From positions 2,542,001 through 2,606,000 of the forward strand of contig NC_012982.1 in the NCBI RefSeq assembly GCF_000023785.1: a DNA stretch of 64,000 nt, in the 5' to 3' direction. The notes below the pieces were generated by a model. It was not told where the DNA came from and made no database searches. It saw only the letters and a program-made list of their open reading frames with translations. Shown one piece after another: positions 1-64,000 of this stretch (position 1 is the first letter of the stretch; every line of letters begins with the position of its first letter). A program made the translations under genes and the position numbers. This DNA is from Hirschia baltica ATCC 49814. Lineage in GTDB: Bacteria; Pseudomonadota; Alphaproteobacteria; Caulobacterales; Hyphomonadaceae.

Positions 1-2
1 CG

Positions 3-467
3 AGCGTATTGAAAGCGGCAGTAAAGCAAACATCCATTTCGCCTGATCGCGCTTATGACACGCTAGATTGGCTGCATGTTGATGATTTTGCCGATGGTCT
101 TTTAGCAGCAGCGAAATCGGGTAAAAACGGACATACATATCTGTTTTCAGGACGGTCTGAACGTCGCCACATAGACATAACAACCAATGTCTTGATGATT
201 TTGGATGGGGTTTATCCTCGCAATGATCATCAAAGCTATAAGGTGCTTTTACACGACGCTCCTCAAAGCCAAACAGCGCCGTTGCGATGCGCCCTAAGCC
301 CGATAAAAGCAGAAACAGATTTGAACTGGTATGCAAAAAACAACTTGCTAATGGGCTTAAGAGAAACGGTTATTTGGAATATGCAAAAACTGGCTCCCAA
401 ATTTACCGTGCAAACAAATAAGGCCGCCAACAGTAATTTTTCTGCTAGCGGCCTTGCTGCGGAATAA
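3..467 (+). CDS. NAD-dependent sugar-nucleotide dehydratase/epimerase, C-terminal part (RmlB-like, cut by window edge)
   Basis: The reading frame is open to the left edge, so this is the 3' end of a gene that starts outside the window. The segment DWLHVDDFADGL followed by GKNGHTYLFSG and an ERRHIDI stretch matches the region after the catalytic core of dTDP-glucose 4,6-dehydratases (usually RDWLYVEDH... then GGxxERxNIE). The family dehydrates NDP-hexoses to 4-keto-6-deoxy sugars for O-antigen or capsule. The catalytic YxxxK and the Rossmann motif lie off the window, so substrate and exact family member cannot be decided. The C-terminal tail is divergent and ends in an Ala/Ser-rich stretch. 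Its last codons overlap an inverted repeat (420-427 with 448-455). It converges on purA. Confidence 0.7.
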   Translation, partial: SVLKAAVKQTSISPDRAYDTLDWLHVDDFADGLLAAAKSGKNGHTYLFSGRSERRHIDITTNVLMILDGVYPRNDHQSYKVLLHDAPQSQTAPLRCALSPIKAETDLNWYAKNNLLMGLRETVIWNMQKLAPKFTVQTNKAANSNFSASGLAAE

Positions 468-487
468 ACGTCCGCTTTTGTATTTTT
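459..487 (+). terminator. Candidate terminator between the RmlB-like gene and purA
   Basis: A short GC-rich hairpin (GCGGA 459-463 with TCCGC 471-475) overlaps the stop codon of the upstream gene and is followed by TTTTGTATTTTT. A second inverted repeat, AAGGCCGC 420-427 with GCGGCCTT 448-455, lies just inside the coding end and could serve purA on the other strand. The stems are short, so this is a plausible convergent terminator rather than a certain one. Confidence 0.45.
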
Positions 488-495
488 AAATAGGC

Positions 496-1788
496 TTATG
501 CCACGAACGGGTCACGCACCAAAATCACATCTTCACGTTCTGGAGATGTAGACAGAAGCGCAACAGGCTTGCCTACCAATTCTTCCAGACGGCGCACATA
601 TTTAACGGCCTCACCAGGAAGCTGAGTCCATGAACGCGCCCCCTTTGTTGACCCCTTCCAACCTTTTAGTGTTTCATAGATTGGCTCTACAGCAGCTTGA
701 TCAGTCATGCCGGCAGGGAAATAATCAATGACTTCGCCATTTAATTTATAACCGACACACACTTTGATTTCATCAAGGCCATCAAGAACATCTAGTTTTG
801 TCACAGCAAGACCTGTTACACCAGACGTCGCACACGCTTGACGCACCATTACCGCATCAAACCAACCACAACGGCGCGCACGGCCTGTCACCGTACCAAA
901 TTCGTGACCAACGGTCCCAAGACGCTCACCAATTTCATTGTCTTGTTCAGTCGGGAATGGACCAGAACCAACACGCGTTGTGTAGGCTTTGGCCAAACCA
1001 AGCACATAATTGATCGCATTAGGACCAACTCCAGACCCAGCAGATGCCTGTCCAGCAACAACATTAGATGATGTCACAAATGGATAAGTCCCTTGATCAA
1101 CATCAAGCATAACACCTTGCGCGCCTTCAAAAAGAATACGGCGGCCAAGTTTCACACTATCATCAAGACGTTTCCAGACAGGTTGTGCAAATGCCAAAAT
1201 TTTGTCTGCAATTTCAAGAAGGTCAGCTTTTAGTTTTGCGGCATCCGGTTCATCTAGTCCAAGCCCAACACGTAGTGGACGGTGATGCGCTAGCAGGCGC
1301 TCAAGCTTAAGATCCAATGCTGCGGGGTCTTTAAGGTCTGCCACGCGAATAGCACGACGACCGACTTTATCTTCATAAGCAGGACCAATGCCGCGCTTTG
1401 TTGTTCCGATTTTGGCATCTCCGAGCGCACCTTCACGGGCCGCATCAATATCTTTGTGCCATGGCAAAATCAAACAGGCATTATCAGCAAGAACCAACTC
1501 ATCTGGTCCCAACTCAACGCCTTCTTTGGCCATGCCCTCAACTTCGGCAAGCAATTGCCACGGATCAACGACCACACCATTTCCGATGACGGACAGTTTT
1601 CCACCGCGCACAACACCAGAGGGCAACAGGTTTAATTTAAAGGTTTTGCCATCAATAACGAGCGTATGCCCTGCATTGTGTCCGCCTTGGAAACGTACAA
1701 TGACGTCTGCTCTGCTGGACAACCAATCGACAATCTTACCTTTACCTTCGTCGCCCCATTGAGCGCCGACAACCACCACACCGGACAT
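496..1788 (-). CDS. purA: Adenylosuccinate synthetase
   Basis: PurA makes adenylosuccinate from IMP, aspartate and GTP, the first committed step of AMP synthesis, in the cytoplasm. The 430-residue length is normal for the bacterial enzyme. The N-terminal P-loop-like GDEGKGK is at residues 12-18, with the catalytic Asp at 13. GGHNAGHT follows, with the catalytic His at 41. The IMP loop [12 protein letters not shown] lies near residue 130, and the aspartate-binding and C-terminal nucleotide motifs are intact. ATG start; the neighbouring gene is convergent and the upstream gene is separate, so it is probably monocistronic. Family assignment is secure. Confidence 0.98.
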
Positions 1789-1956
1789 GTGCTACTCCAT
1801 TTTAATGAATGCCGCGCGCAAAGGACATTAAACTGCAACAAAAAGCAATAGATAGCAGGCTATAAACCGGTGAGTAGACAAAATTTGCGATTCAGGAAAC
1901 GGTTTGAAGTAGCTTCTCGTTGATGCTGCCGTCATTCGGTCTTCAAGCTGAAAGAG

Positions 1957-2529
1957 CTAGAAAGTACGTGTGACCCGTAAACCAACATCATCCAGCCCTT
2001 GATTTCGTCCATTTCCTAACATTTGACCATGAGACAGGTGATCATAGATCAATTGAACACCCCATTGCTCATTAATATCCTTAGACAGAGCAAAACTTGT
2101 CCGAAACAAATCCCGTGACCCTAAAAGCAGATGTGTCGATTCAAAGACTGCGCGTTGTGCAGCGGTATCGCCCTCACTGTCTAATTCCCCAGAATGAATT
2201 GCGTATCCCAAACCCGGCTGAAAATGCCACCCTTTTGCAAATTCGAAATCCCATTCAAATCCAGCAGCTATATAAGATGTTGACCCTTTAGTGTTTGCTG
2301 AAACCATTGCATACGGATGAGGAGACCAAGTATTTCCCAGAATATCCAATTGAGAAAACCGCACTTCAGCAGATATATTTACACCAGGTTCTTTATTCGA
2401 ATTTTTGGGCGTTAACACTTGCACATTGTGATCAAGAATTCCAAAACGAACGCTATCAAGAATTTCTGCTTGCGCAGGCATATTTGCGCTCAAACCGACA
2501 CCGGCAAAAAGCAATATCATTTGTTTCAT
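1957..2529 (-). CDS. PagL-like outer-membrane lipid A 3-O-deacylase (acyloxyacyl hydrolase family)
   Basis: A 190-residue exported beta-barrel. I place the start at the ATG of MKQMILLF, because it gives a clean signal peptide ending in AQA near residue 21; an in-frame GTG seven codons upstream is less likely. The family removes the 3-O-linked acyl chain of lipid A in the outer membrane. Near the C terminus DHLSHG supplies the His-x-Ser pair of PagL enzymes, followed after about a dozen residues by acidic residues where PagL has its third catalytic residue (here Asp). The protein ends in a Phe, as barrel proteins usually do. It faces ruvB divergently. Function is inferred from the motif and barrel length. 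Confidence 0.75.
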   Translation of the reverse strand: MKQMILLFAGVGLSANMPAQAEILDSVRFGILDHNVQVLTPKNSNKEPGVNISAEVRFSQLDILGNTWSPHPYAMVSANTKGSTSYIAAGFEWDFEFAKGWHFQPGLGYAIHSGELDSEGDTAAQRAVFESTHLLLGSRDLFRTSFALSKDINEQWGVQLIYDHLSHGQMLGNGRNQGLDDVGLRVTRTF

Positions 2530-2717
2530 AGTCACAGCCCTTAAAACCAACAGCCTTATGATTTAACCATGAATCTTGAAATTTAAAGTAGGCTTATCAC
2601 CACATCAGTGATTAAACTCCATATATTCGTTCGCACTTTGTTTTGCATTTTGCGATATTTTCCTCCAAGGATATATGCAGACTTTGCTTTTCACGAACAC
2701 TTAGAACGAAACGACGT

Positions 2718-3755
2718 ATGAATATGGGTAGAGACGGTGATATAACAGACCCCACACGCCAACCGGGGGAAACAATTGATCGCGCGCTTCGTCCTCTCTC
2801 ATTCGATGATTTTACGGGACAAGCATCTGCAAAAGCCAATCTAAAAGTCTTCGTTCAGGCTGCTCGCAATCGCGGGGACGCACTCGATCATGTTTTATTG
2901 TTTGGCCCACCGGGGCTTGGCAAAACAACACTTGCCCAAATCGTATCGCGCGAAATGGGCGTTGGATTTCGATCAACATCCGGTCCGGTGATCGGCAAGG
3001 CTGGCGATTTAGCTGCACTTCTCACAAACCTTGAAGAAAATGACGTCCTCTTTATCGATGAAATTCACCGCCTTTCACCGGTCGTCGAAGAGATCCTCTA
3101 TCCAGCCATGGAGGATCACACATTAGACATCATGATTGGCGATGGACCTTCAGCACGCTCTGTAAAAATTGACCTTCCCCCATTCACGCTTGTTGGAGCC
3201 ACAACGCGCGCAGGGTTATTATCCACACCGCTGCGTGATCGCTTTGGTATTCCTGTGCGACTGGAATTTTACACGCCTGAAGAATTAGGCGGAATTGTTT
3301 TTAAAGCCGGCATCAAAATGGGGGCTGAGATTACCGAAAGCGGAGCTATAGAAATTGCGCGCCGTGCGCGTGGGACGCCCCGAATAGCCATTCGCCTTTT
3401 GCGCCGCGTTAGAGATTTTGCTGAAGCGGACAATGTGCAAATTGACAAAGCATCCGCAAGCAAAGGTCTCGCCCGCCTTGAAGTCGATAGTGACGGATTG
3501 GATGCACTTGATCGACGTTATCTAAATGCTTTGGTGAAGACATATTCAGGCGGCCCTGTCGGCGCAGATACTTTAGCAGCTGCTCTATCCGAAGCTCGGG
3601 ATGCGATTGAAGAAGTGATCGAGCCATATTTAATGCAGCAAGGATTGGTCGCTAGAACGCCACGTGGCCGCGTCGCCGCACCGGGGGCTTATCAGCGTCT
3701 AGGCATGCCCACACCTGATAACAATACTCAAAAAGATATGTTTTCAGACGATTGA
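2718..3755 (+). CDS. ruvB: Holliday junction branch-migration helicase RuvB
   Basis: RuvB is the hexameric AAA+ motor that drives branch migration of Holliday junctions on RuvA. Walker A GPPGLGKT is at residues 63-70, Walker B LFIDEI at 111-116, and the GATTRAG and LRDRFG sensor/arginine-finger segments near 159-176. A C-terminal winged-helix DNA-binding domain follows. The frame is open further upstream to 2643, but the ATG at 2718 gives 345 residues, the usual size, with no homology before it. Unusually, ruvC-ruvA lie about 23 kb away on the other strand, while ruvB keeps its link to ybgC and the tol genes. Confidence 0.97.
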
Positions 3756-3921
3756 TCCGAACAGTCAATAAAACAACTCTTGCGTGCATTTTATATTTCA
3801 CTATACACGCTTGAAATTATTGATTTGAGCCAATCTCTTTGCGACTTTCATCGCACGCTCCCTTGAAGATAGACGGTGAAATCAATACCTATGTAGAAGA
3901 TATTTTCAGGATTTTAATATT

Positions 3922-4368
3922 ATGAATGATCAACCTGAAGCTGGCCGCATTGAGATTGATGAACATATATTGCCGGTACGTGTTTATTATGAAGACACAG
4001 ATTTCACAGGCGTTGTTTACCACGCGAACTATCTCAAATTTTTCGAACGCGGCCGGTCCGATTTCTTACGCTTTGCCGGCATGAGCCATGAGAAACTAGC
4101 CCAAGAACAAAATCCTCTTGCCTTTGCTGTTGCACGCATGGAAATTGATTTTAAACGCCCAGCAAAAATAGATGATGCGCTGACAGTACACACCCGATTC
4201 GTCGGCTCAAAAGGTGCACGTTTATTGTTTAATCAAAAAATATGCAGAAACGACACGCTGCTTTGTAGTGCAGATGTGACGATCGTTCAGATAAATATGG
4301 ATGGGCAATTAATTCGTCCCACAAAGGAACTTCTCAGTGCGTGGGGACAATTCCAGTCTCCTAATTAG
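3922..4368 (+). CDS. ybgC: Tol-Pal-associated acyl-CoA thioesterase YbgC
   Basis: A hot-dog-fold thioesterase of 148 residues. The family motif YYEDTDFTGVVYHANY occupies residues 22-37, with the catalytic Asp at 27, and is followed by the basic FERGRSDFLR helix. YbgC proteins hydrolyse acyl-CoA or acyl-ACP at the inner membrane and are almost always encoded at the head of the tol-pal cluster, as here. It lies 166 bases after ruvB and about 260 bases before tolQ. The second gap contains a possible promoter and hairpin, so tolQ may be transcribed separately. Confidence 0.93.
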   Translation: MNDQPEAGRIEIDEHILPVRVYYEDTDFTGVVYHANYLKFFERGRSDFLRFAGMSHEKLAQEQNPLAFAVARMEIDFKRPAKIDDALTVHTRFVGSKGARLLFNQKICRNDTLLCSADVTIVQINMDGQLIRPTKELLSAWGQFQSPN

Positions 4369-4506
4369 AGATTTTCACGACTCAAAACTAGCAGAGCAAT
4401 ATGATTGCATTTCCAGCAATTCTTGCTTTGCAACTGCTTTATTTCCAATATTTCCAAAATTTCATGGGTTGAATCACTGCACAAATGCCTTTTGCATGTG
4501 TATTTG

Positions 4507-4593
4507 ACACTTGTCTCCTTCATCTCGCCCAATTTGCGTTCCATGCAGACTGCGACTAGAGGAACCAAATGTGGGCGCTAGATTGTCTAGCGC
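4507..4593 (+). promoter_or_regulatory. Possible promoter and attenuator-like hairpin upstream of tolQ
   Basis: TTGACA at 4507-4512 matches a -35 box, but the matching -10 is poor. Just before tolQ, GCGCTAGA (4575-4582) and TCTAGCGC (4586-4593) form a perfect 8-bp stem with a three-base loop, followed by ATTTT. The hairpin lies 35 bases before the chosen tolQ start and could be a weak terminator or attenuator controlling entry into the tol operon. The structure is read directly; the role is inferred. Confidence 0.35.
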
Positions 4594-4628
4594 ATTTTAA
4601 GACTGGTCTTTTCAAGTACGAGGTCCAA

Positions 4629-5429
4629 ATGATGTCGCTAGAACTTTTGATAACAAGCGGAATCGACAACTTAGCCGCCTTGCCCATGATGCAAGCTGCT
4701 GCTGTTGAAGTAACTGGAAGTGAGCCTGCTGAAATTGCTGCTCACAGTGATTTCTCCTTCCTCGCTTTGATATTGGCCGCGGGGCCGGTCGTTAAAGTCG
4801 TGATGCTTGTTCTTGTTATTATGTCCATATGGTCTTGGATGGTAACGTTCGACAAATGGACAGGCATGGGCGCAGCTCGCAAAAAAGGTCGCCAGTTTGA
4901 AGAAGCTTTTTGGTCAGGACAGCCATTGGATGAAATGGATGACCGTGTTGGTGACAAGCCTTCCGATGCCCTCGCCCGTGTTTATTCTGCTGGTTCTAGA
5001 GAATGGCGGGAAGCGCGCCGTCTGCGTACCCTGACAGATACAGTCGCCACATCCCTCTTGCAACGTGCACGTTCTCAAATGAATGTCGCGGTTAATCGTG
5101 AAGCTGCGCGTTTGGAAAAAGGCTTATCAACATTGGCCATCATTTCATCTTCAGCACCATTCATCGGTCTATTTGGAACTGTCTGGGGAATTATGACAGC
5201 CTTCCGCGATATCGGTATGGCTGGTGAAACAAACCTTGCAGTTGTAGCGCCGGGTATGGCTGAAGCATTGTTTGCGACAGCGCTTGGTCTATTAGCTGCG
5301 ATCCCAGCAATGATGTTTTACAACAAATTTTCTGGTGAAGTGAACAAATTCGTTGAGCATATGGATACATTTGCAGAAGAATTCACTGTCCGCATTTCAC
5401 GTCGTCTTGCAGAAAGACTGGATGAATAG
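4629..5429 (+). CDS. tolQ: Tol-Pal motor subunit TolQ
   Basis: TolQ forms, with TolR, the proton-driven inner-membrane motor that energises TolA for outer-membrane constriction at division. The ATG at 4629 is chosen because GAGG at 4620-4623 sits five bases upstream; the frame is open 20 codons earlier. The product is 266 residues. Three membrane segments are visible: about residues 44-70, then the conserved pair holding APFIGLFGTVWGIM and EALFATALGLLAAIPAM, typical of the ExbB/TolQ/MotA family. The next gene, tolR, starts three bases after the stop, indicating an operon. Confidence 0.96.
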   Translation: MMSLELLITSGIDNLAALPMMQAAAVEVTGSEPAEIAAHSDFSFLALILAAGPVVKVVMLVLVIMSIWSWMVTFDKWTGMGAARKKGRQFEEAFWSGQPLDEMDDRVGDKPSDALARVYSAGSREWREARRLRTLTDTVATSLLQRARSQMNVAVNREAARLEKGLSTLAIISSSAPFIGLFGTVWGIMTAFRDIGMAGETNLAVVAPGMAEALFATALGLLAAIPAMMFYNKFSGEVNKFVEHMDTFAEEFTVRISRRLAERLDE

Positions 5430-5432
5430 ATT

Positions 5433-5891
5433 ATGGCCATGATGTCCCCCTCTTCAGGTGGCGGCCGCGGTCGTCGTCGTTCCCAAAATGCAGATATCAA
5501 TGTCACGCCCATGGTGGATGTCATGTTGGTGCTGCTCGTTATTTTTATGGTGACTGCACCAATGGTTGTGACCGGTGAACCGGTTAATCTTGCAAAAACC
5601 AGCTCTAAACCATTACCTCCAAGTGAAAACCAATCACTCGCCCTGACGGTAAACGCGTCAGGTGATTTATTTATTGGTAGCAACACCGAACCTGTAGAGC
5701 CTGCTCAACTTGGTGCTCAACTCATCGCTATTGCGCAGAACGGATATGAAGATCGCGTCCTCGTGCGCGGCGATAAAGCAGCCGATTATGGGCAAGTGCT
5801 GACAGCCCTTTCATTAGTGCGGGATGCAGGATTTACCAATGTAGGTCTTGTGACAGATCCTACTGGAAACCGTAAGGCCAAAGGAAACTAG
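5433..5891 (+). CDS. tolR: Tol-Pal motor subunit TolR
   Basis: An ExbD/TolR family protein of 152 residues. A short basic cytoplasmic tail, rich in Arg and Gly, precedes INVTPMVDVMLVLLVIFMV, in which the membrane-embedded Asp of the VDVML motif is the proton-path residue of the family. The remainder is the periplasmic dimerisation domain, ending in a basic tail. It starts three bases after tolQ and is followed two bases after its stop by tolA, so the three are almost certainly co-translated. Confidence 0.96.
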   Translation: MAMMSPSSGGGRGRRRSQNADINVTPMVDVMLVLLVIFMVTAPMVVTGEPVNLAKTSSKPLPPSENQSLALTVNASGDLFIGSNTEPVEPAQLGAQLIAIAQNGYEDRVLVRGDKAADYGQVLTALSLVRDAGFTNVGLVTDPTGNRKAKGN

Positions 5892-5893
5892 GC

Positions 5894-6787
5894 GTGCGCC
5901 CAGGCTTATTCCTCTCTCTTATATTTCATGCGGCCATTTTCGGGTCAGCATATGTCGTGTTCCCCATGGCAACGACAACCATGTCCGAAGAACTGATTAT
6001 CGTGCCAATTGAACTTGTCACTGTATCTGACACGACAAACCTAACAGCTCCTCAACCTGATCCGGTTGAAGAACCTGAACCAGAGCCAACGCCGGAACCT
6101 GAAGAAGAAGCACCGCCGGAAGAAGAACCTATTCCTGAGGAAGATGCTGAAGTTTCAGATGAACCCGATCCATTTGCGGAAGAAGACGGCCAAACCGAAT
6201 CTGAGCCGGAAGAAGTCGAACCTGAGCCAGAAGAAACAGCGGAGCCTGAACCTGAGCCAGAAGTGACGCCGGAGCCCAAACCAACTCCGACGCCGACACC
6301 TAAAGTGATACCACCCAAAGAAGAGAAGAAAGAACAAACCAATTCTTTCCTAAACAGCGTTTTGCAAACGACCGAAGATAAAAAGAAAACGCGCGAACGC
6401 GAATACAAAGCCGCGCCGGATCTTAAAAAGGTTGAAAACGCTAATCAGAATAAGCGCTCAGCCGGTGATCGCTCTCGGGATACTGCGACTTGGACAACAA
6501 TGCTAAAGTCAAAAATCGAAACCAAGTGTTTCCGCGATCCATCTGACATGGCCAATGCAGAACGGTTGCAGGTGACCTATAAAATCACTTTCAACAAAGA
6601 TGGCAGCCTTATGCGTTCACCGCGTCGCATAAGCCCCACTATTATACCAGGCAATGATCAACAAATGCGCATTTTTGATATCAATGCCACACGCGCTATC
6701 GAAAAATGCGCACCCTATAATGACATTCTACCAGCCGAATACTATGACGAATGGAAAGACTTCACATTCGTCTTTGGAGTTCGGTAA
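5894..6787 (+). CDS. tolA: Tol-Pal energy transducer TolA, with acidic proline-rich linker
   Basis: TolA links the TolQ-TolR motor to TolB-Pal across the periplasm. The start is a GTG two bases after the tolR stop; no ATG is available nearby. A single N-terminal membrane anchor covers about residues 4-24. Residues about 55-135 are an extreme Glu/Pro repeat tract instead of the Ala/Lys-rich helix of the E. coli protein. A basic segment follows, then a small C-terminal TonB/TolA-like domain containing a Cys pair and the VTYKITFNKDGSL strand. The acidic linker resembles those of TonB and many alphaproteobacterial TolA proteins. Assignment rests on position plus architecture. Confidence 0.9.
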   Translation: MRPGLFLSLIFHAAIFGSAYVVFPMATTTMSEELIIVPIELVTVSDTTNLTAPQPDPVEEPEPEPTPEPEEEAPPEEEPIPEEDAEVSDEPDPFAEEDGQTESEPEEVEPEPEETAEPEPEPEVTPEPKPTPTPTPKVIPPKEEKKEQTNSFLNSVLQTTEDKKKTREREYKAAPDLKKVENANQNKRSAGDRSRDTATWTTMLKSKIETKCFRDPSDMANAERLQVTYKITFNKDGSLMRSPRRISPTIIPGNDQQMRIFDINATRAIEKCAPYNDILPAEYYDEWKDFTFVFGVR

Positions 6788-6798
6788 ACAGCCACGAC

Positions 6799-6876
6799 CA
6801 TTCCCGAAAATTTCGCGTCATTCGGGAATGACATATTTCGGACAGATCACTATGGTGACTATCGGTAACCATAGTG
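6799..6876. repeat. Two tandem perfect inverted repeats between tolA and tolB
   Basis: CATTCCCGAA (6799-6808) pairs exactly with TTCGGGAATG (6821-6830) across a 12-base spacer, giving a 10-bp stem. CACTATGGT (6848-6856) then pairs exactly with ACCATAGTG (6868-6876) across 11 bases. Neither is followed by a T run, so they are not classic terminators. In RNA they would form two hairpins between tolA and tolB, which could set mRNA stability, cause partial termination or act as processing sites; in DNA they could be operators. Confidence 0.6.
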
Positions 6877-6919
6877 CATTCGCATGAATTGAGACTTTGA
6901 AGGATAGGAGATCCTCGCC

Positions 6920-8284
6920 ATGAAATCAGCCGTCAGCGCCCTAGCTGCTTTATTATGCAGCCTGCTTTGTCTGCCCGCTTATGCGCAGGACGAAAATGTC
7001 GTAAACATCACCAAAGGCACATTCGAGGCTATGCCAATGGCTATCCCGGATTTTTCTGGTGATACCACTGAAGCTGCAACTGTCGGATCTGACATTGCTC
7101 AAGTTATCCGAAATGATCTCGCTGGCTCAGGCCTTTTCCGCATGATCAGCCCAGACGCCTTTGTTGAGAAAAATCTTGATATCGCTGTATTGCCAACTTT
7201 TGCCGACTGGAAAGTTATCAATGCTGATGCGCTTCTGGTAGGTAAAACAATCATAGACCCGACAGGATCTATGGCGACTCAGTTCCGCCTGTTTGATGTT
7301 TTCACAGGTAAGCAACTCTATTCTCAGGAATACACAGTATCTTCTCGTGATAGCTGGAGACGTATGGCTCACATTATTGCTGATGATATCTATGAGCAGC
7401 TAACACCTGACAGCGGATATTTTGACAGCCGTATCGTTTATATTGATGAAAGCGGTCCAAAGACAAAACGCGTTCGCCGCCTTGCCATTATGGACCAAGA
7501 TGGTGCCAACCCTGAAAACCTCACAGATGGTCGTATTGAAGTTCAAACACCTCGTTTTGACCCATCATCACAAACAATCATCTATACGGCGCTAGTCCCC
7601 GATGCACGCAACCCACTATTAGAGCGTCGTCGTGTTTATCTGTTTGATATTGAAACGGGTCGCCAAGAAGTTATTGGTGATTACGGTCTGACATCATTTG
7701 CGGCTCGATTCGCACCTGATGGTAACAGTGTGGCCATGAGTTTGGCGGAAGACGGTAATTCCGACATCTACATTCTAGATTTGGCACGTCGTCAACGCAC
7801 ACGCCTCACAAACAATCTCGCAATCGATACATCTCCATCTTATTCTCCAGATGGAAAAGAAATCGTCTTCACGTCCGACAGAGGTGGTTCACCGCAATTA
7901 TATATTATGAATGCTGATGGATCTGACCGAAATTGTGAAAATGGACCGCGCAACAAAGTATGTCGAATCACATTTGGCCAAGGTAGCTATTCAACACCTG
8001 TTTGGTCTCCTCGTGGTGATTTGATCGCCTTCACAAAGCAATCAAAAGGTCGTTTTGAGATCGGAGTCATCAAGACAGATGGAACAGGAGAGCGCTCTTT
8101 GACATCTGATTACCTTGTAGAAGGCCCCACATGGTCCCCAAATGGGCGAGTCATTATATTCTTTAAAGAGGCTCGCGGCGGAAGACCTAGCCTTTGGAGC
8201 ATAGATTTAAGTGGAAGAAATTTAAAACGCGTTCCAACACGTGGTGATGCTTCCGACCCAGCATGGTCACCTGTCCTGCGATAA
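6920..8284 (+). CDS. tolB: Tol-Pal periplasmic beta-propeller TolB
   Basis: TolB is the periplasmic partner that alternates between Pal and TolA. The 454-residue product has a signal peptide ending at AYA (about residue 22), an N-terminal alpha/beta domain containing ADALLVGKT, and a C-terminal six-bladed propeller. Its PD40 repeats are easy to see (SPDGKEIVFTSDRGGSPQLY, WSPRGDLIAFT, WSPNGRVIIFF). AGGAG lies upstream of the ATG. It is 132 bases from tolA, separated by two hairpins, and is followed at once by a strong terminator, so pal needs its own promoter. Confidence 0.97.
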   Translation: MKSAVSALAALLCSLLCLPAYAQDENVVNITKGTFEAMPMAIPDFSGDTTEAATVGSDIAQVIRNDLAGSGLFRMISPDAFVEKNLDIAVLPTFADWKVINADALLVGKTIIDPTGSMATQFRLFDVFTGKQLYSQEYTVSSRDSWRRMAHIIADDIYEQLTPDSGYFDSRIVYIDESGPKTKRVRRLAIMDQDGANPENLTDGRIEVQTPRFDPSSQTIIYTALVPDARNPLLERRRVYLFDIETGRQEVIGDYGLTSFAARFAPDGNSVAMSLAEDGNSDIYILDLARRQRTRLTNNLAIDTSPSYSPDGKEIVFTSDRGGSPQLYIMNADGSDRNCENGPRNKVCRITFGQGSYSTPVWSPRGDLIAFTKQSKGRFEIGVIKTDGTGERSLTSDYLVEGPTWSPNGRVIIFFKEARGGRPSLWSIDLSGRNLKRVPTRGDASDPAWSPVLR

Positions 8285-8291
8285 AAACATG

Positions 8292-8330
8292 AAAGGCCAG
8301 TCGATAAAGACTGGCCTTTTCTTTGTTTTT
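8292..8330 (+). terminator. Rho-independent terminator after tolB
   Basis: AAAGGCCAGTC (8292-8302) pairs with GACTGGCCTTT (8309-8319) around a six-base loop and runs into TTTTCTTTGTTTTT. It is a strong intrinsic terminator that separates the tolQRAB unit from pal. Confidence 0.9.
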
Positions 8331-8462
8331 ATTGACTTTTATTGTGCATCACTGATTATAAAATTGATTGCATAAAGGTATGCTTGCGTGTTAATCATCG
8401 TAGCTGTTCCTATGCATGCCGATTAGACTATTTTATAAAATTCACGTTAGGAGACACAGAAA

Positions 8463-8615
8463 GTGTTGCAGTTTTCTAACATGACGCATTATGGTGAACA
8501 TGCGTTCATCGATCGTGCGCTAGTTTCGTATAATGGTCACATAAAGCCATTAGGAAGCAAATGCATTCCGTTCACGTCCAACGCTGGGCGTGCGCGTCCT
8601 AAGGGGAGTCTGTAA
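8463..8615 (+). CDS. Possible small ORF / leader peptide upstream of pal
   Basis: A 50-codon frame starts with GTG at 8463, nine bases after a good TTAGGAG ribosome site, and stops five bases before the pal ATG. A downstream ATG at 8481 is an alternative start. The frame fills much of the 336-base gap between tolB and pal, which otherwise holds only the tolB terminator and, presumably, the pal promoter. I recognise no homologue and the composition gives no clear signal peptide or membrane segment. It may be a chance frame; the ribosome site and tight spacing to pal are the only support. Confidence 0.25.
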   Translation: MLQFSNMTHYGEHAFIDRALVSYNGHIKPLGSKCIPFTSNAGRARPKGSL

Positions 8616-8620
8616 GACCA

Positions 8621-9166
8621 ATGAATTACAAAGTAAGCTTCGCTGCACTAACTTTTTCAGCTGCGGCACTCGCATCCGGTTGTGCTTCTACAGTAGAAGA
8701 ACCAGCACCGGTTCCAACACCAACACCTGTTGCGACACCAGCACCGGTTCCAACACCTACTCCAACTCCTGTTGTTGTTCCACAAGGTCCAATTCCTGGT
8801 TCTTTGGAAGACTTCAACGTAAACGTCGGCTCTAAAATATTCTACGACGTTGACCAGTACAGCCTAGACGACGCTGACCGTCAGGTTCTTGCACGTCAAG
8901 CTGCTTGGCTGAACACATACCCAGGCGTTTCAATTCTTATTGCAGGTAACTGTGATGAGCGTGGAACTCGTGAGTACAACATTGCACTTGGTGAGCGCCG
9001 CGCGGCAGCCGCTAAAGATTACTTGATGGGCCTCGGCGTTTCTGCTGCTCGCATCGAGACAGTCTCATACGGTAAAGAGCGTCCAACTGACCCGCGTTCA
9101 ACAACAGAAGCTTGGTCTGTAAACCGTAACGCTCACACACAATTGATTAGCGGCGTTACTGGCTAG
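8621..9166 (+). CDS. pal: Peptidoglycan-associated lipoprotein Pal
   Basis: Pal is an outer-membrane lipoprotein that binds peptidoglycan and TolB. The signal peptide ends in a lipobox, ALASGC, with the lipidated Cys at residue 21. A short Pro/Thr/Val repeat linker follows (about residues 30-55), then an OmpA-like domain containing ILIAGNCDERGTREYNIALG and the ERRAAAAKDYL helix that contacts diaminopimelate. The length of 181 is normal. GGGGAG lies 12 bases before the ATG, somewhat far. It is transcribed from its own region after the tolB terminator and is followed by cpoB. Confidence 0.97.
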   Translation: MNYKVSFAALTFSAAALASGCASTVEEPAPVPTPTPVATPAPVPTPTPTPVVVPQGPIPGSLEDFNVNVGSKIFYDVDQYSLDDADRQVLARQAAWLNTYPGVSILIAGNCDERGTREYNIALGERRAAAAKDYLMGLGVSAARIETVSYGKERPTDPRSTTEAWSVNRNAHTQLISGVTG

Positions 9167-9186
9167 TTAAATCTACAGCAGTTTGT

Positions 9187-9215
9187 CTCCGCGCTGCCTT
9201 ATTTTCGGCGCGGAG
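9187..9215 (+). promoter_or_regulatory. Hairpin between pal and cpoB
   Basis: CTCCGCGC (9187-9194) pairs exactly with GCGCGGAG (9208-9215) around a 13-base loop. There is no T run after it, so it is more likely to limit read-through or protect the pal message than to stop transcription fully. This would fit pal being needed in large excess over cpoB. Confidence 0.5.
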
Positions 9216-9234
9216 GCCTGCTAACTAGAATATT

Positions 9235-10089
9235 ATGAATATTATGCGTGATCTCCGTCTTTCGACTGCCGCAGTGCTTTCGCCTGTGGTTGTTCTTGTA
9301 TCTGTCTTTGCCTTCTCCGCACAGGCTCAGGTGAGTGTCGACCCGATGGTTGCCCGCCTTCAAAGCCGCATGGATACAATCGAACAGAATATCCAACGCG
9401 CGACTGGCCGTGTCGAAGAGTCCGGATTTCAAACCAATCAACTGCAAAAACGTATTGAATTTCAAGCTGAAGAAATTTCAATATTGAAACAGGCTTTGGC
9501 AGCTCAAAATGAGCGGGTTAAAAAGCTAGAAGCAATCATCAATGCACCATTAGATGCCGCAGCGAACGCAGCGGACGGACCAGCGGAAACGACTGTTCCG
9601 TTAGTTGGTGCGACGGATTCGACAACAAAAGCATCTCTTGCAGCTGCGCGGACGGATGAAGCCATCGCGTCAAAGCCCGCTGATATTGAAGATCTACCTG
9701 AAGATCCAAGCAAACTTTTCAGACAAGCGAAAAACCTTCTATTGAAGGGTGATTATCCTGCTGCTGAAACCGCCTTTGCTCACTTAGTCTCAACGCACCC
9801 AGATGTACCCGAAGCAGCTGAAGCTCAATATTGGCTAGGCGAATCACTTCTTATTCAAGAAGCTTTCCCGGAAGCAGCTGAAGCTTATGTTGCTTTGATA
9901 CGAAACTACCCAGACGCTCCTAAAGCGCCTGACAGTTTAGTTAAGCTTGCTCGCTCGCTGCGCATGATGGGTGATACTACACAAGCTTGTGGTGCTTTGA
10001 CAGAATTGTCTAACCTATATCCGCAAACAAACCCGATGACGCGTAGTTTGGCCAAAACAGAACGCGACCGGGCTGGATGTGACAGTTAA
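9235..10089 (+). CDS. cpoB: Cell division coordinator CpoB (YbgF)
   Basis: A periplasmic Tol-Pal partner of 284 residues that in E. coli coordinates peptidoglycan synthesis with outer-membrane constriction. The signal peptide ends near AQAQ (about residue 31). A coiled coil (about 40-98, with repeated Q/E/L heptads) mediates trimerisation in the family. An Ala/Thr linker precedes TPR repeats from about residue 160, starting LFRQAKNLLLKGDYPAAETAF and including AQYWLGESLL. A second in-frame ATG three codons in is an alternative start. It is the last canonical gene of the tol-pal cluster. Confidence 0.93.
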   Translation: MNIMRDLRLSTAAVLSPVVVLVSVFAFSAQAQVSVDPMVARLQSRMDTIEQNIQRATGRVEESGFQTNQLQKRIEFQAEEISILKQALAAQNERVKKLEAIINAPLDAAANAADGPAETTVPLVGATDSTTKASLAAARTDEAIASKPADIEDLPEDPSKLFRQAKNLLLKGDYPAAETAFAHLVSTHPDVPEAAEAQYWLGESLLIQEAFPEAAEAYVALIRNYPDAPKAPDSLVKLARSLRMMGDTTQACGALTELSNLYPQTNPMTRSLAKTERDRAGCDS

Positions 10090-10124
10090 TATCCGCTTTG
10101 TCTGAACAATAGAAACGAGTGTAT

Positions 10125-10667
10125 ATGTCTTTTAGCCGCTTTGACTTTCCAGCCGCAATATCGGCTTGCTTGATAATCATCGCTGGGATAATTGCATCTT
10201 CGCAAACGAGTTTCGCACAAAACACACCAGCATCTGCCGAACGCGTTCGCGGCGGCATCCTTGATGCATCCGATGCCAATAGATTATCTCGCTTCATGAC
10301 ATCCCTAGGATATCAAGCAGATATGGCCACAGGCCCAGCGGGTGACCCGATCATAAGCGGGCGGATTTCCTCATCTGACTACACAATCCACTTTTATGAA
10401 TGTGAAAATGGTGAGTTTTGTAATTCCATCCAATTTCTAGCAGACACCCCTATTCCGCCTGCTATGACAATGGAAAAGGTCAATGCATTTAACGCTCGCT
10501 GGCGCTATGTTCGTGCCTCGCTCACCTCCAATGTCGTTCGTTTACAAATGGATGTAAACTTGGATGGCGGCGTCACAGCTGGTAACATTGAGGATACTCT
10601 GGATATATGGCGGCGTCTTCTTGAAACTTACGAAACCGAATTTGCAGCACAAGCTCCCGCCGACTGA
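10125..10667 (+). CDS. YbjN-domain secreted protein
   Basis: A 180-residue exported protein. I choose the ATG at 10125 because ACGAG lies five bases upstream; a GTG two codons earlier is possible. The signal peptide ends near SFAQ, about residue 32. The mature part matches the YbjN family (alpha/beta fold related to type III secretion chaperones): LGYQADMATGPAGDPIISGRI, then a FYECENG segment and the MEKVNAFNARWRYVRA stretch typical of these proteins. Its job is unknown. It follows cpoB by 35 bases and its end overlaps the open frame of tilS, suggesting shared transcription. Confidence 0.7.
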   Translation: MSFSRFDFPAAISACLIIIAGIIASSQTSFAQNTPASAERVRGGILDASDANRLSRFMTSLGYQADMATGPAGDPIISGRISSSDYTIHFYECENGEFCNSIQFLADTPIPPAMTMEKVNAFNARWRYVRASLTSNVVRLQMDVNLDGGVTAGNIEDTLDIWRRLLETYETEFAAQAPAD

Positions 10668-12042
10668 AGATAGTCACGGACCGCTCGACTCAAATTCAAC
10701 AACATCTCATCAATCGCGCGTCGACTTTTCCCGTCATCAGGTCTTTTCTCAGTTAGATCAACTGACGTCTTCTGAGACAATAAACAAAAGAATCGGTATC
10801 GCTGTATCCGGTGGTTCAGATTCGCTTGGCTTGTTGTGTCTATCTGCTGAATGGGCGAAGCTAAACAATTGGCATCTTCAAGCTCTCACCATTGATCACG
10901 GAATGCGCCCAGAAGCAGCGCAAGAAGCTGTCTATGTTCAAAGTATCTGTGAAACATTGAATATTCCTCATACGACGATGAATTGGCGATGCCCGCAAGA
11001 CCAGCGCGCCACTCAAGAAAACGCCCGCATGGCACGGCATTTACTTTTTTGCGAATGGGCAAAAAGGCAAAACATCCAATTTCTAATGTTAGGACACACA
11101 CTTGATGACCGCTTGGAAACACTTCTGATTCGCGAGAGTTCCAATTCCAGCGAATACGGGCTCGCCGCTATGCCGAGTCAATCTTGCAGTCCAATCTGGC
11201 CAGAGGGCCGAGATTTAAAATTGCTACGCCCAGCAAATAATTTAACACGCCAAGACCTAAGCGCGATCCTCATCGAAACAGATATATCCTGGGTGTGCGA
11301 CCCTTCTAATCAAGACGACAAATACGAACGTGTTCGTATTCGAAAAAAACTTGAAGCAATGCCACAGCAAGTTAAACAAAAGTCGATAGAGAAACTGAAA
11401 AAACTCACACTCAAGCGACAGAAACTCGTCACTGATCTAACATATTTTTTAAAAAACCATGTTGTTTGGCGCGCTGATGGAAGCGTAGAATTACGCTTGT
11501 CAGATTTGTTCAAACATCCATTAGATATACAAAACAAAGCCTTAGAACGTATATTGATCTGCGTGTCGGGTTCCAAACAAAATGTCGGTTTATCACGGGT
11601 AATTTCTCTTCTAAACGCTTTAAACGTGAATACAAAATCAGGTAAAATCACACACTGCCTCGGCAAATGTTGGCTGATTAAAACAGAAGATACTCTTCAA
11701 ATCTATGCTATGCCGACCAAACGAGCGACTACAAAAAATTCTCCACAAACAACGCGGTCCGTCATAAAATCCAGTCAAAAAATTTGTTATATGGGCAGAT
11801 TTGATATCCGCTTATCCCCCCAAATGCCCGATAGCTTAGTGCTATCTTGGGATGAAGCCAAAGCACTAGGATATGCTGCTCACCTTTTAAGCGAGAACAA
11901 GCGCGCCCGACGCTCAATGCCGGTTCTCATCCCATTAAACACACAAGATACGGACAAAGAATGCCTACCTGCAGAGGCCTACACACTCCAAAGTCTGCAT
12001 TCTGTCAGAAACAACCATTTGAGTGATGAGATTTTTCTTTAA
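10621..12042 (+). CDS. tilS: tRNA(Ile)-lysidine synthase
   Basis: TilS converts the wobble cytidine of the AUA-reading tRNA-Ile to lysidine and is essential. The PP-loop motif SGGSDS is clear, followed by IDHGMR and GHTLDDRLET, the usual TilS signatures. The C-terminal domain is divergent. The frame is open from an ATG at 10564, which would overlap the previous gene by about 100 bases; I provisionally use the TTG at 10621, which still overlaps. No strong ribosome site marks either, so the N terminus is unresolved and translation is probably coupled to the YbjN-like gene. ftsH follows, as in many proteobacteria. Confidence 0.88.
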   Translation: MKLTKPNLQHKLPPTEDSHGPLDSNSTTSHQSRVDFSRHQVFSQLDQLTSSETINKRIGIAVSGGSDSLGLLCLSAEWAKLNNWHLQALTIDHGMRPEAAQEAVYVQSICETLNIPHTTMNWRCPQDQRATQENARMARHLLFCEWAKRQNIQFLMLGHTLDDRLETLLIRESSNSSEYGLAAMPSQSCSPIWPEGRDLKLLRPANNLTRQDLSAILIETDISWVCDPSNQDDKYERVRIRKKLEAMPQQVKQKSIEKLKKLTLKRQKLVTDLTYFLKNHVVWRADGSVELRLSDLFKHPLDIQNKALERILICVSGSKQNVGLSRVISLLNALNVNTKSGKITHCLGKCWLIKTEDTLQIYAMPTKRATTKNSPQTTRSVIKSSQKICYMGRFDIRLSPQMPDSLVLSWDEAKALGYAAHLLSENKRARRSMPVLIPLNTQDTDKECLPAEAYTLQSLHSVRNNHLSDEIFL

Positions 12043-12311
12043 TTTAATGCGTTATCCCACGAAAATCGGGTCGCTTTTTATGCATTTTTTAGGTAAAAAC
12101 ACGAATGAATTGTACGAAAAACAAACAAATGACAGAAATTGCACTTATACGAAAATGCAATATCATATGTAATACTTTGTTTTGATTGTATTATTCATTA
12201 TAGTTAGCAATAATTGTAAAGCGGTTTGAAGATTGCATCTCGTTTTTCACGTCAAGCTTACCTATGTTGACTAGTACTATTGTTTAATCCGACCGTTGAA
12301 AGGTTTGCCGC

Positions 12312-14234
12312 ATGAACATGCGCAATCTGGCGCTTCTAGGCGTCGTTCTGCTTTTACTCTTCGCTTTCGTCACTTTGGTGCAAGGCAATACCACTCACCA
12401 GAATGCTGGTAATATCTCCTATTCTGAATTCCTTCGGAAAGCAGAGAATGGTGAAATCAAAACGGCTATTTTCAAAAGCAATCAGATCTCCGGTCAGGAA
12501 ACGTCTGAAACGCCCTATGTCACGCACATGCCTCCAATCGAATTTAATCTCGGCGAGAAACTCGCACAGGATTATGGTGTAGATGTATCATCCGAGCCTG
12601 TGAATCGCGGCGGCGGAATACTCAGCTACCTTGGAAACTTCCTTCCAATCCTGATTATTATTGGGATTTGGTTTTTCCTATGGCGTCAAATGCAAGGCGG
12701 CGGTGGTGGCGGTCGCGGCGCGATGTCATTTGGTAAATCCAAAGCTCGCTTGCTAACTGAACGGCAGGGTCGTGTTACATTTGATGATGTGGCCGGCGTT
12801 GATGAAGCCAAAGAAGAACTTCAAGAAATCGTCGAATTTCTGCAAGAGCCAGGAAAATTCCAACGCCTTGGTGGTAAGATCCCCAAAGGTGCCTTGCTTG
12901 TTGGTCCTCCGGGAACAGGTAAGACTTTGATTGCCCGCGCTGTTGCTGGTGAAGCCAATGTGCCCTTCTTCACGATATCAGGTTCTGATTTCGTTGAAAT
13001 GTTTGTGGGTGTCGGTGCGTCTCGTGTTCGTGACATGTTTGAACAAGCCAAGAAAAACGCGCCTTGTATCATCTTTATCGATGAGATTGATGCGGTGGGT
13101 CGTTCTCGTGGTGCCGGAATGGGCGGCGGAAACGATGAGCGCGAACAAACACTCAACCAATTGCTTGTGGAAATGGATGGATTTGAAGCCAATGAAGGTA
13201 TCATCCTGATTGCTGCAACCAACAGACCAGACGTACTAGACCCTGCTCTGCTTCGTCCGGGTCGTTTTGACCGTCAAGTTGTTGTTGGAAACCCAGACAT
13301 TGTTGGGCGTGAGAAAATCTTAAAAGTTCACATGCGCAATGTGCCTATGGGCAAAGATGTCGAAGTCAAGACAATAGCGCGTGGAACACCTGGCTTCTCT
13401 GGTGCAGATCTAGCCAACCTTGTGAATGAAGCAGCCCTGCTCGCTGCACGTCGCGGAAAACGCGTTGTTGCTATGCGTGAGTTTGAAGACGCTAAAGACA
13501 AGGTCATGATGGGCCCTGAACGCAAATCCATGGTTATGTCTGAAAAAGAGAAAATTCTGACTGCATTCCATGAAGCCGGCCACGCTATTGTGGCGATGAA
13601 TGTGCCCGAAGCGGACCCTGTTCATAAAGCGACGATCATTCCTCGCGGACGTGCGCTGGGGATGGTGATGCGCCTTCCAGAAGAAGACAAACTGTCAGAG
13701 AACTTCACTCAAATGACGTCTTTCCTCGCTATTGCTATGGGTGGACGCGTCGCAGAAGAGCTGAAATTTGGAAAAGAGAAAATCACATCCGGTGCATCTT
13801 CAGATATCCAACAAGCCACACGTTTGGCGCGTGCTATGATAACACGCTGGGGTTTCTCTGATAAAATTGGAACGATTGATTATTCCGATGACAATGGTGG
13901 CAATACATTCCTTGGCCAACAAATCGGTAATTCCAGTTCTATATCTAGCGGCACAGCAAAGATTATCGAAGAAGAAGTGCGTCGTCTAATCGACGAGGCA
14001 AACGAAACAGCACGTCGTATTTTGACGGAAAAAAATGATGACTGGATCGCTTTGTCTGAAGGTCTTCTTGAATATGAAACGCTTTCAGGAAAAGAAATCA
14101 ACGAGCTGATTAAAGGTAACCCGCCTGAACGTCCTGATGATTTTGATGCAGGTCCAACTTCGGCTGTGCCAGTAGTGAAGCCAAAGAAAAAGCCCAAAGG
14201 CGAACTTGGCGGCACTGAGCCTGAAGGCGCTTAA
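12312..14234 (+). CDS. ftsH: ATP-dependent zinc metalloprotease FtsH
   Basis: FtsH is the inner-membrane AAA+ protease that degrades unassembled membrane proteins and regulators such as LpxC. The 640-residue product has membrane segments at about 5-24 and 106-126 flanking a periplasmic domain, then a Gly-rich linker. Walker A GPPGTGKT is at 198-205, Walker B IIFIDE at 253-258, the second region of homology near 300-320, and the zinc site HEAGH at 420-424. The 269-base AT-rich upstream gap presumably holds a promoter (a TTGACT lies near 12265); I see no clear heat-shock box. A terminator follows directly. Confidence 0.98.
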
Positions 14235-14265
14235 ACTCGCCAATCTTACAATCTAAATATTACAT

Positions 14266-14300
14266 AAATGCCCAGACCCAAATGTCTGGGCATTTATATT
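14266..14300 (+). terminator. Rho-independent terminator after ftsH
   Basis: AAATGCCCAGAC (14266-14277) and GTCTGGGCATTT (14284-14295) form a perfect 12-bp stem with a six-base loop, followed by ATATT. The tail is short in T, but the stem is long and lies between ftsH and the next gene. Confidence 0.8.
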
Positions 14301-14320
14301 CAAATCTGGGAGAAACTCAT

Positions 14321-15292
14321 ATGTCAAAATATATCCGCTGGGGCATTTTAGGCGCATCAAATTTTGCTAAAAAGACAATGGCTCCCGCGATTCATGAAGC
14401 TGAAAATGGATGCCTGAAAGCCATTGCGACCAGCTCGCCTCAAAAAGCTGCGCCATTCGCTGCACTCGCTCCAGAAATTGAAATATTTGATAGTTATGAT
14501 GCCCTTTTAGCTTCACCAGATATTGATGCTATCTATATTCCCCTTCCCAATCATATGCATGTGGAATGGTCTCAAAAAGCTGCTCGTGCTGGCAAACATG
14601 TATTATGTGAAAAACCAATCGCGCTGAATGCAAAAGACATTGATCAGTTAATTCAGACGCAAAAAGAAACCGGAAAGCTAATTGCTGAAGGTTTCATGGT
14701 TACACATCACCCGCAATGGGAATATGTACGCAACCTCTTATCTTCCAATGCGATCGGCCAACTAAAACACGTCCAAGGTGTATTCACTTTTTTCAATGAT
14801 GATGCGACCAACATACGCAATAAGTCAGACGTTGGCGGCGGAGCATTGTATGATATTGGTGTCTATCCAGTCGTCACAGCCCGTTATGCTCTTGGTGAAG
14901 ATCCGGCTGTCAAATCATGCCAATCAGTCTGGGAAAATGGTATTGATACGATATCACGTGGGCAATTGGAATTTTCCAATAATGTCAGCTTTGATTTTTA
15001 TGTCTCGATGAGAATGAACCTTAGACAAGAAATGGTATTTCACGGCACTCAAGGTTTTATCCGCGTGAACACGCCATTTAACGCGACCCAAGTGCGTGCA
15101 ACCTATGTCGAAACCATACATGCAGACGGCACTGAAACCGTCCAGCACTTTCCTTCGGATCGTCAGTATGTTCTTCAGGTTAGCGCGTTCAACAATGCTA
15201 TTTTAAACAATACGTCTTTTCCATGCACGCTTGAATTCTCAAAGGGCAATCAAACAGTCATTGATTCATTGCTTGATCTAGGTCGCAGTTAA
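14321..15292 (+). CDS. Gfo/Idh/MocA-family NAD(P)-dependent oxidoreductase
   Basis: A 323-residue two-domain dehydrogenase. The ATG at 14321 is preceded by GGGAG at 14308-14312; the upstream ATG at 14282 lies in the terminator stem. The N-terminal Rossmann fold shows GILGASNFAKK near residues 8-18, then IPLPNHMH and the family motif GKHVLCEKP, whose Lys is catalytic. The C-terminal domain has the GGGALYDIGVYPV segment typical of glucose-fructose oxidoreductase/trans-dihydrodiol dehydrogenase-like members. The substrate is probably a sugar or cyclic polyol but cannot be read from sequence. It stands alone between two units. Confidence 0.85.
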   Translation: MSKYIRWGILGASNFAKKTMAPAIHEAENGCLKAIATSSPQKAAPFAALAPEIEIFDSYDALLASPDIDAIYIPLPNHMHVEWSQKAARAGKHVLCEKPIALNAKDIDQLIQTQKETGKLIAEGFMVTHHPQWEYVRNLLSSNAIGQLKHVQGVFTFFNDDATNIRNKSDVGGGALYDIGVYPVVTARYALGEDPAVKSCQSVWENGIDTISRGQLEFSNNVSFDFYVSMRMNLRQEMVFHGTQGFIRVNTPFNATQVRATYVETIHADGTETVQHFPSDRQYVLQVSAFNNAILNNTSFPCTLEFSKGNQTVIDSLLDLGRS

Positions 15293-15437
15293 ACTCGGCC
15301 AAGTTGAAATAATAAAGTTGGCGAGGAAACACACTGCTTGAACCCCTCTCTCTAGCATTCCCAAAATCGTTTGTGTAAGATTTCGTCAACTGCCTTGGAT
15401 TGCCAAAGACAACGCCTCACACAGCATTTGGATAGAT

Positions 15438-16265
15438 ATGCCTAAATCCCCCTCCGTCATGGGAATAATCAATGTCACGCCCGATTCATTCTCGGATGGA
15501 GGCCAATATTCCGCAGCTGATATCGCCATCGAGCATGGCTTAAATCTTGTTTCACAAGGTGCAGACTGGCTTGATATAGGAGGTGAAAGTACGCGTCCGG
15601 GTGCTATGCCCGTTTCCGCCATTGATGAAATAGCTCGCACTTTACCTGTTATAACTGGTCTGCGTGCTAATACTGACGCCCTCATTTCTATAGATACTAT
15701 GAAGCCTGATGTAGCTATTGCCGCCATACAAGCAGGTGCTGATATGTGGAATGATGTCAGTGCGGGCCGCTTCGCTGAAGACAGTCTTGAAATAGCAGCC
15801 CAACTCAATTGCAAATTATGCCTCATGCATATGCAGGGTGAACCACGATCAATGCAGGTAGCGCCTCGATATGAAGATGTCGTCAGCGAAGTTGCAGCCT
15901 TCCTTGTTGAGCGTAAAAACAAAGCCATAAAAGCAGGCGTCAAAGCTAGCAATATATGGGTTGATCCGGGAATTGGATTTGGCAAAACACTCAAACATAA
16001 TACTGAATTAATGAGAAATTTGGACTCACTGAGCGAAGCGACAGGCCTACCAATTTTATTTGGTGCATCCCGCAAACGATTTATTGCTGAAATAGACCCT
16101 CAAGCTCAAAATGCTGATCAACGCCTTGGTGGTTCGATTGCTGTGGCACTCAATGCCGCCGAGCATGGGGCAGATATTATCCGTGTACATGATGTGCAAA
16201 TTACAAAACAAGCCCTCAAGGTCCATGCATATCTAGCAAATTCAGCAATGGACGATGACCTATAA
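15438..16265 (+). CDS. folP: Dihydropteroate synthase
   Basis: FolP condenses p-aminobenzoate with dihydropterin pyrophosphate in folate synthesis. The 275-residue protein carries signature 1, INVTPDSFSDGG (11-22), signature 2, DIGGESTRPGA (46-56), the IDTMKPDVA strand, VDPGIGFGKT, and the sulphonamide-site GASRKRF motif. ftsH-folP adjacency is common in proteobacteria; here an oxidoreductase gene lies between them and there is no glmM next to it. ATG start. The start-proximal region has no strong ribosome site. Confidence 0.96.
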   Translation: MPKSPSVMGIINVTPDSFSDGGQYSAADIAIEHGLNLVSQGADWLDIGGESTRPGAMPVSAIDEIARTLPVITGLRANTDALISIDTMKPDVAIAAIQAGADMWNDVSAGRFAEDSLEIAAQLNCKLCLMHMQGEPRSMQVAPRYEDVVSEVAAFLVERKNKAIKAGVKASNIWVDPGIGFGKTLKHNTELMRNLDSLSEATGLPILFGASRKRFIAEIDPQAQNADQRLGGSIAVALNAAEHGADIIRVHDVQITKQALKVHAYLANSAMDDDL

Positions 16266-16395
16266 TCCAAACTCATTAGCAAAAATGCGTGGGTTTAGAA
16301 ACGAATATCAAAAAACACAGCTTATGTGCCTTTATTCCAAGATGGGTTATTGGCATGGTCGAAATTGATAGCATGTAGATAATGCGGGGTCTCTC

Positions 16396-17451
16396 ATGGC
16401 AGATATTTTCATTTCATATAAAAAAGAAGATGCAGGACGGGTCGTCCGCATTGTTGAAGGACTTCGCGAAGCTGGATTTTCAGTCTGGTGGGACCATGGC
16501 ATAGCGCCGGGTAGCCAATGGGACCAAACCATTCAAAAAGAACTGACAGAAGCAAAAATGGTCATTGCTGTCTGGTCTGAGCTTTCAATATCTGCACCTT
16601 GGGTCAAAGAAGAAGCCGGCGTTGGTAAAGCACGCGGCAAACTACTCCCCGTCCGTATTGATGAAGTTGATCCACCATTGGGTTTTGGTCTCATTCAGAT
16701 GGCAAACCTCATTGATTGGGATGGAGATACAAATGATCAACACTGGGAGCATTTCCTAGCAGCGGCCAAAGCGACGCTTTCTGGTGAACCCGTTGAAGGA
16801 TTGGAACGCCCTGTAAAGCGCAAATCAGTCTGGTTAAAAATGTTGCCAATATTGGCGCTCATTGCACTGGTCGTCGGTGTGGGCATATTTGTGCTAACAA
16901 AGTTAGACTCAATATTAGGCGTGTCGGTTGATTATGATAATGGCACTAGCTCAGAATATTCACGTAAATCTGCAACACCAAGTCAGGCTGAAAGTGATTT
17001 ATTTGAAAAGGCTGGTCAAAGTACATTAAAAGCTGACTATCTGGATTACTTAAAAATCTATCCTCAAGGTACATTTGCAAAGAAAATTCGTGAGGAAATA
17101 TTGCCATTCTGCTCATACGAACAACGCGACAAATGGATACCCATCCCAATGCCCGCTGGTCAAATGATACGCGCGACATCAGATACGTCCGTTTATGATT
17201 TAGAAAAACAGATATTCACGGACCTAGAAGCTGCGTGTTCTATGGCGCAATCTAATTTCGAACGTCAGGTAGAAAAACTCTGTAAAAACTTCACGTCCTC
17301 ACCTAATTCTCGCAATCCAGAACTAACTGTTACACATGCTGACAAGTGTGATTGCCAAGAATTTAACGGTGAATGGATGTGTTTTACAGACTCCACTTAT
17401 GCATGTTCATGGGAAACAAAATCATTTGAAAATGTTGAGGTATGCAAGTGA
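16396..17451 (+). CDS. Transmembrane TIR-domain protein with cysteine-rich C-terminal region
   Basis: A 351-residue protein in three parts. Residues 1-about 130 are a bacterial TIR domain (ADIFISYKKED at 2-12, GFSVWWDHGIAPG near 28-39, VIAVWSELSISAPWVKEEAG near 56-75, with Glu72/73 where TIR NADases carry the catalytic Glu). Residues about 146-168 are a single membrane segment. The remainder has a YPQGTFA repeat-like motif near 222-228 and eight cysteines (239, 281, 296, 318, 320, 329, 337, 350); none occurs before the membrane segment. This suggests a cytoplasmic TIR and a periplasmic disulphide-bonded region. It overlaps thiD by four bases. Role unknown: signalling or NAD-consuming defence are options. 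Confidence 0.8.
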   Translation: MADIFISYKKEDAGRVVRIVEGLREAGFSVWWDHGIAPGSQWDQTIQKELTEAKMVIAVWSELSISAPWVKEEAGVGKARGKLLPVRIDEVDPPLGFGLIQMANLIDWDGDTNDQHWEHFLAAAKATLSGEPVEGLERPVKRKSVWLKMLPILALIALVVGVGIFVLTKLDSILGVSVDYDNGTSSEYSRKSATPSQAESDLFEKAGQSTLKADYLDYLKIYPQGTFAKKIREEILPFCSYEQRDKWIPIPMPAGQMIRATSDTSVYDLEKQIFTDLEAACSMAQSNFERQVEKLCKNFTSSPNSRNPELTVTHADKCDCQEFNGEWMCFTDSTYACSWETKSFENVEVCK

Positions 17452-18296
17452 GTGATACGTCCCAAAACTTAGGTCGCGTCCTTGTCATTGCCGGATCTGA
17501 TTCTAGTGGTGGTGCCGGTATACAAGCCGATATCAAAACCATCACCATGCTTGGAGGCTATGCTGCAACAGCCATTACAGCACTCACAATTCAAAACACA
17601 TTGGGCGTTAGCGGCATTGTTCCTGCCCCTGTGCAAGCTGTTACAGAGCAGATGCGTGCTGTCCTTTCAGATATTGGTGCAGATACCATAAAAACAGGTA
17701 TGTTGGGCGATAAAAAACTAATTGAAGCACTCGCTCAGGCTTTTGCAGATCAAGCCAAAGATATTCCCCGTATCGTAGACCCTGTCATGGTGGCGACATC
17801 AGGTGACAGACTACTTCCTTCCGAAGCGGTTGATGCTGTAAAAGTTCTAATGCTGCCCAATGCCATTGTTACGCCCAATGCTCCAGAAGCCGGCCTTTTA
17901 ACAGGCAAAGAAGTGTTCGACCTTAACGGTCAACGCCGTGCCGCCGAACGCATATTGGAAGCCGGTGCCAAGGCCGCAATTGTGAAAGGTGGCCACATTG
18001 AGGGAGATGTGATCATTGATTTAATCGCAACGCCTGAAGGGGAAATATTTTGCGAACATGCCCGCATTGAAGGCAATTCCACACATGGTACGGGATGTAC
18101 ACTTGCATCTGCGACCGCAACAGGACTTGCCCAAGGCCTAACGCTAGAACCAGCCTTCCGGCGCGCACAAGCTTATGTTTCCCAAGCAATAAAATTGGCT
18201 CCCGGATATGGCCGTGGACACGGGCCACTTGATCATAGTTGGCCAGTAAAGCACCCCGACCTTGCAGACAAAATTTTAGGAAAATTCAAGGCTTAA
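17448..18296 (+). CDS. thiD: Hydroxymethylpyrimidine/phosphomethylpyrimidine kinase
   Basis: ThiD phosphorylates HMP and HMP-P in thiamine synthesis and salvage. The GTG at 17448 is chosen: it overlaps the TIR-gene stop as GTGA and lies seven bases after GAGG (17437-17440), whereas the ATG at 17442 is only one base from that site. The 282-residue ribokinase-like protein shows VIAGSDSSGGAGIQAD near the N terminus, KTGMLG, DPVMVATSG and the catalytic GTGCTLASA loop. The overlap with an upstream TIR gene is unusual for thiD. Confidence 0.95.
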   Translation: MSDTSQNLGRVLVIAGSDSSGGAGIQADIKTITMLGGYAATAITALTIQNTLGVSGIVPAPVQAVTEQMRAVLSDIGADTIKTGMLGDKKLIEALAQAFADQAKDIPRIVDPVMVATSGDRLLPSEAVDAVKVLMLPNAIVTPNAPEAGLLTGKEVFDLNGQRRAAERILEAGAKAAIVKGGHIEGDVIIDLIATPEGEIFCEHARIEGNSTHGTGCTLASATATGLAQGLTLEPAFRRAQAYVSQAIKLAPGYGRGHGPLDHSWPVKHPDLADKILGKFKA

Positions 18297-18747
18297 GAAT
18301 GAGCCAAGCTCCGCCAAATAGCGCGACTACACCAGCTATTTTTTCTAACGTCACTGGCCGCACGTCTTGTCCAAATGCACCGAAATGATCAAAAATCAAA
18401 GCAGCTATCAATTGACCAGCAAGTAGAACTGCAAACCAGACAGTTACTCCAACACGTGGAACACCAAAAGCTGTGGATGCAACCATATACGACCCTGCGA
18501 CCCCGCCTAATAATGCCCACCAAGGTGCTGTTGAAAGCCGCGTCATAGATGGTGCACCATGCCCTGATAAGAACATCATTACCCCAAGGATAAGCCAACC
18601 ACCCGAGAAAGATATAAACGCCGCCTGAATTGGACTGCCCAAGACCTGATTGAGCTTTCCATTCACCATCCCCTGCGCTGAAACAAGGACCCCTCCTGCA
18701 AACGCAGCAGCTAGAAGGAAAAAACCTGTTAATCCGGCAGATGACAT
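18286..18747 (-). CDS. DMT-superfamily transporter, YdcZ/DUF606 type
   Basis: A 153-residue integral membrane protein with about five hydrophobic segments. The N-terminal half holds GGVLVSAQGMVNGKL, a hallmark of the YdcZ (DUF606) branch of the drug/metabolite transporter superfamily, and the C-terminal half holds GVTVWFAVLLAGQLIAALIFDHFG, also typical. These small proteins often act as homo- or heterodimers; the substrate is unknown. Only one copy is present here. Its 3' end overlaps thiD by 11 bases tail to tail. Confidence 0.85.
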   Translation of the reverse strand: MSSAGLTGFFLLAAAFAGGVLVSAQGMVNGKLNQVLGSPIQAAFISFSGGWLILGVMMFLSGHGAPSMTRLSTAPWWALLGGVAGSYMVASTAFGVPRVGVTVWFAVLLAGQLIAALIFDHFGAFGQDVRPVTLEKIAGVVALFGGAWLILKP

Positions 18748-18880
18748 ATGACAGCCTCGTCGTTTGAAATTTTGAGAAATACAACTTCCACAATTTGCCT
18801 GCGTAATCTATCTATTAATCAAGTTTTCCAATCGTGATTATATAATTAAGCATATTATCCCAACTAAGATTGCAAGTATC

Positions 18881-19747
18881 ATGGCTCAGTATCGCTTTTT
18901 CCAAATTGACGCTTTCACAAACGAACCTTTGAAGGGTAACCCTGCTGCAATTATTCCACTGGATTCATTTCTGCCCACAGAGAAAATGCAAGCTATTGCA
19001 GCAGAAAATAACGTCGCCGAAACAGCTTTCATCGTATCAAAAGGCAATGATGTTTGGGATATCCGCTGGTTTACGCCTAGCGTTGAAGTTCCGTTATGTG
19101 GACATGCCACATTAGCCAGCGCTTATGTATTGTTTGAAACAGATCAGGTCCACAGCCAACAAATCACATTTCAAACAACCCATTCAGGAAACCTCTTTGT
19201 TTCACGTCTAGAAGATGGGCGTCTGGAAATGGATTTCCCTGCGTATAAGAGTGAAAAAATTAATCTTCCTAACCCCAAAGACATCCCTGAAGATGGCGTT
19301 TGGTCAGGGTCATTCCTGCTTGCAGACTTTACGTCAGCATTACGAGACACACCGTCAGAATTATGGTCTGGACCGTTTATGCTTGCTATTTTCAGTGATG
19401 CTGAAACAGTCCGCAACCTCAAACCCGACACAAAAGCTATATCCAAACTTTCGCTAGGACATGAGGGTGATACTGGTAATCTAATATGCACCGCAATTGA
19501 CGGTGCGACACATGATGTCGTTTCTCGCGTTTTCTGTCCCGGTTCAGGCATCCCTGAAGACCCTGCAACAGGGTCGGCGCATTGCATGATTGCTCCACTT
19601 TTCTCCAAAATCTTGGATAAGCAAAGCTTAAATTGTTTTCAGGCTTTCCCTGGGCGCGGCGCTGATATTGCGACACGCTTGGAGGGAGACCGCGTAAAAC
19701 TCATTGGAAGTGCTGTCCTCGTAATAGATGGCCATTTTAATTTATAA
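18881..19747 (+). CDS. PhzF-family isomerase/epimerase
   Basis: A 288-residue protein of the diaminopimelate-epimerase fold. QIDAFTNEPLKGNPAA opens the first domain, NVAETAF near residue 44 carries the Glu (47) equivalent to the catalytic Glu of PhzF, and EVPLCGHATLA and GIPEDPATGSAHC are the two other family hallmarks. PhzF itself isomerises a phenazine precursor. No phenazine genes are nearby, and most family members are of unknown substrate, so no pathway is assigned. It converges on the chemoreceptor gene. Confidence 0.88.
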   Translation: MAQYRFFQIDAFTNEPLKGNPAAIIPLDSFLPTEKMQAIAAENNVAETAFIVSKGNDVWDIRWFTPSVEVPLCGHATLASAYVLFETDQVHSQQITFQTTHSGNLFVSRLEDGRLEMDFPAYKSEKINLPNPKDIPEDGVWSGSFLLADFTSALRDTPSELWSGPFMLAIFSDAETVRNLKPDTKAISKLSLGHEGDTGNLICTAIDGATHDVVSRVFCPGSGIPEDPATGSAHCMIAPLFSKILDKQSLNCFQAFPGRGADIATRLEGDRVKLIGSAVLVIDGHFNL

Positions 19748-19779
19748 ACAGCTATCCATTGCGAGGTTGCAACTTTTAA

Positions 19780-21123
19780 CTAGGCAGCTTTCAACAATTG
19801 AAGGAATGCGCGCACTTCCTCGCGAAGCACACTCGCCTGATCACCCAATTCAGCGGAGGACTGAATAACCTTGGAAGACTCAGTTCCTGTATCAACAGCC
19901 CCTTGTTTAACGTTGATGATGTGTTCAGAAACTTCCTGTGTACCACGAGCAGCTTCACGCGTGTTCCTGGCGATTTCTTGCGTAGAGGAAGCCTGCTCTT
20001 CGACAGCAGCGTTTATTGAAATACTCGTTGAATTGATATTATCAATTTTTGACTGAATCACATCAATAGCTTCCACAGACCGGCTGGTTATAGTCAACAT
20101 TTCTTCAATTTGAGAACGAATATCACTGGTCGCTTTTGCAGTTTGGCTTGCAAGCTGCTTGACCTCTGAGGCAACCACAGCAAAACCTTTTCCGGCCTCA
20201 CCTGCACGCGCGCTTTCAATTGTCGCATTTAATGCAAGTAGGTTGGTTTGCTCCGCTATATCAGAGATAAGAGAAATAATATCTCCCACTTTGGACGCGG
20301 CAACCGACAGTGAATTAATCGTATTCCCTGTTTCTTGAGCAGTTGTCACTGCTTCAGCTGCGATGCGAGATGCATGGTTCACTTGCTGAGCAATTTCCTG
20401 AACTGCCCCTCCCATTTCTTCAGCTGATTTGGCCACCACAGACACATTTGAGGATGTTTGTTCTGCCGCCGCTGACATGGATATTGATTGTTGAGAAGTT
20501 GAATCAGCAACCTCCCCCATAGTCCGCGCAGTTAATTCTAAATTCCCCACGGAATTGGCAATTTTATCTACAAAAACGAGAATCTTACTTTCAAAATCTT
20601 CGACAATTTTAAAACGCGCTCCATCACGGCTTTGATGACGCAAATTCTCAATTGTTGAAACAGTCAACTCCATGTCCAATAGTGCGGTTTTGGAAACAGC
20701 GGCTGAGCATTGCTGAAACAACTGTAAGCCCTTTCTACGTTGAGCAAAAAAGACCTCCGCCAATTTGTTATTTAATCGCTCGATTATGAATGAATAACTG
20801 CCAATATAAAGATCCAGCGGCAGATCTAATTGCGCATGAACGGCACCAATTTTTTGAACTGAATTGATATACGCTTCGCCGAAAGAAGTGGTTAGGATGA
20901 GCGTCCAATGGTCAAGCTGCTTGTCTCGCGCATGCTTTTTAACAGCACTATTAGGAAAAAAGCCTGAAGCCGACGAATGCTTATCGAAATGCTTGTATAA
21001 ATCATCCAATATCGATGGCAGAGCTTCTAATATAATAGGAGATGCTTGTTTTAGATAATTTCGATAATTAGCGTCCATTCCAATAAATGTCAGCCTATTT
21101 TCTAGCTCAATATTGCTAGTCAT
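19780..21123 (-). CDS. Globin-coupled soluble chemoreceptor (HemAT-like)
   Basis: A 447-residue soluble aerotaxis-type transducer. The ATG at 21123 has AGGAC upstream and replaces a longer frame start. Residues 1-about 165 form a sensor globin: [20 protein letters not shown] near 91-110 provides the proximal haem His at 96. The C-terminal half is a methyl-accepting signalling domain with the conserved hairpin tip [19 protein letters not shown] and [13 protein letters not shown]. No membrane segment is present, as expected for oxygen-sensing HemAT/McpB-type proteins. No che genes are nearby, so it must join a chemotaxis system elsewhere. An NNN-like C-terminal receptor pentapeptide is absent. 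Confidence 0.9.
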
Positions 21124-21277
21124 TATAATCGTCCTGCTTCTTAATATAGCTGTCATAGCAAGAGCATAATTCATCTCGCATTCGAGTTTTCTATATTGTT
21201 TTGATATGGTTAATACTTCAGCTTATTTGTTTAACTCGAGGTAAATTTATAGAACAAATGTACAATATTTTAATGGC

Positions 21278-21369
21278 TTGACGTCCCTTCAAATTTGCGA
21301 GACACAGACTGCGGGCCAAGCGTCCCCAACGGCGCTCAGCCTATCTGTAAGGATAGGAGTACAATTCAG
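21278..21369 (+). promoter_or_regulatory. Structured leader upstream of serC (serC-motif-like)
   Basis: TTGACG at 21278-21283 may be a -35 box. Two hairpins follow. The first is AGCGT (21319-21323) with GGCGCT (21331-21336), holding CCCC in its loop. The second is CCTATC (21340-21345) with GATAGG (21352-21357), whose 3' arm overlaps the AGGAG ribosome site (21355-21359) of serC. A conserved RNA called the serC motif is known upstream of serC-serA in Alphaproteobacteria; position and the ribosome-site hairpin fit, but I cannot compare with the family model here. Sequestration would allow control of translation initiation. Confidence 0.6.
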
Positions 21370-22530
21370 ATGACGACACTCACGACACCAGACGTGCGCC
21401 CTGCGCGTGCCGAGTTTTCTTCAGGCCCATGTGCCAAACGTCCAGGTTGGACGCCAGCAGCTCTTGAAGATGCTCCCAATGGCCGATCACACCGCGCCAA
21501 AATTGGAAAATCCAAACTTAAATTATTGATTGATAAGTCAGCCGAGCTTCTTGGCCTGCCAGCTGGTTACCGTATTGGTATTATGGCTGGTTCAGACACA
21601 GGCGCGATCGAGGCTGCAATGTGGTCAATGCTTGGCCCTCGCCCAGTTGATGTTTTTGCATGGGAAAGCTTTGGGAATGACTGGGTCACTGATGTGACCA
21701 AACAACTCAAAGTCGATGCAGAAGTTCACACAGCGGACTATGGTCAATTACCTGACCTCAGCAAAATTCGCAAAGAAGCTGACGTCATCTTCACTTGGAA
21801 TGGTACAACATCCGGCGTACGCGTTGCAAATGCTGACTGGATCCCTGCCGATCAAGAAGGCTTGGTTTTCTGTGACGCGACATCTGCTGTTTTTGCCCAA
21901 GACCTACAATGGGAAAAACTTGATGTTGTAACTTATTCTTGGCAAAAAGTCCTCGGCGGTGAAGGTGCACACGGTATGTTGATACTGTCACCTAAAGCTG
22001 TTGAGCGCCTAGAGACATTTACACCAGACCGCCCGCTTCCAAAATTGTTCCGCATGACCAAAAAAGGCAAGTTGAACGAAGGCATTTTTGAAGGTGCAAC
22101 GATCAACACACCTTCTATGCTAGCTGTGGAAGATTGCCTTGACGCCCTCAATTGGGTTGAAAGCATTGGCGGCGCAAAAGCAACAATGGCACGCGCAGAT
22201 GCAAACCTCGCTGCTGTTGCTAAATTCGTGGAAACTTCTGATTGGGCCGCTTTCCTTTGTGAAGACCAAGCGACACGTTCAAATACATCTGTGACGCTTA
22301 AAATCACTGATGCACGTGTGGCTGGCCTTGACACTGATGGACAGCAAGCTTTTGTGAAAAAAATGACTGGCCTTCTCGATAAAGAGAATGTGGCATACGA
22401 CATTGCGGGATATCGTGATGCACCTCCAGGACTGCGTATCTGGTGTGGAGCAACAGTTGATACATCCGACCTTGAAAAGCTTGGACCTTGGCTTGATTGG
22501 GCATTCGCCGCGACAGTTGCAGAGCTATAA
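21370..22530 (+). CDS. serC: Phosphoserine transaminase
   Basis: SerC transfers the amino group of glutamate to 3-phosphohydroxypyruvate in serine synthesis and also acts in the PLP pathway. The start at 21370 follows AGGAG by ten bases; an in-frame ATG at 21295 would lie inside the leader RNA. The 386-residue protein is the alpha-proteobacterial/archaeal-type Ser[13 protein letters not shown] at the N terminus, [18 protein letters not shown] for phosphate binding, and [15 protein letters not shown] with the PLP Lys. It heads an operon with a MazG-like gene and serA. Confidence 0.95.
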
Positions 22531-22533
22531 ATC

Positions 22534-22827
22534 ATGACCGAAACCAGCAAATCTATTCTGGTTTGGGGTGATGAAACGTTTGGTAAAGTCCAAAACCCCG
22601 TCGCACTTGTAAAACGTGCGGCGGAAGAAATGGACGAGCTAATCGAAGCCCTTGAAAATGGCGATACCGAAGAAGCCGGTAAAGAAGCAGCAGATGTCAC
22701 AATCCTGCTTCATCGCCTCATGGGAACCTTAAACAAAGAGCTTGCTGACGAAGTCGACAATAAAATGAAAATCAACAGAAATCGCACGTGGAATTCCATT
22801 GGTGACGGCACTGGTGGACATATCTAA
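22534..22827 (+). CDS. MazG-like nucleotide pyrophosphohydrolase domain protein
   Basis: A 97-residue all-alpha protein. AAEEMDELIEALENG followed by EAGKEAADVTILLHRL supplies the ExxE and ExxD metal-binding pattern of MazG/all-alpha NTP pyrophosphatases. The family hydrolyses (d)NTPs to monophosphates; the natural substrate here is unknown. It begins three bases after the serC stop and ends 52 bases before serA, so it is embedded in the serine operon. The start ATG has no strong ribosome site of its own, in line with translational coupling. Confidence 0.75.
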   Translation: MTETSKSILVWGDETFGKVQNPVALVKRAAEEMDELIEALENGDTEEAGKEAADVTILLHRLMGTLNKELADEVDNKMKINRNRTWNSIGDGTGGHI

Positions 22828-22879
22828 TTCCCCCTTTCATGTGCACAATTTCAGCGCTTATGCGTAAAAGGATAAAACG

Positions 22880-24457
22880 ATGACAATTAAAGTTCTTATC
22901 GGTGACAGCCTAGCTCCTGGAGCTATCGACATTTTCAAAGCTCGCGGCATCGAAGTCGATGTTAAAGTGGGTCTTTCACAAGACGAGCTAGCTGACATTA
23001 TCGGCGATTATGACGGTCTAGCTGTACGTTCAGCATGTAAACCTAATGCCGCTGTTTTTGCTAAAGCTGACAAGCTAAAAGTGGTTGGTCGTGCGGGTAT
23101 CGGTGTTGATAATATCGACATTCCAGCCGCCACTGCCAAAGGTGTGGCTGTGATGAACACACCATTTGGAAACGCAGTTACGACAGCTGAGCACGCTATT
23201 GCTATGCTCTTTGCTGCTGCCCGCCAGATACCAGCAGCTTCTGCCCGCACACAAAACGGCGAATGGCCGAAAAAAGACTATGTTGGAACAGAATTGTTCG
23301 CAAAAACACTTGGTCTAATTGGTGCCGGGAATATTGGATCTTTGGTTGCTGAGCGCGCGCTTGGTATCAAAATGAAAGTCGTCGCTTTTGACCCTTACCT
23401 AACAGAAGAACGCGCTGTTGAACTTGGTGTTGAAAAAGTTGAATTAGACGAGTTGCTTGCACGCGCTGACGCAATCACATTGCACACGCCTCTAACTGAC
23501 CAAACACGTAATATTCTATCTCGAGAAAACTTGGGTAAAACAAAAAAAGGCGTCATCATTGTCAACTGTGCCCGGGGTGGTTTGGTCGATGAAGAAGCTT
23601 TGAAAGACCTTCTCGACAATGGTCACATCACAGCAGCAGCGCTTGATGTATTTGAAACAGAGCCAGCCAAAGAACACGCTTTGTTTGGAACACGCGGCTT
23701 TATCGCAACGCCTCACCTTGGTGCATCAACCGTAGAAGCTCAAGACAATGTTGCTTTCCAAGTTGCAGAACAAATGGCGGACTATTTGCTAACAGGTGCC
23801 GTGTCTAACGCCCTGAACATGCCATCAATCACAGCTGAAGAAGCACCGCGTTTAAAGCCTTTTGCTGAACTTGCTGAGAAGCTTGGTGAGTTTGCTGGTC
23901 AAATATCAACTGAAGGCTTTGATGCAGTTGAAATCGATTATGAAGGTGAAGTTTGTGAACTAAACCGCAAGCCACTTACATCTGCGGCTCTGGCTGGAAT
24001 CATGCGCGCATCGATGAAAGATGTGAACATGGTGTCTGCACCTACAGTTCTTAAAGAGCGCGGCATTGATTTAAAAGAAAGCACACAAGAAGACAGCGAC
24101 ACTTATGATAGCCTAATCCGCATTAAAGTACGCGTTGGTGGTAAATGGCGTACAATCGCTGGAACAATCGTCAACGGACAATCTCGTATTGTTGCCGTCA
24201 AAGACATGGCTCTGGAAGCAAAATTCCGTCCATTCATTCTCTTCATCAACAATAATGACGAAGCTGGATTTATCGGTAGCCTTGGTTCAATCCTTGGTGA
24301 AGCTGGTGTCAATATTGCCACATTTAACCTTGGTCGTGAAGAACAAGGCGGTGACGCAATTGCAATGGTTGGTATTGATCAAGATGTACCAGCTGAAGCA
24401 ATGGCAAAAATCGAAGCGCTAACTCAAGTGCGTTACGCGAAAGTTCTTCGTTTTTAA
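22880..24457 (+). CDS. serA: D-3-phosphoglycerate dehydrogenase
   Basis: SerA oxidises 3-phosphoglycerate, the first step of serine synthesis. The 525-residue length fits the long type with an extra regulatory (ASB) domain and a C-terminal ACT domain. The Rossmann motif GLIGAGNIGS is near 145-155, NCARGGLVDEEAL and the TPHLGAST His segment form the active site, and FILFINNNDEAGFIGSLGSIL marks the ACT domain that senses serine in related enzymes. AAAAGGA precedes the ATG. It is the last gene of the serC operon and is followed by a strong terminator. Confidence 0.97.
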   Translation: MTIKVLIGDSLAPGAIDIFKARGIEVDVKVGLSQDELADIIGDYDGLAVRSACKPNAAVFAKADKLKVVGRAGIGVDNIDIPAATAKGVAVMNTPFGNAVTTAEHAIAMLFAAARQIPAASARTQNGEWPKKDYVGTELFAKTLGLIGAGNIGSLVAERALGIKMKVVAFDPYLTEERAVELGVEKVELDELLARADAITLHTPLTDQTRNILSRENLGKTKKGVIIVNCARGGLVDEEALKDLLDNGHITAAALDVFETEPAKEHALFGTRGFIATPHLGASTVEAQDNVAFQVAEQMADYLLTGAVSNALNMPSITAEEAPRLKPFAELAEKLGEFAGQISTEGFDAVEIDYEGEVCELNRKPLTSAALAGIMRASMKDVNMVSAPTVLKERGIDLKESTQEDSDTYDSLIRIKVRVGGKWRTIAGTIVNGQSRIVAVKDMALEAKFRPFILFINNNDEAGFIGSLGSILGEAGVNIATFNLGREEQGGDAIAMVGIDQDVPAEAMAKIEALTQVRYAKVLRF

Positions 24458-24480
24458 GCTTTAATTATAGCACATTTTAA

Positions 24481-24514
24481 AACGCCAGCTCCTGATAGAA
24501 GCTGGCGTTTTTTT
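24481..24514 (+). terminator. Rho-independent terminator after serA
   Basis: AACGCCAGCT (24481-24490) pairs with AGCTGGCGTT (24500-24509) and runs into seven T. It closes the serC-mazG-like-serA unit four bases before the stop codon of the convergent lipoprotein gene. Confidence 0.92.
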
Positions 24515-24517
24515 GTT

Positions 24518-25417
24518 CTAGTTTTTAGAAATTCCAGCAAAACACTGGAAAAAGTCGTTTTGGTCATACATTCCGTCGAAACCTAAAATATAGGCCAGCT
24601 CGGTGGTATCAGAGAAATCAAAACCTCCGTCACGGATGAAATGGTTCACATATATAGCTTTAGGATTATACTTATCTGCAATCTGCTTTGCCAATGTCCA
24701 AAGCGGGCCCAGCTCTGAATGTTCAAGCAGCTGCGGCCATGCTCGTCCATCCTGTGATGCATATCCTGGCGAACCATTTCCAGCCATATTCCCATCTTGC
24801 ACACGCACATATGATGTATTGGTGTTCAACCACAATAAGTGAGACAGATCCGACATATGTTCATTCCACATCGAATGTTGAACCACCACAAATTTGGATT
24901 TTAGATCTTTCTTACTCGCCTCAAATATTGGTGAAATTAGATCATATGTGAAATGTGATTGTCCGGCTTCCTGTATCCAAATACGTCCGCCTGCATCGAG
25001 TGTTTTCTCAATTTTTTTAGATACAATATTCAACGCTTCTGAACGCTTATTATGTGCATCCACCCAATTGTTCTCAAAAGCGGTGGAAAACAAGTCTGGC
25101 ACATCAACATATTCGCCATCTTGGTTCCCATAAGTGCCAACAACCGCGACATAATCTACGTCACGATATGGATTTGAACGTAAGACACTTCCCACCGCAG
25201 CGATTGAATGGACGTCATCCAAATCTGGCTTTATGTCAAAATTAGATATGAGTAGATCACTTCCGACAGCAAATCGTGACGCAAATCCTACGTCAGATGG
25301 GCACGTTTTTGCCTGCGGCTGAGGATATATTCCAGCGGCTTCTATCTGAGGGTTTATAGCACACCCCGCAGCGCTAAGTGTTAAGCCCAACGCCAGAAGG
25401 CGATTTTTCAAATTCAC
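24518..25417 (-). CDS. Lipoprotein with nucleoside-hydrolase-like Asp cluster
   Basis: A 299-residue exported lipoprotein. I choose the GTG at 25417 because GGGGAG lies seven bases upstream; the ATG at 25444 lacks such a site. The signal peptide ends in LSAAGC, with the lipidated Cys at 19. Early in the mature part, NFDIKPDLDDVHSIAAV resembles the calcium-binding DxDPGxDD motif of inosine-uridine nucleoside hydrolases, and GGRIWIQEAGQS and FDFSDTTELAYILG fit that fold's later strands. No characterised homologue comes to mind; a glycosidase-like or DUF1593-type role is possible. It is a single-gene unit. Confidence 0.6.
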   Translation of the reverse strand: MNLKNRLLALGLTLSAAGCAINPQIEAAGIYPQPQAKTCPSDVGFASRFAVGSDLLISNFDIKPDLDDVHSIAAVGSVLRSNPYRDVDYVAVVGTYGNQDGEYVDVPDLFSTAFENNWVDAHNKRSEALNIVSKKIEKTLDAGGRIWIQEAGQSHFTYDLISPIFEASKKDLKSKFVVVQHSMWNEHMSDLSHLLWLNTNTSYVRVQDGNMAGNGSPGYASQDGRAWPQLLEHSELGPLWTLAKQIADKYNPKAIYVNHFIRDGGFDFSDTTELAYILGFDGMYDQNDFFQCFAGISKN

Positions 25418-25627
25418 AATACTTCTCCCCAATGCAAAACCCATTTACGCAGGCTTTTGCAGATCGAAATTAACATTATTATATTTTTATTATTGCGTAT
25501 CGCCCGAACCACACACTACTTAGCCCCTTTGATCGATACAAGAGCTACTCACCCAATATGCGAGTTGACGTTGAGCAATTAAGCCATCAAACATCTATCC
25601 CAATAATGTGTTTTAAAATCCCTGCTT

Positions 25628-26275
25628 ATGAGGTTCAGGTTGGAAAACATCCTACAAATAATAGCTTACATGGGCATTATTGTGTTCGCTGTTTCTGGTG
25701 CCCTTCTTGGATTGCGTAAGCAAATGGATGTGGTGGGAGTTGCTTTCTTGGCTTCCGTCACAGGTGTCGGCGGCGGGACATTACGCGATGTTTTGTTAGG
25801 TGCCACACCAGTAAGCTGGGTCAATGATCCCACCAATATTGCTATTTGTATCATCAGCGCAGTGGTCGTGTGTTTCCTCAATAGTTGGATCATTGGTCAG
25901 CGCCTAAAATGGTTATTATACGCTGATGCTGTTGGATTGGCTTTATTTGCAGTTCTAGGAGCAGCCAAAGCCCAAGAGGCCGGTGCTCACCCTTTTGTTG
26001 CCATCCTATTTGGCGCAATGAGTGCAAGTTTTGGCGGTATCATCCGCGATGTTATCTGCGGTGACAAACCGATTCTATTCAATAAAGAAATCTATATTAG
26101 CGCGGCACTTTTGGGCGGCGGCATTTATGTACTCGTCCCCGCAGATTGGATGAGTAATGAAGTTAAAACCGTTACAGCAACCGTGCTCGCAATGGCTCTA
26201 CGTATGTTTGCTATGGTCAGAGGATGGCATTTAACCTTCCCCAAATACCCAGACGAACTTCCCCCTGCAGAATAA
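25628..26275 (+). CDS. TRIC-family (YadS/UPF0126) cation channel protein
   Basis: A 215-residue membrane protein with about seven hydrophobic segments arranged as two repeats. Each repeat carries a glycine-rich kink followed by Arg-Asp: VGGGTLRDVLLG near residue 47 and FGGIIRDVICG near 133, the hallmark of bacterial TRIC channels. These form trimers that conduct monovalent cations. The ORF is a single plus-strand gene; ruvA ends four bases beyond it on the other strand. The physiological role in bacteria is not established. Confidence 0.88.
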   Translation: MRFRLENILQIIAYMGIIVFAVSGALLGLRKQMDVVGVAFLASVTGVGGGTLRDVLLGATPVSWVNDPTNIAICIISAVVVCFLNSWIIGQRLKWLLYADAVGLALFAVLGAAKAQEAGAHPFVAILFGAMSASFGGIIRDVICGDKPILFNKEIYISAALLGGGIYVLVPADWMSNEVKTVTATVLAMALRMFAMVRGWHLTFPKYPDELPPAE

Positions 26276-26278
26276 CAA

Positions 26279-26908
26279 TTAGCTTGGAGCCAGTGCTTTC
26301 AAAGCAGCTTTAATCAAAGCTCCTTCGCTTGCATCTTCACCAAGTTCTTTTGCTGCAACGGCCACTGCACGCTGTGCATCGACGTTTTGATAACCAAGGT
26401 TCGTCAGTGCGGATGCAGCTGCAGCACGGCTTCCTGTTGAAGCAGTAGACGTCGATGCTAATCCTTCTACCCCTTCAGATGGTGCAAAGCTAACAGAGAA
26501 TAAACCTGCTGGCGGCGGCTTGTCTTTAAATTCAGACACAACGCGCTCTGCCAATTTCTTCCCGACGCCATGTGCACGCTGAACAGATGCGGCATCTCCC
26601 AATACAATTGCATCCATCAATTGCGCTGGTGTCAGGGCATCCAGAATGTTCAGCGCTGCTTTTGCGCCGACGCCTGGCGCATCCTGCAACCGTGAGAACC
26701 AAGCTCTATCTTCTGCCGTCTCAAATCCATAAAGTTTTATGGCATTTTCTGACATTTGGGTTTCAACAAAAACTGTGTTCTCCCGCCCAATGGTCAATCT
26801 AGCTAATGTGCGACCACCGCAAAAAAGCACATACCCAACGCCATTTACATCGATAAGCGCCTGACCATCACCCGTGGCCGCGACAATTCCTTTTAGGCGT
26901 GCGATCAT
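26279..26908 (-). CDS. ruvA: Holliday junction DNA helicase subunit RuvA
   Basis: RuvA binds four-way junctions and loads RuvB. The 209-residue protein has an N-terminal OB-fold (IARLKGIVAATGDGQALIDVNGVGY), two helix-hairpin-helix motifs (FSRLQDAPGVGAKAALNIL and AHGVGKKLAERVVSEFKDK), a flexible linker and a C-terminal RuvB-binding three-helix domain. The ATG overlaps the ruvC stop as ATGA, so the two are co-translated. ruvB is not adjacent but lies at 2718-3755 on the other strand. Confidence 0.96.
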   Translation of the reverse strand: MIARLKGIVAATGDGQALIDVNGVGYVLFCGGRTLARLTIGRENTVFVETQMSENAIKLYGFETAEDRAWFSRLQDAPGVGAKAALNILDALTPAQLMDAIVLGDAASVQRAHGVGKKLAERVVSEFKDKPPPAGLFSVSFAPSEGVEGLASTSTASTGSRAAAASALTNLGYQNVDAQRAVAVAAKELGEDASEGALIKAALKALAPS

Positions 26909-27408
26909 GCTGTTTTCCTATAACTTTTAATGTCGCGATGGTTAGCAGTCGTAATCGCAATTGCAAGCGCATCAGCGGCATCAGCCGTCATCGCTTCAGC
27001 TTTGGGCAGTAAACGTTTTATCATGAAAGTGACCTGATCTTTATCAGCAGCTCCCGTTCCCACAACGCATTGCTTGACCTTCGTTGCCGCAAATTCCGCC
27101 ACAGACAATCCTGCCAATGACAAACCAGCCATTGCTGCCCCTCTCGCCTGCCCCAACAATAAAGTTGATTTGGGATTCACATTGACAAATGTTTCCTCAA
27201 TACCGGCCTCATCTGGTTTATGTGTTTCGATCACTTCGTTTAAGCCGTTTACTATAAATGCAAGGCGCTCAGACATGGGCAAACTCGTCTTGGGTTTTAT
27301 CACGCCATGTGAGACCCACAAAAGTTTAGGTCCAACCATATCGATGATGCCCCATCCAGTATTTCTCAGCCCGGGGTCAACTCCTAGAATGCGAACGGCC
27401 TTAGACAT
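26905..27408 (-). CDS. ruvC: Crossover junction endodeoxyribonuclease RuvC
   Basis: RuvC resolves Holliday junctions by symmetric cleavage. The 167-residue RNase H-fold nuclease starts ILGVDPGLRNTGWG with the catalytic Asp at 11; the second acidic site is in AGIEETFVNVNPKS, and the C-terminal acidic pair is in ADAADALAIAI. It is first in a two-gene ruvC-ruvA operon. It is transcribed divergently from the Tat-signal hypothetical gene at 27569. Confidence 0.96.
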   Translation of the reverse strand: MSKAVRILGVDPGLRNTGWGIIDMVGPKLLWVSHGVIKPKTSLPMSERLAFIVNGLNEVIETHKPDEAGIEETFVNVNPKSTLLLGQARGAAMAGLSLAGLSVAEFAATKVKQCVVGTGAADKDQVTFMIKRLLPKAEAMTADAADALAIAITTANHRDIKSYRKTA

Positions 27409-27568
27409 GAATATCTTCCCATAACTGGTGCGTGGACTGCAAAATAGCGAGTCTTGTTTTGTTCCAGCCTACATCATCTTGATTTTGTGTACCTTACGTT
27501 AACGCGATTGTGGTGATTCTTACAAAAATGACTGCTTTTTGTGATATTGGATGCAATTGGACATTCTA

Positions 27569-28303
27569 ATGACAGCTAAAACCGAACTAGCTACATATTC
27601 ACGTCGCTCTGTTATTGCAGCTGGCGGTGTAAGTCTTTTGCTCACGCCCAAAGCATCAGCGCGAACCCACCCTTTGTTAAAGTTACCTGCCTCTGTTGTC
27701 TTTCTTAGAATGGATGAAAACGGAGCAGTCATACCCGGTGAATTAGATCGCCGTATATGGAGCCAATTTTCAATGAATCTTGGCGCGTTGATTTCAAGAA
27801 TAGAACCAATCCCTCACAATAACCTTTTGCCGGGCGGTGCTCTGGAGACTGGATCTGGTCAAGGCTCTGCCATTCTATCGGCAAGGCTCGCAGCGCAAAA
27901 TCAAGGATATGATTATCTATTGGTTTATGGCGTTGTTTCTAAATCTGAAGGCGTAAAATACCGTACAAAGAAAACAGCCAATCCGGCTTTAAGACTATCT
28001 CGACATATCAAAAGCAAACTCCCATTTTGGGATTGGGATTATGCACAAGAGTCTTATGTTGAAACGCGAGCAAGCCATCTAGACATAATGGGTGAAGCTC
28101 ATCTACTCGATCTGAACGGTGGTGCACCGCTTGCGTCTACTTGGGCAGAACGCCCCAAACGCAACACATTGGCTAGGTGGACCTCAAAAGATACAAGAGA
28201 TGATGAGATTGTTTTAAACTTGGCAGATGCAATGCAACGAAAAATCCAAGAATTATCAATGCAAAATTTTGAGTCTCAAAAATCTATCTCCCAACGTTTT
28301 TAA
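27569..28303 (+). CDS. Exported hypothetical protein with twin-arginine-like signal
   Basis: A 244-residue protein with no recognised family. Near the N terminus TYSRRSVIAAGGVSLLL followed by PKASA looks like a Tat signal peptide with cleavage near residue 33. The start is uncertain between ATG 27551 and ATG 27569; the latter gives the more usual signal length and has a GGAC upstream. The mature part is mixed alpha/beta with GSGQGSAILSARLAAQNQGYDYLLVYGVV, reminiscent of periplasmic domains that build a complex reporting on other lipoproteins, but I cannot name it. Divergent from ruvC and convergent with the YcgN-like gene. Confidence 0.6.
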   Translation: MTAKTELATYSRRSVIAAGGVSLLLTPKASARTHPLLKLPASVVFLRMDENGAVIPGELDRRIWSQFSMNLGALISRIEPIPHNNLLPGGALETGSGQGSAILSARLAAQNQGYDYLLVYGVVSKSEGVKYRTKKTANPALRLSRHIKSKLPFWDWDYAQESYVETRASHLDIMGEAHLLDLNGGAPLASTWAERPKRNTLARWTSKDTRDDEIVLNLADAMQRKIQELSMQNFESQKSISQRF

Positions 28304-28321
28304 GTCGGTAAAATAGCTCAA

Positions 28322-28780
28322 TCAAAATTCCATATCTTCCCAGTTCACGATCCAGTCAAACTCGGTGCCTTCAAATACAGTGTCTTCACAGACTGTTTTT
28401 CCAAGGACAGATTTTCCTGCTTTGTGAATAGCACCGCGATCACCGCATACCAAATGATGCCACTCTGGCAGGTCTTTACCTTCCGATACAAGGCGATACG
28501 CACACGTAACAGGCATCCATTTTAAGTCTGGTATTTTCGCTGGCGTAAGGGTTACGCACTCAGGCACTTTTTCTTTTCTATTTTCATAATTGCTACACCG
28601 GCATGTTGACGCATCAAAAAGCTTACAATGCAGTTTGGTATATGCAATTTCACCAGTGTCTTCATCTTCCAGTTTCAAAAGACAGCATTTGCCACAACCA
28701 TCGCACAAACTTTCCCATTCATCATGAGAAAGCTGTTCCAAAGTTTTAGATTTCCAAAAAGGTAGAGAGTTAAGGGTCAA
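28322..28780 (-). CDS. YcgN-family cysteine-cluster protein (UPF0260)
   Basis: A 152-residue protein with the characteristic cysteine clusters CDGCGKCCLL near residue 26 and CKLFDASTCRCSNY near 52, plus later Cys at CVTL, TCAYR and VCGD. FWKSKTLEQLSHDEWESLC at the N terminus is typical of YcgN. The clusters probably bind a metal or Fe-S centre; the cellular function is unknown. It starts 11 bases after the stop of the hypothetical gene at 28792-29286, so the two form an operon. Confidence 0.88.
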   Translation of the reverse strand: MTLNSLPFWKSKTLEQLSHDEWESLCDGCGKCCLLKLEDEDTGEIAYTKLHCKLFDASTCRCSNYENRKEKVPECVTLTPAKIPDLKWMPVTCAYRLVSEGKDLPEWHHLVCGDRGAIHKAGKSVLGKTVCEDTVFEGTEFDWIVNWEDMEF

Positions 28781-28791
28781 ATCAATAAATT

Positions 28792-29286
28792 CTAATCGAA
28801 CAAGGCATCAATCGCTGACTGATCATCACCAGAACTTTGTTCTTCTTCAAGACCAACAGCGTAATCGCCTAGCCCATTGGGATTAATCACACCACCGATT
28901 GCGGCAATTAAACTGTATAATTGCTTAGACCAAATAGTCGGATCTCCCAAAGCTTCAACCCCACTTTGCAATATTACTTGAACTTCGCCAATTTTTATTT
29001 CAACAGCTTGGCATGCATCATCAAACCGTTTGCGAATATCTGGATCACACAATTCATACGCTCGAATCGCCAAATCTTTCGCGCGAAATCCTGTCTGAGT
29101 GAAGTGTTCAGGATAAGCAAGCGGAGCCCAATCCAATATTTCCTCACTCATATCAGGCATGGATTCAAGCATATCAATCAACATCGCGACTTCATTAAAA
29201 TGGTTGAGATAATCCGTCGCCAACCCTGTGTCAGGATTGATGTTTGCGGCAGCTAGCTCATCTCTATCCAAATTTACGACGTTCAT
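28792..29286 (-). CDS. Conserved hypothetical protein
   Basis: A 164-residue acidic soluble protein, largely helical, with no signal or membrane segment. The ATG at 29286 is preferred over a TTG four codons upstream. The core segment NHFNEVAMLIDMLESMPDMSEEILDW is followed by YPEHFTQTGFRAKDLAIRAYE, a pattern I associate with alphaproteobacterial proteins of unknown function, and the C terminus ends in a Ser/Asp/Gln-rich tail. It is co-transcribed with the YcgN-family gene, which may hint at a shared role, but nothing specific can be said. Confidence 0.65.
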   Translation of the reverse strand: MNVVNLDRDELAAANINPDTGLATDYLNHFNEVAMLIDMLESMPDMSEEILDWAPLAYPEHFTQTGFRAKDLAIRAYELCDPDIRKRFDDACQAVEIKIGEVQVILQSGVEALGDPTIWSKQLYSLIAAIGGVINPNGLGDYAVGLEEEQSSGDDQSAIDALFD

Positions 29287-29482
29287 TTTCCACTTCAAAT
29301 GTTCGTTGAAAGAAATTACAGATTGTAAAAGGAGAGAGTTACCATTCGCTTACCAAACCTCCAAGTCCAACCAATTATAAAAAGATATGCTAATTGTGAC
29401 TTGTGCACATTAACTAAGCCGTTATGACATAGATAACTGCAAAACTAGCATATATTGAGCAAGGCATCTAAGAGAGGGAAAA

Positions 29483-30085
29483 ATGTCAGACAAGTTCTTT
29501 TTCTCATCTTGTGTGCTCGTTGGTACAATTCTCCTTCTACTTGCTTTATCACCTTGGTCCGACAAATTACCGACAGGTGCGATGAGTGCTGCAAACCTAG
29601 ACACTAAAGATCTGCTCGTCAAAAACCGTAATCTCAACCGGTTTATTACGGGTGAAGCGGGAAAACTTGAATTATCCAAAACGGGTGATTCCTACCTTCT
29701 TAAAATAGGCGTCAAACAAGGCGAACTATACGATCTGCCAAGCTTTGGTCCCCACCTCAGACTCGAAGCTGATGTTGAAAAAGCTTATGCTAAACAATTT
29801 TTAAAAATCACAATCATAGCAAGACAGCCCGCCAACTACAAAGAATCCGGCCCAAATGAAAAAATGGCATTTGAAGCAAATTATGCTGCAAATGCGACAG
29901 AAACATCTGGGTGGCAGAAGTTCACACTTGAACCGCAATTCTCTGAATTTAGCTTTGAATACCGCCCTCCAGGCGCGGGTGATGGTATCGGAAACGACTT
30001 CTTTGCGCTTCGCCCCGTTACAGCCGATCAAGGTTTTGATGTAGAAGTGAAATCAGTTCGTTTTGAAATGCTCGCATCAAATTGA
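29483..30085 (+). CDS. Membrane-anchored hypothetical protein
   Basis: A 200-residue protein with an N-terminal hydrophobic segment (about residues 6-22) that acts as an anchor or signal, followed by a beta-rich domain. The periodic strands (LELSKTGDSYLLKIGVK, HLRLEADVEKAYAKQFLKITIIARQ, FEYRPPGAGDGIGNDFFALRPV, VEVKSVRFEML) resemble a carbohydrate-binding-type jelly roll, but I recognise no family. GAGGG lies upstream of the ATG. It precedes the mutase gene by 245 bases on the same strand and could be linked to envelope polysaccharide; that is inference. Confidence 0.6.
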   Translation: MSDKFFFSSCVLVGTILLLLALSPWSDKLPTGAMSAANLDTKDLLVKNRNLNRFITGEAGKLELSKTGDSYLLKIGVKQGELYDLPSFGPHLRLEADVEKAYAKQFLKITIIARQPANYKESGPNEKMAFEANYAANATETSGWQKFTLEPQFSEFSFEYRPPGAGDGIGNDFFALRPVTADQGFDVEVKSVRFEMLASN

Positions 30086-30330
30086 ACAATATTCAGACGA
30101 CATTCCTACAAAAGCCGCTGTTTGTGACATTAATGTAATTTCTTGCGTACAACCCTGATTTAGGCACCGTAATTGCGAGTGTTACATGTTATTACATCAA
30201 TAGTTGGCTTTTACCTTAACGCTGCGTTGTCAGTTGCGAGGTAGAGGACTATTGCAATTGTGACCAACCAAACGCGAATGGGTTAGCCTATAAGCGAGTT
30301 ATAGTGGGACCTTTAAAGGGGAAAAAGCCT

Positions 30331-31854
30331 ATGCCAATGATGCCAAAAGCAAATATCGCAGCAAATACACTTGAATTTGAAACAACACCACTCGTGAAGC
30401 CTACAGGTTTTCGAGAATATGATGCGCGTTGGTGGTTCGGTATTGACGGTAATTCTAAAGCTCCTGAATTAAACTATTTAGGTGTACAGGCGCTAGGGCT
30501 TGGTTTGGGTACTGTCGTGCACCAAATGGGCGTGGAACCAAAAATCGTCGTTGGACATGACTACCGCTCTTACTCAATCGCAATCAAACAAGCACTTATT
30601 GTTGGCCTCATTGAAGCCGGCATGGAAGTCCACGACATCGGACTCGCACTATCCCCCACAGCTTATTATTCTCAATTTGCACTCGATATTCCTTGTGTCG
30701 CCATGGTAACCGCATCCCACAACGAAAATGGTTGGACTGGTGTCAAAATGGGTGCCAACAAACCGCTCACTTTTGGACCTGATGAAATGGGTCAACTTCG
30801 TGATGTCGTCCTCAATGGAAAGTTCGAGCCGCGTGATGGTGGTAAACTTATCCGCGTTGAAGGCATGCGCGAAAAATACATCGAGTCCGTGTCCGACAAA
30901 ATTGAAATCAAACGCCCTCTCAAAGTCATTGCAGCATGTGGTAATGGAACAGCCGGTGCATTCGCACCAGACGCCCTTCGCAATATGGGTGTTGAAGTTA
31001 TTGAACTTGATTGTGAACTTGATCACTCCTTCCCAAACTATAACGCCAACCCTGAAGATTCAGTCATGCTTGAAGCAATGGCTAAAGCGCTCAAAGAACA
31101 TGATGCTGATGTTGCGCTCGGCTTTGATGGTGATGGAGACCGTTGCGGTGTTGTCGACAATACAGGTGAAGAAATTTTCGCTGATAAAATCGGCCTAATG
31201 CTTTCGCGTGACCTTTCTAAAAACTATCCAAATGCAAAATTCGTGGTCGATGTAAAATCCACCGGTCTCTACAAAACTGATCCAGTTTTGAAAGAAAATG
31301 GTGCAACAGTAGACTATTACAAAACTGGCCACTCATACATTAAGCGTCGCACAACCGACCTTGATGCTCTCGCTGGATTTGAAAAATCAGGGCACTTCTT
31401 CTTCCGTCCACCACTTGGATATGGATATGATTGTGGTCTTGTGGCTGCTGCTGAAGTCTTGCGTATGTTGGACCGCAACCCAGATAAAACGATTGCACAG
31501 CTAAAAGACGAACTCGGCATTGCATACACATCTTTGACAATGGCAGCCCATTGTGACGATGAAATCAAATACGGTGTCGTCGATAAAGTTGTTGCAGCCT
31601 ATGAAACACTTGGAAAAGAAGGTGCATCAATTCTTGGACGTAAAATCGTTGAAGTGAACACAGTAAATGGTGCACGTGTAACTTTAGAAGATGGCTCATG
31701 GGTTTTGGTTCGCGCATCATCTAACAAGCCAGAATTGGTCGTCGTGGTTGAAAGCATGGTGTCAGACGAAGATATGCGTGCTCTTTTCCGTGAAGAAGTC
31801 AAACCTCGCTTGGCTGCTTTTGATGAAGTTGGTGCATACAACCAAGAAATCTAA
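30331..31854 (+). CDS. Phosphomannomutase/phosphoglucomutase
   Basis: An alpha-D-phosphohexomutase of 507 residues interconverting hexose 6- and 1-phosphates, supplying precursors of UDP-glucose and GDP-mannose. The ATG at 30331 follows AAGGGG by nine bases; the GTG at 30304 is less likely. The phosphoserine motif TASHNENG has Ser at 119, the metal loop is GFDGDGDR, the sugar-binding segment is FEKSGHFFFRPP, and the phosphate-binding RASSNKPEL loop is near the C terminus. It resembles ManB/AlgC-type bifunctional enzymes. A terminator follows. galU and glmS downstream fit a nucleotide-sugar cluster. Confidence 0.93.
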   Translation: MPMMPKANIAANTLEFETTPLVKPTGFREYDARWWFGIDGNSKAPELNYLGVQALGLGLGTVVHQMGVEPKIVVGHDYRSYSIAIKQALIVGLIEAGMEVHDIGLALSPTAYYSQFALDIPCVAMVTASHNENGWTGVKMGANKPLTFGPDEMGQLRDVVLNGKFEPRDGGKLIRVEGMREKYIESVSDKIEIKRPLKVIAACGNGTAGAFAPDALRNMGVEVIELDCELDHSFPNYNANPEDSVMLEAMAKALKEHDADVALGFDGDGDRCGVVDNTGEEIFADKIGLMLSRDLSKNYPNAKFVVDVKSTGLYKTDPVLKENGATVDYYKTGHSYIKRRTTDLDALAGFEKSGHFFFRPPLGYGYDCGLVAAAEVLRMLDRNPDKTIAQLKDELGIAYTSLTMAAHCDDEIKYGVVDKVVAAYETLGKEGASILGRKIVEVNTVNGARVTLEDGSWVLVRASSNKPELVVVVESMVSDEDMRALFREEVKPRLAAFDEVGAYNQEI

Positions 31855-31902
31855 AAATAAGTTCCTCATATCGCATATCAAAGTGATTTGAATGAGAAAT
31901 AT

Positions 31903-31937
31903 AAAGGGCACTCTTTTGAGCGCCCTTTTTCTTTTTT
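31903..31937 (+). terminator. Rho-independent terminator after the mutase gene
   Basis: AAAGGGCACTC (31903-31913) pairs with GAGCGCCCTTT (31918-31928), one A-C mismatch, around TTTT, followed by TTCTTTTTT. It ends the mutase message before the RNA candidate downstream. Confidence 0.87.
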
Positions 31938-31994
31938 GGTGAATCATAAATTTACCTTGCTTGCTCATTGTTTGACCATTGTCCCGCCTTTTAC

Positions 31995-32169
31995 CTGCCG
32001 CAATTGGACTCCATTCTGAGTTTGTCGGCAGCAAAGGTAGTCACGCTGACGACATCAGTCCGGCGGCAAACCTCAACAGCCCCCAAGCCCCTTGCCGTCG
32101 GACACCAGATTCTCCCCGAGTCTATAAAGGCGTGGTGTTTCCCCCAAACACCGCGCCTTTTTCTCTTTG
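31995..32169 (+). ncRNA. Probable small RNA with C-rich loops, between the mutase gene and glmS
   Basis: This stretch has no convincing ORF but dense secondary structure: CTGCCG (31995-32000) with CGGCAG (32026-32031), containing ACTC/GAGT; a 12-bp stem GTCCGGCGGCAA (32058-32069) with TTGCCGTCGGAC (32092-32103), whose loop is rich in CCCCC and CCCC; GATTC (32108-32112) with GAGTC (32118-32122) around TCCCC; and a 15-bp terminator hairpin, 32126-32140 with 32146-32160, loop CCCCC, followed by TTTCTCTTT. It lies after the mutase terminator and 150 bases before glmS. The C-rich loops could pair with ribosome sites, as in C-rich-loop sRNAs of other Alphaproteobacteria. A glmS leader with an attenuator is the alternative. 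The 5' end is not defined. Confidence 0.65.
32126..32169 (+). terminator. Strong terminator closing the small RNA candidate
   Basis: AAAGGCGTGGTGTTT (32126-32140) and AAACACCGCGCCTTT (32146-32160) form a 15-bp stem with one G-U pair and a CCCCC loop, then TTCTCTTT. On the opposite strand no T run follows, so it acts on plus-strand transcripts. It lies about 150 bases upstream of glmS. Confidence 0.9.
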
Positions 32170-32320
32170 AGAACAAAACTCTTCACCTAAAGCATTGAAA
32201 TATATTGCATCATTATTTGCGAAATAATTAGCTTTTCTAATGTGTTTTTTTGGGTCATCTAGCAGTGGCGAGAAACGTGCATTACGGTAGACGATAAATT
32301 TTAGTAGAGGGCTTCAAATT

Positions 32321-34147
32321 ATGTGTGGGATAATTGGAATATTGGGGACTAAGCCGGCAGCTCCACGGATATTGGAGGCGTTGCGCAGACTTGAGTATCG
32401 TGGATACGATTCTGCAGGTATTGCCACATTGGATTCTGGCGAAATGTTCCGCGTGCGGGCACCCGGAAAGCTAAAAAATCTAGAAGCTGCCATGGAGTCT
32501 GTGAAAACACCTGGAAATGCAGGTATCGGACACACACGCTGGGCAACCCATGGCGCTCCTAACGAAAATAACGCCCACCCTCACACAGCTGGCCGTGTCG
32601 CAATTGTTCACAACGGAATTATTGAAAACTTTCGTGAACTTCGTGAAGAAGCTGAAGCGAAGGGATGTGAATTCAAAACGCAAACAGACTCCGAAACTAT
32701 CGCCCACCTCGTCGAAATTGAATTGGATGCCGGAAAGCCGCCTTTTGAAGCCGTCAAAACGACAATTGCAAAACTTCGCGGTGCTTTTGGTGTCGCGATC
32801 ATCATCAAAGGCGAAGAAGATCTTATGTTTGGGGCGAGAAAAGGATCTCCCCTTATTATTGGTGTTGGAAATGAAGAAACCTATCTAGGCTCTGATGCTT
32901 TTGCCGTCGCCCCCTTCACCGATAAAGTCATCTATCTGAAAGAGGGCGAATGGTGTGCTCTCACCCGTCACAGCATCAATGTTTTCAACGATGACGGCGA
33001 ACAAGTTGCTTATACGATTGATACAGTGCTTGGCGTTGCCGATGTTGTCGATAAAGGTCCCTATCGCCACTACATGCTCAAGGAAATTTTTGAGCAACCT
33101 GAATCAACAGCGCGTACAATTGGTGCCTATGTCAATGCAGTCGATCAAACAGCCCAATTACCCAATGAGCAGGAATTGGATTTTACCTCTTTTGATCGTG
33201 TCTACATTATTGCATGTGGTACAGCTTATTATGCCGGTTGCGTTGCTAAATACTGGTTTGAAAAATACGCAAAACTACCAGTAGAAACAGATATCGCCTC
33301 TGAATTCAGATACCGTGAACCCGCATTATCTAAAAATGCGCTTGCTATTTTTGTGACTCAATCAGGCGAAACAGCCGATACACTTGCTGCACTTCGCTAT
33401 TGTCAGGAAAATGGATTAACGACAGCAGCTGTGGTCAATGTCCCTACTTCTACAATAGCCCGTGAGTCAGATGCAATTCTTCCAACATTGGCCGGTGCAG
33501 AAGTTGGGGTCGCCTCAACAAAAGCTTTCACCGCGCAATTATGTTCCCTTGCCAGCTTAGCAGTGATCGCAGGACGTGCACGAGGTGTTCTTACCGAAAA
33601 AGACGAAACACACCTCACCGAACAACTCATGCAAATTCCAGGTCGCATAACAGAAGCCTTGAAGGTTGAAAATGCTGCCAAAGAACTCGCAGTCGATCTA
33701 TCCAAAGCGCGCGACGTTCTTTATCTGGGGCGTGGCACCATGTTCCCTATCGCAATGGAAGGTGCCCTCAAGCTTAAGGAAATTTCTTATATCCACGCCG
33801 AAGGTTATGCCGCAGGTGAGCTAAAACATGGCCCGATAGCTCTGATTGATGAAAACACACCTGTTGTTATGATCGCACCAACAGATCCATTGCTAGAAAA
33901 AACAATTTCCAACATGCAAGAAGTTGCAGCTCGCCATGGTAAAGTTTTGCTAATCACCGATGAAAATGGTGCAAAGGTTGGTGCAGATACACCTGCTTGG
34001 ACCCTCATAGCGCCTAGCTGTGATCCATTTATTGCACCCATTTTATATTCAGTGCCTATTCAGCTGCTAGCTTATTATGTAGCTGTGGAAAAAGGAACTG
34101 ATGTCGATCAACCTAGAAATCTAGCAAAATCCGTCACAGTTGAGTAA
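32321..34147 (+). CDS. glmS: Glutamine-fructose-6-phosphate aminotransferase (isomerizing)
   Basis: GlmS makes glucosamine 6-phosphate, the entry to peptidoglycan and lipid A amino sugars. The 608-residue length is normal. The N-terminal glutaminase starts MCGIIGI with Cys2 as nucleophile after Met removal, followed by RLEYRGYDSAGIA and GHTRWATHG. Two SIS isomerase domains follow: CGTAYYAG with FVTQSGETADTLAAL, and LGRGTMFPIAMEGALKLKE. The C terminus ends in DQPRNLAKSVTVE, the typical tail. GAGGG lies ten bases before the ATG. The upstream RNA candidate may regulate it. Confidence 0.98.
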   Translation: MCGIIGILGTKPAAPRILEALRRLEYRGYDSAGIATLDSGEMFRVRAPGKLKNLEAAMESVKTPGNAGIGHTRWATHGAPNENNAHPHTAGRVAIVHNGIIENFRELREEAEAKGCEFKTQTDSETIAHLVEIELDAGKPPFEAVKTTIAKLRGAFGVAIIIKGEEDLMFGARKGSPLIIGVGNEETYLGSDAFAVAPFTDKVIYLKEGEWCALTRHSINVFNDDGEQVAYTIDTVLGVADVVDKGPYRHYMLKEIFEQPESTARTIGAYVNAVDQTAQLPNEQELDFTSFDRVYIIACGTAYYAGCVAKYWFEKYAKLPVETDIASEFRYREPALSKNALAIFVTQSGETADTLAALRYCQENGLTTAAVVNVPTSTIARESDAILPTLAGAEVGVASTKAFTAQLCSLASLAVIAGRARGVLTEKDETHLTEQLMQIPGRITEALKVENAAKELAVDLSKARDVLYLGRGTMFPIAMEGALKLKEISYIHAEGYAAGELKHGPIALIDENTPVVMIAPTDPLLEKTISNMQEVAARHGKVLLITDENGAKVGADTPAWTLIAPSCDPFIAPILYSVPIQLLAYYVAVEKGTDVDQPRNLAKSVTVE

Positions 34148-34278
34148 TTTTTCTACTGTAAGCAGACAATTACATATTTAAGATATGTGTCCCGTGATTT
34201 GCATATAATGTTGTGATTATAGTTCAACGTCCATTTTCGGGACAAATTGTATCAGACGATAAAGTTAGAGGACCACAA

Positions 34279-35175
34279 ATGGCTATTAAACCCGTACGTA
34301 AGGCAGTTCTACCTGTCGCAGGATTTGGAACACGCGTACTACCAGCAACAAAATCGATTCCAAAAGAAATGATGCCGGTATTTGATCGTCCAGCAATCGA
34401 CCACGTGGTTCGTGAAGCGCTTGAAGCCGGTATTGAACACATCGTCTTTGTAACGGGTCGCAATAAAGGTGCTATCGAAGATTATTTTGACAGCGCATAT
34501 GAGCTAGAAGACAGCCTGTCCAAACGTTCCGGCAAAGAGGCAATCTTAGCTGAAGTACAAGCGACAACGCTTCCTGCAGGATCAACAAGCTTTACGCGCC
34601 AACAAACAGCAAAAGGTCTTGGCCATGCTGTTTTATGTGCCAAAGACATTATCGGCGATGAACCATTTGCTGTTCTGCTTCCAGATGTTTTGGTCAACAG
34701 CAAGGTCTCCTGCTTAAAGCAGATGATGGACAGCTATAATGAAGTTGGTGGCAATATCATTGCTGTGGATGAAGTCCCAATGGAACGTGTTCACAAATAT
34801 GGTGTGATCAAACCAGCTGCCGGAGCTGATGTTTCCAAAAAGCTGATTAAAATGGATGCTATGGTTGAAAAGCCAGCGACAGAAGATGCACCTTCCAACC
34901 TTAAGATCACTGGTCGCTATATCCTACAACCAGAAATTTTCGCGCTTCTTGAAACACAAAGCGCCGGTGCTGGTAATGAAATTCAGTTGACTGACTCCAT
35001 GGAACGTTTGATGGCGAAGCAAGAATTCTATGCGTCCCGTTTTGACGGTGACGATTATGATTGTGGTGACAAGATGCTTTATCTTCAAGCTCAAGCTGGC
35101 TACGCACTCGCTGACAAAGAACACAGCGCACAAGCTCGTGAAATCCTCGAAGCACTATTGAAAAAATTCAGCTAA
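34279..35175 (+). CDS. galU: UTP-glucose-1-phosphate uridylyltransferase
   Basis: GalU makes UDP-glucose for polysaccharides and osmoprotective glucans. The ATG at 34279 is chosen: GAGG at 34268-34271 lies seven bases upstream and the protein then begins at the conserved KAVLPVAGFGTRVLPATKSIPKEM nucleotide-binding segment. The length of 298 is typical. Other hallmarks are DRPAIDHVVREA, KGLGHAVLCA and FDGDDYDCGDKMLYL. A strong terminator follows. Together with the upstream mutase it completes glucose 6-phosphate to UDP-glucose. Confidence 0.97.
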   Translation: MAIKPVRKAVLPVAGFGTRVLPATKSIPKEMMPVFDRPAIDHVVREALEAGIEHIVFVTGRNKGAIEDYFDSAYELEDSLSKRSGKEAILAEVQATTLPAGSTSFTRQQTAKGLGHAVLCAKDIIGDEPFAVLLPDVLVNSKVSCLKQMMDSYNEVGGNIIAVDEVPMERVHKYGVIKPAAGADVSKKLIKMDAMVEKPATEDAPSNLKITGRYILQPEIFALLETQSAGAGNEIQLTDSMERLMAKQEFYASRFDGDDYDCGDKMLYLQAQAGYALADKEHSAQAREILEALLKKFS

Positions 35176-35200
35176 ATTAACTGAGCTATTAATTTAAAAG

Positions 35201-35235
35201 AGCCGCCCTTCTCCACAGAAGCGGCGGCTTTTTTT
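35201..35235 (+). terminator. Rho-independent terminator after galU
   Basis: AGCCGCC (35201-35207) pairs with GGCGGCT (35223-35229), extended inside by TTCT/AGAA, followed by seven T. Confidence 0.92.
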
Positions 35236-35339
35236 GTGTTTGAAGGCTGGGATTTGATCGTCAAAAGGTGGCATTCAAATTCAAAATCTCTACGGCAGAC
35301 ATTGGCATAAGAGCAGACATTTTCCACGAACCTGATTTA

Positions 35340-36290
35340 TTATCGACAAACTGATGACAATTGGGCACCAACCTTAGGCTCTTCCGAAATTGGATCGAAG
35401 AATAGGAAAGCGTCATTTGAAGCATATAGTTGAGGCTTAGCTGATAGAACGACTTCACGATTGAGGCTTCCAACCATAACCTTATCAGCTTGAATAACCC
35501 GCTGCTCTATATCAAAATCACTGATCACGCAGACGTATTTAGAAAGTGGAAAAATTATCGAAGCTACTTTTAAACCGAAACCCAAAGGCTTGCCGACAGC
35601 TTCTGGGCCGCTTGGTCGTAGCATAACTGGGTGATCACACGTTATAAACTCTCCGGCATCAGGATTACTTCTGATAATCGTCCAAGGACGACTTCCTAGA
35701 ACTTTTAAAATAGAGTCTTGAAGTTCGAATTCTTCTCGGATTTGTCCCTCTCTTGCCACTTCAAAGGTGTATTCCTTTCGGCGATGGAAGTCCTGCATTC
35801 TCTCATAAGGCAGTATTTGTTCAATTGATCCTTTTTTGAGCACTCGTTTCATTTCTGACTCGTATATGTGGGGCGATGAAAGAACCACATCCATTATGCC
35901 CTCACTCACTCTCTGACGAAACTCCCGTCTCTGTTCGCGAAAAGCAGGATTTCGTACAGCCAACAATGCTATGAAATTTAGGATGATGTTAAAGTCATCA
36001 TTCGTTTCAAAGAAGCCATTTCCTCTGACTACTTTCTTGATACCGGTTTCTACCTCGTTTTCGAATAAGGACATCGCCGTCTCAACCGCGTCTCCTGGAT
36101 AGTCTTGTATATCAATTCGATTGAAATCTTTTTGCGCTCCGACCCCTCTGGGTTTCGATCTAAAACTCTTATCACGAGCAAAGTCGTACACCCATAACAT
36201 ACTATGCTTGCTGACCGGAGTGGTGAACCACTTCAGATAACATTGTGAAATCCAGTGATGGTTTCGAGCCTGTTTTCTTGAAATTGTCAT
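35340..36290 (-). CDS. DUF4238-like protein, probable accessory gene
   Basis: A 316-residue soluble protein. The N-terminal HHWISQCYLKWFT (about residues 11-23) matches the HHxxxQxYLxxF signature of DUF4238 proteins; a central segment, FIALLAVRNPAFREQRREF, and ITCDHPVMLRP with FPLSKYVCVI are also typical. The family's function is unknown, and members are scattered and often strain-specific. It stands alone between the galU terminator and the MBOAT gene with no operon partner. Frequent Arg and rarer codons than its neighbours give a mild impression of transfer, but I did not compute this. Confidence 0.7.
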   Translation of the reverse strand: MTISRKQARNHHWISQCYLKWFTTPVSKHSMLWVYDFARDKSFRSKPRGVGAQKDFNRIDIQDYPGDAVETAMSLFENEVETGIKKVVRGNGFFETNDDFNIILNFIALLAVRNPAFREQRREFRQRVSEGIMDVVLSSPHIYESEMKRVLKKGSIEQILPYERMQDFHRRKEYTFEVAREGQIREEFELQDSILKVLGSRPWTIIRSNPDAGEFITCDHPVMLRPSGPEAVGKPLGFGLKVASIIFPLSKYVCVISDFDIEQRVIQADKVMVGSLNREVVLSAKPQLYASNDAFLFFDPISEEPKVGAQLSSVCR

Positions 36291-36437
36291 TTGCTCAATG
36301 TAATGAACATCGCGCAGTGTTCAAAGACGCCTTTAGAATTAATATGCTATCCCACTCTTATTAGGACAAAACCACCGTTAAATTGATCAAACAAGAATGT
36401 CGCTTTGCGGCCAACAATTCCAGCCCCGTTACTTCCC

Positions 36438-37886
36438 CTAAAACTGGAAATACACAAAGGGTGCAGCTTGCAGCGGGAAGAATGCCAATGCACAGCCCAT
36501 AAAGACGCCGCACGCCCCCCAAAACAATGCCGGATGCCGCATGATTGTCGAGCGAGACAGTTTAGTGAAACCGCTCTTGCCCAAAATGCCATCCAGAATA
36601 ACAGCCAATGGTGCAAGCCAGACAATCCATTCAAGTGACTTCACCGCCTCAGAGCTATCACGTAGCCCAGTAAACGCTGCCCAAACCTGCAAAACATCGC
36701 CCATATTCTCAGCGCGGAATGGTGCCCACACCATAATGACAAACACCTGCGTCAAAACCAATCCGATTGCAGCACCTAGCACGCCGCCAATCAAATACTT
36801 CTTATTCCCAAGCAACAAACGGTGCACAGCAAGGGCCGCTCCATGCAACGCGCCCCAAATCACAAATGTCCAAGCCGCGCCGTGCCATAATCCGCCCAGC
36901 AACATTGTCGCAAACAGATTGACATATGTGCGCAGTTTACCCGCCCTATTCCCGCCAAGCGAGATGTAAAGATAATCACGCAACCAGCTAGATAGGGATA
37001 TGTGCCAACGTCGCCAGAAGTCTGCAATCGATGTTGATAAATATGGAAAGTCAAAGTTACGCGGAATGAAAAATCCAAACCAACGCGCCACCCCAATCGC
37101 CATCATCGAATAGCCAGCAAAATCAAAATAAATCTGCGCGCCAAATGCGAAAGTCGCGCCTACTAGCGATAAATTGGTCCAGTTGGACACATCTGAATCG
37201 CCCGCCACCATCGGATTACCAAACACAGGGTCGACAAACGGTGCGATATTATCAGCAAAGCCGGCCTTATATACCCATCCAATCGCGAAGAAACGCAGAC
37301 CTGACAGCATAATCTCGCTAGATAATTTGCGATCTTTTTCCATCTGCGGAAAGAATCCAGCCGCACGTACAATAGGACCAGCCACTAGCTGCGGGAAGAA
37401 AGCAATATATAGTGCAACGCGTCGTATCCGGGTTTCAACGGCTAACTCTTCACGCCGCACATCGACAATAAAACTAATCGCCTGAAAAATATAAAAGCTC
37501 ACCCCTACTGGCAGAATAATCTTCAACGTCGAAGGGTTCGCATTCACCCCAACCAAATTGAGCAGATCAATAAAGCTATCAGCAAAGAAATTGAAATATT
37601 TGAAAACGCCAAGGATCAGCAAATTGGCGGTAACACCCAACATTGTCGCCCTATTGCGCTGTTTCTCGTCCAGCGATTTGTCACCCGCATACAGACCAGC
37701 GCCCCACGCTATGGCAATGACGACACCAATAAGCGCCAGAAAGCGGACATCCCACCATCCATAGAAAATCGCGCTCGCACCCAGCAACACCATAAGGCGT
37801 GCTTCTTTGAACTTTGCTGGCAGCAACCAATGCGCGGCAAAAACAAGTGTCAGAAATATTGGAAAAATTGCGTCTGTAAAAATCAT
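36438..37886 (-). CDS. MBOAT-family membrane O-acyltransferase (AlgI-like)
   Basis: A 482-residue polytopic protein with about eleven membrane segments. The signature FWRRWHISLSSWLRDYLYISLGGNR and the catalytic-His segment GGLWHGAAWTFVIWGALHG identify the AlgI/DltB branch. These proteins move acyl (usually acetyl) groups across the membrane to modify exopolysaccharides or cell-wall polymers. The start overlaps the stop of the SGNH-like gene by ATGA, so the two are one unit, like the AlgI-AlgJ/X or DltB-DltD pairs. The modified polymer is unknown. Confidence 0.92.
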   Translation of the reverse strand: MIFTDAIFPIFLTLVFAAHWLLPAKFKEARLMVLLGASAIFYGWWDVRFLALIGVVIAIAWGAGLYAGDKSLDEKQRNRATMLGVTANLLILGVFKYFNFFADSFIDLLNLVGVNANPSTLKIILPVGVSFYIFQAISFIVDVRREELAVETRIRRVALYIAFFPQLVAGPIVRAAGFFPQMEKDRKLSSEIMLSGLRFFAIGWVYKAGFADNIAPFVDPVFGNPMVAGDSDVSNWTNLSLVGATFAFGAQIYFDFAGYSMMAIGVARWFGFFIPRNFDFPYLSTSIADFWRRWHISLSSWLRDYLYISLGGNRAGKLRTYVNLFATMLLGGLWHGAAWTFVIWGALHGAALAVHRLLLGNKKYLIGGVLGAAIGLVLTQVFVIMVWAPFRAENMGDVLQVWAAFTGLRDSSEAVKSLEWIVWLAPLAVILDGILGKSGFTKLSRSTIMRHPALFWGACGVFMGCALAFFPLQAAPFVYFQF

Positions 37887-38953
37887 TTCAGCGCTCCAGT
37901 CTCATCTATCTTGTCTGCAAGCCAGCTTGTATAGATCTGCGCGCCGTCAGCCAATAAATGCTCAGGGTCAAACCATATTTGAGACTTTAGTTGATCAAGC
38001 AATATTGGGTCATTGGCCGGAATACAATTGAACTTAACCAACTCACCCGCACACACATTCTGAGTATAAGCGCGAATGCCAGCATCCACTGTTGGCGGCG
38101 CATAATAACTTATTCTACGCACACCAGCATCTTTTAAATGCCCTCGCTGCATTGCTCTAAAGCTCATCGCCCAATGCGGACCATTTGTTGCTTCCGTCGG
38201 CAAAACCTCATCTAGCGCTTCAACAATTTCATCGAGTGTCTGTTCTTGGCGTGGTTTAGTCTGTGGATCATATGCGGGCTTTTTTTCAACATCAGAGAAA
38301 CGTTCGCCACTTGAAAGCAAACCGACATTTAGTGAATTTAGTGTGAGATGAATACCGCCAAAGACAATGTCCTTAATACATCCAATTGTGCCATAACATG
38401 CACCGCCGACAATGCCTAAACCCGCCCATTCAGCAGCCTCGCGGTCAAACTGATCAATGGCGCGATCTGAAAATTTCGCGACCTTAAATACATAGGCCGA
38501 CAATTCATCAAATTCCTGCACCACGCTCAAAAACACCACATCAGGTGCCCTCGGTGCGCGTTTTAAGTATTCAAGCAAAGCTTTGTTGCGTTCTTGCAGC
38601 GAAGATCCTTCAAGAGACAGATTGATCGCACGATGTGGATATCCTTTTTCGCGCAGTAATTGGGTCAAACGCTCATCATCAATCGCATTTCGAGAAAGGC
38701 TCGCTCCCAAGAACAAAGCGATTGGCGCGTCATCCGCCGCAGTCACTTCAATACTATTGGCTGTAAAATGATCAAAATCGGTTGTACGTTGAAAGTCAAA
38801 AAGACGTGCCGCCCCAGCAATACATATTGCACTCACAATCAGCCCGCCGGTAAAACTAGCAATTGGCAAAAAAGCATTGCTCTTGCGCGGCGCTCTCATA
38901 AGCACGGCAACACCCAATGCCAGAATACCAATAAGAAACAGAATAACTGGCAT
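37883..38953 (-). CDS. Membrane-anchored SGNH-like acyltransferase partner (AlgJ/DltD-like)
   Basis: A 356-residue protein whose N terminus has two hydrophobic segments (about 2-16 and 27-48), followed by an extracytoplasmic domain. FLGASLSRNAI supplies a Gly-x-Ser nucleophile motif, RAINLSLEGSS a second block, and WFDPEHLLADGAQIYT near the C terminus an Asp-x-x-His pair, so a Ser-Asp-His triad of SGNH hydrolases is plausible. The ATG at 38953 has GGGGAG upstream; a GTG at 38989 is an alternative. Overlap with the MBOAT gene indicates the periplasmic partner that attaches acyl groups to a polysaccharide. Confidence 0.75.
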   Translation of the reverse strand: MPVILFLIGILALGVAVLMRAPRKSNAFLPIASFTGGLIVSAICIAGAARLFDFQRTTDFDHFTANSIEVTAADDAPIALFLGASLSRNAIDDERLTQLLREKGYPHRAINLSLEGSSLQERNKALLEYLKRAPRAPDVVFLSVVQEFDELSAYVFKVAKFSDRAIDQFDREAAEWAGLGIVGGACYGTIGCIKDIVFGGIHLTLNSLNVGLLSSGERFSDVEKKPAYDPQTKPRQEQTLDEIVEALDEVLPTEATNGPHWAMSFRAMQRGHLKDAGVRRISYYAPPTVDAGIRAYTQNVCAGELVKFNCIPANDPILLDQLKSQIWFDPEHLLADGAQIYTSWLADKIDETGALK

Positions 38954-39084
38954 TTTAGAAGAAGCTCCCCTTGCCCCGGTTTCGTTCACATTTAAACGAA
39001 AAAGAAAATCTCTAAATTAAAACAACTCATTACAAATAGCAGACATGCAAATAGCTAACCAAAGTCAATATATAGCCTGAATTA

Positions 39085-40239
39085 TCACACCATTGTGTTG
39101 AGCATTTTCTTCATAATGCCAATTCCTGTTTCCAACTCCGAAACAGCGACAAATTCATCTGGCTGATGCGCTTGTTCAATCGAGCCCGGTCCACATACGA
39201 TAGTGGACAAGCCAGCGTTCTGAAATTGCCCTGCTTCTGCGCAATAGCCCACCAATCGCGTTTGGTTATCTCCGGTCAAAGATCGTGCCAACAATTCAGC
39301 CGGACCATCTTCTTCAGTCCCTAGCGGTGGCGCGTCCGATAATTTCACAACCTCAACGCCACAAGATGGATGGAAAGCCTTCAATCGCGCATCCACTTCT
39401 TCAACTTTTTCATAAAATGGAATTAAAGTTTGCGCCGCATCCACGCCAGGGGGCGATCTTAAATCAAACAAAAAGCGACATTCTCTCGCAATAATATTGG
39501 CAGCTGTGCCGCCTTCAACAACACCAATGGTCAATGTTGCATGAGGTGGCTCAAATAAACTTTCGCTTGGTGCTGTTTCCTTCAACCATTTCGCAGTATC
39601 ACGCAGCACACCCATAATTTCCAGCGCTTCATGAATGGCAGATGCGCCTAAATGCGGCAGGCTTGAATGCATCTCCATACCCGTCACAACAACTTCGTGA
39701 TTGCATATGCCCTTATGACCTGTCACCACGCCCCAAAGCGTTGGCTCTCCCACCCAACAGATTGATGGTTTTGATTCCAGACTAACAAGCTCATCAATCA
39801 TGCTGAGCACACCAGCACAGCCAATCTCTTCATCATAAGAGATAGCAATGTAGAAAGGTTTCTTTAAATCCGCCGCCGCCATTTCTGGTGCGAACGCAAG
39901 TGCAAGCGCCAGAAAGCCTTTCATATCGCAAGACCCACGGCCAAATAATTTGCCGTCTTTTTCTGTTAGTTCAAACGGCGGTGTCGACCAAGGTTGACCA
40001 TCCACAGGCACAACATCCGAATGACCCGATAATACAATCCCACCAGCAACATTAGGCCCAATACGCGCCCACAAATTGGCTTTATTGCCTTCTTCATTGT
40101 GCAGGATATTGATTTGCGAAGCGAAAGGTTCAAGATAAGCTCTAACCCATTCAATTAATTCCAAATTGGAATCACGCGAAGTCGTATCAAATCCAACAAG
40201 TCTAGTGAGAATATCTTTAGCTGTTTGCAAATCACTCAT
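39085..40239 (-). CDS. argE: Acetylornithine deacetylase (M20 family)
   Basis: ArgE releases ornithine from N-acetylornithine. The 384-residue di-zinc hydrolase has LSGHSDVVPVDGQPW with the first ligand His, GRGSCDMKGF with the bridging Asp, SYDEEIGCAG with the catalytic Glu pair, GEPT with a further ligand, and GPGSIEQAHQPDEFV with the C-terminal His. This order matches the proteobacterial ArgE type. M20 enzymes also include succinyl-DAP desuccinylases, but the SCDMKGF and CGPGSIEQAHQ motifs favour ArgE. ATG start. It is transcribed toward the SGNH/MBOAT pair with a 131-base gap. Confidence 0.9.
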   Translation of the reverse strand: MSDLQTAKDILTRLVGFDTTSRDSNLELIEWVRAYLEPFASQINILHNEEGNKANLWARIGPNVAGGIVLSGHSDVVPVDGQPWSTPPFELTEKDGKLFGRGSCDMKGFLALALAFAPEMAAADLKKPFYIAISYDEEIGCAGVLSMIDELVSLESKPSICWVGEPTLWGVVTGHKGICNHEVVVTGMEMHSSLPHLGASAIHEALEIMGVLRDTAKWLKETAPSESLFEPPHATLTIGVVEGGTAANIIARECRFLFDLRSPPGVDAAQTLIPFYEKVEEVDARLKAFHPSCGVEVVKLSDAPPLGTEEDGPAELLARSLTGDNQTRLVGYCAEAGQFQNAGLSTIVCGPGSIEQAHQPDEFVAVSELETGIGIMKKMLNTMV

Positions 40240-40380
40240 TTGTGACGACCTCGTCTAAATATCCATATTGCGAAATACACTGCACCGAACCAAATGAAGG
40301 TCTAGTTACTTTTCAAATCTATTTTCAGTTTACAGTCATTGAAGCAAATACGACCAGCTTAAAATTACAGGATGCCATAG

Positions 40381-41013
40381 ATGATAAATCTATACACGTG
40401 GAACACTCCAAACGGCCAGAAAATTTCGATTATGCTTGAAGAAACCGGTTTGGATTACATAGCTCACCCTATCAATATAGGTAAGGAAGAACAATTCGAT
40501 CCTGAATTCCTAAAAATCTCCCCCAACAATAAAATTCCTGCCATCACCGACACTGACACCCCCAATGGCCCAATCAACATATTTGAAAGCGGAGCGATTC
40601 TAATCTATCTGGCAGAAAAGACTGGAAAATTTCTGCCCACCTCCCCCATTGAAAGATCCCTCACGCTTCAATGGCTAATGTGGCAAATTGGTGGATATGG
40701 CCCCATGACGGGTCAATTTTATCACTTCAAAAACTTAGCTGAAAAACCAGAATTTAGTGACTATGCTTTTAGGCGTTTTAAAAATGAAGTGCATCGCCTT
40801 CATCTTGTTTTAGATAAACAATTAGAGAATAAAAACTATGTCACGGGCGAATATTCTATCGCTGATATGGCACTCTATCCATGGGTAAAAGCAGGCTTCA
40901 ACCTTGCTGAAGATGATACATCATCCCTCCCAAACATATTGCGCTGGCTTGATATTATCGGGCAACGCGCAGCTGTTGGTCGCGGTATGAGTGTTCCCTT
41001 ATTGGATCAATAA
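40381..41013 (+). CDS. Glutathione S-transferase family protein (YfcG-like)
   Basis: A 210-residue GST. The thioredoxin-like N-terminal domain begins INLYTWNTPNGQKISIMLEE, in which the Thr/Asn after Trp replaces the Tyr/Ser of classical GSTs as in YfcG/Ure2-like (Nu-class) proteins. PNNKIPAITD has the cis-Pro, and FESGAILIYLAEKTGKFLP binds the glutathione gamma-Glu. The C-terminal helical domain has the YSIADMALYPWV N-capping motif. YfcG-type enzymes reduce disulphides using GSH. It converges on the FzlA-like gene, with eight bases between stops. Confidence 0.87.
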   Translation: MINLYTWNTPNGQKISIMLEETGLDYIAHPINIGKEEQFDPEFLKISPNNKIPAITDTDTPNGPINIFESGAILIYLAEKTGKFLPTSPIERSLTLQWLMWQIGGYGPMTGQFYHFKNLAEKPEFSDYAFRRFKNEVHRLHLVLDKQLENKNYVTGEYSIADMALYPWVKAGFNLAEDDTSSLPNILRWLDIIGQRAAVGRGMSVPLLDQ

Positions 41014-41021
41014 TCCTAGGT

Positions 41022-41699
41022 CTAAAAATCCAACTCTGCATAATGTGGAGCTGGCAGCACACCCTCCAAACTATCTTTGAGTATTTCTCTAAAACTAGCT
41101 CGACTTTTCATACGAAGATACCAGCTGCTCGTATTTTCAAATCGGTTCCAAACAACATCCCCAAAATAATCCAAACAAGACAAATGCGCAGCTACGCTTA
41201 CATCAGCGAGCGTATAATCATCCCCCGCCAAATAAGGACGAACAGCCGTTATCGCTTCAATATGTTTAAGGTATCCATCCAGCGCTTTTGCGCCTTCGCG
41301 CAATGCGCTCGTATTTGGTCTCCCAGCGCGCAAATAACGCATCATGATACGTTCACGCAGCAATGTGGCATTTACATCATTTTCAAAGCCGCGCTCCAGC
41401 CACCCCATAACCCAACGCACTTCAGCACGATCAACGGGGTTCTTAGGCAATAAAGGATAACCCGCATAAACTTCATCAATATATTCTAAAATCGCACGCG
41501 GCTCTGAAATAATAACCCGGCCAGCAGCTGACATATCAACCAATACTGGAGCACCGCCTATAGGGTTTAGCTTCTGCGCTTCTGAATCCGCTTCAAACGG
41601 AGATGATGTTTCTAATGCAAATTCGATCTTTTTTTCTGCAAGAGCAATGCGTACACAACGTGAAAACGGATCCAATATCCAGTGATATAAAGTGCGCAT
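41022..41699 (-). CDS. fzlA: GST-like FtsZ-binding division protein FzlA
   Basis: A 225-residue GST-fold protein. LYHWILDPFSRCVRIALAEK at the N terminus, ISEPRAILEYIDEVY in the first domain, YTLADVSVAAHLSCLDYFGDV in the second and the short C-terminal tail PAPHYAELDF match FzlA, which in Caulobacter binds FtsZ and signals to FtsWI through this tail. FzlA does not bind glutathione. The ATG at 41699 is used rather than an upstream TTG. It follows a cation transporter by 15 bases in an apparent minus-strand operon. A general GST annotation is the alternative. Confidence 0.78.
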   Translation of the reverse strand: MRTLYHWILDPFSRCVRIALAEKKIEFALETSSPFEADSEAQKLNPIGGAPVLVDMSAAGRVIISEPRAILEYIDEVYAGYPLLPKNPVDRAEVRWVMGWLERGFENDVNATLLRERIMMRYLRAGRPNTSALREGAKALDGYLKHIEAITAVRPYLAGDDYTLADVSVAAHLSCLDYFGDVVWNRFENTSSWYLRMKSRASFREILKDSLEGVLPAPHYAELDF

Positions 41700-41714
41700 C
41701 AATACGGTTCCGCT

Positions 41715-42677
41715 TTATGTATCTGGAGCTATTTCTTGTCTCATCGATTTGAAAAAGTCGGTACCGTGAGGAACTGCATCTTTAGGATCTGGATGGATAA
41801 GAATATCGGCTCCGGGGAATTCAGATAAGATTCGTTTTTCACACTCTACCATAATATCATGCGCTTCAGCCAGCGAACTGGTATTGGGTAAATCTAGATG
41901 GAATTGTATATGAATAATTGGTCCCGCAGAACGGGTTCTTAAATCATGCACAAACCATTCTTTACTATCACCTTGCGCCAACTCAATAATCCGCGCGCGC
42001 GCTTCATCGCTTAATTCCCGATCCATGAGCTGATTAAACGCTTCTTTGGCAACATCTAGCGCCCCAAAAGCCAACCAGATAGCAACACCAAGCCCGATAA
42101 TCGGATCAATCAACGGAATTTTCAGAAAAGAAGCGCCCGCAACCCCAATAATCACCGCAACATTTGCACCCAAATCCGCCATATAATGCGCACGGTCTCC
42201 CGCCGTCGCAATAGAGCCAGTCTTCTTTAAGGCGCGCGTTTGAAAGTAGATTAATCCCAGCGTTAAACCGATTGAAATCAGCATCACAACAATTGGAATA
42301 ACGCCCTCTTCCATCGGTCGAGGATCAAAAAAGCGATCAAAAGCTTCTCGCGCAATCAGTGCAGATGAAGCGCCGACAAGGCCTGCTTGCATTAATGCAG
42401 CAAACCCCTCAGCTTTTCCATGCCCATATCTATGATCAGCATCAGGTGGAACAGCCGCATATATTACAGCCCCCAAAGTTACCAATGACGCCGCCATATC
42501 CAACCCAGAATCTGCCAATGATGCTAACACAGACACCGAACCAGATACGAACCAAGCCCACAGTTTCAACCCAATAAGGATTGAAGCCACTGTAACTGAA
42601 ATCAAAACAGTTTGCTTTGTAATTTCCGCTGCTTCCGGCGGGTTCATTCGGCCCGCAGGCATGTGATCATGAGCCAT
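41715..42677 (-). CDS. Cation diffusion facilitator transporter (FieF-like)
   Basis: A 320-residue six-segment membrane protein. SLADSGLDMAASLVTLGAV provides the first pair of metal-site Asp residues in TM2, DHRYGHGKAEG the family loop, and DRAHYMADLGANVAVIIGV the TM5 HxxxD site; the C-terminal domain has a metal-binding ferredoxin-like fold (IIHIQFHLDLP, ILIHPDP). FieF-type proteins export Zn2+, Fe2+ or other divalent metals with proton exchange. It shares a unit with the FzlA-like gene; a shared regulation is only inferred from spacing. Confidence 0.92.
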   Translation of the reverse strand: MAHDHMPAGRMNPPEAAEITKQTVLISVTVASILIGLKLWAWFVSGSVSVLASLADSGLDMAASLVTLGAVIYAAVPPDADHRYGHGKAEGFAALMQAGLVGASSALIAREAFDRFFDPRPMEEGVIPIVVMLISIGLTLGLIYFQTRALKKTGSIATAGDRAHYMADLGANVAVIIGVAGASFLKIPLIDPIIGLGVAIWLAFGALDVAKEAFNQLMDRELSDEARARIIELAQGDSKEWFVHDLRTRSAGPIIHIQFHLDLPNTSSLAEAHDIMVECEKRILSEFPGADILIHPDPKDAVPHGTDFFKSMRQEIAPDT

Positions 42678-42722
42678 TATATCTATGGTTGCCTGCTAAA
42701 GTGGATCAGTTAACCGCACAGT

Positions 42723-43256
42723 TTATGAGCGTTGAACTGTCGGCCCTATGTTTTTGACAACATCACGGGCATCAAATGCACGAAGCTCGTCTTTTGGCTT
42801 TTTCCCTGAATGCATAACAATCTCGGAAGATGCCTCATATTTCGTGATTTGGTTGTAATCATATGACCCACGGCTCCAGAATGGATCATACATTCCATAC
42901 CAGCCGCTACGCGGGTGAAAATAAGAATATCCAAATCCATAACGAGAATAATGTCCACCAAAGGGACTAGACTGCATACGACTTTTTGTTTCCGTCTCGC
43001 GCTCAACAACAACGAAATAATCAAATCCGTTTTCTAATGTTAGCTCAGCAGCGCGAAGCAATAGAAATGTTTCCACTTCATCGCGCGGCGTTGTGGAATT
43101 ACCTTTGAATGACACATAAAAACGATTAGATTCAATAATTTGGTCTGAATAACCTCTTCCATTATAGGAAGTTGCTTGTTTGTAAGCAGGCTGAGTGGCA
43201 CAAGCGCTGATAGCCAGAGCTGACACTGTAACTAGAGCAAATAAAGACTGGCGCAT
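42723..43256 (-). CDS. CC0125/CC1285-type lipoprotein
   Basis: A 177-residue outer-membrane-type lipoprotein. The signal peptide ends in a lipobox, LAISAC, with Cys at 19. The mature part starts with a Gly/Tyr segment, then RFYVSFKGNSTTPRDEVETFLLLRAAELTLENGFDYF in separate blocks, the region shared with Caulobacter CC0125/CC1285 proteins. A Tyr/Gly/Ser-rich middle (SRYGFGYSYFHPRSGWYGMY) follows, and the C terminus is basic. Function unknown. It is transcribed toward the cation transporter with a 45-base gap. Confidence 0.8.
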   Translation of the reverse strand: MRQSLFALVTVSALAISACATQPAYKQATSYNGRGYSDQIIESNRFYVSFKGNSTTPRDEVETFLLLRAAELTLENGFDYFVVVERETETKSRMQSSPFGGHYSRYGFGYSYFHPRSGWYGMYDPFWSRGSYDYNQITKYEASSEIVMHSGKKPKDELRAFDARDVVKNIGPTVQRS

Positions 43257-43394
43257 GATGTATTCCTTCGTTTATTGAAGCGCAGCAAGTGCACACACTT
43301 CCATAGTTGAGCTGACTATAGCAGACCATACAGCTACAAGTCACCATTATTAACACATTGAGCGTTCACAGTTTTATTACCTGTGCGTCATTCT

Positions 43395-44894
43395 CTAGCG
43401 GCTACGCCCGCCAAACACGCCGCGCAATACATATTTGGTTAGCTCTCTAGCAGCCGTCCTCATCATAGATTTGGTCGCTGCTTCAGTCGCTGTTTGACGC
43501 CGCGATGTTGGTTTGCGTTTCTTTGCCTTGGCCGCTTGTTCCTTTGCTTTGGCTTCAGCTTCAAGCAATTCAGCCTCTTCTTTTGCTGCTTTTGCCTCGC
43601 GCTCACTTAGCAATTCATACGCACTTTCGCGGTCGACAGCGTCATCATATTTCCCAAAGACGGGACTATTCTCGATCACTATTTTGCGTTCAGCATCCGT
43701 CACCGGCCCCATGCGCGATGAAGGCGGACGGATCAATGTACGTTGAACAATAGAAGGTGCAGCTTTCAAATCCAGAGTAGACACAAGCGCCTCACCCACT
43801 CCTAGTTCAGTGATAGCTGTTTCAGTATCAATATCGGGGTTTTCACGGAAACTCTGCGCTGCCGCTTTTATCGCTTTGCGCTCAGACGGTGTATAAGCGC
43901 GCAGAGCATGTTGAACCCGCGCGCCCAATTGCGCCAGCACACTGTCAGGCAAGTCGCGTGGATTTTGAGTTACAAAATAAACACCTACACCTTTAGATCG
44001 GATCAAACGCACCACTTGCTCGATTTTATCAATCAATGCCTTTGGCGCATCATCAAATAGCAAATGCGCTTCGTCAAAGAAGAACACCATTTTAGGCTTA
44101 TCAGGATCACCCACCTCTGGCAGTTCTTCAAACAATGCAGACAATAGCCAAAGTAGAAATGTCGAATACAATTTTGGTGAATTGATCAGTGTCGTTGCAT
44201 CCAGAATAGATACATATCCGCGCCCATCTCGCGTCGTGCGCATAAAATCTTCTAACTCAAGCGCAGGTTCACCGAAAAATTCTTCAGCGCCATCGCGTTC
44301 AAGAACAAGCAATCGACGCTGTATCGCCCCCACAGAACTTGGAGACACATTTCCATATTCTTTCTGGATCTCATCTCGCACTTCAGTGACATGGATCAAA
44401 AGTTTGCGAAGGTCTTTTAGGTCCAAAATAAGAAGATCATTATCATCAGCATATTCAAAAGCGATGATCAGCACACCTTCTTGTGTTTCGTTGAGGTCCA
44501 TGAGCCGAGCAAGCAGTTCTGGCCCCATCTCAGTCACAGTTGTACGGATTGGATGGCCTTTTTTTCCATAAAGGTCCCAAAATATGCTTGGCGTGACGCC
44601 ATATCCAAAATCGTCAAATCCAATTTTAGCAGAGCGCGCAACCAATTTATCATGTAGTTTATGTGCTGGATCACCTGCTTGAGAAAGCCCCGAAAGATCG
44701 CCCTTCACATCAGCACAGAAAACAGGAACACCTGCTGCAGAAAACCCTTCTGCCATGATCTGAAGCGTGACCGTTTTACCTGTCCCTGTCGCTCCGGCGA
44801 CCAGACCGTGCCGATTTGCACGAGAAAGTATCAATTCTTGAGACAGTTTGTTTTCTGGTCCACCGCCACCAAGGAAAATTGTATTCTCGCTCAT
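43395..44894 (-). CDS. HerA-like ATPase, DUF853 family
   Basis: A 499-residue P-loop ATPase. The ATG at 44894 is chosen because AGGA lies eight bases upstream; earlier in-frame starts are too close or lack one. [24 protein letters not shown] is followed by [19 protein letters not shown] (Walker A) and later [13 protein letters not shown] (Walker B), with [26 protein letters not shown] as the arginine-finger region. The C-terminal tail is Ala/Lys/Glu-rich coiled coil. This DUF853 type is common in bacteria, without the NurA partner of the archaeal HerA. Its DNA role is unproven. Confidence 0.85.
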
Positions 44895-45093
44895 AAGCAT
44901 AATCCTAGCTCGTAAATTTGATTCGTTTCGTTCAGACAATATGACCCCAAAGCTTAAGCGACAATCACGTCAGGCCACATAAATACAGCTAGAGGCAGAC
45001 TGCAACACGAATAATCGTTTAGGAACAATTGACCCCAAGGTGAGTTTAGGGATTGTAAAAATACAAAGCACTTTGTTGAGGAAAGGTTTTACA

Positions 45094-46197
45094 ATGGGCT
45101 ATTTACCGGCTGGGATATGGGTCATCGCTTCGGGCGTCATCACATATGGGTTATATGTCGGCGCAGATATTTTTGCGCCATTTGCCTTAGCCGTTTTCCT
45201 CTGGCTGGTCATTGAAGGTTTTGCTCGCCTGATGCAGGAGCGCATTCCTAAACTTCCTAGATGGCTTGCTCAAACAAGCGCTGTGCTCATCGTGCTAGGC
45301 ATCGCCCTAACCGTGACTTTAATATTCATAGATGGGTTAAATGATTTTGCGAAAAATGCTGGCGCATATGAAGCGCGCATCAATGAAATCCTGACCGAGA
45401 TTTATGCCCGTTTCAACATCTTCACCGTCGCGCCACCTGATTTATCTCGTATGTTATTCAACGAAGAAAACACCAAATTCGTGCAGCCCATTCTAGATTC
45501 GGTTCAAGGTCTTGCCTCGTCTTTTGTCCTCATCATGATCTATATTGCGTTTCTCTTTCTTGCAGAGAAAAACTGGCCAACAAAATTAGACAATATCTTT
45601 CCAGATACCAAGACAAGATCACAAGCTAGAGAAGTCGGCCATCAAGTTCGCAAGTCGATGGAAGAATACCTTTGGGTACAGACAGTCATCTCAGGCATTA
45701 TCACTGTTATCACATACATCACCTTACTCATATTGGGTTTAGACAATGCACTCTTTTGGGCATTCATAGTCTTTTTTCTAAACTATATTCCAACAATAGG
45801 ATCCATCGTTGCAGCCTTCCTTCCTGGATTATTTGCGCTCGCTCAGCCTGAATGGCCAGCCTATATGCCAACCGACGCCACATTGAACGCGCTTATTGTT
45901 TTAGCCAGTGTGAGCATATGGCAGTTTGCGATAGGAAATTTCGTGCAGCCTCGCATGATGGGAGAATCTCTCAACCTCTCAGCTTTGGTCGTACTTGTTT
46001 CGCTTGCCATATGGGGCGCTCTGTGGGGCATCCCCGGCATGTTCCTATCCGCGCCGCTGACGGTTTTAATGATGATTTTGTTTGCTCAAATCCCGGGCGC
46101 ACATTGGTTGGCAATTCTATTATCAGCTGATGGTCATCCCGTTAAAAACAAACCAATTGCAGCAAAAGATGACAGCGAAAACGTGTCTTCTGCATAA
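45094..46197 (+). CDS. AI-2E-family permease (PerM/YdiK-like)
   Basis: A 367-residue protein with about eight membrane segments. The ATG at 45094 follows GAGGAAAGG; a GTG at 45040 would add an unlikely tail. LAEKNWPTKLDNIFP and the VWVQTVISGIITVITYITLLILGLDNALFW region, then FFLNYIPTIGSIVAAFLPG and NFVQPRMMGESLNLSALVV, are the family blocks. Members export varied small molecules, or Na+/H+; AI-2 transport is not general. It is divergent from the HerA-like gene. It has no terminator that I can see. Confidence 0.88.
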   Translation: MGYLPAGIWVIASGVITYGLYVGADIFAPFALAVFLWLVIEGFARLMQERIPKLPRWLAQTSAVLIVLGIALTVTLIFIDGLNDFAKNAGAYEARINEILTEIYARFNIFTVAPPDLSRMLFNEENTKFVQPILDSVQGLASSFVLIMIYIAFLFLAEKNWPTKLDNIFPDTKTRSQAREVGHQVRKSMEEYLWVQTVISGIITVITYITLLILGLDNALFWAFIVFFLNYIPTIGSIVAAFLPGLFALAQPEWPAYMPTDATLNALIVLASVSIWQFAIGNFVQPRMMGESLNLSALVVLVSLAIWGALWGIPGMFLSAPLTVLMMILFAQIPGAHWLAILLSADGHPVKNKPIAAKDDSENVSSA

Positions 46198-46353
46198 ATT
46201 TGCAGTTACACTACTTTCGAAATTATTGAAATAAAATAACATTCTAGGTTAAAATTTGCACGTGGGAATAAACAATCAAACGCTGCTTTTGATTGATTTA
46301 ATGTTATTTAGAGTTGAAAAAACGAACAAATTACCCCACAATATTCACATCAC

Positions 46354-46514
46354 ATCATCGCTTCTGCGGTGATCGGATCGAGGTTAATTTGCAAGCGTCC
46401 CCCACCCAGTGCGCAAATTAATCGGTTAAAAGCGGTTGAGTGCGTCCCCGCTCAACCGCGACAAACCAGCGGAAAGTAGATTTGCGTCTAATCCCTTTGA
46501 GGAAACATCTCAAA
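46354..46514. ncRNA. Run of four hairpins upstream of glutamate dehydrogenase (candidate RNA; strand uncertain)
   Basis: Within the 540-base gap are four consecutive stems: ATCATCGC (46354-46361) with GCGGTGAT (46366-46373); an 11-bp stem 46382-46392 with 46413-46423; GCGGTTGAG (46432-46440) with CTCAACCGC (46451-46459); and TTTGAG (46496-46501) with CTCAAA (46509-46514). Stems two and three each hold GCGTCCCC in or next to the loop (46395-46402 and 46442-46449). No strong terminator follows on the plus strand; on the minus strand the third stem is followed by TTTT. A plus-strand regulatory leader or sRNA with C-rich loops, or a minus-strand RNA with GGGGA loops, are both open. The rest of 46198-46737 is AT-rich. 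Confidence 0.5.
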
Positions 46515-46669
46515 CCATTTGCCCTCCCCCATTAATTTGTCGATTTATTTTCATTCACTTCATCATTTCAGTGATTTTCTTGCATCTTTAACGCTTCTAC
46601 AATGATAAGTCCTTGAAGATACAAAATGCACTTCTAATAGAGCATTTTTTAGGGAACAAGACTTGGAAC

Positions 46670-46694
46670 CTTAAGTTAGATTAACCAACTTAAG
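46670..46694. promoter_or_regulatory. TTAA-rich inverted repeat upstream of glutamate dehydrogenase
   Basis: CTTAAGTT (46670-46677) and AACTTAAG (46687-46694) are exact inverted copies around AGATTAACC. The block contains three TTAA units, and TTAACCAA is one base from the CtrA half-site TTAACCAT, although the 5- and 6-base TTAA spacings differ from the usual 7. A cell-cycle regulator (CtrA) or another dimeric regulator could bind here, 44 bases before the start codon. The repeat is read directly; the factor is inferred. Confidence 0.4.
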
Positions 46695-46737
46695 ATAATA
46701 AAGCGATTGTAAAAATCGTACATCATGGGACGAAACT

Positions 46738-49700
46738 ATGGCATTTCAGGCGACGAATTCCAGTTTAGCATTTGCTGCAGAGGAAATTCTAAATTCAGCA
46801 GCAATAAAAACAAAGACGAAGCAAAGCGCAAAAAAACTCGAAGCTAGAAATGAATTTCTAAAACAGTTCTGTAATAGCGCGTCGATGGATGAATTTGCAC
46901 CATTCTCGGCTGATGATGCTGCGATAAATGCGATAGAGCTTTGGAATTTTTCACTCAGCCTAAATACAGATCAACGCACAATTCGTTCCCGACCTTGCCT
47001 TGGGGCTGATGAAAAAGACATGCAACGCCATGTCTTTGAAATTGTCGGACCCGATATTCCATTCCTCGTTGATAGTGCCGTTGCCGCTCTGGTTGAAGCC
47101 GGTGTTGAAATCACAGCCATCGTGCATCCCGTTGTCGACGGATCATCTCTAATTCAGATACACACTCCGCCCCTATCTAACTTGCGTGCCGCTGAGATAG
47201 AAAAACTCTTAAAGCTCACTTTCAATGATGTGTCTCTTGCCACGCTAGATCATGATGCAATGAAGAAAGCCATGCGTGACGCCGCGGCTTCAATTTTAAA
47301 AATGCCCGTCATTGAAGGCAGAAGTTCGGAAGAACTCGAAGAATACGCCAATTTCCTAACTTGGTTAGAACAGGATCACTTTTTCTTCCTTGGAGCACGC
47401 ACTTATAGCTACTCCAACAATGCCTCTTCAGAAACAGGCGAAACAACTGTACTCGAACCGAAAATTGTCGGCAAAGGAATGGGCATACTTCAGGATGTGA
47501 ACCGCCATGTTCTTTCCCACGGAACAGAACCAGCCGTCCTGACACCACGTATCCGATCTTTCTTAAATGAACCTTCGCCAATTATTGTTACGAAATCGAA
47601 TGTGCGTTCTCGCGTGCACCGCCGCGTATATGCTGATTATGTCGGCGTAAAACAATTAGACAAAAGCGGGAAAGTTATTGGAGAAATCCGCTTTCTAGGA
47701 TTGTTCACAGCAGCGGCCTACACCCGAATGGCAAAGGATGTCCCACTCATCCGCCGCAAAATCCAACGCGTCAAAGAAATTCTGGATGTGGGAAGTTCTA
47801 GCTATTCTACAAATGCACTCAACAATGTTTTAGAAACCTACCCCCGAGATGAATTGTTCCAAATCTCGGAAGATGATCTTGCGCGTTTCTCATATAGTAT
47901 TCTGAGTCTGTATCAGCGTCCCCGCACACGGCTATTCATTCGTAAAGATCAATTTGACCGATTTGTATCGGCACTACTTTTCACTCCGCGTGACAATTAT
48001 TCACCAGAACTTCGGCGCCAAGCCCACACTGCAATAGCAGAAGCTTATGAAGGTCGCGAGTCTGCTTTCTACCCTAGCTTTAATGACGGGCCGCTTGCAC
48101 GTGTACACTTTATCATTGGTTTAAGCCCTGGACACGCAGAACCCGATATTGATGCCCTCGACATAAAACTACGCCAGATGGCTGAATCGTGGGAAGATGG
48201 ATTGGCCCGCGCCGACCGTTTGCTAGAAACGCCAACGCCTCACCTTCTTGGACACCATTTCAACGCAGCTTACAAAGAAGCTTTTGCGCCAGAAGAAGCC
48301 ATCAAAGACTTATCTCTCATAAACAATATGAAAGATGATGAAGAAGTTTTGGTTAGAGCTTACCCAAGCTCTAAAATAGGCACAACTCGCTGTAAAATAT
48401 ACAGAAAAAATGATGTTTTAGAACTATCAGACATGGTGCCGGTATTAGAAAACATGGGTTTACGAGTCCTATCCGAAACCGGATTTCCGATAGTATCTAA
48501 TGCTGACCAAGACAGCCGCACTACAGTTTGGATACATGACCTAGAGCTTCAATTTTCAAATCCAGACACAATTCTTGATCACAAATTCGAAGATGCATTT
48601 GTTGCCGTCTGGAATGGACACACTGAAGATGACCGCTTCAATCAACTTGTCCTTCACCTTGGCATTTCTTGGCGCCAAGCCGCACTTATCCGTACTCTTT
48701 GCAGATATCGTCAACAAACAGGAATGGACGCATCTCAAGAGGTGCAAATCAATGCACTTGTGAACCATCCTGAAATTTCGTCAGAACTCGTCAACCTTTT
48801 TGATCAACGCTTTGATCCATCAACTGGTCCAGAAAATGCGGCTGAACTCAAAGATAGAAAAATCGCCGGTGATCTCACCAGCGAAGCCATAGTCAAAGCA
48901 TTAGAACACGTGTCTTCATTAGATGATGATCGTGTTTTACGCCGGACCATGCATTTGATAAATGCCATTCAGCGCACGAATTTCTATCAGCTCACAAATG
49001 ACGGTGTGCACTACCCGCATATCTCCATTAAAATCGCCAGTCAGGAGCTAGAAGATCTACCTGCGCCTAAACCATTTAGAGAAATTTTTGTTTGGTCTCC
49101 TGTCGTTGAAGGTGTCCACTTGCGCTTTGGTCCAGTCGCACGCGGTGGACTTCGCTGGTCCGACCGCCGAGATGATTTCCGCACAGAGGTATTAGGGCTG
49201 GTTAAAGCTCAGCAAGTGAAGAATGCTGTTATTGTGCCGGTTGGATCTAAAGGTGGCTTCTTCCCGAAACAATTACCGACAACAGGCACTCGCGAAGACT
49301 TTATCAATGGCGGAATAGACGCCTATAAGATTTTCATCTCAGCCCTCCTCCAACTAACCGACAACATCAAAGATGGCGTTGCTGTACGCCCGCAAAATGT
49401 ATTCGCTTGGGATGGAGATGACCCCTATCTTGTTGTCGCAGCCGATAAAGGCACAGCCACTTTCTCCGACATTGCAAACGGTCTTTCACAAGCTCATGAA
49501 TTCTGGCTTGATGATGCCTTCGCATCCGGTGGATCTGTCGGATATGACCACAAAAAAATGGGCATCACCGCACGCGGTGCATGGGAGGCAGTAAAACGCC
49601 ATTTCCGTGAGATGGACAAAGACATCCAAAACGAGCCTTTCACAGTCATTGGTATTGGTGACATGTCTGGTGACGTGTTTGGAAATGGAATGCTCCTGTC

Positions 49701-51576
49701 AAAGCAAACTAAATTGCTTGCAGCCTTCAACCATCTACACATTTTCGTAGACCCCTCCCCAGACACTGCAACGAGTTATGCAGAACGCAAACGCCTGTTT
49801 GAAATGGGACGTTCATCATGGACAGATTACAATAGTGATCTTCTTTCCAAAGGCGGAAAGATCTTTGCACGCGCTGATAAATCGGTCGAACTCACACCCG
49901 AAATTATGGAAATGACCGGTCTAACTGAAAAATCAGTTACGCCCGGGACATTGATCCGCGCAATCTTACGGATGCATGCAGAATTACTCTGGTTTGGTGG
50001 CATTGGTACTTATGTCAAATCCGAAGATGAAGTCCATTCCCAAGCTGGAGACAAAGCAAACGACCATCTGCGGCTCAATGGAAAAGAACTCAATGTAAAA
50101 GTCATTGGTGAAGGCGCAAATCTCGGCGTCACCCAAAAGGGCCGGATCGAATTTTCCCGCAATGGCGGACGCATCAACACGGATGCTATTGATAACTCAG
50201 CCGGCGTAGACAGTTCTGACCATGAGGTAAATATCAAAATTCTTCTCACCGAAGCCATTAATGCGGGTGAGTTGAAAGTTGAAAACCGTGACGCACTTCT
50301 TGCATCCATGACAGATGATGTGGCTGAACATGTATTGGTCAACAACTATGATCAAACAGGTGCTTTAACGATTATGGAAAGCAGCGCCGTTGCGGATCTG
50401 GATGCACATGCACAATTTATGTCGACTCTGGAAGCAGAAGATAAATTAAACCGCGCTGTGGAATTCCTCCCAGATACTGATGCAATTGCTGCTTTGAAGG
50501 AACAAGGATTAGGGCTAACGCGCCCTGAAATGTCTGTTCTATTAGCCTATGCGAAGAATGATCTTTTTGCTGCCATTGTGGACAGTGATGCGCCCGATGA
50601 TCCAGCGTTTCAGGAATATCTCAAAACCTATTTCCCTGCTGCGCTGAATAAATATGATATACCCCGCGCAAACCATCGGCTGAAACGGGAAATCATTGCC
50701 ACACGATTAGCCAATCGTCTCGTCAATATGACTGGGCCTGTTTATCCTTATGAAATGCGCGATGCTTCTTCGGTCAACATCGGCACACTTGTACGTGCTT
50801 CAGAGGCTGCACGGGCTATATTTGGTCTTGATGATCTATGCGATCGTATTGATGCCTTGGACAACAAGGCACCAGCAGAAGCGCAAACACTTATGCGTCG
50901 CGAAATTATAGGAACTTTGCGTCAGCTGACTGCCGGCTTGGTGCAACCTATTCTTCGCGGTGATGAATTAGCTGATCTGGTGACAAACTACACAAAAGGT
51001 GTTGTCACGCTTCAAGCATCACTATACTCATGCCTTAGCCAATTTGTGCAAGAACGCATCCGCAATCGCGCGGATGGTTTCATTGCTGCAGGCGCTCCAG
51101 AAGACATTGCTATGGATGCAGCCAGTATACGCATTCTTGCAACAGCCAGAGAAGCTGTGGATGTGTCGAGGAAAACAGGCTGGGACATCATACCAACAGC
51201 CCGCATTCAACACGCACTGGACGAAGTTATAGGCTTGGACAAAATGCGTGCTGCCGTAAGGGACATTCAGTTAGATGGTCACTGGGAACGGCTTGCTCTT
51301 CAACGTGTGGGGGATGCACTTCCCGCACAACAATCTGCACTTTCTGAATTGGTTATCATGCACGCCCAAAAGGACGGGCACAAACCTGAAACACTGAGTT
51401 TCGATACCGCAAAAGAAGCTGTAGAGATGTGGCTGGCTCCTCTTAAGGTTGAAGTAAACCGCGTCACAGGACCAATTGATCAATTTGACGCCTCAGATAG
51501 CTGGACTTTAGCCAAATTGGTTTTAGTTGGTGATGCTTTGCGAGAATTTGTTCAAAATTCTGTTGATAGAGTGTAA
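46738..51576 (+). CDS. gdhZ: NAD-specific glutamate dehydrogenase, large type (GdhZ-like)
   Basis: A 1612-residue enzyme of the about 180-kDa NAD-GDH family, which deaminates glutamate to 2-oxoglutarate. It has a long N-terminal part with ACT-like regulatory modules, a central catalytic domain (GPVARGGLRWSDRRDDFRTE, with KAQQVKNAVIVPVGSKGGF holding the catalytic Lys) and a nucleotide-binding domain (VIGEGANLGVTQKGR), then a long C-terminal domain. In Caulobacter the equivalent GdhZ binds FtsZ and with KidO links metabolism to division. Length and order match. The structured upstream region and the palindrome point to regulation. The name gdhZ is by similarity. Confidence 0.95.
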   Translation: MAFQATNSSLAFAAEEILNSAAIKTKTKQSAKKLEARNEFLKQFCNSASMDEFAPFSADDAAINAIELWNFSLSLNTDQRTIRSRPCLGADEKDMQRHVFEIVGPDIPFLVDSAVAALVEAGVEITAIVHPVVDGSSLIQIHTPPLSNLRAAEIEKLLKLTFNDVSLATLDHDAMKKAMRDAAASILKMPVIEGRSSEELEEYANFLTWLEQDHFFFLGARTYSYSNNASSETGETTVLEPKIVGKGMGILQDVNRHVLSHGTEPAVLTPRIRSFLNEPSPIIVTKSNVRSRVHRRVYADYVGVKQLDKSGKVIGEIRFLGLFTAAAYTRMAKDVPLIRRKIQRVKEILDVGSSSYSTNALNNVLETYPRDELFQISEDDLARFSYSILSLYQRPRTRLFIRKDQFDRFVSALLFTPRDNYSPELRRQAHTAIAEAYEGRESAFYPSFNDGPLARVHFIIGLSPGHAEPDIDALDIKLRQMAESWEDGLARADRLLETPTPHLLGHHFNAAYKEAFAPEEAIKDLSLINNMKDDEEVLVRAYPSSKIGTTRCKIYRKNDVLELSDMVPVLENMGLRVLSETGFPIVSNADQDSRTTVWIHDLELQFSNPDTILDHKFEDAFVAVWNGHTEDDRFNQLVLHLGISWRQAALIRTLCRYRQQTGMDASQEVQINALVNHPEISSELVNLFDQRFDPSTGPENAAELKDRKIAGDLTSEAIVKALEHVSSLDDDRVLRRTMHLINAIQRTNFYQLTNDGVHYPHISIKIASQELEDLPAPKPFREIFVWSPVVEGVHLRFGPVARGGLRWSDRRDDFRTEVLGLVKAQQVKNAVIVPVGSKGGFFPKQLPTTGTREDFINGGIDAYKIFISALLQLTDNIKDGVAVRPQNVFAWDGDDPYLVVAADKGTATFSDIANGLSQAHEFWLDDAFASGGSVGYDHKKMGITARGAWEAVKRHFREMDKDIQNEPFTVIGIGDMSGDVFGNGMLLSKQTKLLAAFNHLHIFVDPSPDTATSYAERKRLFEMGRSSWTDYNSDLLSKGGKIFARADKSVELTPEIMEMTGLTEKSVTPGTLIRAILRMHAELLWFGGIGTYVKSEDEVHSQAGDKANDHLRLNGKELNVKVIGEGANLGVTQKGRIEFSRNGGRINTDAIDNSAGVDSSDHEVNIKILLTEAINAGELKVENRDALLASMTDDVAEHVLVNNYDQTGALTIMESSAVADLDAHAQFMSTLEAEDKLNRAVEFLPDTDAIAALKEQGLGLTRPEMSVLLAYAKNDLFAAIVDSDAPDDPAFQEYLKTYFPAALNKYDIPRANHRLKREIIATRLANRLVNMTGPVYPYEMRDASSVNIGTLVRASEAARAIFGLDDLCDRIDALDNKAPAEAQTLMRREIIGTLRQLTAGLVQPILRGDELADLVTNYTKGVVTLQASLYSCLSQFVQERIRNRADGFIAAGAPEDIAMDAASIRILATAREAVDVSRKTGWDIIPTARIQHALDEVIGLDKMRAAVRDIQLDGHWERLALQRVGDALPAQQSALSELVIMHAQKDGHKPETLSFDTAKEAVEMWLAPLKVEVNRVTGPIDQFDASDSWTLAKLVLVGDALREFVQNSVDRV

Positions 51577-51582
51577 GACCTT

Positions 51583-51602
51583 ATCGAAACAAGTATTTCG
51601 AT
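51583..51602 (+). promoter_or_regulatory. Hairpin after the glutamate dehydrogenase gene
   Basis: ATCGAAA (51583-51589) pairs with TTTCGAT (51596-51602) around six bases, followed by TTAAAGGA. The stem is AT-rich, lies seven bases after the stop, and precedes the acetyltransferase ribosome site. It may act as a weak terminator or set the ratio between the two genes. Confidence 0.35.
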
Positions 51603-51618
51603 TTAAAGGACAGAAGAT

Positions 51619-52143
51619 TTGCGTGCAGTTTCCCTAAGTTTTAGAGACGCCCTCAACGATGATGCTGGGCGTCTCACCACGATTGGTCGTGAGACCTTTT
51701 CAGAAACTTTTGGTATGCTGTATAAGCATGAGGACCTTCAAAGCTTTTTAGATGAGAATTTCACAGTAGAGAAACAGCTCAAAGAAATTCAAGATCCCGA
51801 GATTGAAATACGCATTGCCGCGATGCGCACAAAAACAATAGCTTATGCAAAATTAGGCCCAGTAAAGCTGCCTATAGAGCACGACCCAGAAACATCATTG
51901 GAACTTCACCGCCTCTATGTTCGTCAAGAAGGACAAGGCGTCGGTGTTGGGCGGATATTGCTAACATGGGCGATTGAACAAGCACGGCAACGCGGTGCCA
52001 AATCAATCTATCTTGGCGTTTGGGAAAACAACCAACGCGCCATTTCCGTGTATGAGACACGCAATTTTGAAAAAATAGGTAATTACAAATTTCCAGTCGG
52101 CAATACTCTGGATAATGAAGTTATCATGCGTAAAAAATTATAA
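51619..52143 (+). CDS. GNAT-family N-acetyltransferase
   Basis: A 174-residue acetyltransferase. It begins with TTG, but AAGGA sits eight bases upstream and no ATG is nearby. LHRLYVRQEGQGVGVGRILLTWAIEQARQRG is the acetyl-CoA-binding motif A (Q/RxxGxG/A), followed by IYLGVWENNQRAISVYETRNFEKIG, motif B. This order is common in RimI-like or small-molecule acetyltransferases; the target is unknown. It starts 42 bases after the dehydrogenase stop. Confidence 0.87.
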   Translation: MRAVSLSFRDALNDDAGRLTTIGRETFSETFGMLYKHEDLQSFLDENFTVEKQLKEIQDPEIEIRIAAMRTKTIAYAKLGPVKLPIEHDPETSLELHRLYVRQEGQGVGVGRILLTWAIEQARQRGAKSIYLGVWENNQRAISVYETRNFEKIGNYKFPVGNTLDNEVIMRKKL

Positions 52144-52442
52144 CTCATCTTTCACACTGAAGTGGAACTTGCTTCATCCCCTCCAAATAGATAATATAAA
52201 TGCAATCTATGTTGCCGCGGCTGCTGATCCGTTGATCAACATAGGACATTGCAATGCCACACAATCGCACCAGAGACTGGCGACGAGCCAATGCGCGTCG
52301 ACACCTCAAATCGGACAAACAATCAAATAATACATTTAACTGGCCCCCTAAAAAGTGGAAGCATTTACATATACGTGCCACCAAACTTCATCGCGCACGC
52401 CAAATCGGCAAAATCTGGCCTAATAAGGAATGGACCTCCCTC

Positions 52443-52793
52443 ATGAAAGATTCTGCGCCCGTCAAAATCCTTTTCGTTTGCTCGAAAAACCAATGGCGCA
52501 GCCCAACAGGAGAAGCAATTTTTCGCAATGTTGAGGGGATTTCAACACGCTCTGCCGGCACGAGCCGAAATGCTAAACATCCAATCAATATCAAAGATAT
52601 ACGTTGGGCCGATCTGATCCTTGCCATGGAACAAAAGCACCTCTCCAGGATCAAAGCAGACTTTCGTGATGAAACACGCTATAAGCAAGTTCACACACTA
52701 AATATTCCTGACGAATACCAATTCATGAACCCAGACTTGATACAATTGCTTGAAACCAAAACGGCAGCTATCCTGAATGAATTGAAACTATAA
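52443..52793 (+). CDS. Low-molecular-weight protein-tyrosine-phosphatase-like protein
   Basis: A 116-residue domain with the phosphatase loop VCSKNQWRSPT near residues 12-22: the Cys and Arg of CxxNxxRS-type loops are present, then WADLILAMEQKHLSRI and a final acidic MNPDL segment. This is the short COG4551-type predicted protein tyrosine phosphatase. The frame continues upstream to an ATG at 52254 that has AGGAC six bases before it and would add 63 very basic residues; I use 52443 because the known family starts here. The physiological substrate is unknown. The K+ channel gene follows by nine bases. Confidence 0.75.
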   Translation: MKDSAPVKILFVCSKNQWRSPTGEAIFRNVEGISTRSAGTSRNAKHPINIKDIRWADLILAMEQKHLSRIKADFRDETRYKQVHTLNIPDEYQFMNPDLIQLLETKTAAILNELKL

Positions 52794-52802
52794 AGGTTGA
52801 AA

Positions 52803-53576
52803 ATGAGCATGCGTGCGAGCCTCTATAGACATCTTGAACCATCGGTACGCGATAAGGGAATATCGCCTCTCAACCTATTTTTGATTGCACTTGTTCTCGT
52901 TAGTTTCCTGACCTTTTCATTGGAGACAGAAAAAACCTTTTCAGTTGAATTTCGAAACCAATTGGCTGTTTTCAACATCCTTGTGCTTGCTATCTTTGCG
53001 CTAGAATATATTGCGCGAGTGTGGGTTGCCGGTGAAAACCAAAATTTTAAAGGCATCAAAGGACGTATGTCCTATATGCTGACCCCATTCGCGCTAACGG
53101 ATTTATTGGCCTTCCTGCCTGAACTTATCGCACTGATTATCACAGCAGGTGATGCGCGCGCTATCGCAGCCCTTAAAGCACTGCGTTTATTTAGGCTACT
53201 CAAACTAGCACGTTTCGTCCCTGCTTTTGGTATGCTTTGGTCTGCTCTTAAAAGATCTGGTGCACAGCTTGCTGTGGCTCTCATTGTTGCACTCGCGCTA
53301 ATTTATGTGTCCGCTATCGTCATTTACTTTATCGAAGGCGACATACAGCCAGAAGCATTTGGATCAATCCCGCGCGCAACATGGTGGGCCGTCGCAACAC
53401 TAACAACTGTCGGCTATGGGGACTCCTACCCTATCACCGTTGCTGGCAAAATATTTGCTGGCATTATCGCACTGGCAGGCATTGGCGTCGTGGCTTTACC
53501 AGCTGGTATTTTTGCATCTGCGGTGTCGGATGAAGTTGATGAACGCGCGCAACAGAAAAAACGCAATAAGGGCTAA
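52803..53576 (+). CDS. Voltage-gated potassium channel protein
   Basis: A 257-residue six-segment ion channel. The ATG at 52803 follows AAAGG by six bases; a TTG two codons earlier is possible. S4 carries regularly spaced positive residues (ALKALRLFRLLKLARF), and the pore helix is followed by the selectivity filter TTVGYGDSYP, which is the K+ filter. The C terminus is a short coiled basic tail. It is typical of small bacterial Kv-like channels. It is likely co-transcribed with the phosphatase-like gene. Confidence 0.93.
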   Translation: MSMRASLYRHLEPSVRDKGISPLNLFLIALVLVSFLTFSLETEKTFSVEFRNQLAVFNILVLAIFALEYIARVWVAGENQNFKGIKGRMSYMLTPFALTDLLAFLPELIALIITAGDARAIAALKALRLFRLLKLARFVPAFGMLWSALKRSGAQLAVALIVALALIYVSAIVIYFIEGDIQPEAFGSIPRATWWAVATLTTVGYGDSYPITVAGKIFAGIIALAGIGVVALPAGIFASAVSDEVDERAQQKKRNKG

Positions 53577-53688
53577 TATATACCCTGAAATATTTGAAGC
53601 ACTTGAATGTTACAGAATTTCAGGTTGAGAATGCCTCCGCTTTACAGAAAATCCGTAACAAAGGCACTCTCCGTCAACTGGACGCAAA

Positions 53689-54612
53689 CTAAAAATCATG
53701 CATCGCAATCTGCCTATAGCTCTGCAATTGCCCGTCTTTTGAGCGCTTCCAGATACGAATACCTTTACCAGTTGCGACGCCAGTTTGATCGCCCCCAATC
53801 CAACGCAAATTATAGCTTGTATAAGAGATGGCACCCCATTGCGTTTTGTCTAACCGATCAACTGAGACATCGACAAAATCAAATGGCACCCAATATGACG
53901 TGTAATTTTTCAAGAAAGCTGCAATAGCATCACGACCCTTCACAATAGGTGCATCATGTGGCGCATAGGCCGCATCTTCAGCATAAATCCACATCAATGT
54001 TTCGGGTTGCTGACGCTTCATCAGAACATCATTGAATTCGCTCAACGCCGATACTTCATAGCTTAATTCATCGGACACAGTTATGCCGGGAATCCGTTGT
54101 GCAGGTGTGCTTTCTATGTCTGAAAAGTGCATTAATGATCTGATACCATCAAATGCAGCATCATAATTCCATGCGGAAGAAAACAGCTTTGTCGAACCAT
54201 CCTCTTGTGTTTCCCACACATCAAAATATGTGCCGGTCAAAGATTTTTCTTCGGATGTTTCAGTGACGATCAAATCGGTTTGAAATGAACCGATTTCAAC
54301 GATCAGATGACCAAGGTTTAAAACTTCATCGGTCGTCTTGATAAATTTCTTGGTATCAAATCGTTCAAAAAAAGCCTCATAATATTGAGAGATCTGCTCC
54401 TTGCCTAAACCAGTTTCCTGATATTCTGGCATGACACGTCCATTTTCGGCAAAACTGCTGACCACGATTTCCAATTTCTCTTCCAGCATCCCTGCAGTAA
54501 ATGCCTTGTTATGAGCCGCCCGAACCTCATCAATCATGTCGGCACTCGCAGATGTACATCCCCACGCTGCTAACGTTGTCAAAAATAATTGTCGTAGAAA
54601 AAAATGCTTCAC
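53689..54612 (-). CDS. Exported protein with two NTF2-like (SnoaL/DUF4440) domains
   Basis: A 307-residue secreted protein. The signal peptide covers about residues 1-24 and includes WGCTSASA; the Cys is not in a clear lipobox because a Trp precedes the Gly. Two NTF2-like domains follow. The first is MIDEVRAAHNKAFTAGMLEEKLEIVVSSFAENGRVM (split here in the gene order), and the second is NDVLMKRQQPETLMWIYAEDAAYAP with KGRDAIAAFLKNY. Such domains bind small ligands or have enzyme activity (ketosteroid isomerase-like). Function here is unknown. It is a single gene convergent with the K+ channel. Confidence 0.7.
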   Translation of the reverse strand: MKHFFLRQLFLTTLAAWGCTSASADMIDEVRAAHNKAFTAGMLEEKLEIVVSSFAENGRVMPEYQETGLGKEQISQYYEAFFERFDTKKFIKTTDEVLNLGHLIVEIGSFQTDLIVTETSEEKSLTGTYFDVWETQEDGSTKLFSSAWNYDAAFDGIRSLMHFSDIESTPAQRIPGITVSDELSYEVSALSEFNDVLMKRQQPETLMWIYAEDAAYAPHDAPIVKGRDAIAAFLKNYTSYWVPFDFVDVSVDRLDKTQWGAISYTSYNLRWIGGDQTGVATGKGIRIWKRSKDGQLQSYRQIAMHDF

Positions 54613-54825
54613 TTACAGCCTCCCAATCTGTGATTTTATGTAATGATTAAAAGTTTGAAGAAAAAGTGTGGCAATATTCTGTTCAAATCGCCTCTGCACG
54701 TATCAACCAAACTATTCTTATCTTTGTCTAAGCTCTATAACCAGTTTAACCTATTCCATCACGGGAGGGATAAATCAGATGTATTTCCTCTTTCCCTTTA
54801 TAACGAGCAATGCTAGATCCAGCCG

Positions 54826-56637
54826 ATGATATCACGTGATAAAATCCGCAACTTCTCCATCGTCGCGCACATCGACCATGGTAAGTCCACACTCGCCGAC
54901 CGTTTAATTCAGGTTACAGGCGGTTTGACCGAACGCGAAATGACTGCACAAGTCCTCGACTCAATGGATATTGAGCGCGAACGCGGGATCACGATTAAAG
55001 CCCAAACAGTGCGTTTGGATTATACGGCTGAGGATGGTGAAACATACATTCTCAACCTTATGGACACCCCTGGACATGTCGACTTCACTTATGAAGTGTC
55101 GCGTTGTCTAAATGCGTGTGAAGGCTCCCTTCTTGTTGTAGATGCATCCCAAGGTGTGGAAGCGCAAACATTGGCCAATGTGTATCAGGCCATTGACGCA
55201 AATCACGAGATTGTGCCCATTCTTAACAAGATCGACCTTCCAGCTGCTGAACCTGAGCGCGTCAAAGAGCAGATTGAGGATGTGATCGGGATTGATGCCT
55301 CAGATGCTGTTGAGATGTCTGCCAAGACAGGTCTTGGTGTGCCTGATGTGCTTGAAGCGATTATTAAACGTTTGCCGCCGCCTAAAGATGGCGATGAAAA
55401 CGCGCCGCTAAAAGCCTCCCTCGTGGATGCCTATTACGACCCGTATATGGGTGTGGTAGTGATTGTGCGCATCATGGACGGTGTGATGAAGAAAAAGCAG
55501 CGTGTCAAAATGCTGAAAACTGGCGCAAGCTATGAATTGGACCGCGTTGGTTATTTCCGTCCAGGCCGTTTGCAAGATGCCGATGCCCTTTATCCGGGCG
55601 AAGTTGGGTTCTTAACTGCCAGCATTAAAGAAGTTGCCGACTGTGCTGTGGGTGACACGATCACTGACGTTAAAAGGCCATGTGAAGGCGCACTGCCCGG
55701 CTTTAAAGAAGTTCAACCAGTTGTGTTTTGCGGCCTTTTCCCTGTGGATGCGGCAGACTTTGACGACCTTCGTAATGCTATGGGAAAATTGCGCCTCAAT
55801 GATGCAAGTTTTTCATGGGAAATGGAAAGCTCTGCTGCGCTAGGCTTTGGTTTCCGTTGTGGTTTCCTTGGGCTTCTCCACCTGGAGATTATTCAGGAAC
55901 GCCTGAGCCGTGAATTTGACCTTGACCTGATCGCAACAGCGCCATCTGTGGTCTATGAAATGGAAATGCGCGACGGCTCAATGATTGAGCTGCACAATCC
56001 TGCCGACATGCCCGATGTGATGCAGATTATGGAAATCCGCGAGCCTTGGATTTCTTCAACCATCATGACACCAGATGAGTATCTGGGCGGCATTCTAAAG
56101 CTTTGTCAGGAGCGCCGAGGTCTCCAGACTGATCTTTCATATGTGGGCACACGCGCCATGGTGAAATATGAATTACCACTGAATGAAGTGGTGTTTGATT
56201 TCTATGACCGTTTGAAGTCCATCTCTAAAGGGTACGCTTCGTTTGACTATCAGGTCAAAGAACACCGCGCCGAGGATCTTGTGAAGATGAGCATCCTCGT
56301 CAATGAAGAACCTGTGGATGCGTTGTCTATGCTTGTGCACCGCTCGCGCGCCGAAGGGCGTGGCCGTGCGATGTGTGAACGTTTGAAAGATCTTATTCCG
56401 CGTCACCAGTTTAAAATCCCTATTCAGGCAGCCATTGGGGGCAAGGTGATTGCCCGTGAAACCATTGCGGCGATGCGTAAGGATGTGACGGCCAAATGTT
56501 ATGGGGGTGATGCCTCCCGTAAGCGCAAACTATTGGACAAACAAAAAGCCGGTAAGAAACGCATGCGCCAATTTGGTAAAGTGGAAATCCCACAAGAAGC
56601 CTTTGTGGCCGCCCTTAAAATGGACGGGGATCAGTAG
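54826..56637 (+). CDS. lepA: Elongation factor 4 (LepA)
   Basis: LepA is a translational GTPase acting on ribosomes during initiation and stress. The 603-residue protein has the G-domain motifs AHIDHGKST (G1), [10 protein letters not shown] (G2), DTPGHVDF (G3) and NKIDLP (G4), then the EF-G-like domains and the LepA-specific C-terminal domain ending [21 protein letters not shown] (in shorter pieces). Base composition is more GC-rich than the flanking accessory genes. The 213-base upstream gap contains only AT-rich promoter-like DNA. It ends in a hairpin at 56646-56672. Confidence 0.98.
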
Positions 56638-56645
56638 GTTTTATG

Positions 56646-56677
56646 CACCCAGAAAGTTCAACTTTCTGGGTGGTATT
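56646..56677 (+). terminator. Palindromic hairpin after lepA
   Basis: CACCCAGAAAGTT (56646-56658) and AACTTTCTGGGTG (56660-56672) form an almost continuous 13-bp palindrome with one central base, so the real loop must open a few pairs, followed by GTATTTAC. The T run is weak, but the position just after lepA and at the stop of the convergent gene fits a bidirectional terminator. Confidence 0.6.
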
Positions 56678-57467
56678 TACTCCCCTCAGAGATTTCCAAT
56701 TGTCTTTCCATCTTTTTAACAAGATCAGACTGAGCATTGTCAAAAGCAGCCAAGTTAACGTCACTGTTCATCAATCTGGACATAGTATTCTGCCTGAGCC
56801 CTTGAGGTTTTGAATTTTCTAAGACAGCTAAAATAGTGAGGTCCTTAACATTTAGTCGAATAGCTTCTTGCCATAGCAATAATGCTTCCAGAGCCTTCAC
56901 CTCAGACGATACTGCGTAGATCGCCAGAGTTCTGCCAGTTAAAGTTTTCATTACAAAATCAGAAACATAATTATCAGCGCCATCTATAGCACTCTCTTCT
57001 TCCTGAATTTCAAAATTATCAGAAAAATTGGCCTCAAGAAACTCTTTAAGGTCATCTTTAAAAGCACGGGCAACGGTAGTTTTCGATAATAACTTCAAAT
57101 CATCAATTCTTACCATCAACTCTAAGAAGCGAAGAAATGCTGCTGGCGCTTGCTCTTCCGCAACGTATTCAGAATGTATCAACCATTCTTCTTCATCAAA
57201 AAAAGCTCCATGTTTTTTCAAGAGAGAACTGAAAGCTGATGATCGTGTTTGAGTGTCAGCGGTAAACCCCTCTTCAGCCAGTTTAGCTAAAAGCTGACCA
57301 TCTTCTTCGAAACGAACACGCGCCTCAATTCCAACCTGTTTTCTCATGTATATCGATACTGCATCACCGTCTTCTCCTTTGAAAGGCGTAGCTATCGCCA
57401 ATCCCATAGGAACTTCAGTCGCTTTCAAACCTGAACAAAACTCTTTGCATACCTGCTCGACATTCAT
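56658..57467 (-). CDS. DUF1828-like protein, second gene of an accessory pair
   Basis: A 269-residue soluble protein. IATPFKGEDGDAVSIYMRKQ near residues 25-44 resembles the start of DUF1828 (usually TPFxxxxGDxIxIYV), and GFTADTQTRSSAFSSLLKKHGAFFDEEEWLIHS fits its continuation. The C-terminal half (residues about 150-269) has a SAIDGADNYVSDFVMKTLTGRTLAIYAVS segment like DUF1829. Function is unknown; such proteins often lie in variable islands with toxin-antitoxin or defence genes, which is not proof. It overlaps the stop of the 57464 gene by four bases, so translation is coupled. Confidence 0.6.
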   Translation of the reverse strand: MNVEQVCKEFCSGLKATEVPMGLAIATPFKGEDGDAVSIYMRKQVGIEARVRFEEDGQLLAKLAEEGFTADTQTRSSAFSSLLKKHGAFFDEEEWLIHSEYVAEEQAPAAFLRFLELMVRIDDLKLLSKTTVARAFKDDLKEFLEANFSDNFEIQEEESAIDGADNYVSDFVMKTLTGRTLAIYAVSSEVKALEALLLWQEAIRLNVKDLTILAVLENSKPQGLRQNTMSRLMNSDVNLAAFDNAQSDLVKKMERQLEISEGSKYHPES

Positions 57468-57937
57468 AGCAAGGTTCCCGACACATTTACGTTATAAACT
57501 GTAAAGGCTTTATCTACCGCATTTCCTCGATTGATTTGAAACATATCATGAACAATCTGTTTGGGCCATCGATAGGTTCCACCTCTTACTTGACCTGGAT
57601 AAGTCTCATCTATGGTTTTTCGGTTAATATGACAGTGCCATCCCGGCTCACTAGCATGCCATTCGTGCTCACACATCACCCGCATGTCACCTTCAACTTC
57701 CACACCTAGTCGAGCTCTAAATATCTGCTTCTCTTCATTTAGGAGTAGTAATATCCGGCACTCATATTTTTCTATATTTAGCTTAACAACGCGCCAAGAA
57801 TAAGACTTTCCATACTTAAATTGTTTATTAGCTACCTTTGACATCGGAAAAGAACTACGAGGAATATGTCCTTGTTTCCACTCTCCAAGAGATTCTACCT
57901 TTTTGTTATCACTTCTAATTAGAATCTTTAAATCCAT
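57464..57937 (-). CDS. Hypothetical protein, first gene of the DUF1828-like pair
   Basis: A 157-residue soluble protein with no family I can name. The ATG at 57937 is preferred because AAGGTGGGGG lies five bases upstream. A WHASEPGWHCH segment near residue 100 concentrates His and Cys, and PGQVRGGTYRWPKQIVHDMFQIN gives a conserved-looking basic end. It could be a nuclease or an interaction module; nothing supports a specific catalytic role. The ATGA overlap with the DUF1828-like gene is the strongest evidence of a functional pair. It lies between lepA and a gene-poor stretch. Confidence 0.6.
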   Translation of the reverse strand: MDLKILIRSDNKKVESLGEWKQGHIPRSSFPMSKVANKQFKYGKSYSWRVVKLNIEKYECRILLLLNEEKQIFRARLGVEVEGDMRVMCEHEWHASEPGWHCHINRKTIDETYPGQVRGGTYRWPKQIVHDMFQINRGNAVDKAFTVYNVNVSGTLL

Positions 57938-58502
57938 AAAAGCCCCCACCTTCATTTCTAACTTCGTTCTACCTTATGTGAACTATAGATATTATTTGCA
58001 ACCTATAACTATTTAGCACAAATATCTCCGCCATCGGGATCGATGCGAGAGTATGAAAAGCAAGAATAGTAAGGGCACGAGGCACGCTTATTCTTGGCAG
58101 TAATAGCTGGTCCCGATCAAAACACGGGGTGCCAGCGGTAAGTAGGCCGCAAATAAGCGCGCCTCGCATGATGGTTTTGGCCTTTTTCATAACCACTAAG
58201 GGAGGACGGGCAATGCCCCCAATACTCCGCATCAGAAAATGAAACACTTTCTAACTGGTATCTCCCCAGCCCCATCACCTTGACCCCGCACCGATTGCGC
58301 GATCTGGTTTGATGAGCCCATCATTCCAATCCCAACACGTTCGGTCGCGAGCCGCCCTCAAGGATTGAATATGCCTAGTATTGCGGCATTCTGCTCGTGT
58401 AGGATGAGTTTTGAGATATCCACGCCGGATATTTCCCGCAAGGCTGGACAGAAAATCATCATTGGTGTCTCCTATTTTTACCCAACCGCAAGGAGAGATG
58501 TC
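57938..58502. other. Gene-poor stretch with inverted repeats and a possible decayed small secreted protein gene
   Basis: No convincing ORF lies in this 565-base stretch. On the minus strand a 92-codon frame (57969-58247) contains an internal ATG, MKKAKTIMRGALICGLL, that looks like a signal peptide. In another minus frame the 3' part (stop near 58012) reads CPYYSCFSYSRIDPDGGDICAK, a plausible C terminus. This suggests one small gene broken by a frameshift. Inverted repeats (CAAGAATA/TATTCTTG, and CTGG.../...CCAG) also occur here. I annotate no intact gene. Confidence 0.35.
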
Positions 58503-58865
58503 ATGATTTCGAAGCCAGCATTCTTACAAGGAAACTATAATTTCAAAGGTGAAGGGCTGGATAAAGCGGTGGATTTATATAAGGCCAGCTATACCGTTCC
58601 CAATGCCATGACAGCCAAGCTTGTCTATTGCCGGATTGGGCAAACGAGTGATGATTTAATCAACATTACTTTACTGCGCGATGGCGAAGTGATGCGTTTA
58701 TTCCCTCTGGGAATGAAAAACTCCATGCACTTCCCACTAGCTATTCAAGAAGAACTACCCGCCGGAACAACACTGAGCTTGCAATTGACGGCACCTAAGG
58801 GCGCGGAAGGATCTTTATTTGTTGATCTGGGCTTCATGGAGGAACGCCCTGATATAGCCGCCTAA
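58503..58865 (+). CDS. Conserved-looking hypothetical protein
   Basis: A 120-residue acidic protein. The ATG at 58503 is chosen because AAGGAG lies just upstream; the frame is open earlier, but the extra part looks like a different, unconserved sequence. It has alternating hydrophobic/polar strands (LTAKLVYCRIGQ-like, INITLLRDGEVM, LPAGTTLSLQLTAP, GSLFVDLGF), suggesting a small beta-sandwich, with no signal peptide. I do not recognise a family. Single gene upstream of the LpxR-like gene. Confidence 0.6.
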   Translation: MISKPAFLQGNYNFKGEGLDKAVDLYKASYTVPNAMTAKLVYCRIGQTSDDLINITLLRDGEVMRLFPLGMKNSMHFPLAIQEELPAGTTLSLQLTAPKGAEGSLFVDLGFMEERPDIAA

Positions 58866-58980
58866 AACCACCCTAGAAATATTGCTGGGGTATGTGGTTT
58901 TCAGATGGTCTGCTTGCCTATATACAGACTGAGAATCAGGACAATTTACCAAAACATTGCCTGCTTTTGCGGAGCGAGAC

Positions 58981-60048
58981 ATGCATTTGAAATTTTCAAT
59001 TTATGCAAGCCTTTTGGTTGCTTTGTGCCCCTATGCTATCGCCGAAACTGGGCCTTCTAAAGCAGATGAAAAAATCGGCCCTGAACAACCTCTAAAAAAG
59101 AAATCTTTTAAGGAAAAAAGAGCGACAACCCAAGAAGCATCGACTCTGACATTTGTTTGGGAAAATGACAGTTTCGCCAACACAGACCGAAGCTATACCA
59201 ATGGCATGCGTTTGGCATGGCTTTCTGGTGCACAATCAAAAAGTGATGTTGTCAAATATGTTGCGCGCAATGTGTTGGGTGCAGATGATGATGCTGTTTT
59301 GCGACGCGGTGTGGCCGTGGGGCAATCCATATTTACACCCACAGACATTGAAGCGACGGATTTTCTACCAGATGACCACCCCTATGCGGGATGGTTATAT
59401 GGGGAATATTCCGCCGTGATTGCCCAACGCAATATAATTGACCAAATGTCGATCCAAGTTGGAATGATTGGCAAAAGCGCTGGCGGCGAAACTGCGCAAA
59501 ACGAATTTCACTATCTCATTGGAATTGAAGGCGCTAAAGGCTGGGATAATCAACTTAAGGATGAGCTCGGCGTGGTACTGACCTATGAGCGTAAAGCACG
59601 CCGGATTGGCAAGATTGGCGACACCGACTTTGGAGCCGATCTCACGCCTAATTACGGTATATCGGTTGGTAATGTCTACACGCAAGCCCGCGCTGGCCTG
59701 ACGGTGCGGGCAGGACAAGATTTGAGCAATGATTACGGACCACCGCGCGTGCGCCCTTCCCTTGGCGGCGCGGGATATTTTGTGCCTGATGATAGCTTTA
59801 GCTGGCATGTGTTTGCTGGCTTTGAAGCGCGCGCTGTGGCCCACAATATCTTTATTGAAGGCAGCCTATTTAGAGAGGATTTTGTCGATCTAAGCCTGCG
59901 CAATTTTGTGCATGATTACCAAGCTGGCTTAGTGGTGCAGGTTTATGATGTACAGATGGCTTTGTCTCTTGTGCAGCGGTCCAAGGAGTTTGACGAGCAG
60001 GAAGAGCCACAACGCTTTGGTGCATTTAGCCTCAGCAAGAAATTCTAG
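58981..60048 (+). CDS. LpxR-like outer-membrane lipid A deacylase (DUF2219)
   Basis: A 355-residue exported beta-barrel. The ATG at 58981 follows GGAGCGAG; a TTG at 58957 is less likely. The signal peptide ends near AIAE (about 22). FVWENDSFANTDRSYTNGMRLAW contains the NDxxxxTDxxYTxG catalytic/Ca2+ motif of LpxR enzymes, and LPDDHPYAGWLYG is the second family block. LpxR removes the 3'-acyloxyacyl group of lipid A. The last residue is Phe, as in barrel proteins. A PagL-like gene occurs at the other end of the window. Activity is inferred. Confidence 0.83.
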   Translation: MHLKFSIYASLLVALCPYAIAETGPSKADEKIGPEQPLKKKSFKEKRATTQEASTLTFVWENDSFANTDRSYTNGMRLAWLSGAQSKSDVVKYVARNVLGADDDAVLRRGVAVGQSIFTPTDIEATDFLPDDHPYAGWLYGEYSAVIAQRNIIDQMSIQVGMIGKSAGGETAQNEFHYLIGIEGAKGWDNQLKDELGVVLTYERKARRIGKIGDTDFGADLTPNYGISVGNVYTQARAGLTVRAGQDLSNDYGPPRVRPSLGGAGYFVPDDSFSWHVFAGFEARAVAHNIFIEGSLFREDFVDLSLRNFVHDYQAGLVVQVYDVQMALSLVQRSKEFDEQEEPQRFGAFSLSKKF

Positions 60049-60072
60049 CATTTAAGATATTTGACGCGCAAT

Positions 60073-60486
60073 TTAGGCCGCAAGACGCAATTTGTGCTGG
60101 GTATATTTACGGGCAACATCAATCAACGTTTCAGGCGAAATAATCTGCGTGATGGCATCATAAAAAGCCGGAATGGATTTTTTGTGAAATTGGCGCAGGT
60201 CAAAATCATCGGCTAATTTCAGCACATTCAATATACGCACAATATCTGAGATATAATCCTCATTGTGGATACTGATGAGTTGTTTGCGCACGAGTTGGAA
60301 TTCCAGATAATTGGGGTCAGATTCCTCAAATGAATACACTGTGCGTGTCTTTGGTTTCATCAAAGGCAATAAGGCTGCGTTCTCTGTTCTGCGGATATCT
60401 AAAACGAAATCGGCCAGTTCGACATCACTGAAGTGATGACGCGAACGCTTGATAATCTCAAGAATTCTTAAGGTCGACTCATGCAT
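60073..60486 (-). CDS. Hypothetical protein
   Basis: A 137-residue soluble, largely helical protein with no signal peptide. The ATG at 60486 is preferred over one 16 codons upstream, which adds an unlike-looking tail. RILEIIKRSRHHFSDVELADFVLDIRR (about 6-32) looks like a structured helical bundle, and NVLKLADDFDLRQFHKKSIPAFYDAITQII follows. No family recognised. Single gene, convergent with the LpxR-like gene. Confidence 0.55.
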   Translation of the reverse strand: MHESTLRILEIIKRSRHHFSDVELADFVLDIRRTENAALLPLMKPKTRTVYSFEESDPNYLEFQLVRKQLISIHNEDYISDIVRILNVLKLADDFDLRQFHKKSIPAFYDAITQIISPETLIDVARKYTQHKLRLAA

Positions 60487-60681
60487 GTCACATTCCCAAT
60501 CAAAAGCAGGCTCAATCTCAACGAGCCAACACAATACAAGCCCTCAAACGATAACGGACACATTGGTGCCGATTAGACAAAATTCGCCCCATTGGTGAAT
60601 TAAAATGCAAAATCCCTGCATTTTCGTTAACCGATGCAACTCTTGCGTTTACAGTTGAAAATTCAAACTTACGTGCACCCT

Positions 60682-60710
60682 CAAAATGGTGGAGAGCATC
60701 CTCCCCACCA
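60682..60710 (-). terminator. Candidate terminator after the dienelactone hydrolase gene
   Basis: Reading the minus strand, GGTGG (complement of 60709-60705) pairs with CCACC (complement of 60692-60688), with a short inner stem and a four-base loop, and is followed by ATTTTG. It lies about 33 bases after the stop codon of the minus-strand hydrolase gene. Confidence 0.5.
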
Positions 60711-60742
60711 CATTGCCATCTTGCATTGCTAATCACTTGGTT

Positions 60743-61630
60743 TTAGCTCAACGCGCTTTCATAGAGGGCCAACATGCGGCTCCATGCTTTTTCAGCTTGA
60801 ACTTCATTATAGGCAGCGGAGTCTGGTGGACACCAACCGTGGTTTGCACCGGCATAAACCTCAATCTCGGCAGGAATGCCTGCATCCTCATAGGCTTTGG
60901 CGAGCACTATTTTAGCCTCTGGGTCTCGTGCATCATCATTTTCAGCCACAGCATGCAGCACATGCGCAGGAGATTTAGGAATGAGGAGATGCGGACTGTC
61001 TTCCTTGTCTGTCACAAGGCCGCCGCCATGAAATGATGCGGCTGCACCAACACGATCTGGCACGGCTGCGGCTGTGCGCATAATCAATGGGCCGCCCATA
61101 CAATATCCCGCTGTGCCTATCTTGCGGGAGGTATCGACAGAAGATTGGTCATCTAAAAACGAGATATAAGCACGTGCATCAGACATGGCAGCATCTTGAG
61201 TTAGCTTACTAGCCATGCCTCGCAGGAATGTTCGCGTATCTGGATCACTAAAGCTCGCATCAGGCCCCACAACAGGCGCTTTGGCATCACGATAAAAAGG
61301 GTTCACAACCAAAACGGAATATCCAGCCATCGCCAAACGTTTTCCCATCGCTTTAAATGCCGGGCGCAGACCTTTAATGTCTGGCCACATCAAAATAGCA
61401 GGATGTTGCCCACTGCTTGGGTGGACAAAATAACTATCAGAAACGCCATCGGGCATTTGCACATCAACTTCCGTTTCCGTGATCGCGCTTTCCGAGACAT
61501 CAGACGCTGCACACCCAGGCAATAAGGCCATAAAGGTGGCGATAGAGCTTAGTTTGGTAAATGTCCGCCGATTAAACCCATCATTGCCATTGAGATTCTC
61601 GATATCTTTTTCCGTAAATTCATCACACAT
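60743..61630 (-). CDS. Dienelactone hydrolase family protein, Tat-exported lipoprotein
   Basis: A 295-residue alpha/beta hydrolase. NRRTFTKLSSIATFMALLPGC combines a twin-arginine motif with a lipobox (LLPGC), so it is probably a Tat-exported lipoprotein with the lipidated Cys near residue 40. The core has MWPDIKGLRPAFKAMGKRLA, GTAGYCMGGPLIM with a Cys nucleophile (DLH-type GxCxGG), and EVYAGANHGWCPPD with the catalytic His. The substrate is unknown. Single gene, not obviously in an operon. Confidence 0.82.
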   Translation of the reverse strand: MCDEFTEKDIENLNGNDGFNRRTFTKLSSIATFMALLPGCAASDVSESAITETEVDVQMPDGVSDSYFVHPSSGQHPAILMWPDIKGLRPAFKAMGKRLAMAGYSVLVVNPFYRDAKAPVVGPDASFSDPDTRTFLRGMASKLTQDAAMSDARAYISFLDDQSSVDTSRKIGTAGYCMGGPLIMRTAAAVPDRVGAAASFHGGGLVTDKEDSPHLLIPKSPAHVLHAVAENDDARDPEAKIVLAKAYEDAGIPAEIEVYAGANHGWCPPDSAAYNEVQAEKAWSRMLALYESALS

Positions 61631-61753
61631 TAGAATGCCCCTTTGTTAACCTTAGCCTAGAGAGTGCATCTGGAAATTAGAAAAGCAAGCAGGTCGTGAT
61701 CACTTTAAATTGACGCTGCCTCTATTTGAATGATGATCTTATCGCCAACAACT

Positions 61754-62641
61754 TCATTCACCGGCTTGCTCCATCGCATTCTGGATGTCCAAAGCAATCT
61801 GAGCAATGATGGTTTTGTTTGTCCAATACCCCATATGCGACAGCGTGTTCCATTTTGTCAGGAGATTGCCCGCATCAACTTGAATATCTTTGAGGTGACC
61901 CTGATTTGCCATTATCGCGAAATGTCCCCCCATTGGTGCGAGTGGATATCCTAGAACATCATCGCGGTCGTAGAAATTTATCCACCAAGGTTGCGCCTTG
62001 TCTTCAACAAATCTAACTGGCGGCTCAAACGCTATAGTCTCATCCTCGGGCTGACCGATCATGAACAAAGGTATATTGCACCCAAATGTAATAAAACGCT
62101 GCACATTCTCTAGCTTGGTTGGGATGTCCAATTTTCCATTCTGGCTGAAGCAAGATTTGAAATAATCCAGCATCACCTGCCCGCCAAGTGAATGCGCAAT
62201 CACAAAAATTGGCGCATTTGGTACACATTCACTTTCTACTTTTTCAAACGTAGACTGAATAGCCATTTGCACTTTTGTGAAGGCGGATTTTTGTCCCGCC
62301 CCCTCTGCATTACGCGGCCTGTAAGCCGCTGCGTCTCCCAAGTTTTCGACGACAAGCTGACGAATGCGAGAGCGTTTTATGCTATTGCCCAACTGGCGAT
62401 AATACTCATCCTGAACCCCATTAAAAATGTGCGCATAATTTGCTTCCCGCCATGCAACATCATCATTTAAATCGACATTCCTACCCGTCAGAATACGCTC
62501 AAGTTTACGATATAAAGACAGCGAGTACATGAGCTTGTCTGGTTGGGAAGTAGGCGGCAAGCTTTGACGTCCAATCCCGTGAACCACCATCACGCCAACT
62601 GGTTTTAATTTTTTATCATCTGAGAGTTTATATGATGTCAC
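61754..62641 (-). CDS. Alpha/beta hydrolase, lipase-like
   Basis: A 295-residue soluble protein with no signal peptide. VMVVHGIGRQS near residue 18 gives the oxyanion-side strand, and VIAHSLGGQVMLDYFKS near 148 the nucleophile elbow GxSxG (A-H-S-L-G). A final ANQGHLKD block may carry the catalytic His. The lid region is long. Substrate and partner unknown; lipase or esterase activity is inferred from the motifs. Single gene, ending about 120 bases before the upstream hydrolase start on the same strand. Confidence 0.75.
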   Translation of the reverse strand: MTSYKLSDDKKLKPVGVMVVHGIGRQSLPPTSQPDKLMYSLSLYRKLERILTGRNVDLNDDVAWREANYAHIFNGVQDEYYRQLGNSIKRSRIRQLVVENLGDAAAYRPRNAEGAGQKSAFTKVQMAIQSTFEKVESECVPNAPIFVIAHSLGGQVMLDYFKSCFSQNGKLDIPTKLENVQRFITFGCNIPLFMIGQPEDETIAFEPPVRFVEDKAQPWWINFYDRDDVLGYPLAPMGGHFAIMANQGHLKDIQVDAGNLLTKWNTLSHMGYWTNKTIIAQIALDIQNAMEQAGE

Positions 62642-62893
62642 AATGTCGTTTTCCTTCTGACCTTAAAAGCCAAAGGATGCGGCATATATTTAGGCAGAGG
62701 ATAAGTTCTGCAAAATCCTCTCATTTGCTAACGCGCTATTAACTTAAGCTGATAGAATATTAATCAAATGCGTAAAATTGTTTTCAAAGTGTCAAATCCT
62801 GCATCCAAAATGTCCTTTTGCATTGCGCGAACATATGAAAACAGCATATGAGAGATACGAATAATCTTTGCAAAGATCGGTTTTTGACAGCCT

Positions 62894-63955
62894 ATGAACA
62901 TCACGTTTGAGAGCTTGGTACCTAACGCGCTGCGCTATTGGAACATAGCGGAGACATGGATTCTATCGCATCAAGAGCTTGCAAGCTTTGGTGTTATAGT
63001 CGCTTTAGCTGCCTGCGTAACAGGGCTGTATTTCATCCTGAAACTTTTGTGGCTTGCTGCACGATCGGCTCACCTTGCTGGTACGGCGTCTCAAGTTCGC
63101 CGTGGCACTGACATTGGAGCCCGCGTGCTTATCACTCAGGGTTTTGGCAAAAAGGGAAAAGCTGCGAGCGAATATTTAAGTGCAGCTGCACGCAGCCACC
63201 TTAAAGGTTTCATGTTTGGTGGTCCGTTTGATGTCATCGATTTTCCGGCCAAAATTCGTAGTGAAGAAGAAGCCCAAACACTGTTGAAAAAAGCCGGTGC
63301 TGATTTGGTCATGTGGGGCGAAGGCATGAAAAAAAATAAGATCGTCGCGCGTATCGCGCGCCGTGATGACACCAAGAAAACCACGCAATACCAACATCGC
63401 ATGATTGTGCTGCCCAAAAATACCGATGATTGGAGCAAACCTTTATCCGCTGCTTTGGCCTATGCCACAGCAAGAGAATTACGCCCTGCTCTATCGCGCC
63501 CACAAGATTTTCGGGCTGAGCGACTAGAGCCTGTCGTCGCTTCACTTCATCAAATTCTAGCTGATAATCCCAAAATGGATGTGCATTTGCGCGGCGATAT
63601 TGAAGATGATTATTCGGCCGGAACCGTTCAACTCGCCATTGCCAATATTGCAGACTGGAGTGACCGCTGCGTTCAAGTGTTAGAAGATACACTTTCCGGT
63701 ATTGATCGCTCAGAAACACCTGACCGGTGGGTAAAAGCAAAAATCAATCTTGGACGCGCGCTGAAACTTCGCTGTGAGAGTAAGTTTGACCCGATTATCT
63801 TGCAAGAATCTGTTGGTCATCTGTCCGATGCACTTGAAGCCTTGCGTGCTGAAAGCAAATTTAAAACAGCTGAACTTGCAGCACAAACAATTGCTGAATG
63901 TCAGAAAATGCTTGGCACGCGCCGCAGGTTTTCAATTACACGCGGCGGCATCTAA
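62894..63955 (+). CDS. Membrane-anchored hypothetical with possible CsgG/TolB-N-like and TPR-like parts
   Basis: A 353-residue protein with one N-terminal membrane segment (about residues 32-56). KAGADLVMWGEGMKKNKIVARIARRD (near 133-158) resembles the strand-helix unit seen in TolB N-terminal and related oligomerising periplasmic or cytoplasmic domains (often GADxVLxGxV...). The C-terminal part (about 210-340) is helical with TPR-like spacing: KINLGRALKLR and LQESVGHLSDALEALRAESK. No family named. Orientation of the soluble part is unknown. 64 kb window ends 45 bases after it, with nothing else visible. Confidence 0.55.
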   Translation: MNITFESLVPNALRYWNIAETWILSHQELASFGVIVALAACVTGLYFILKLLWLAARSAHLAGTASQVRRGTDIGARVLITQGFGKKGKAASEYLSAAARSHLKGFMFGGPFDVIDFPAKIRSEEEAQTLLKKAGADLVMWGEGMKKNKIVARIARRDDTKKTTQYQHRMIVLPKNTDDWSKPLSAALAYATARELRPALSRPQDFRAERLEPVVASLHQILADNPKMDVHLRGDIEDDYSAGTVQLAIANIADWSDRCVQVLEDTLSGIDRSETPDRWVKAKINLGRALKLRCESKFDPIILQESVGHLSDALEALRAESKFKTAELAAQTIAECQKMLGTRRRFSITRGGI

Positions 63956-64000
63956 CTTAACGCTAAATGCACGCGACACCAGTTCCTTTTAAACCGCAAT

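Follow-up and report, generated by a model that had tools for sequence, protein, structure and literature searches.

A structured small RNA with a C-rich loop upstream of glmS in Hirschia baltica: a probable genus-specific copy of an older alphaproteobacterial RNA

Introduction

Between a phosphomannomutase gene and glmS of Hirschia baltica ATCC 49814 lies an intergenic sequence rich in C-runs and hairpins. Does it encode a small RNA, and if so, is that RNA tied to glmS or does it belong to something wider? The window (the whole stretch of DNA analysed, 64,000 nucleotides of contig NC_012982.1) is part of a genome of 3.54 Mb. An initial annotation of the window had described an undescribed-looking sRNA with four C-rich hairpin loops, and had raised a role in amino-sugar control, analogous in placement to GlmY/GlmZ of Enterobacteria.

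Described sRNAs offer points of comparison. In Caulobacter crescentus, the C-rich loop of GsrN pairs with G-rich mRNA sites (PMC5869019) and the CCCC loop of CcnA pairs with GGGG in the ctrA and gcrA leaders (PMC8959179). BjrC174 (RF02355) is an abundant sRNA of Bradyrhizobium with a strong promoter (PMC4842269).

Results

The window was found to carry a structured non-coding RNA of about 145 nt with its own terminator (32019-32164, plus strand). For the region 31960-32200 the folding energy is -83.5 kcal/mol; shuffled sequences average -53.7 (z = -6.4), and none of 200 shuffles was as stable. The features of the locus are as follows.

30304-31854, plus strand: phosphoglucomutase/phosphomannomutase gene, the 5' neighbour (Pfam PGM_PMM I-IV)
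31903-31936, plus strand: mutase terminator, hairpin 31903-31928 with an 11-bp stem AAAGGGC.../...GCCCTTT, and T-run (sequence, scan)
31961-32018, plus strand: expected place of the sRNA promoter and 5' end (inferred; 69% identity with H. maritima)
32023-32054, plus strand: 5' hairpin TGTCG...CGACA (z = -0.8 alone; pairing kept in three genomes)
32058-32103, plus strand: main hairpin, 12-bp stem (32058-32069 / 32092-32103) and 22-nt loop (32070-32091) (z = -5.7)
32077-32091, plus strand: conserved loop motif CAGCCCCCAAGCCCC, probable pairing or binding site (comparison)
32107-32123, plus strand: small 6-bp hairpin with UCCCC loop (z = -4.5; conserved in H. maritima)
32126-32164, plus strand: intrinsic terminator of the sRNA, 15-bp stem, CCCCC loop and T-run (z = -6.8; compensatory changes in H. 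maritima)
32321-34147, plus strand: glmS, the 3' neighbour (SIS and glutamine amidotransferase domains)

It can be seen that the 12-bp stem with a CCCCC/CCCC loop, the UCCCC-loop hairpin and the CCCCC-loop terminator of the initial annotation are all present on the plus strand, and that the RNA does follow a separate mutase terminator. The loops are C-rich as claimed, but their number is not four: there are three such hairpins, one of which holds both CCCCC and CCCC in its loop. The absence of an ORF has to be qualified in the same way, as short nominal ORFs overlap the region; however, the three species of the genus have no conserved reading frame that begins at a common start, which fits a non-coding RNA. 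The TGTC...GACA pairing of the 5' hairpin is present in all three genomes, but this hairpin is unstable alone, so that the 5' boundary given here for the RNA is approximate. A strand call from G-U counts is biased by folding and was not relied on.

All three sampled genomes of the genus have this RNA upstream of glmS. In H. maritima it lies between the same two genes, mutase and glmS, and its main hairpin is 92% identical to that of H. baltica, the loop of this hairpin 95%, as compared with 42% for the upstream flank and 53% towards glmS; where the two terminators differ, the differences are compensating changes. In the third genome (G016) the gene upstream is a different one, and the main stem is entirely different in sequence yet still pairs, with the loop CAGCCCCCCAGCCCC retained. 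All three copies share the loop CAGCCCCC[A/C]AGCCCC and are followed by plus-strand terminators. Loss of the stems in relatives, with the DNA drifting freely, had been named at the outset as a result that would speak against an RNA; the stems proved to be kept or compensated while the flanking DNA drifts.

Is the loop found elsewhere in the genome? The exact pattern CAGCCCCCNAGCCCC occurs twice in H. baltica, in the window and at C1:83408, where it forms the 21-nt loop of a long hairpin (L125:1441-1560) flanked by genes for a Bax1 inhibitor and an ABC transporter. A profile built without the glmS copies likewise gave only two matches in the genome, at C1:83394 (27.6 bits) and at window position 32072 (15.0 bits). 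The two loops are 21-22 nt long and have 18 of 20 loop bases in common.

In 101 genomes of the family, the exact pattern was matched in 31, and its reversed control in none. Those matches that form hairpins are nearly all intergenic, next to a small gene encoded on the other strand, DUF2794 (Pfam). Twelve loci with exact matches (L133, L134, L135, L138, L139, L163, L164, L175, L176, L179, L184 and L185) were rejected as lying within genes or lacking a hairpin. A structured model (R1) had only 11 consensus pairs, MAFFT being unable to align the changing stems; therefore a sequence-only profile (R2) was made from 22 loops, with the glmS copies left out, and it matched 100 of the 101 family genomes at E <= 1, most of them at E < 0.001. 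Where the neighbours were read, the usual position is about 230-270 nt divergently upstream of DUF2794. Genera missed by the exact pattern have one extra C in the loop (ACCCATCAGCCCCCCCAGCCCC), 227-265 nt from DUF2794.

Outside the family, such loops were found beside DUF2794 in ten families (f2, f4, f7, f8, f13, f36, f51, f62, f80 and f107), and members of f3 and f39 have the loop at other places. Across the class, such a loop is missing from about half of the 30 best-matching DUF2794 loci that were examined; presence of the RNA across the class is thus broad, not universal. Plus-strand terminators also follow the RNA in one genus near DUF2794 and in members of f2 and f4. Standard base pairs are formed at 157 of the 180 positions in 30 distinct closing stems, as compared with 86 +/- 6.6 when partners are shuffled, and five to six pair types occur at each position. 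The first figure is inflated, since folding guided the choice of closing pair. Evidence for structure that does not depend on this choice comes from L213, a locus of f36, in which two tandem hairpins downstream of the DUF2794 match on the plus strand have unrelated stems and the identical loop ATCTGTAGCCCCCAAGCCCATT. In the genus g3 (L141-L146), conservation is strong over some 60 bp upstream of the hairpin (TTTAAT..AAAACACAAACTTGCCGCAAATCA.CCCCTTC), a block that could be the promoter, and a conserved plus-strand terminator lies about 60 nt downstream. Two copies about 1.2 kb apart were observed in one genome of genus g34 (G158, L170:1501 and 2684), and two on separate contigs in another (G162, L169 and L172), the latter with downstream CCCAC-loop hairpins and then T-rich sequence.

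How does the window RNA compare with this DUF2794-linked RNA? The latter has a loop of 20-26 nt with CAGCCCCC(C)(A/C)AGCCCC or a close variant, on a covarying stem, in a single imperfect hairpin of about 25-30 bp placed divergently upstream of DUF2794. The loop at 32070-32091 agrees with this, and so does the covariation of the stem around a fixed loop in the glmS copies of three genomes. The architecture and the place do not: in the window one long hairpin is replaced by a short 12-bp stem with extra hairpins, and the RNA stands upstream of glmS, the counterpart by locus being C1:83408. No match to the DUF2794 model was obtained in the H. baltica genome, including beside the C1:83408 copy. 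The window copy scores 15 bits with the profile, compared with 22-30 for main copies, and 15.1 bits (E = 0.24) with R1; given this low score, the link to the family rests on the loop, its length, and the window RNA being one of the two profile matches in the genome. Since the only other match is the ancestral-type C1:83408 locus, the window RNA is best read, from sequence comparison, as a genus-specific extra copy, with C1:83408 as the ancestral-type main copy. We conclude that it is probably a duplicate diverged in stem architecture, one that stands outside formal Rfam membership.

No Rfam model scored above its cut-off in the window or in any relative that was searched, so that at curated thresholds the window locus is indeed undescribed. 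BjrC80 (RF02354), MicX, sraA and tfoR all fell below the cut-off and were rejected as its identity. The match of BjrC80 to 32013-32164 is weak (31.1 bits; cut-off 80) and is driven by the terminator, whose C-rich loop is common to both; the loop motif is not shared. As a class-wide family BjrC80 was also set aside, with one sub-threshold match in 143 genomes.

The loop itself, in contrast, is that of a described sRNA, and to this extent the claim of novelty does not hold. The BjrC174 consensus (model of 201 nt) presents on the sense strand, on a long GC-rich stem, the hairpin loop UCAGCCCCCAGCCCC, which is nearly identical to the window loop ...CAACAGCCCCCAAGCCCC, one A being inserted in the window. 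The model as a whole gave no window match up to E = 10, short of the gathering score of 45 bits. The DUF2794-linked hairpin of L180 aligns with BjrC174 over its whole length at 30.8 bits, also below the cut-off of 45, and a sub-threshold match was obtained in the control genome of Caulobacter vibrioides. From these alignments, BjrC174 is probably the curated member of the wider DUF2794-linked family; it is the only curated relative found for the window RNA. Among the papers searched, none prints the loop motif and none links DUF2794 to an sRNA.

GsrN has in common with the window RNA its C-rich loop. Its gene is close to those of the general stress response and its promoter is of the sigma-EcfG type, whereas the motif GGAAC-N15-18-CGTT has no match in the window. 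CcnA, compared by description, is situated at the replication origin beside hemE, and the window RNA between the mutase gene and glmS.

Discussion

Taken together, these results make it probable that the window encodes an sRNA of about 145 nt that acts in trans: an additional copy, confined to the genus, of an ancient RNA of Alphaproteobacteria, with a C-rich loop that would pair with G-rich ribosome sites. The plus strand would be transcribed, as the terminators and the orientation of BjrC174 suggest. The almost invariant loop CAGCCCCC(C/A)AGCCCC, presented on a freely changing stem, may then serve, being single-stranded, as a seed for pairing with GGGGGCU-type ribosome-binding sites of several mRNAs, and such pairing might alter their translation or stability by analogy with GsrN and CcnA (PMC5869019, PMC8959179). 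Hairpin and terminator would protect the sRNA. Its position before glmS would be the landing site of the copy, not a sign of the target.

That the loop pairs with such ribosome sites is plausible by the same analogy, and candidate sites can be pointed to in H. baltica. A DUF937 gene (L271:1501-1513, G000:C1:335962) has GGGGGCTGTTATG at its start codon, with a predicted pairing energy of -26 kcal/mol and 10 consecutive bases perfectly complementary to both H. baltica loops. At ftsA (L272, G000:C1:433839) the G-rich ribosome site GGGGGGGCTTAATTATG is complementary to the loop sequence AGCCCCC, and the start of a HAMP-domain gene is a further candidate site. These three genes are leads, not results; G-rich sites resemble ordinary ribosome sites. 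A search for GGGGGCT near ATG gave 56 matches, as compared with 9 when the motif was reversed. Of 30 matches that were inspected, however, only about 3 lie at likely gene starts, and the surplus therefore cannot be taken as evidence for targets.

The main rival holds that a conserved RNA-binding protein binds the invariant loop, with the freely varying stem serving only to present it, and that the RNA acts as a sponge or scaffold for this protein. It comes first because seed pairing does not usually call for so constant a loop: 11 to 15 contiguous bases are invariant across many families, far beyond what a multi-target seed needs, and loop length is nearly fixed at 20-24 nt. Tandem copies with unrelated stems and identical loops (L213, L170) are also as in sponge RNAs. 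We know of no C-binding protein of such a kind in these bacteria, which counts against this rival. Known C-rich-loop sRNAs of the class, moreover, act by base pairing (PMC5869019, PMC8959179), and a protein site seems on balance unlikely. A related conjecture, which we rate slightly higher and still hold as tentative, is that CAGCCCCC(C/A)AGCCCC marks a class-wide core RNA, ancestrally with DUF2794, whose fixed loop meets one universal partner, protein or RNA, the Hirschia glmS copy being a duplicate.

Could the window RNA instead be an independent small RNA that came to a similar C-rich loop by convergence? The different stem architecture and the low profile score would fit such an origin. 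However, the 18 of 20 common bases include positions outside the C-runs (CAACAG...AG), the loops have the same length, and in each of two genus genomes the two copies are the only profile matches. Convergence therefore appears distinctly improbable, and the reading as a duplicate is kept.

It is more doubtful still that the RNA is a cis element or a dedicated regulator of glmS, a GlmY/GlmZ-like arrangement in placement. The position directly upstream of glmS is kept in all three genus genomes, even when the gene upstream is different, and the H. baltica glmS ribosome site GGGCTT complements AAGCCC of the loop. This match, though, is absent in H. maritima and G016, and the pairing is weak and not kept between species (-15.0, -11.9 and -11.4 kcal/mol). 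A strong terminator separates the RNA from glmS, and among 30 family and 80 named alphaproteobacterial glmS loci the loop is near glmS in this genus only. With GlmY/GlmZ the likeness lies only in the idea of a glmS-connected sRNA: there is no sequence or structure match, and no Rfam match to either in the window up to E = 10. As the loop is common to an RNA that normally stands beside DUF2794, not glmS, the glmS-specific role proposed at first is not supported. That the hairpins are non-functional DNA or repeats without transcription is hardly credible, given the conservation, the compensatory stem changes, the terminators and an expressed relative in Bradyrhizobium (BjrC174).

With the preferred reading, BjrC174, known from one family but without an assigned function, appears to be the one curated representative of an RNA that many alphaproteobacterial families possess. 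This regulator would be old and has hardly been studied; its loop barely changes, and its gene neighbour is conserved. This spread makes its function testable in tractable relatives such as C. vibrioides, with its below-cut-off BjrC174 match. The window copy offers a natural experiment, because the genus has two copies and the H. baltica genome no match to the DUF2794 model. As to where the glmS copy came from, at one locus outside the genus (L168, genome G119, genus g20) DUF2794 and the C-loop hairpin directly follow the C-terminal end of glmS; this is the only glmS neighbourhood noted outside the genus and may hint at the origin of that copy.
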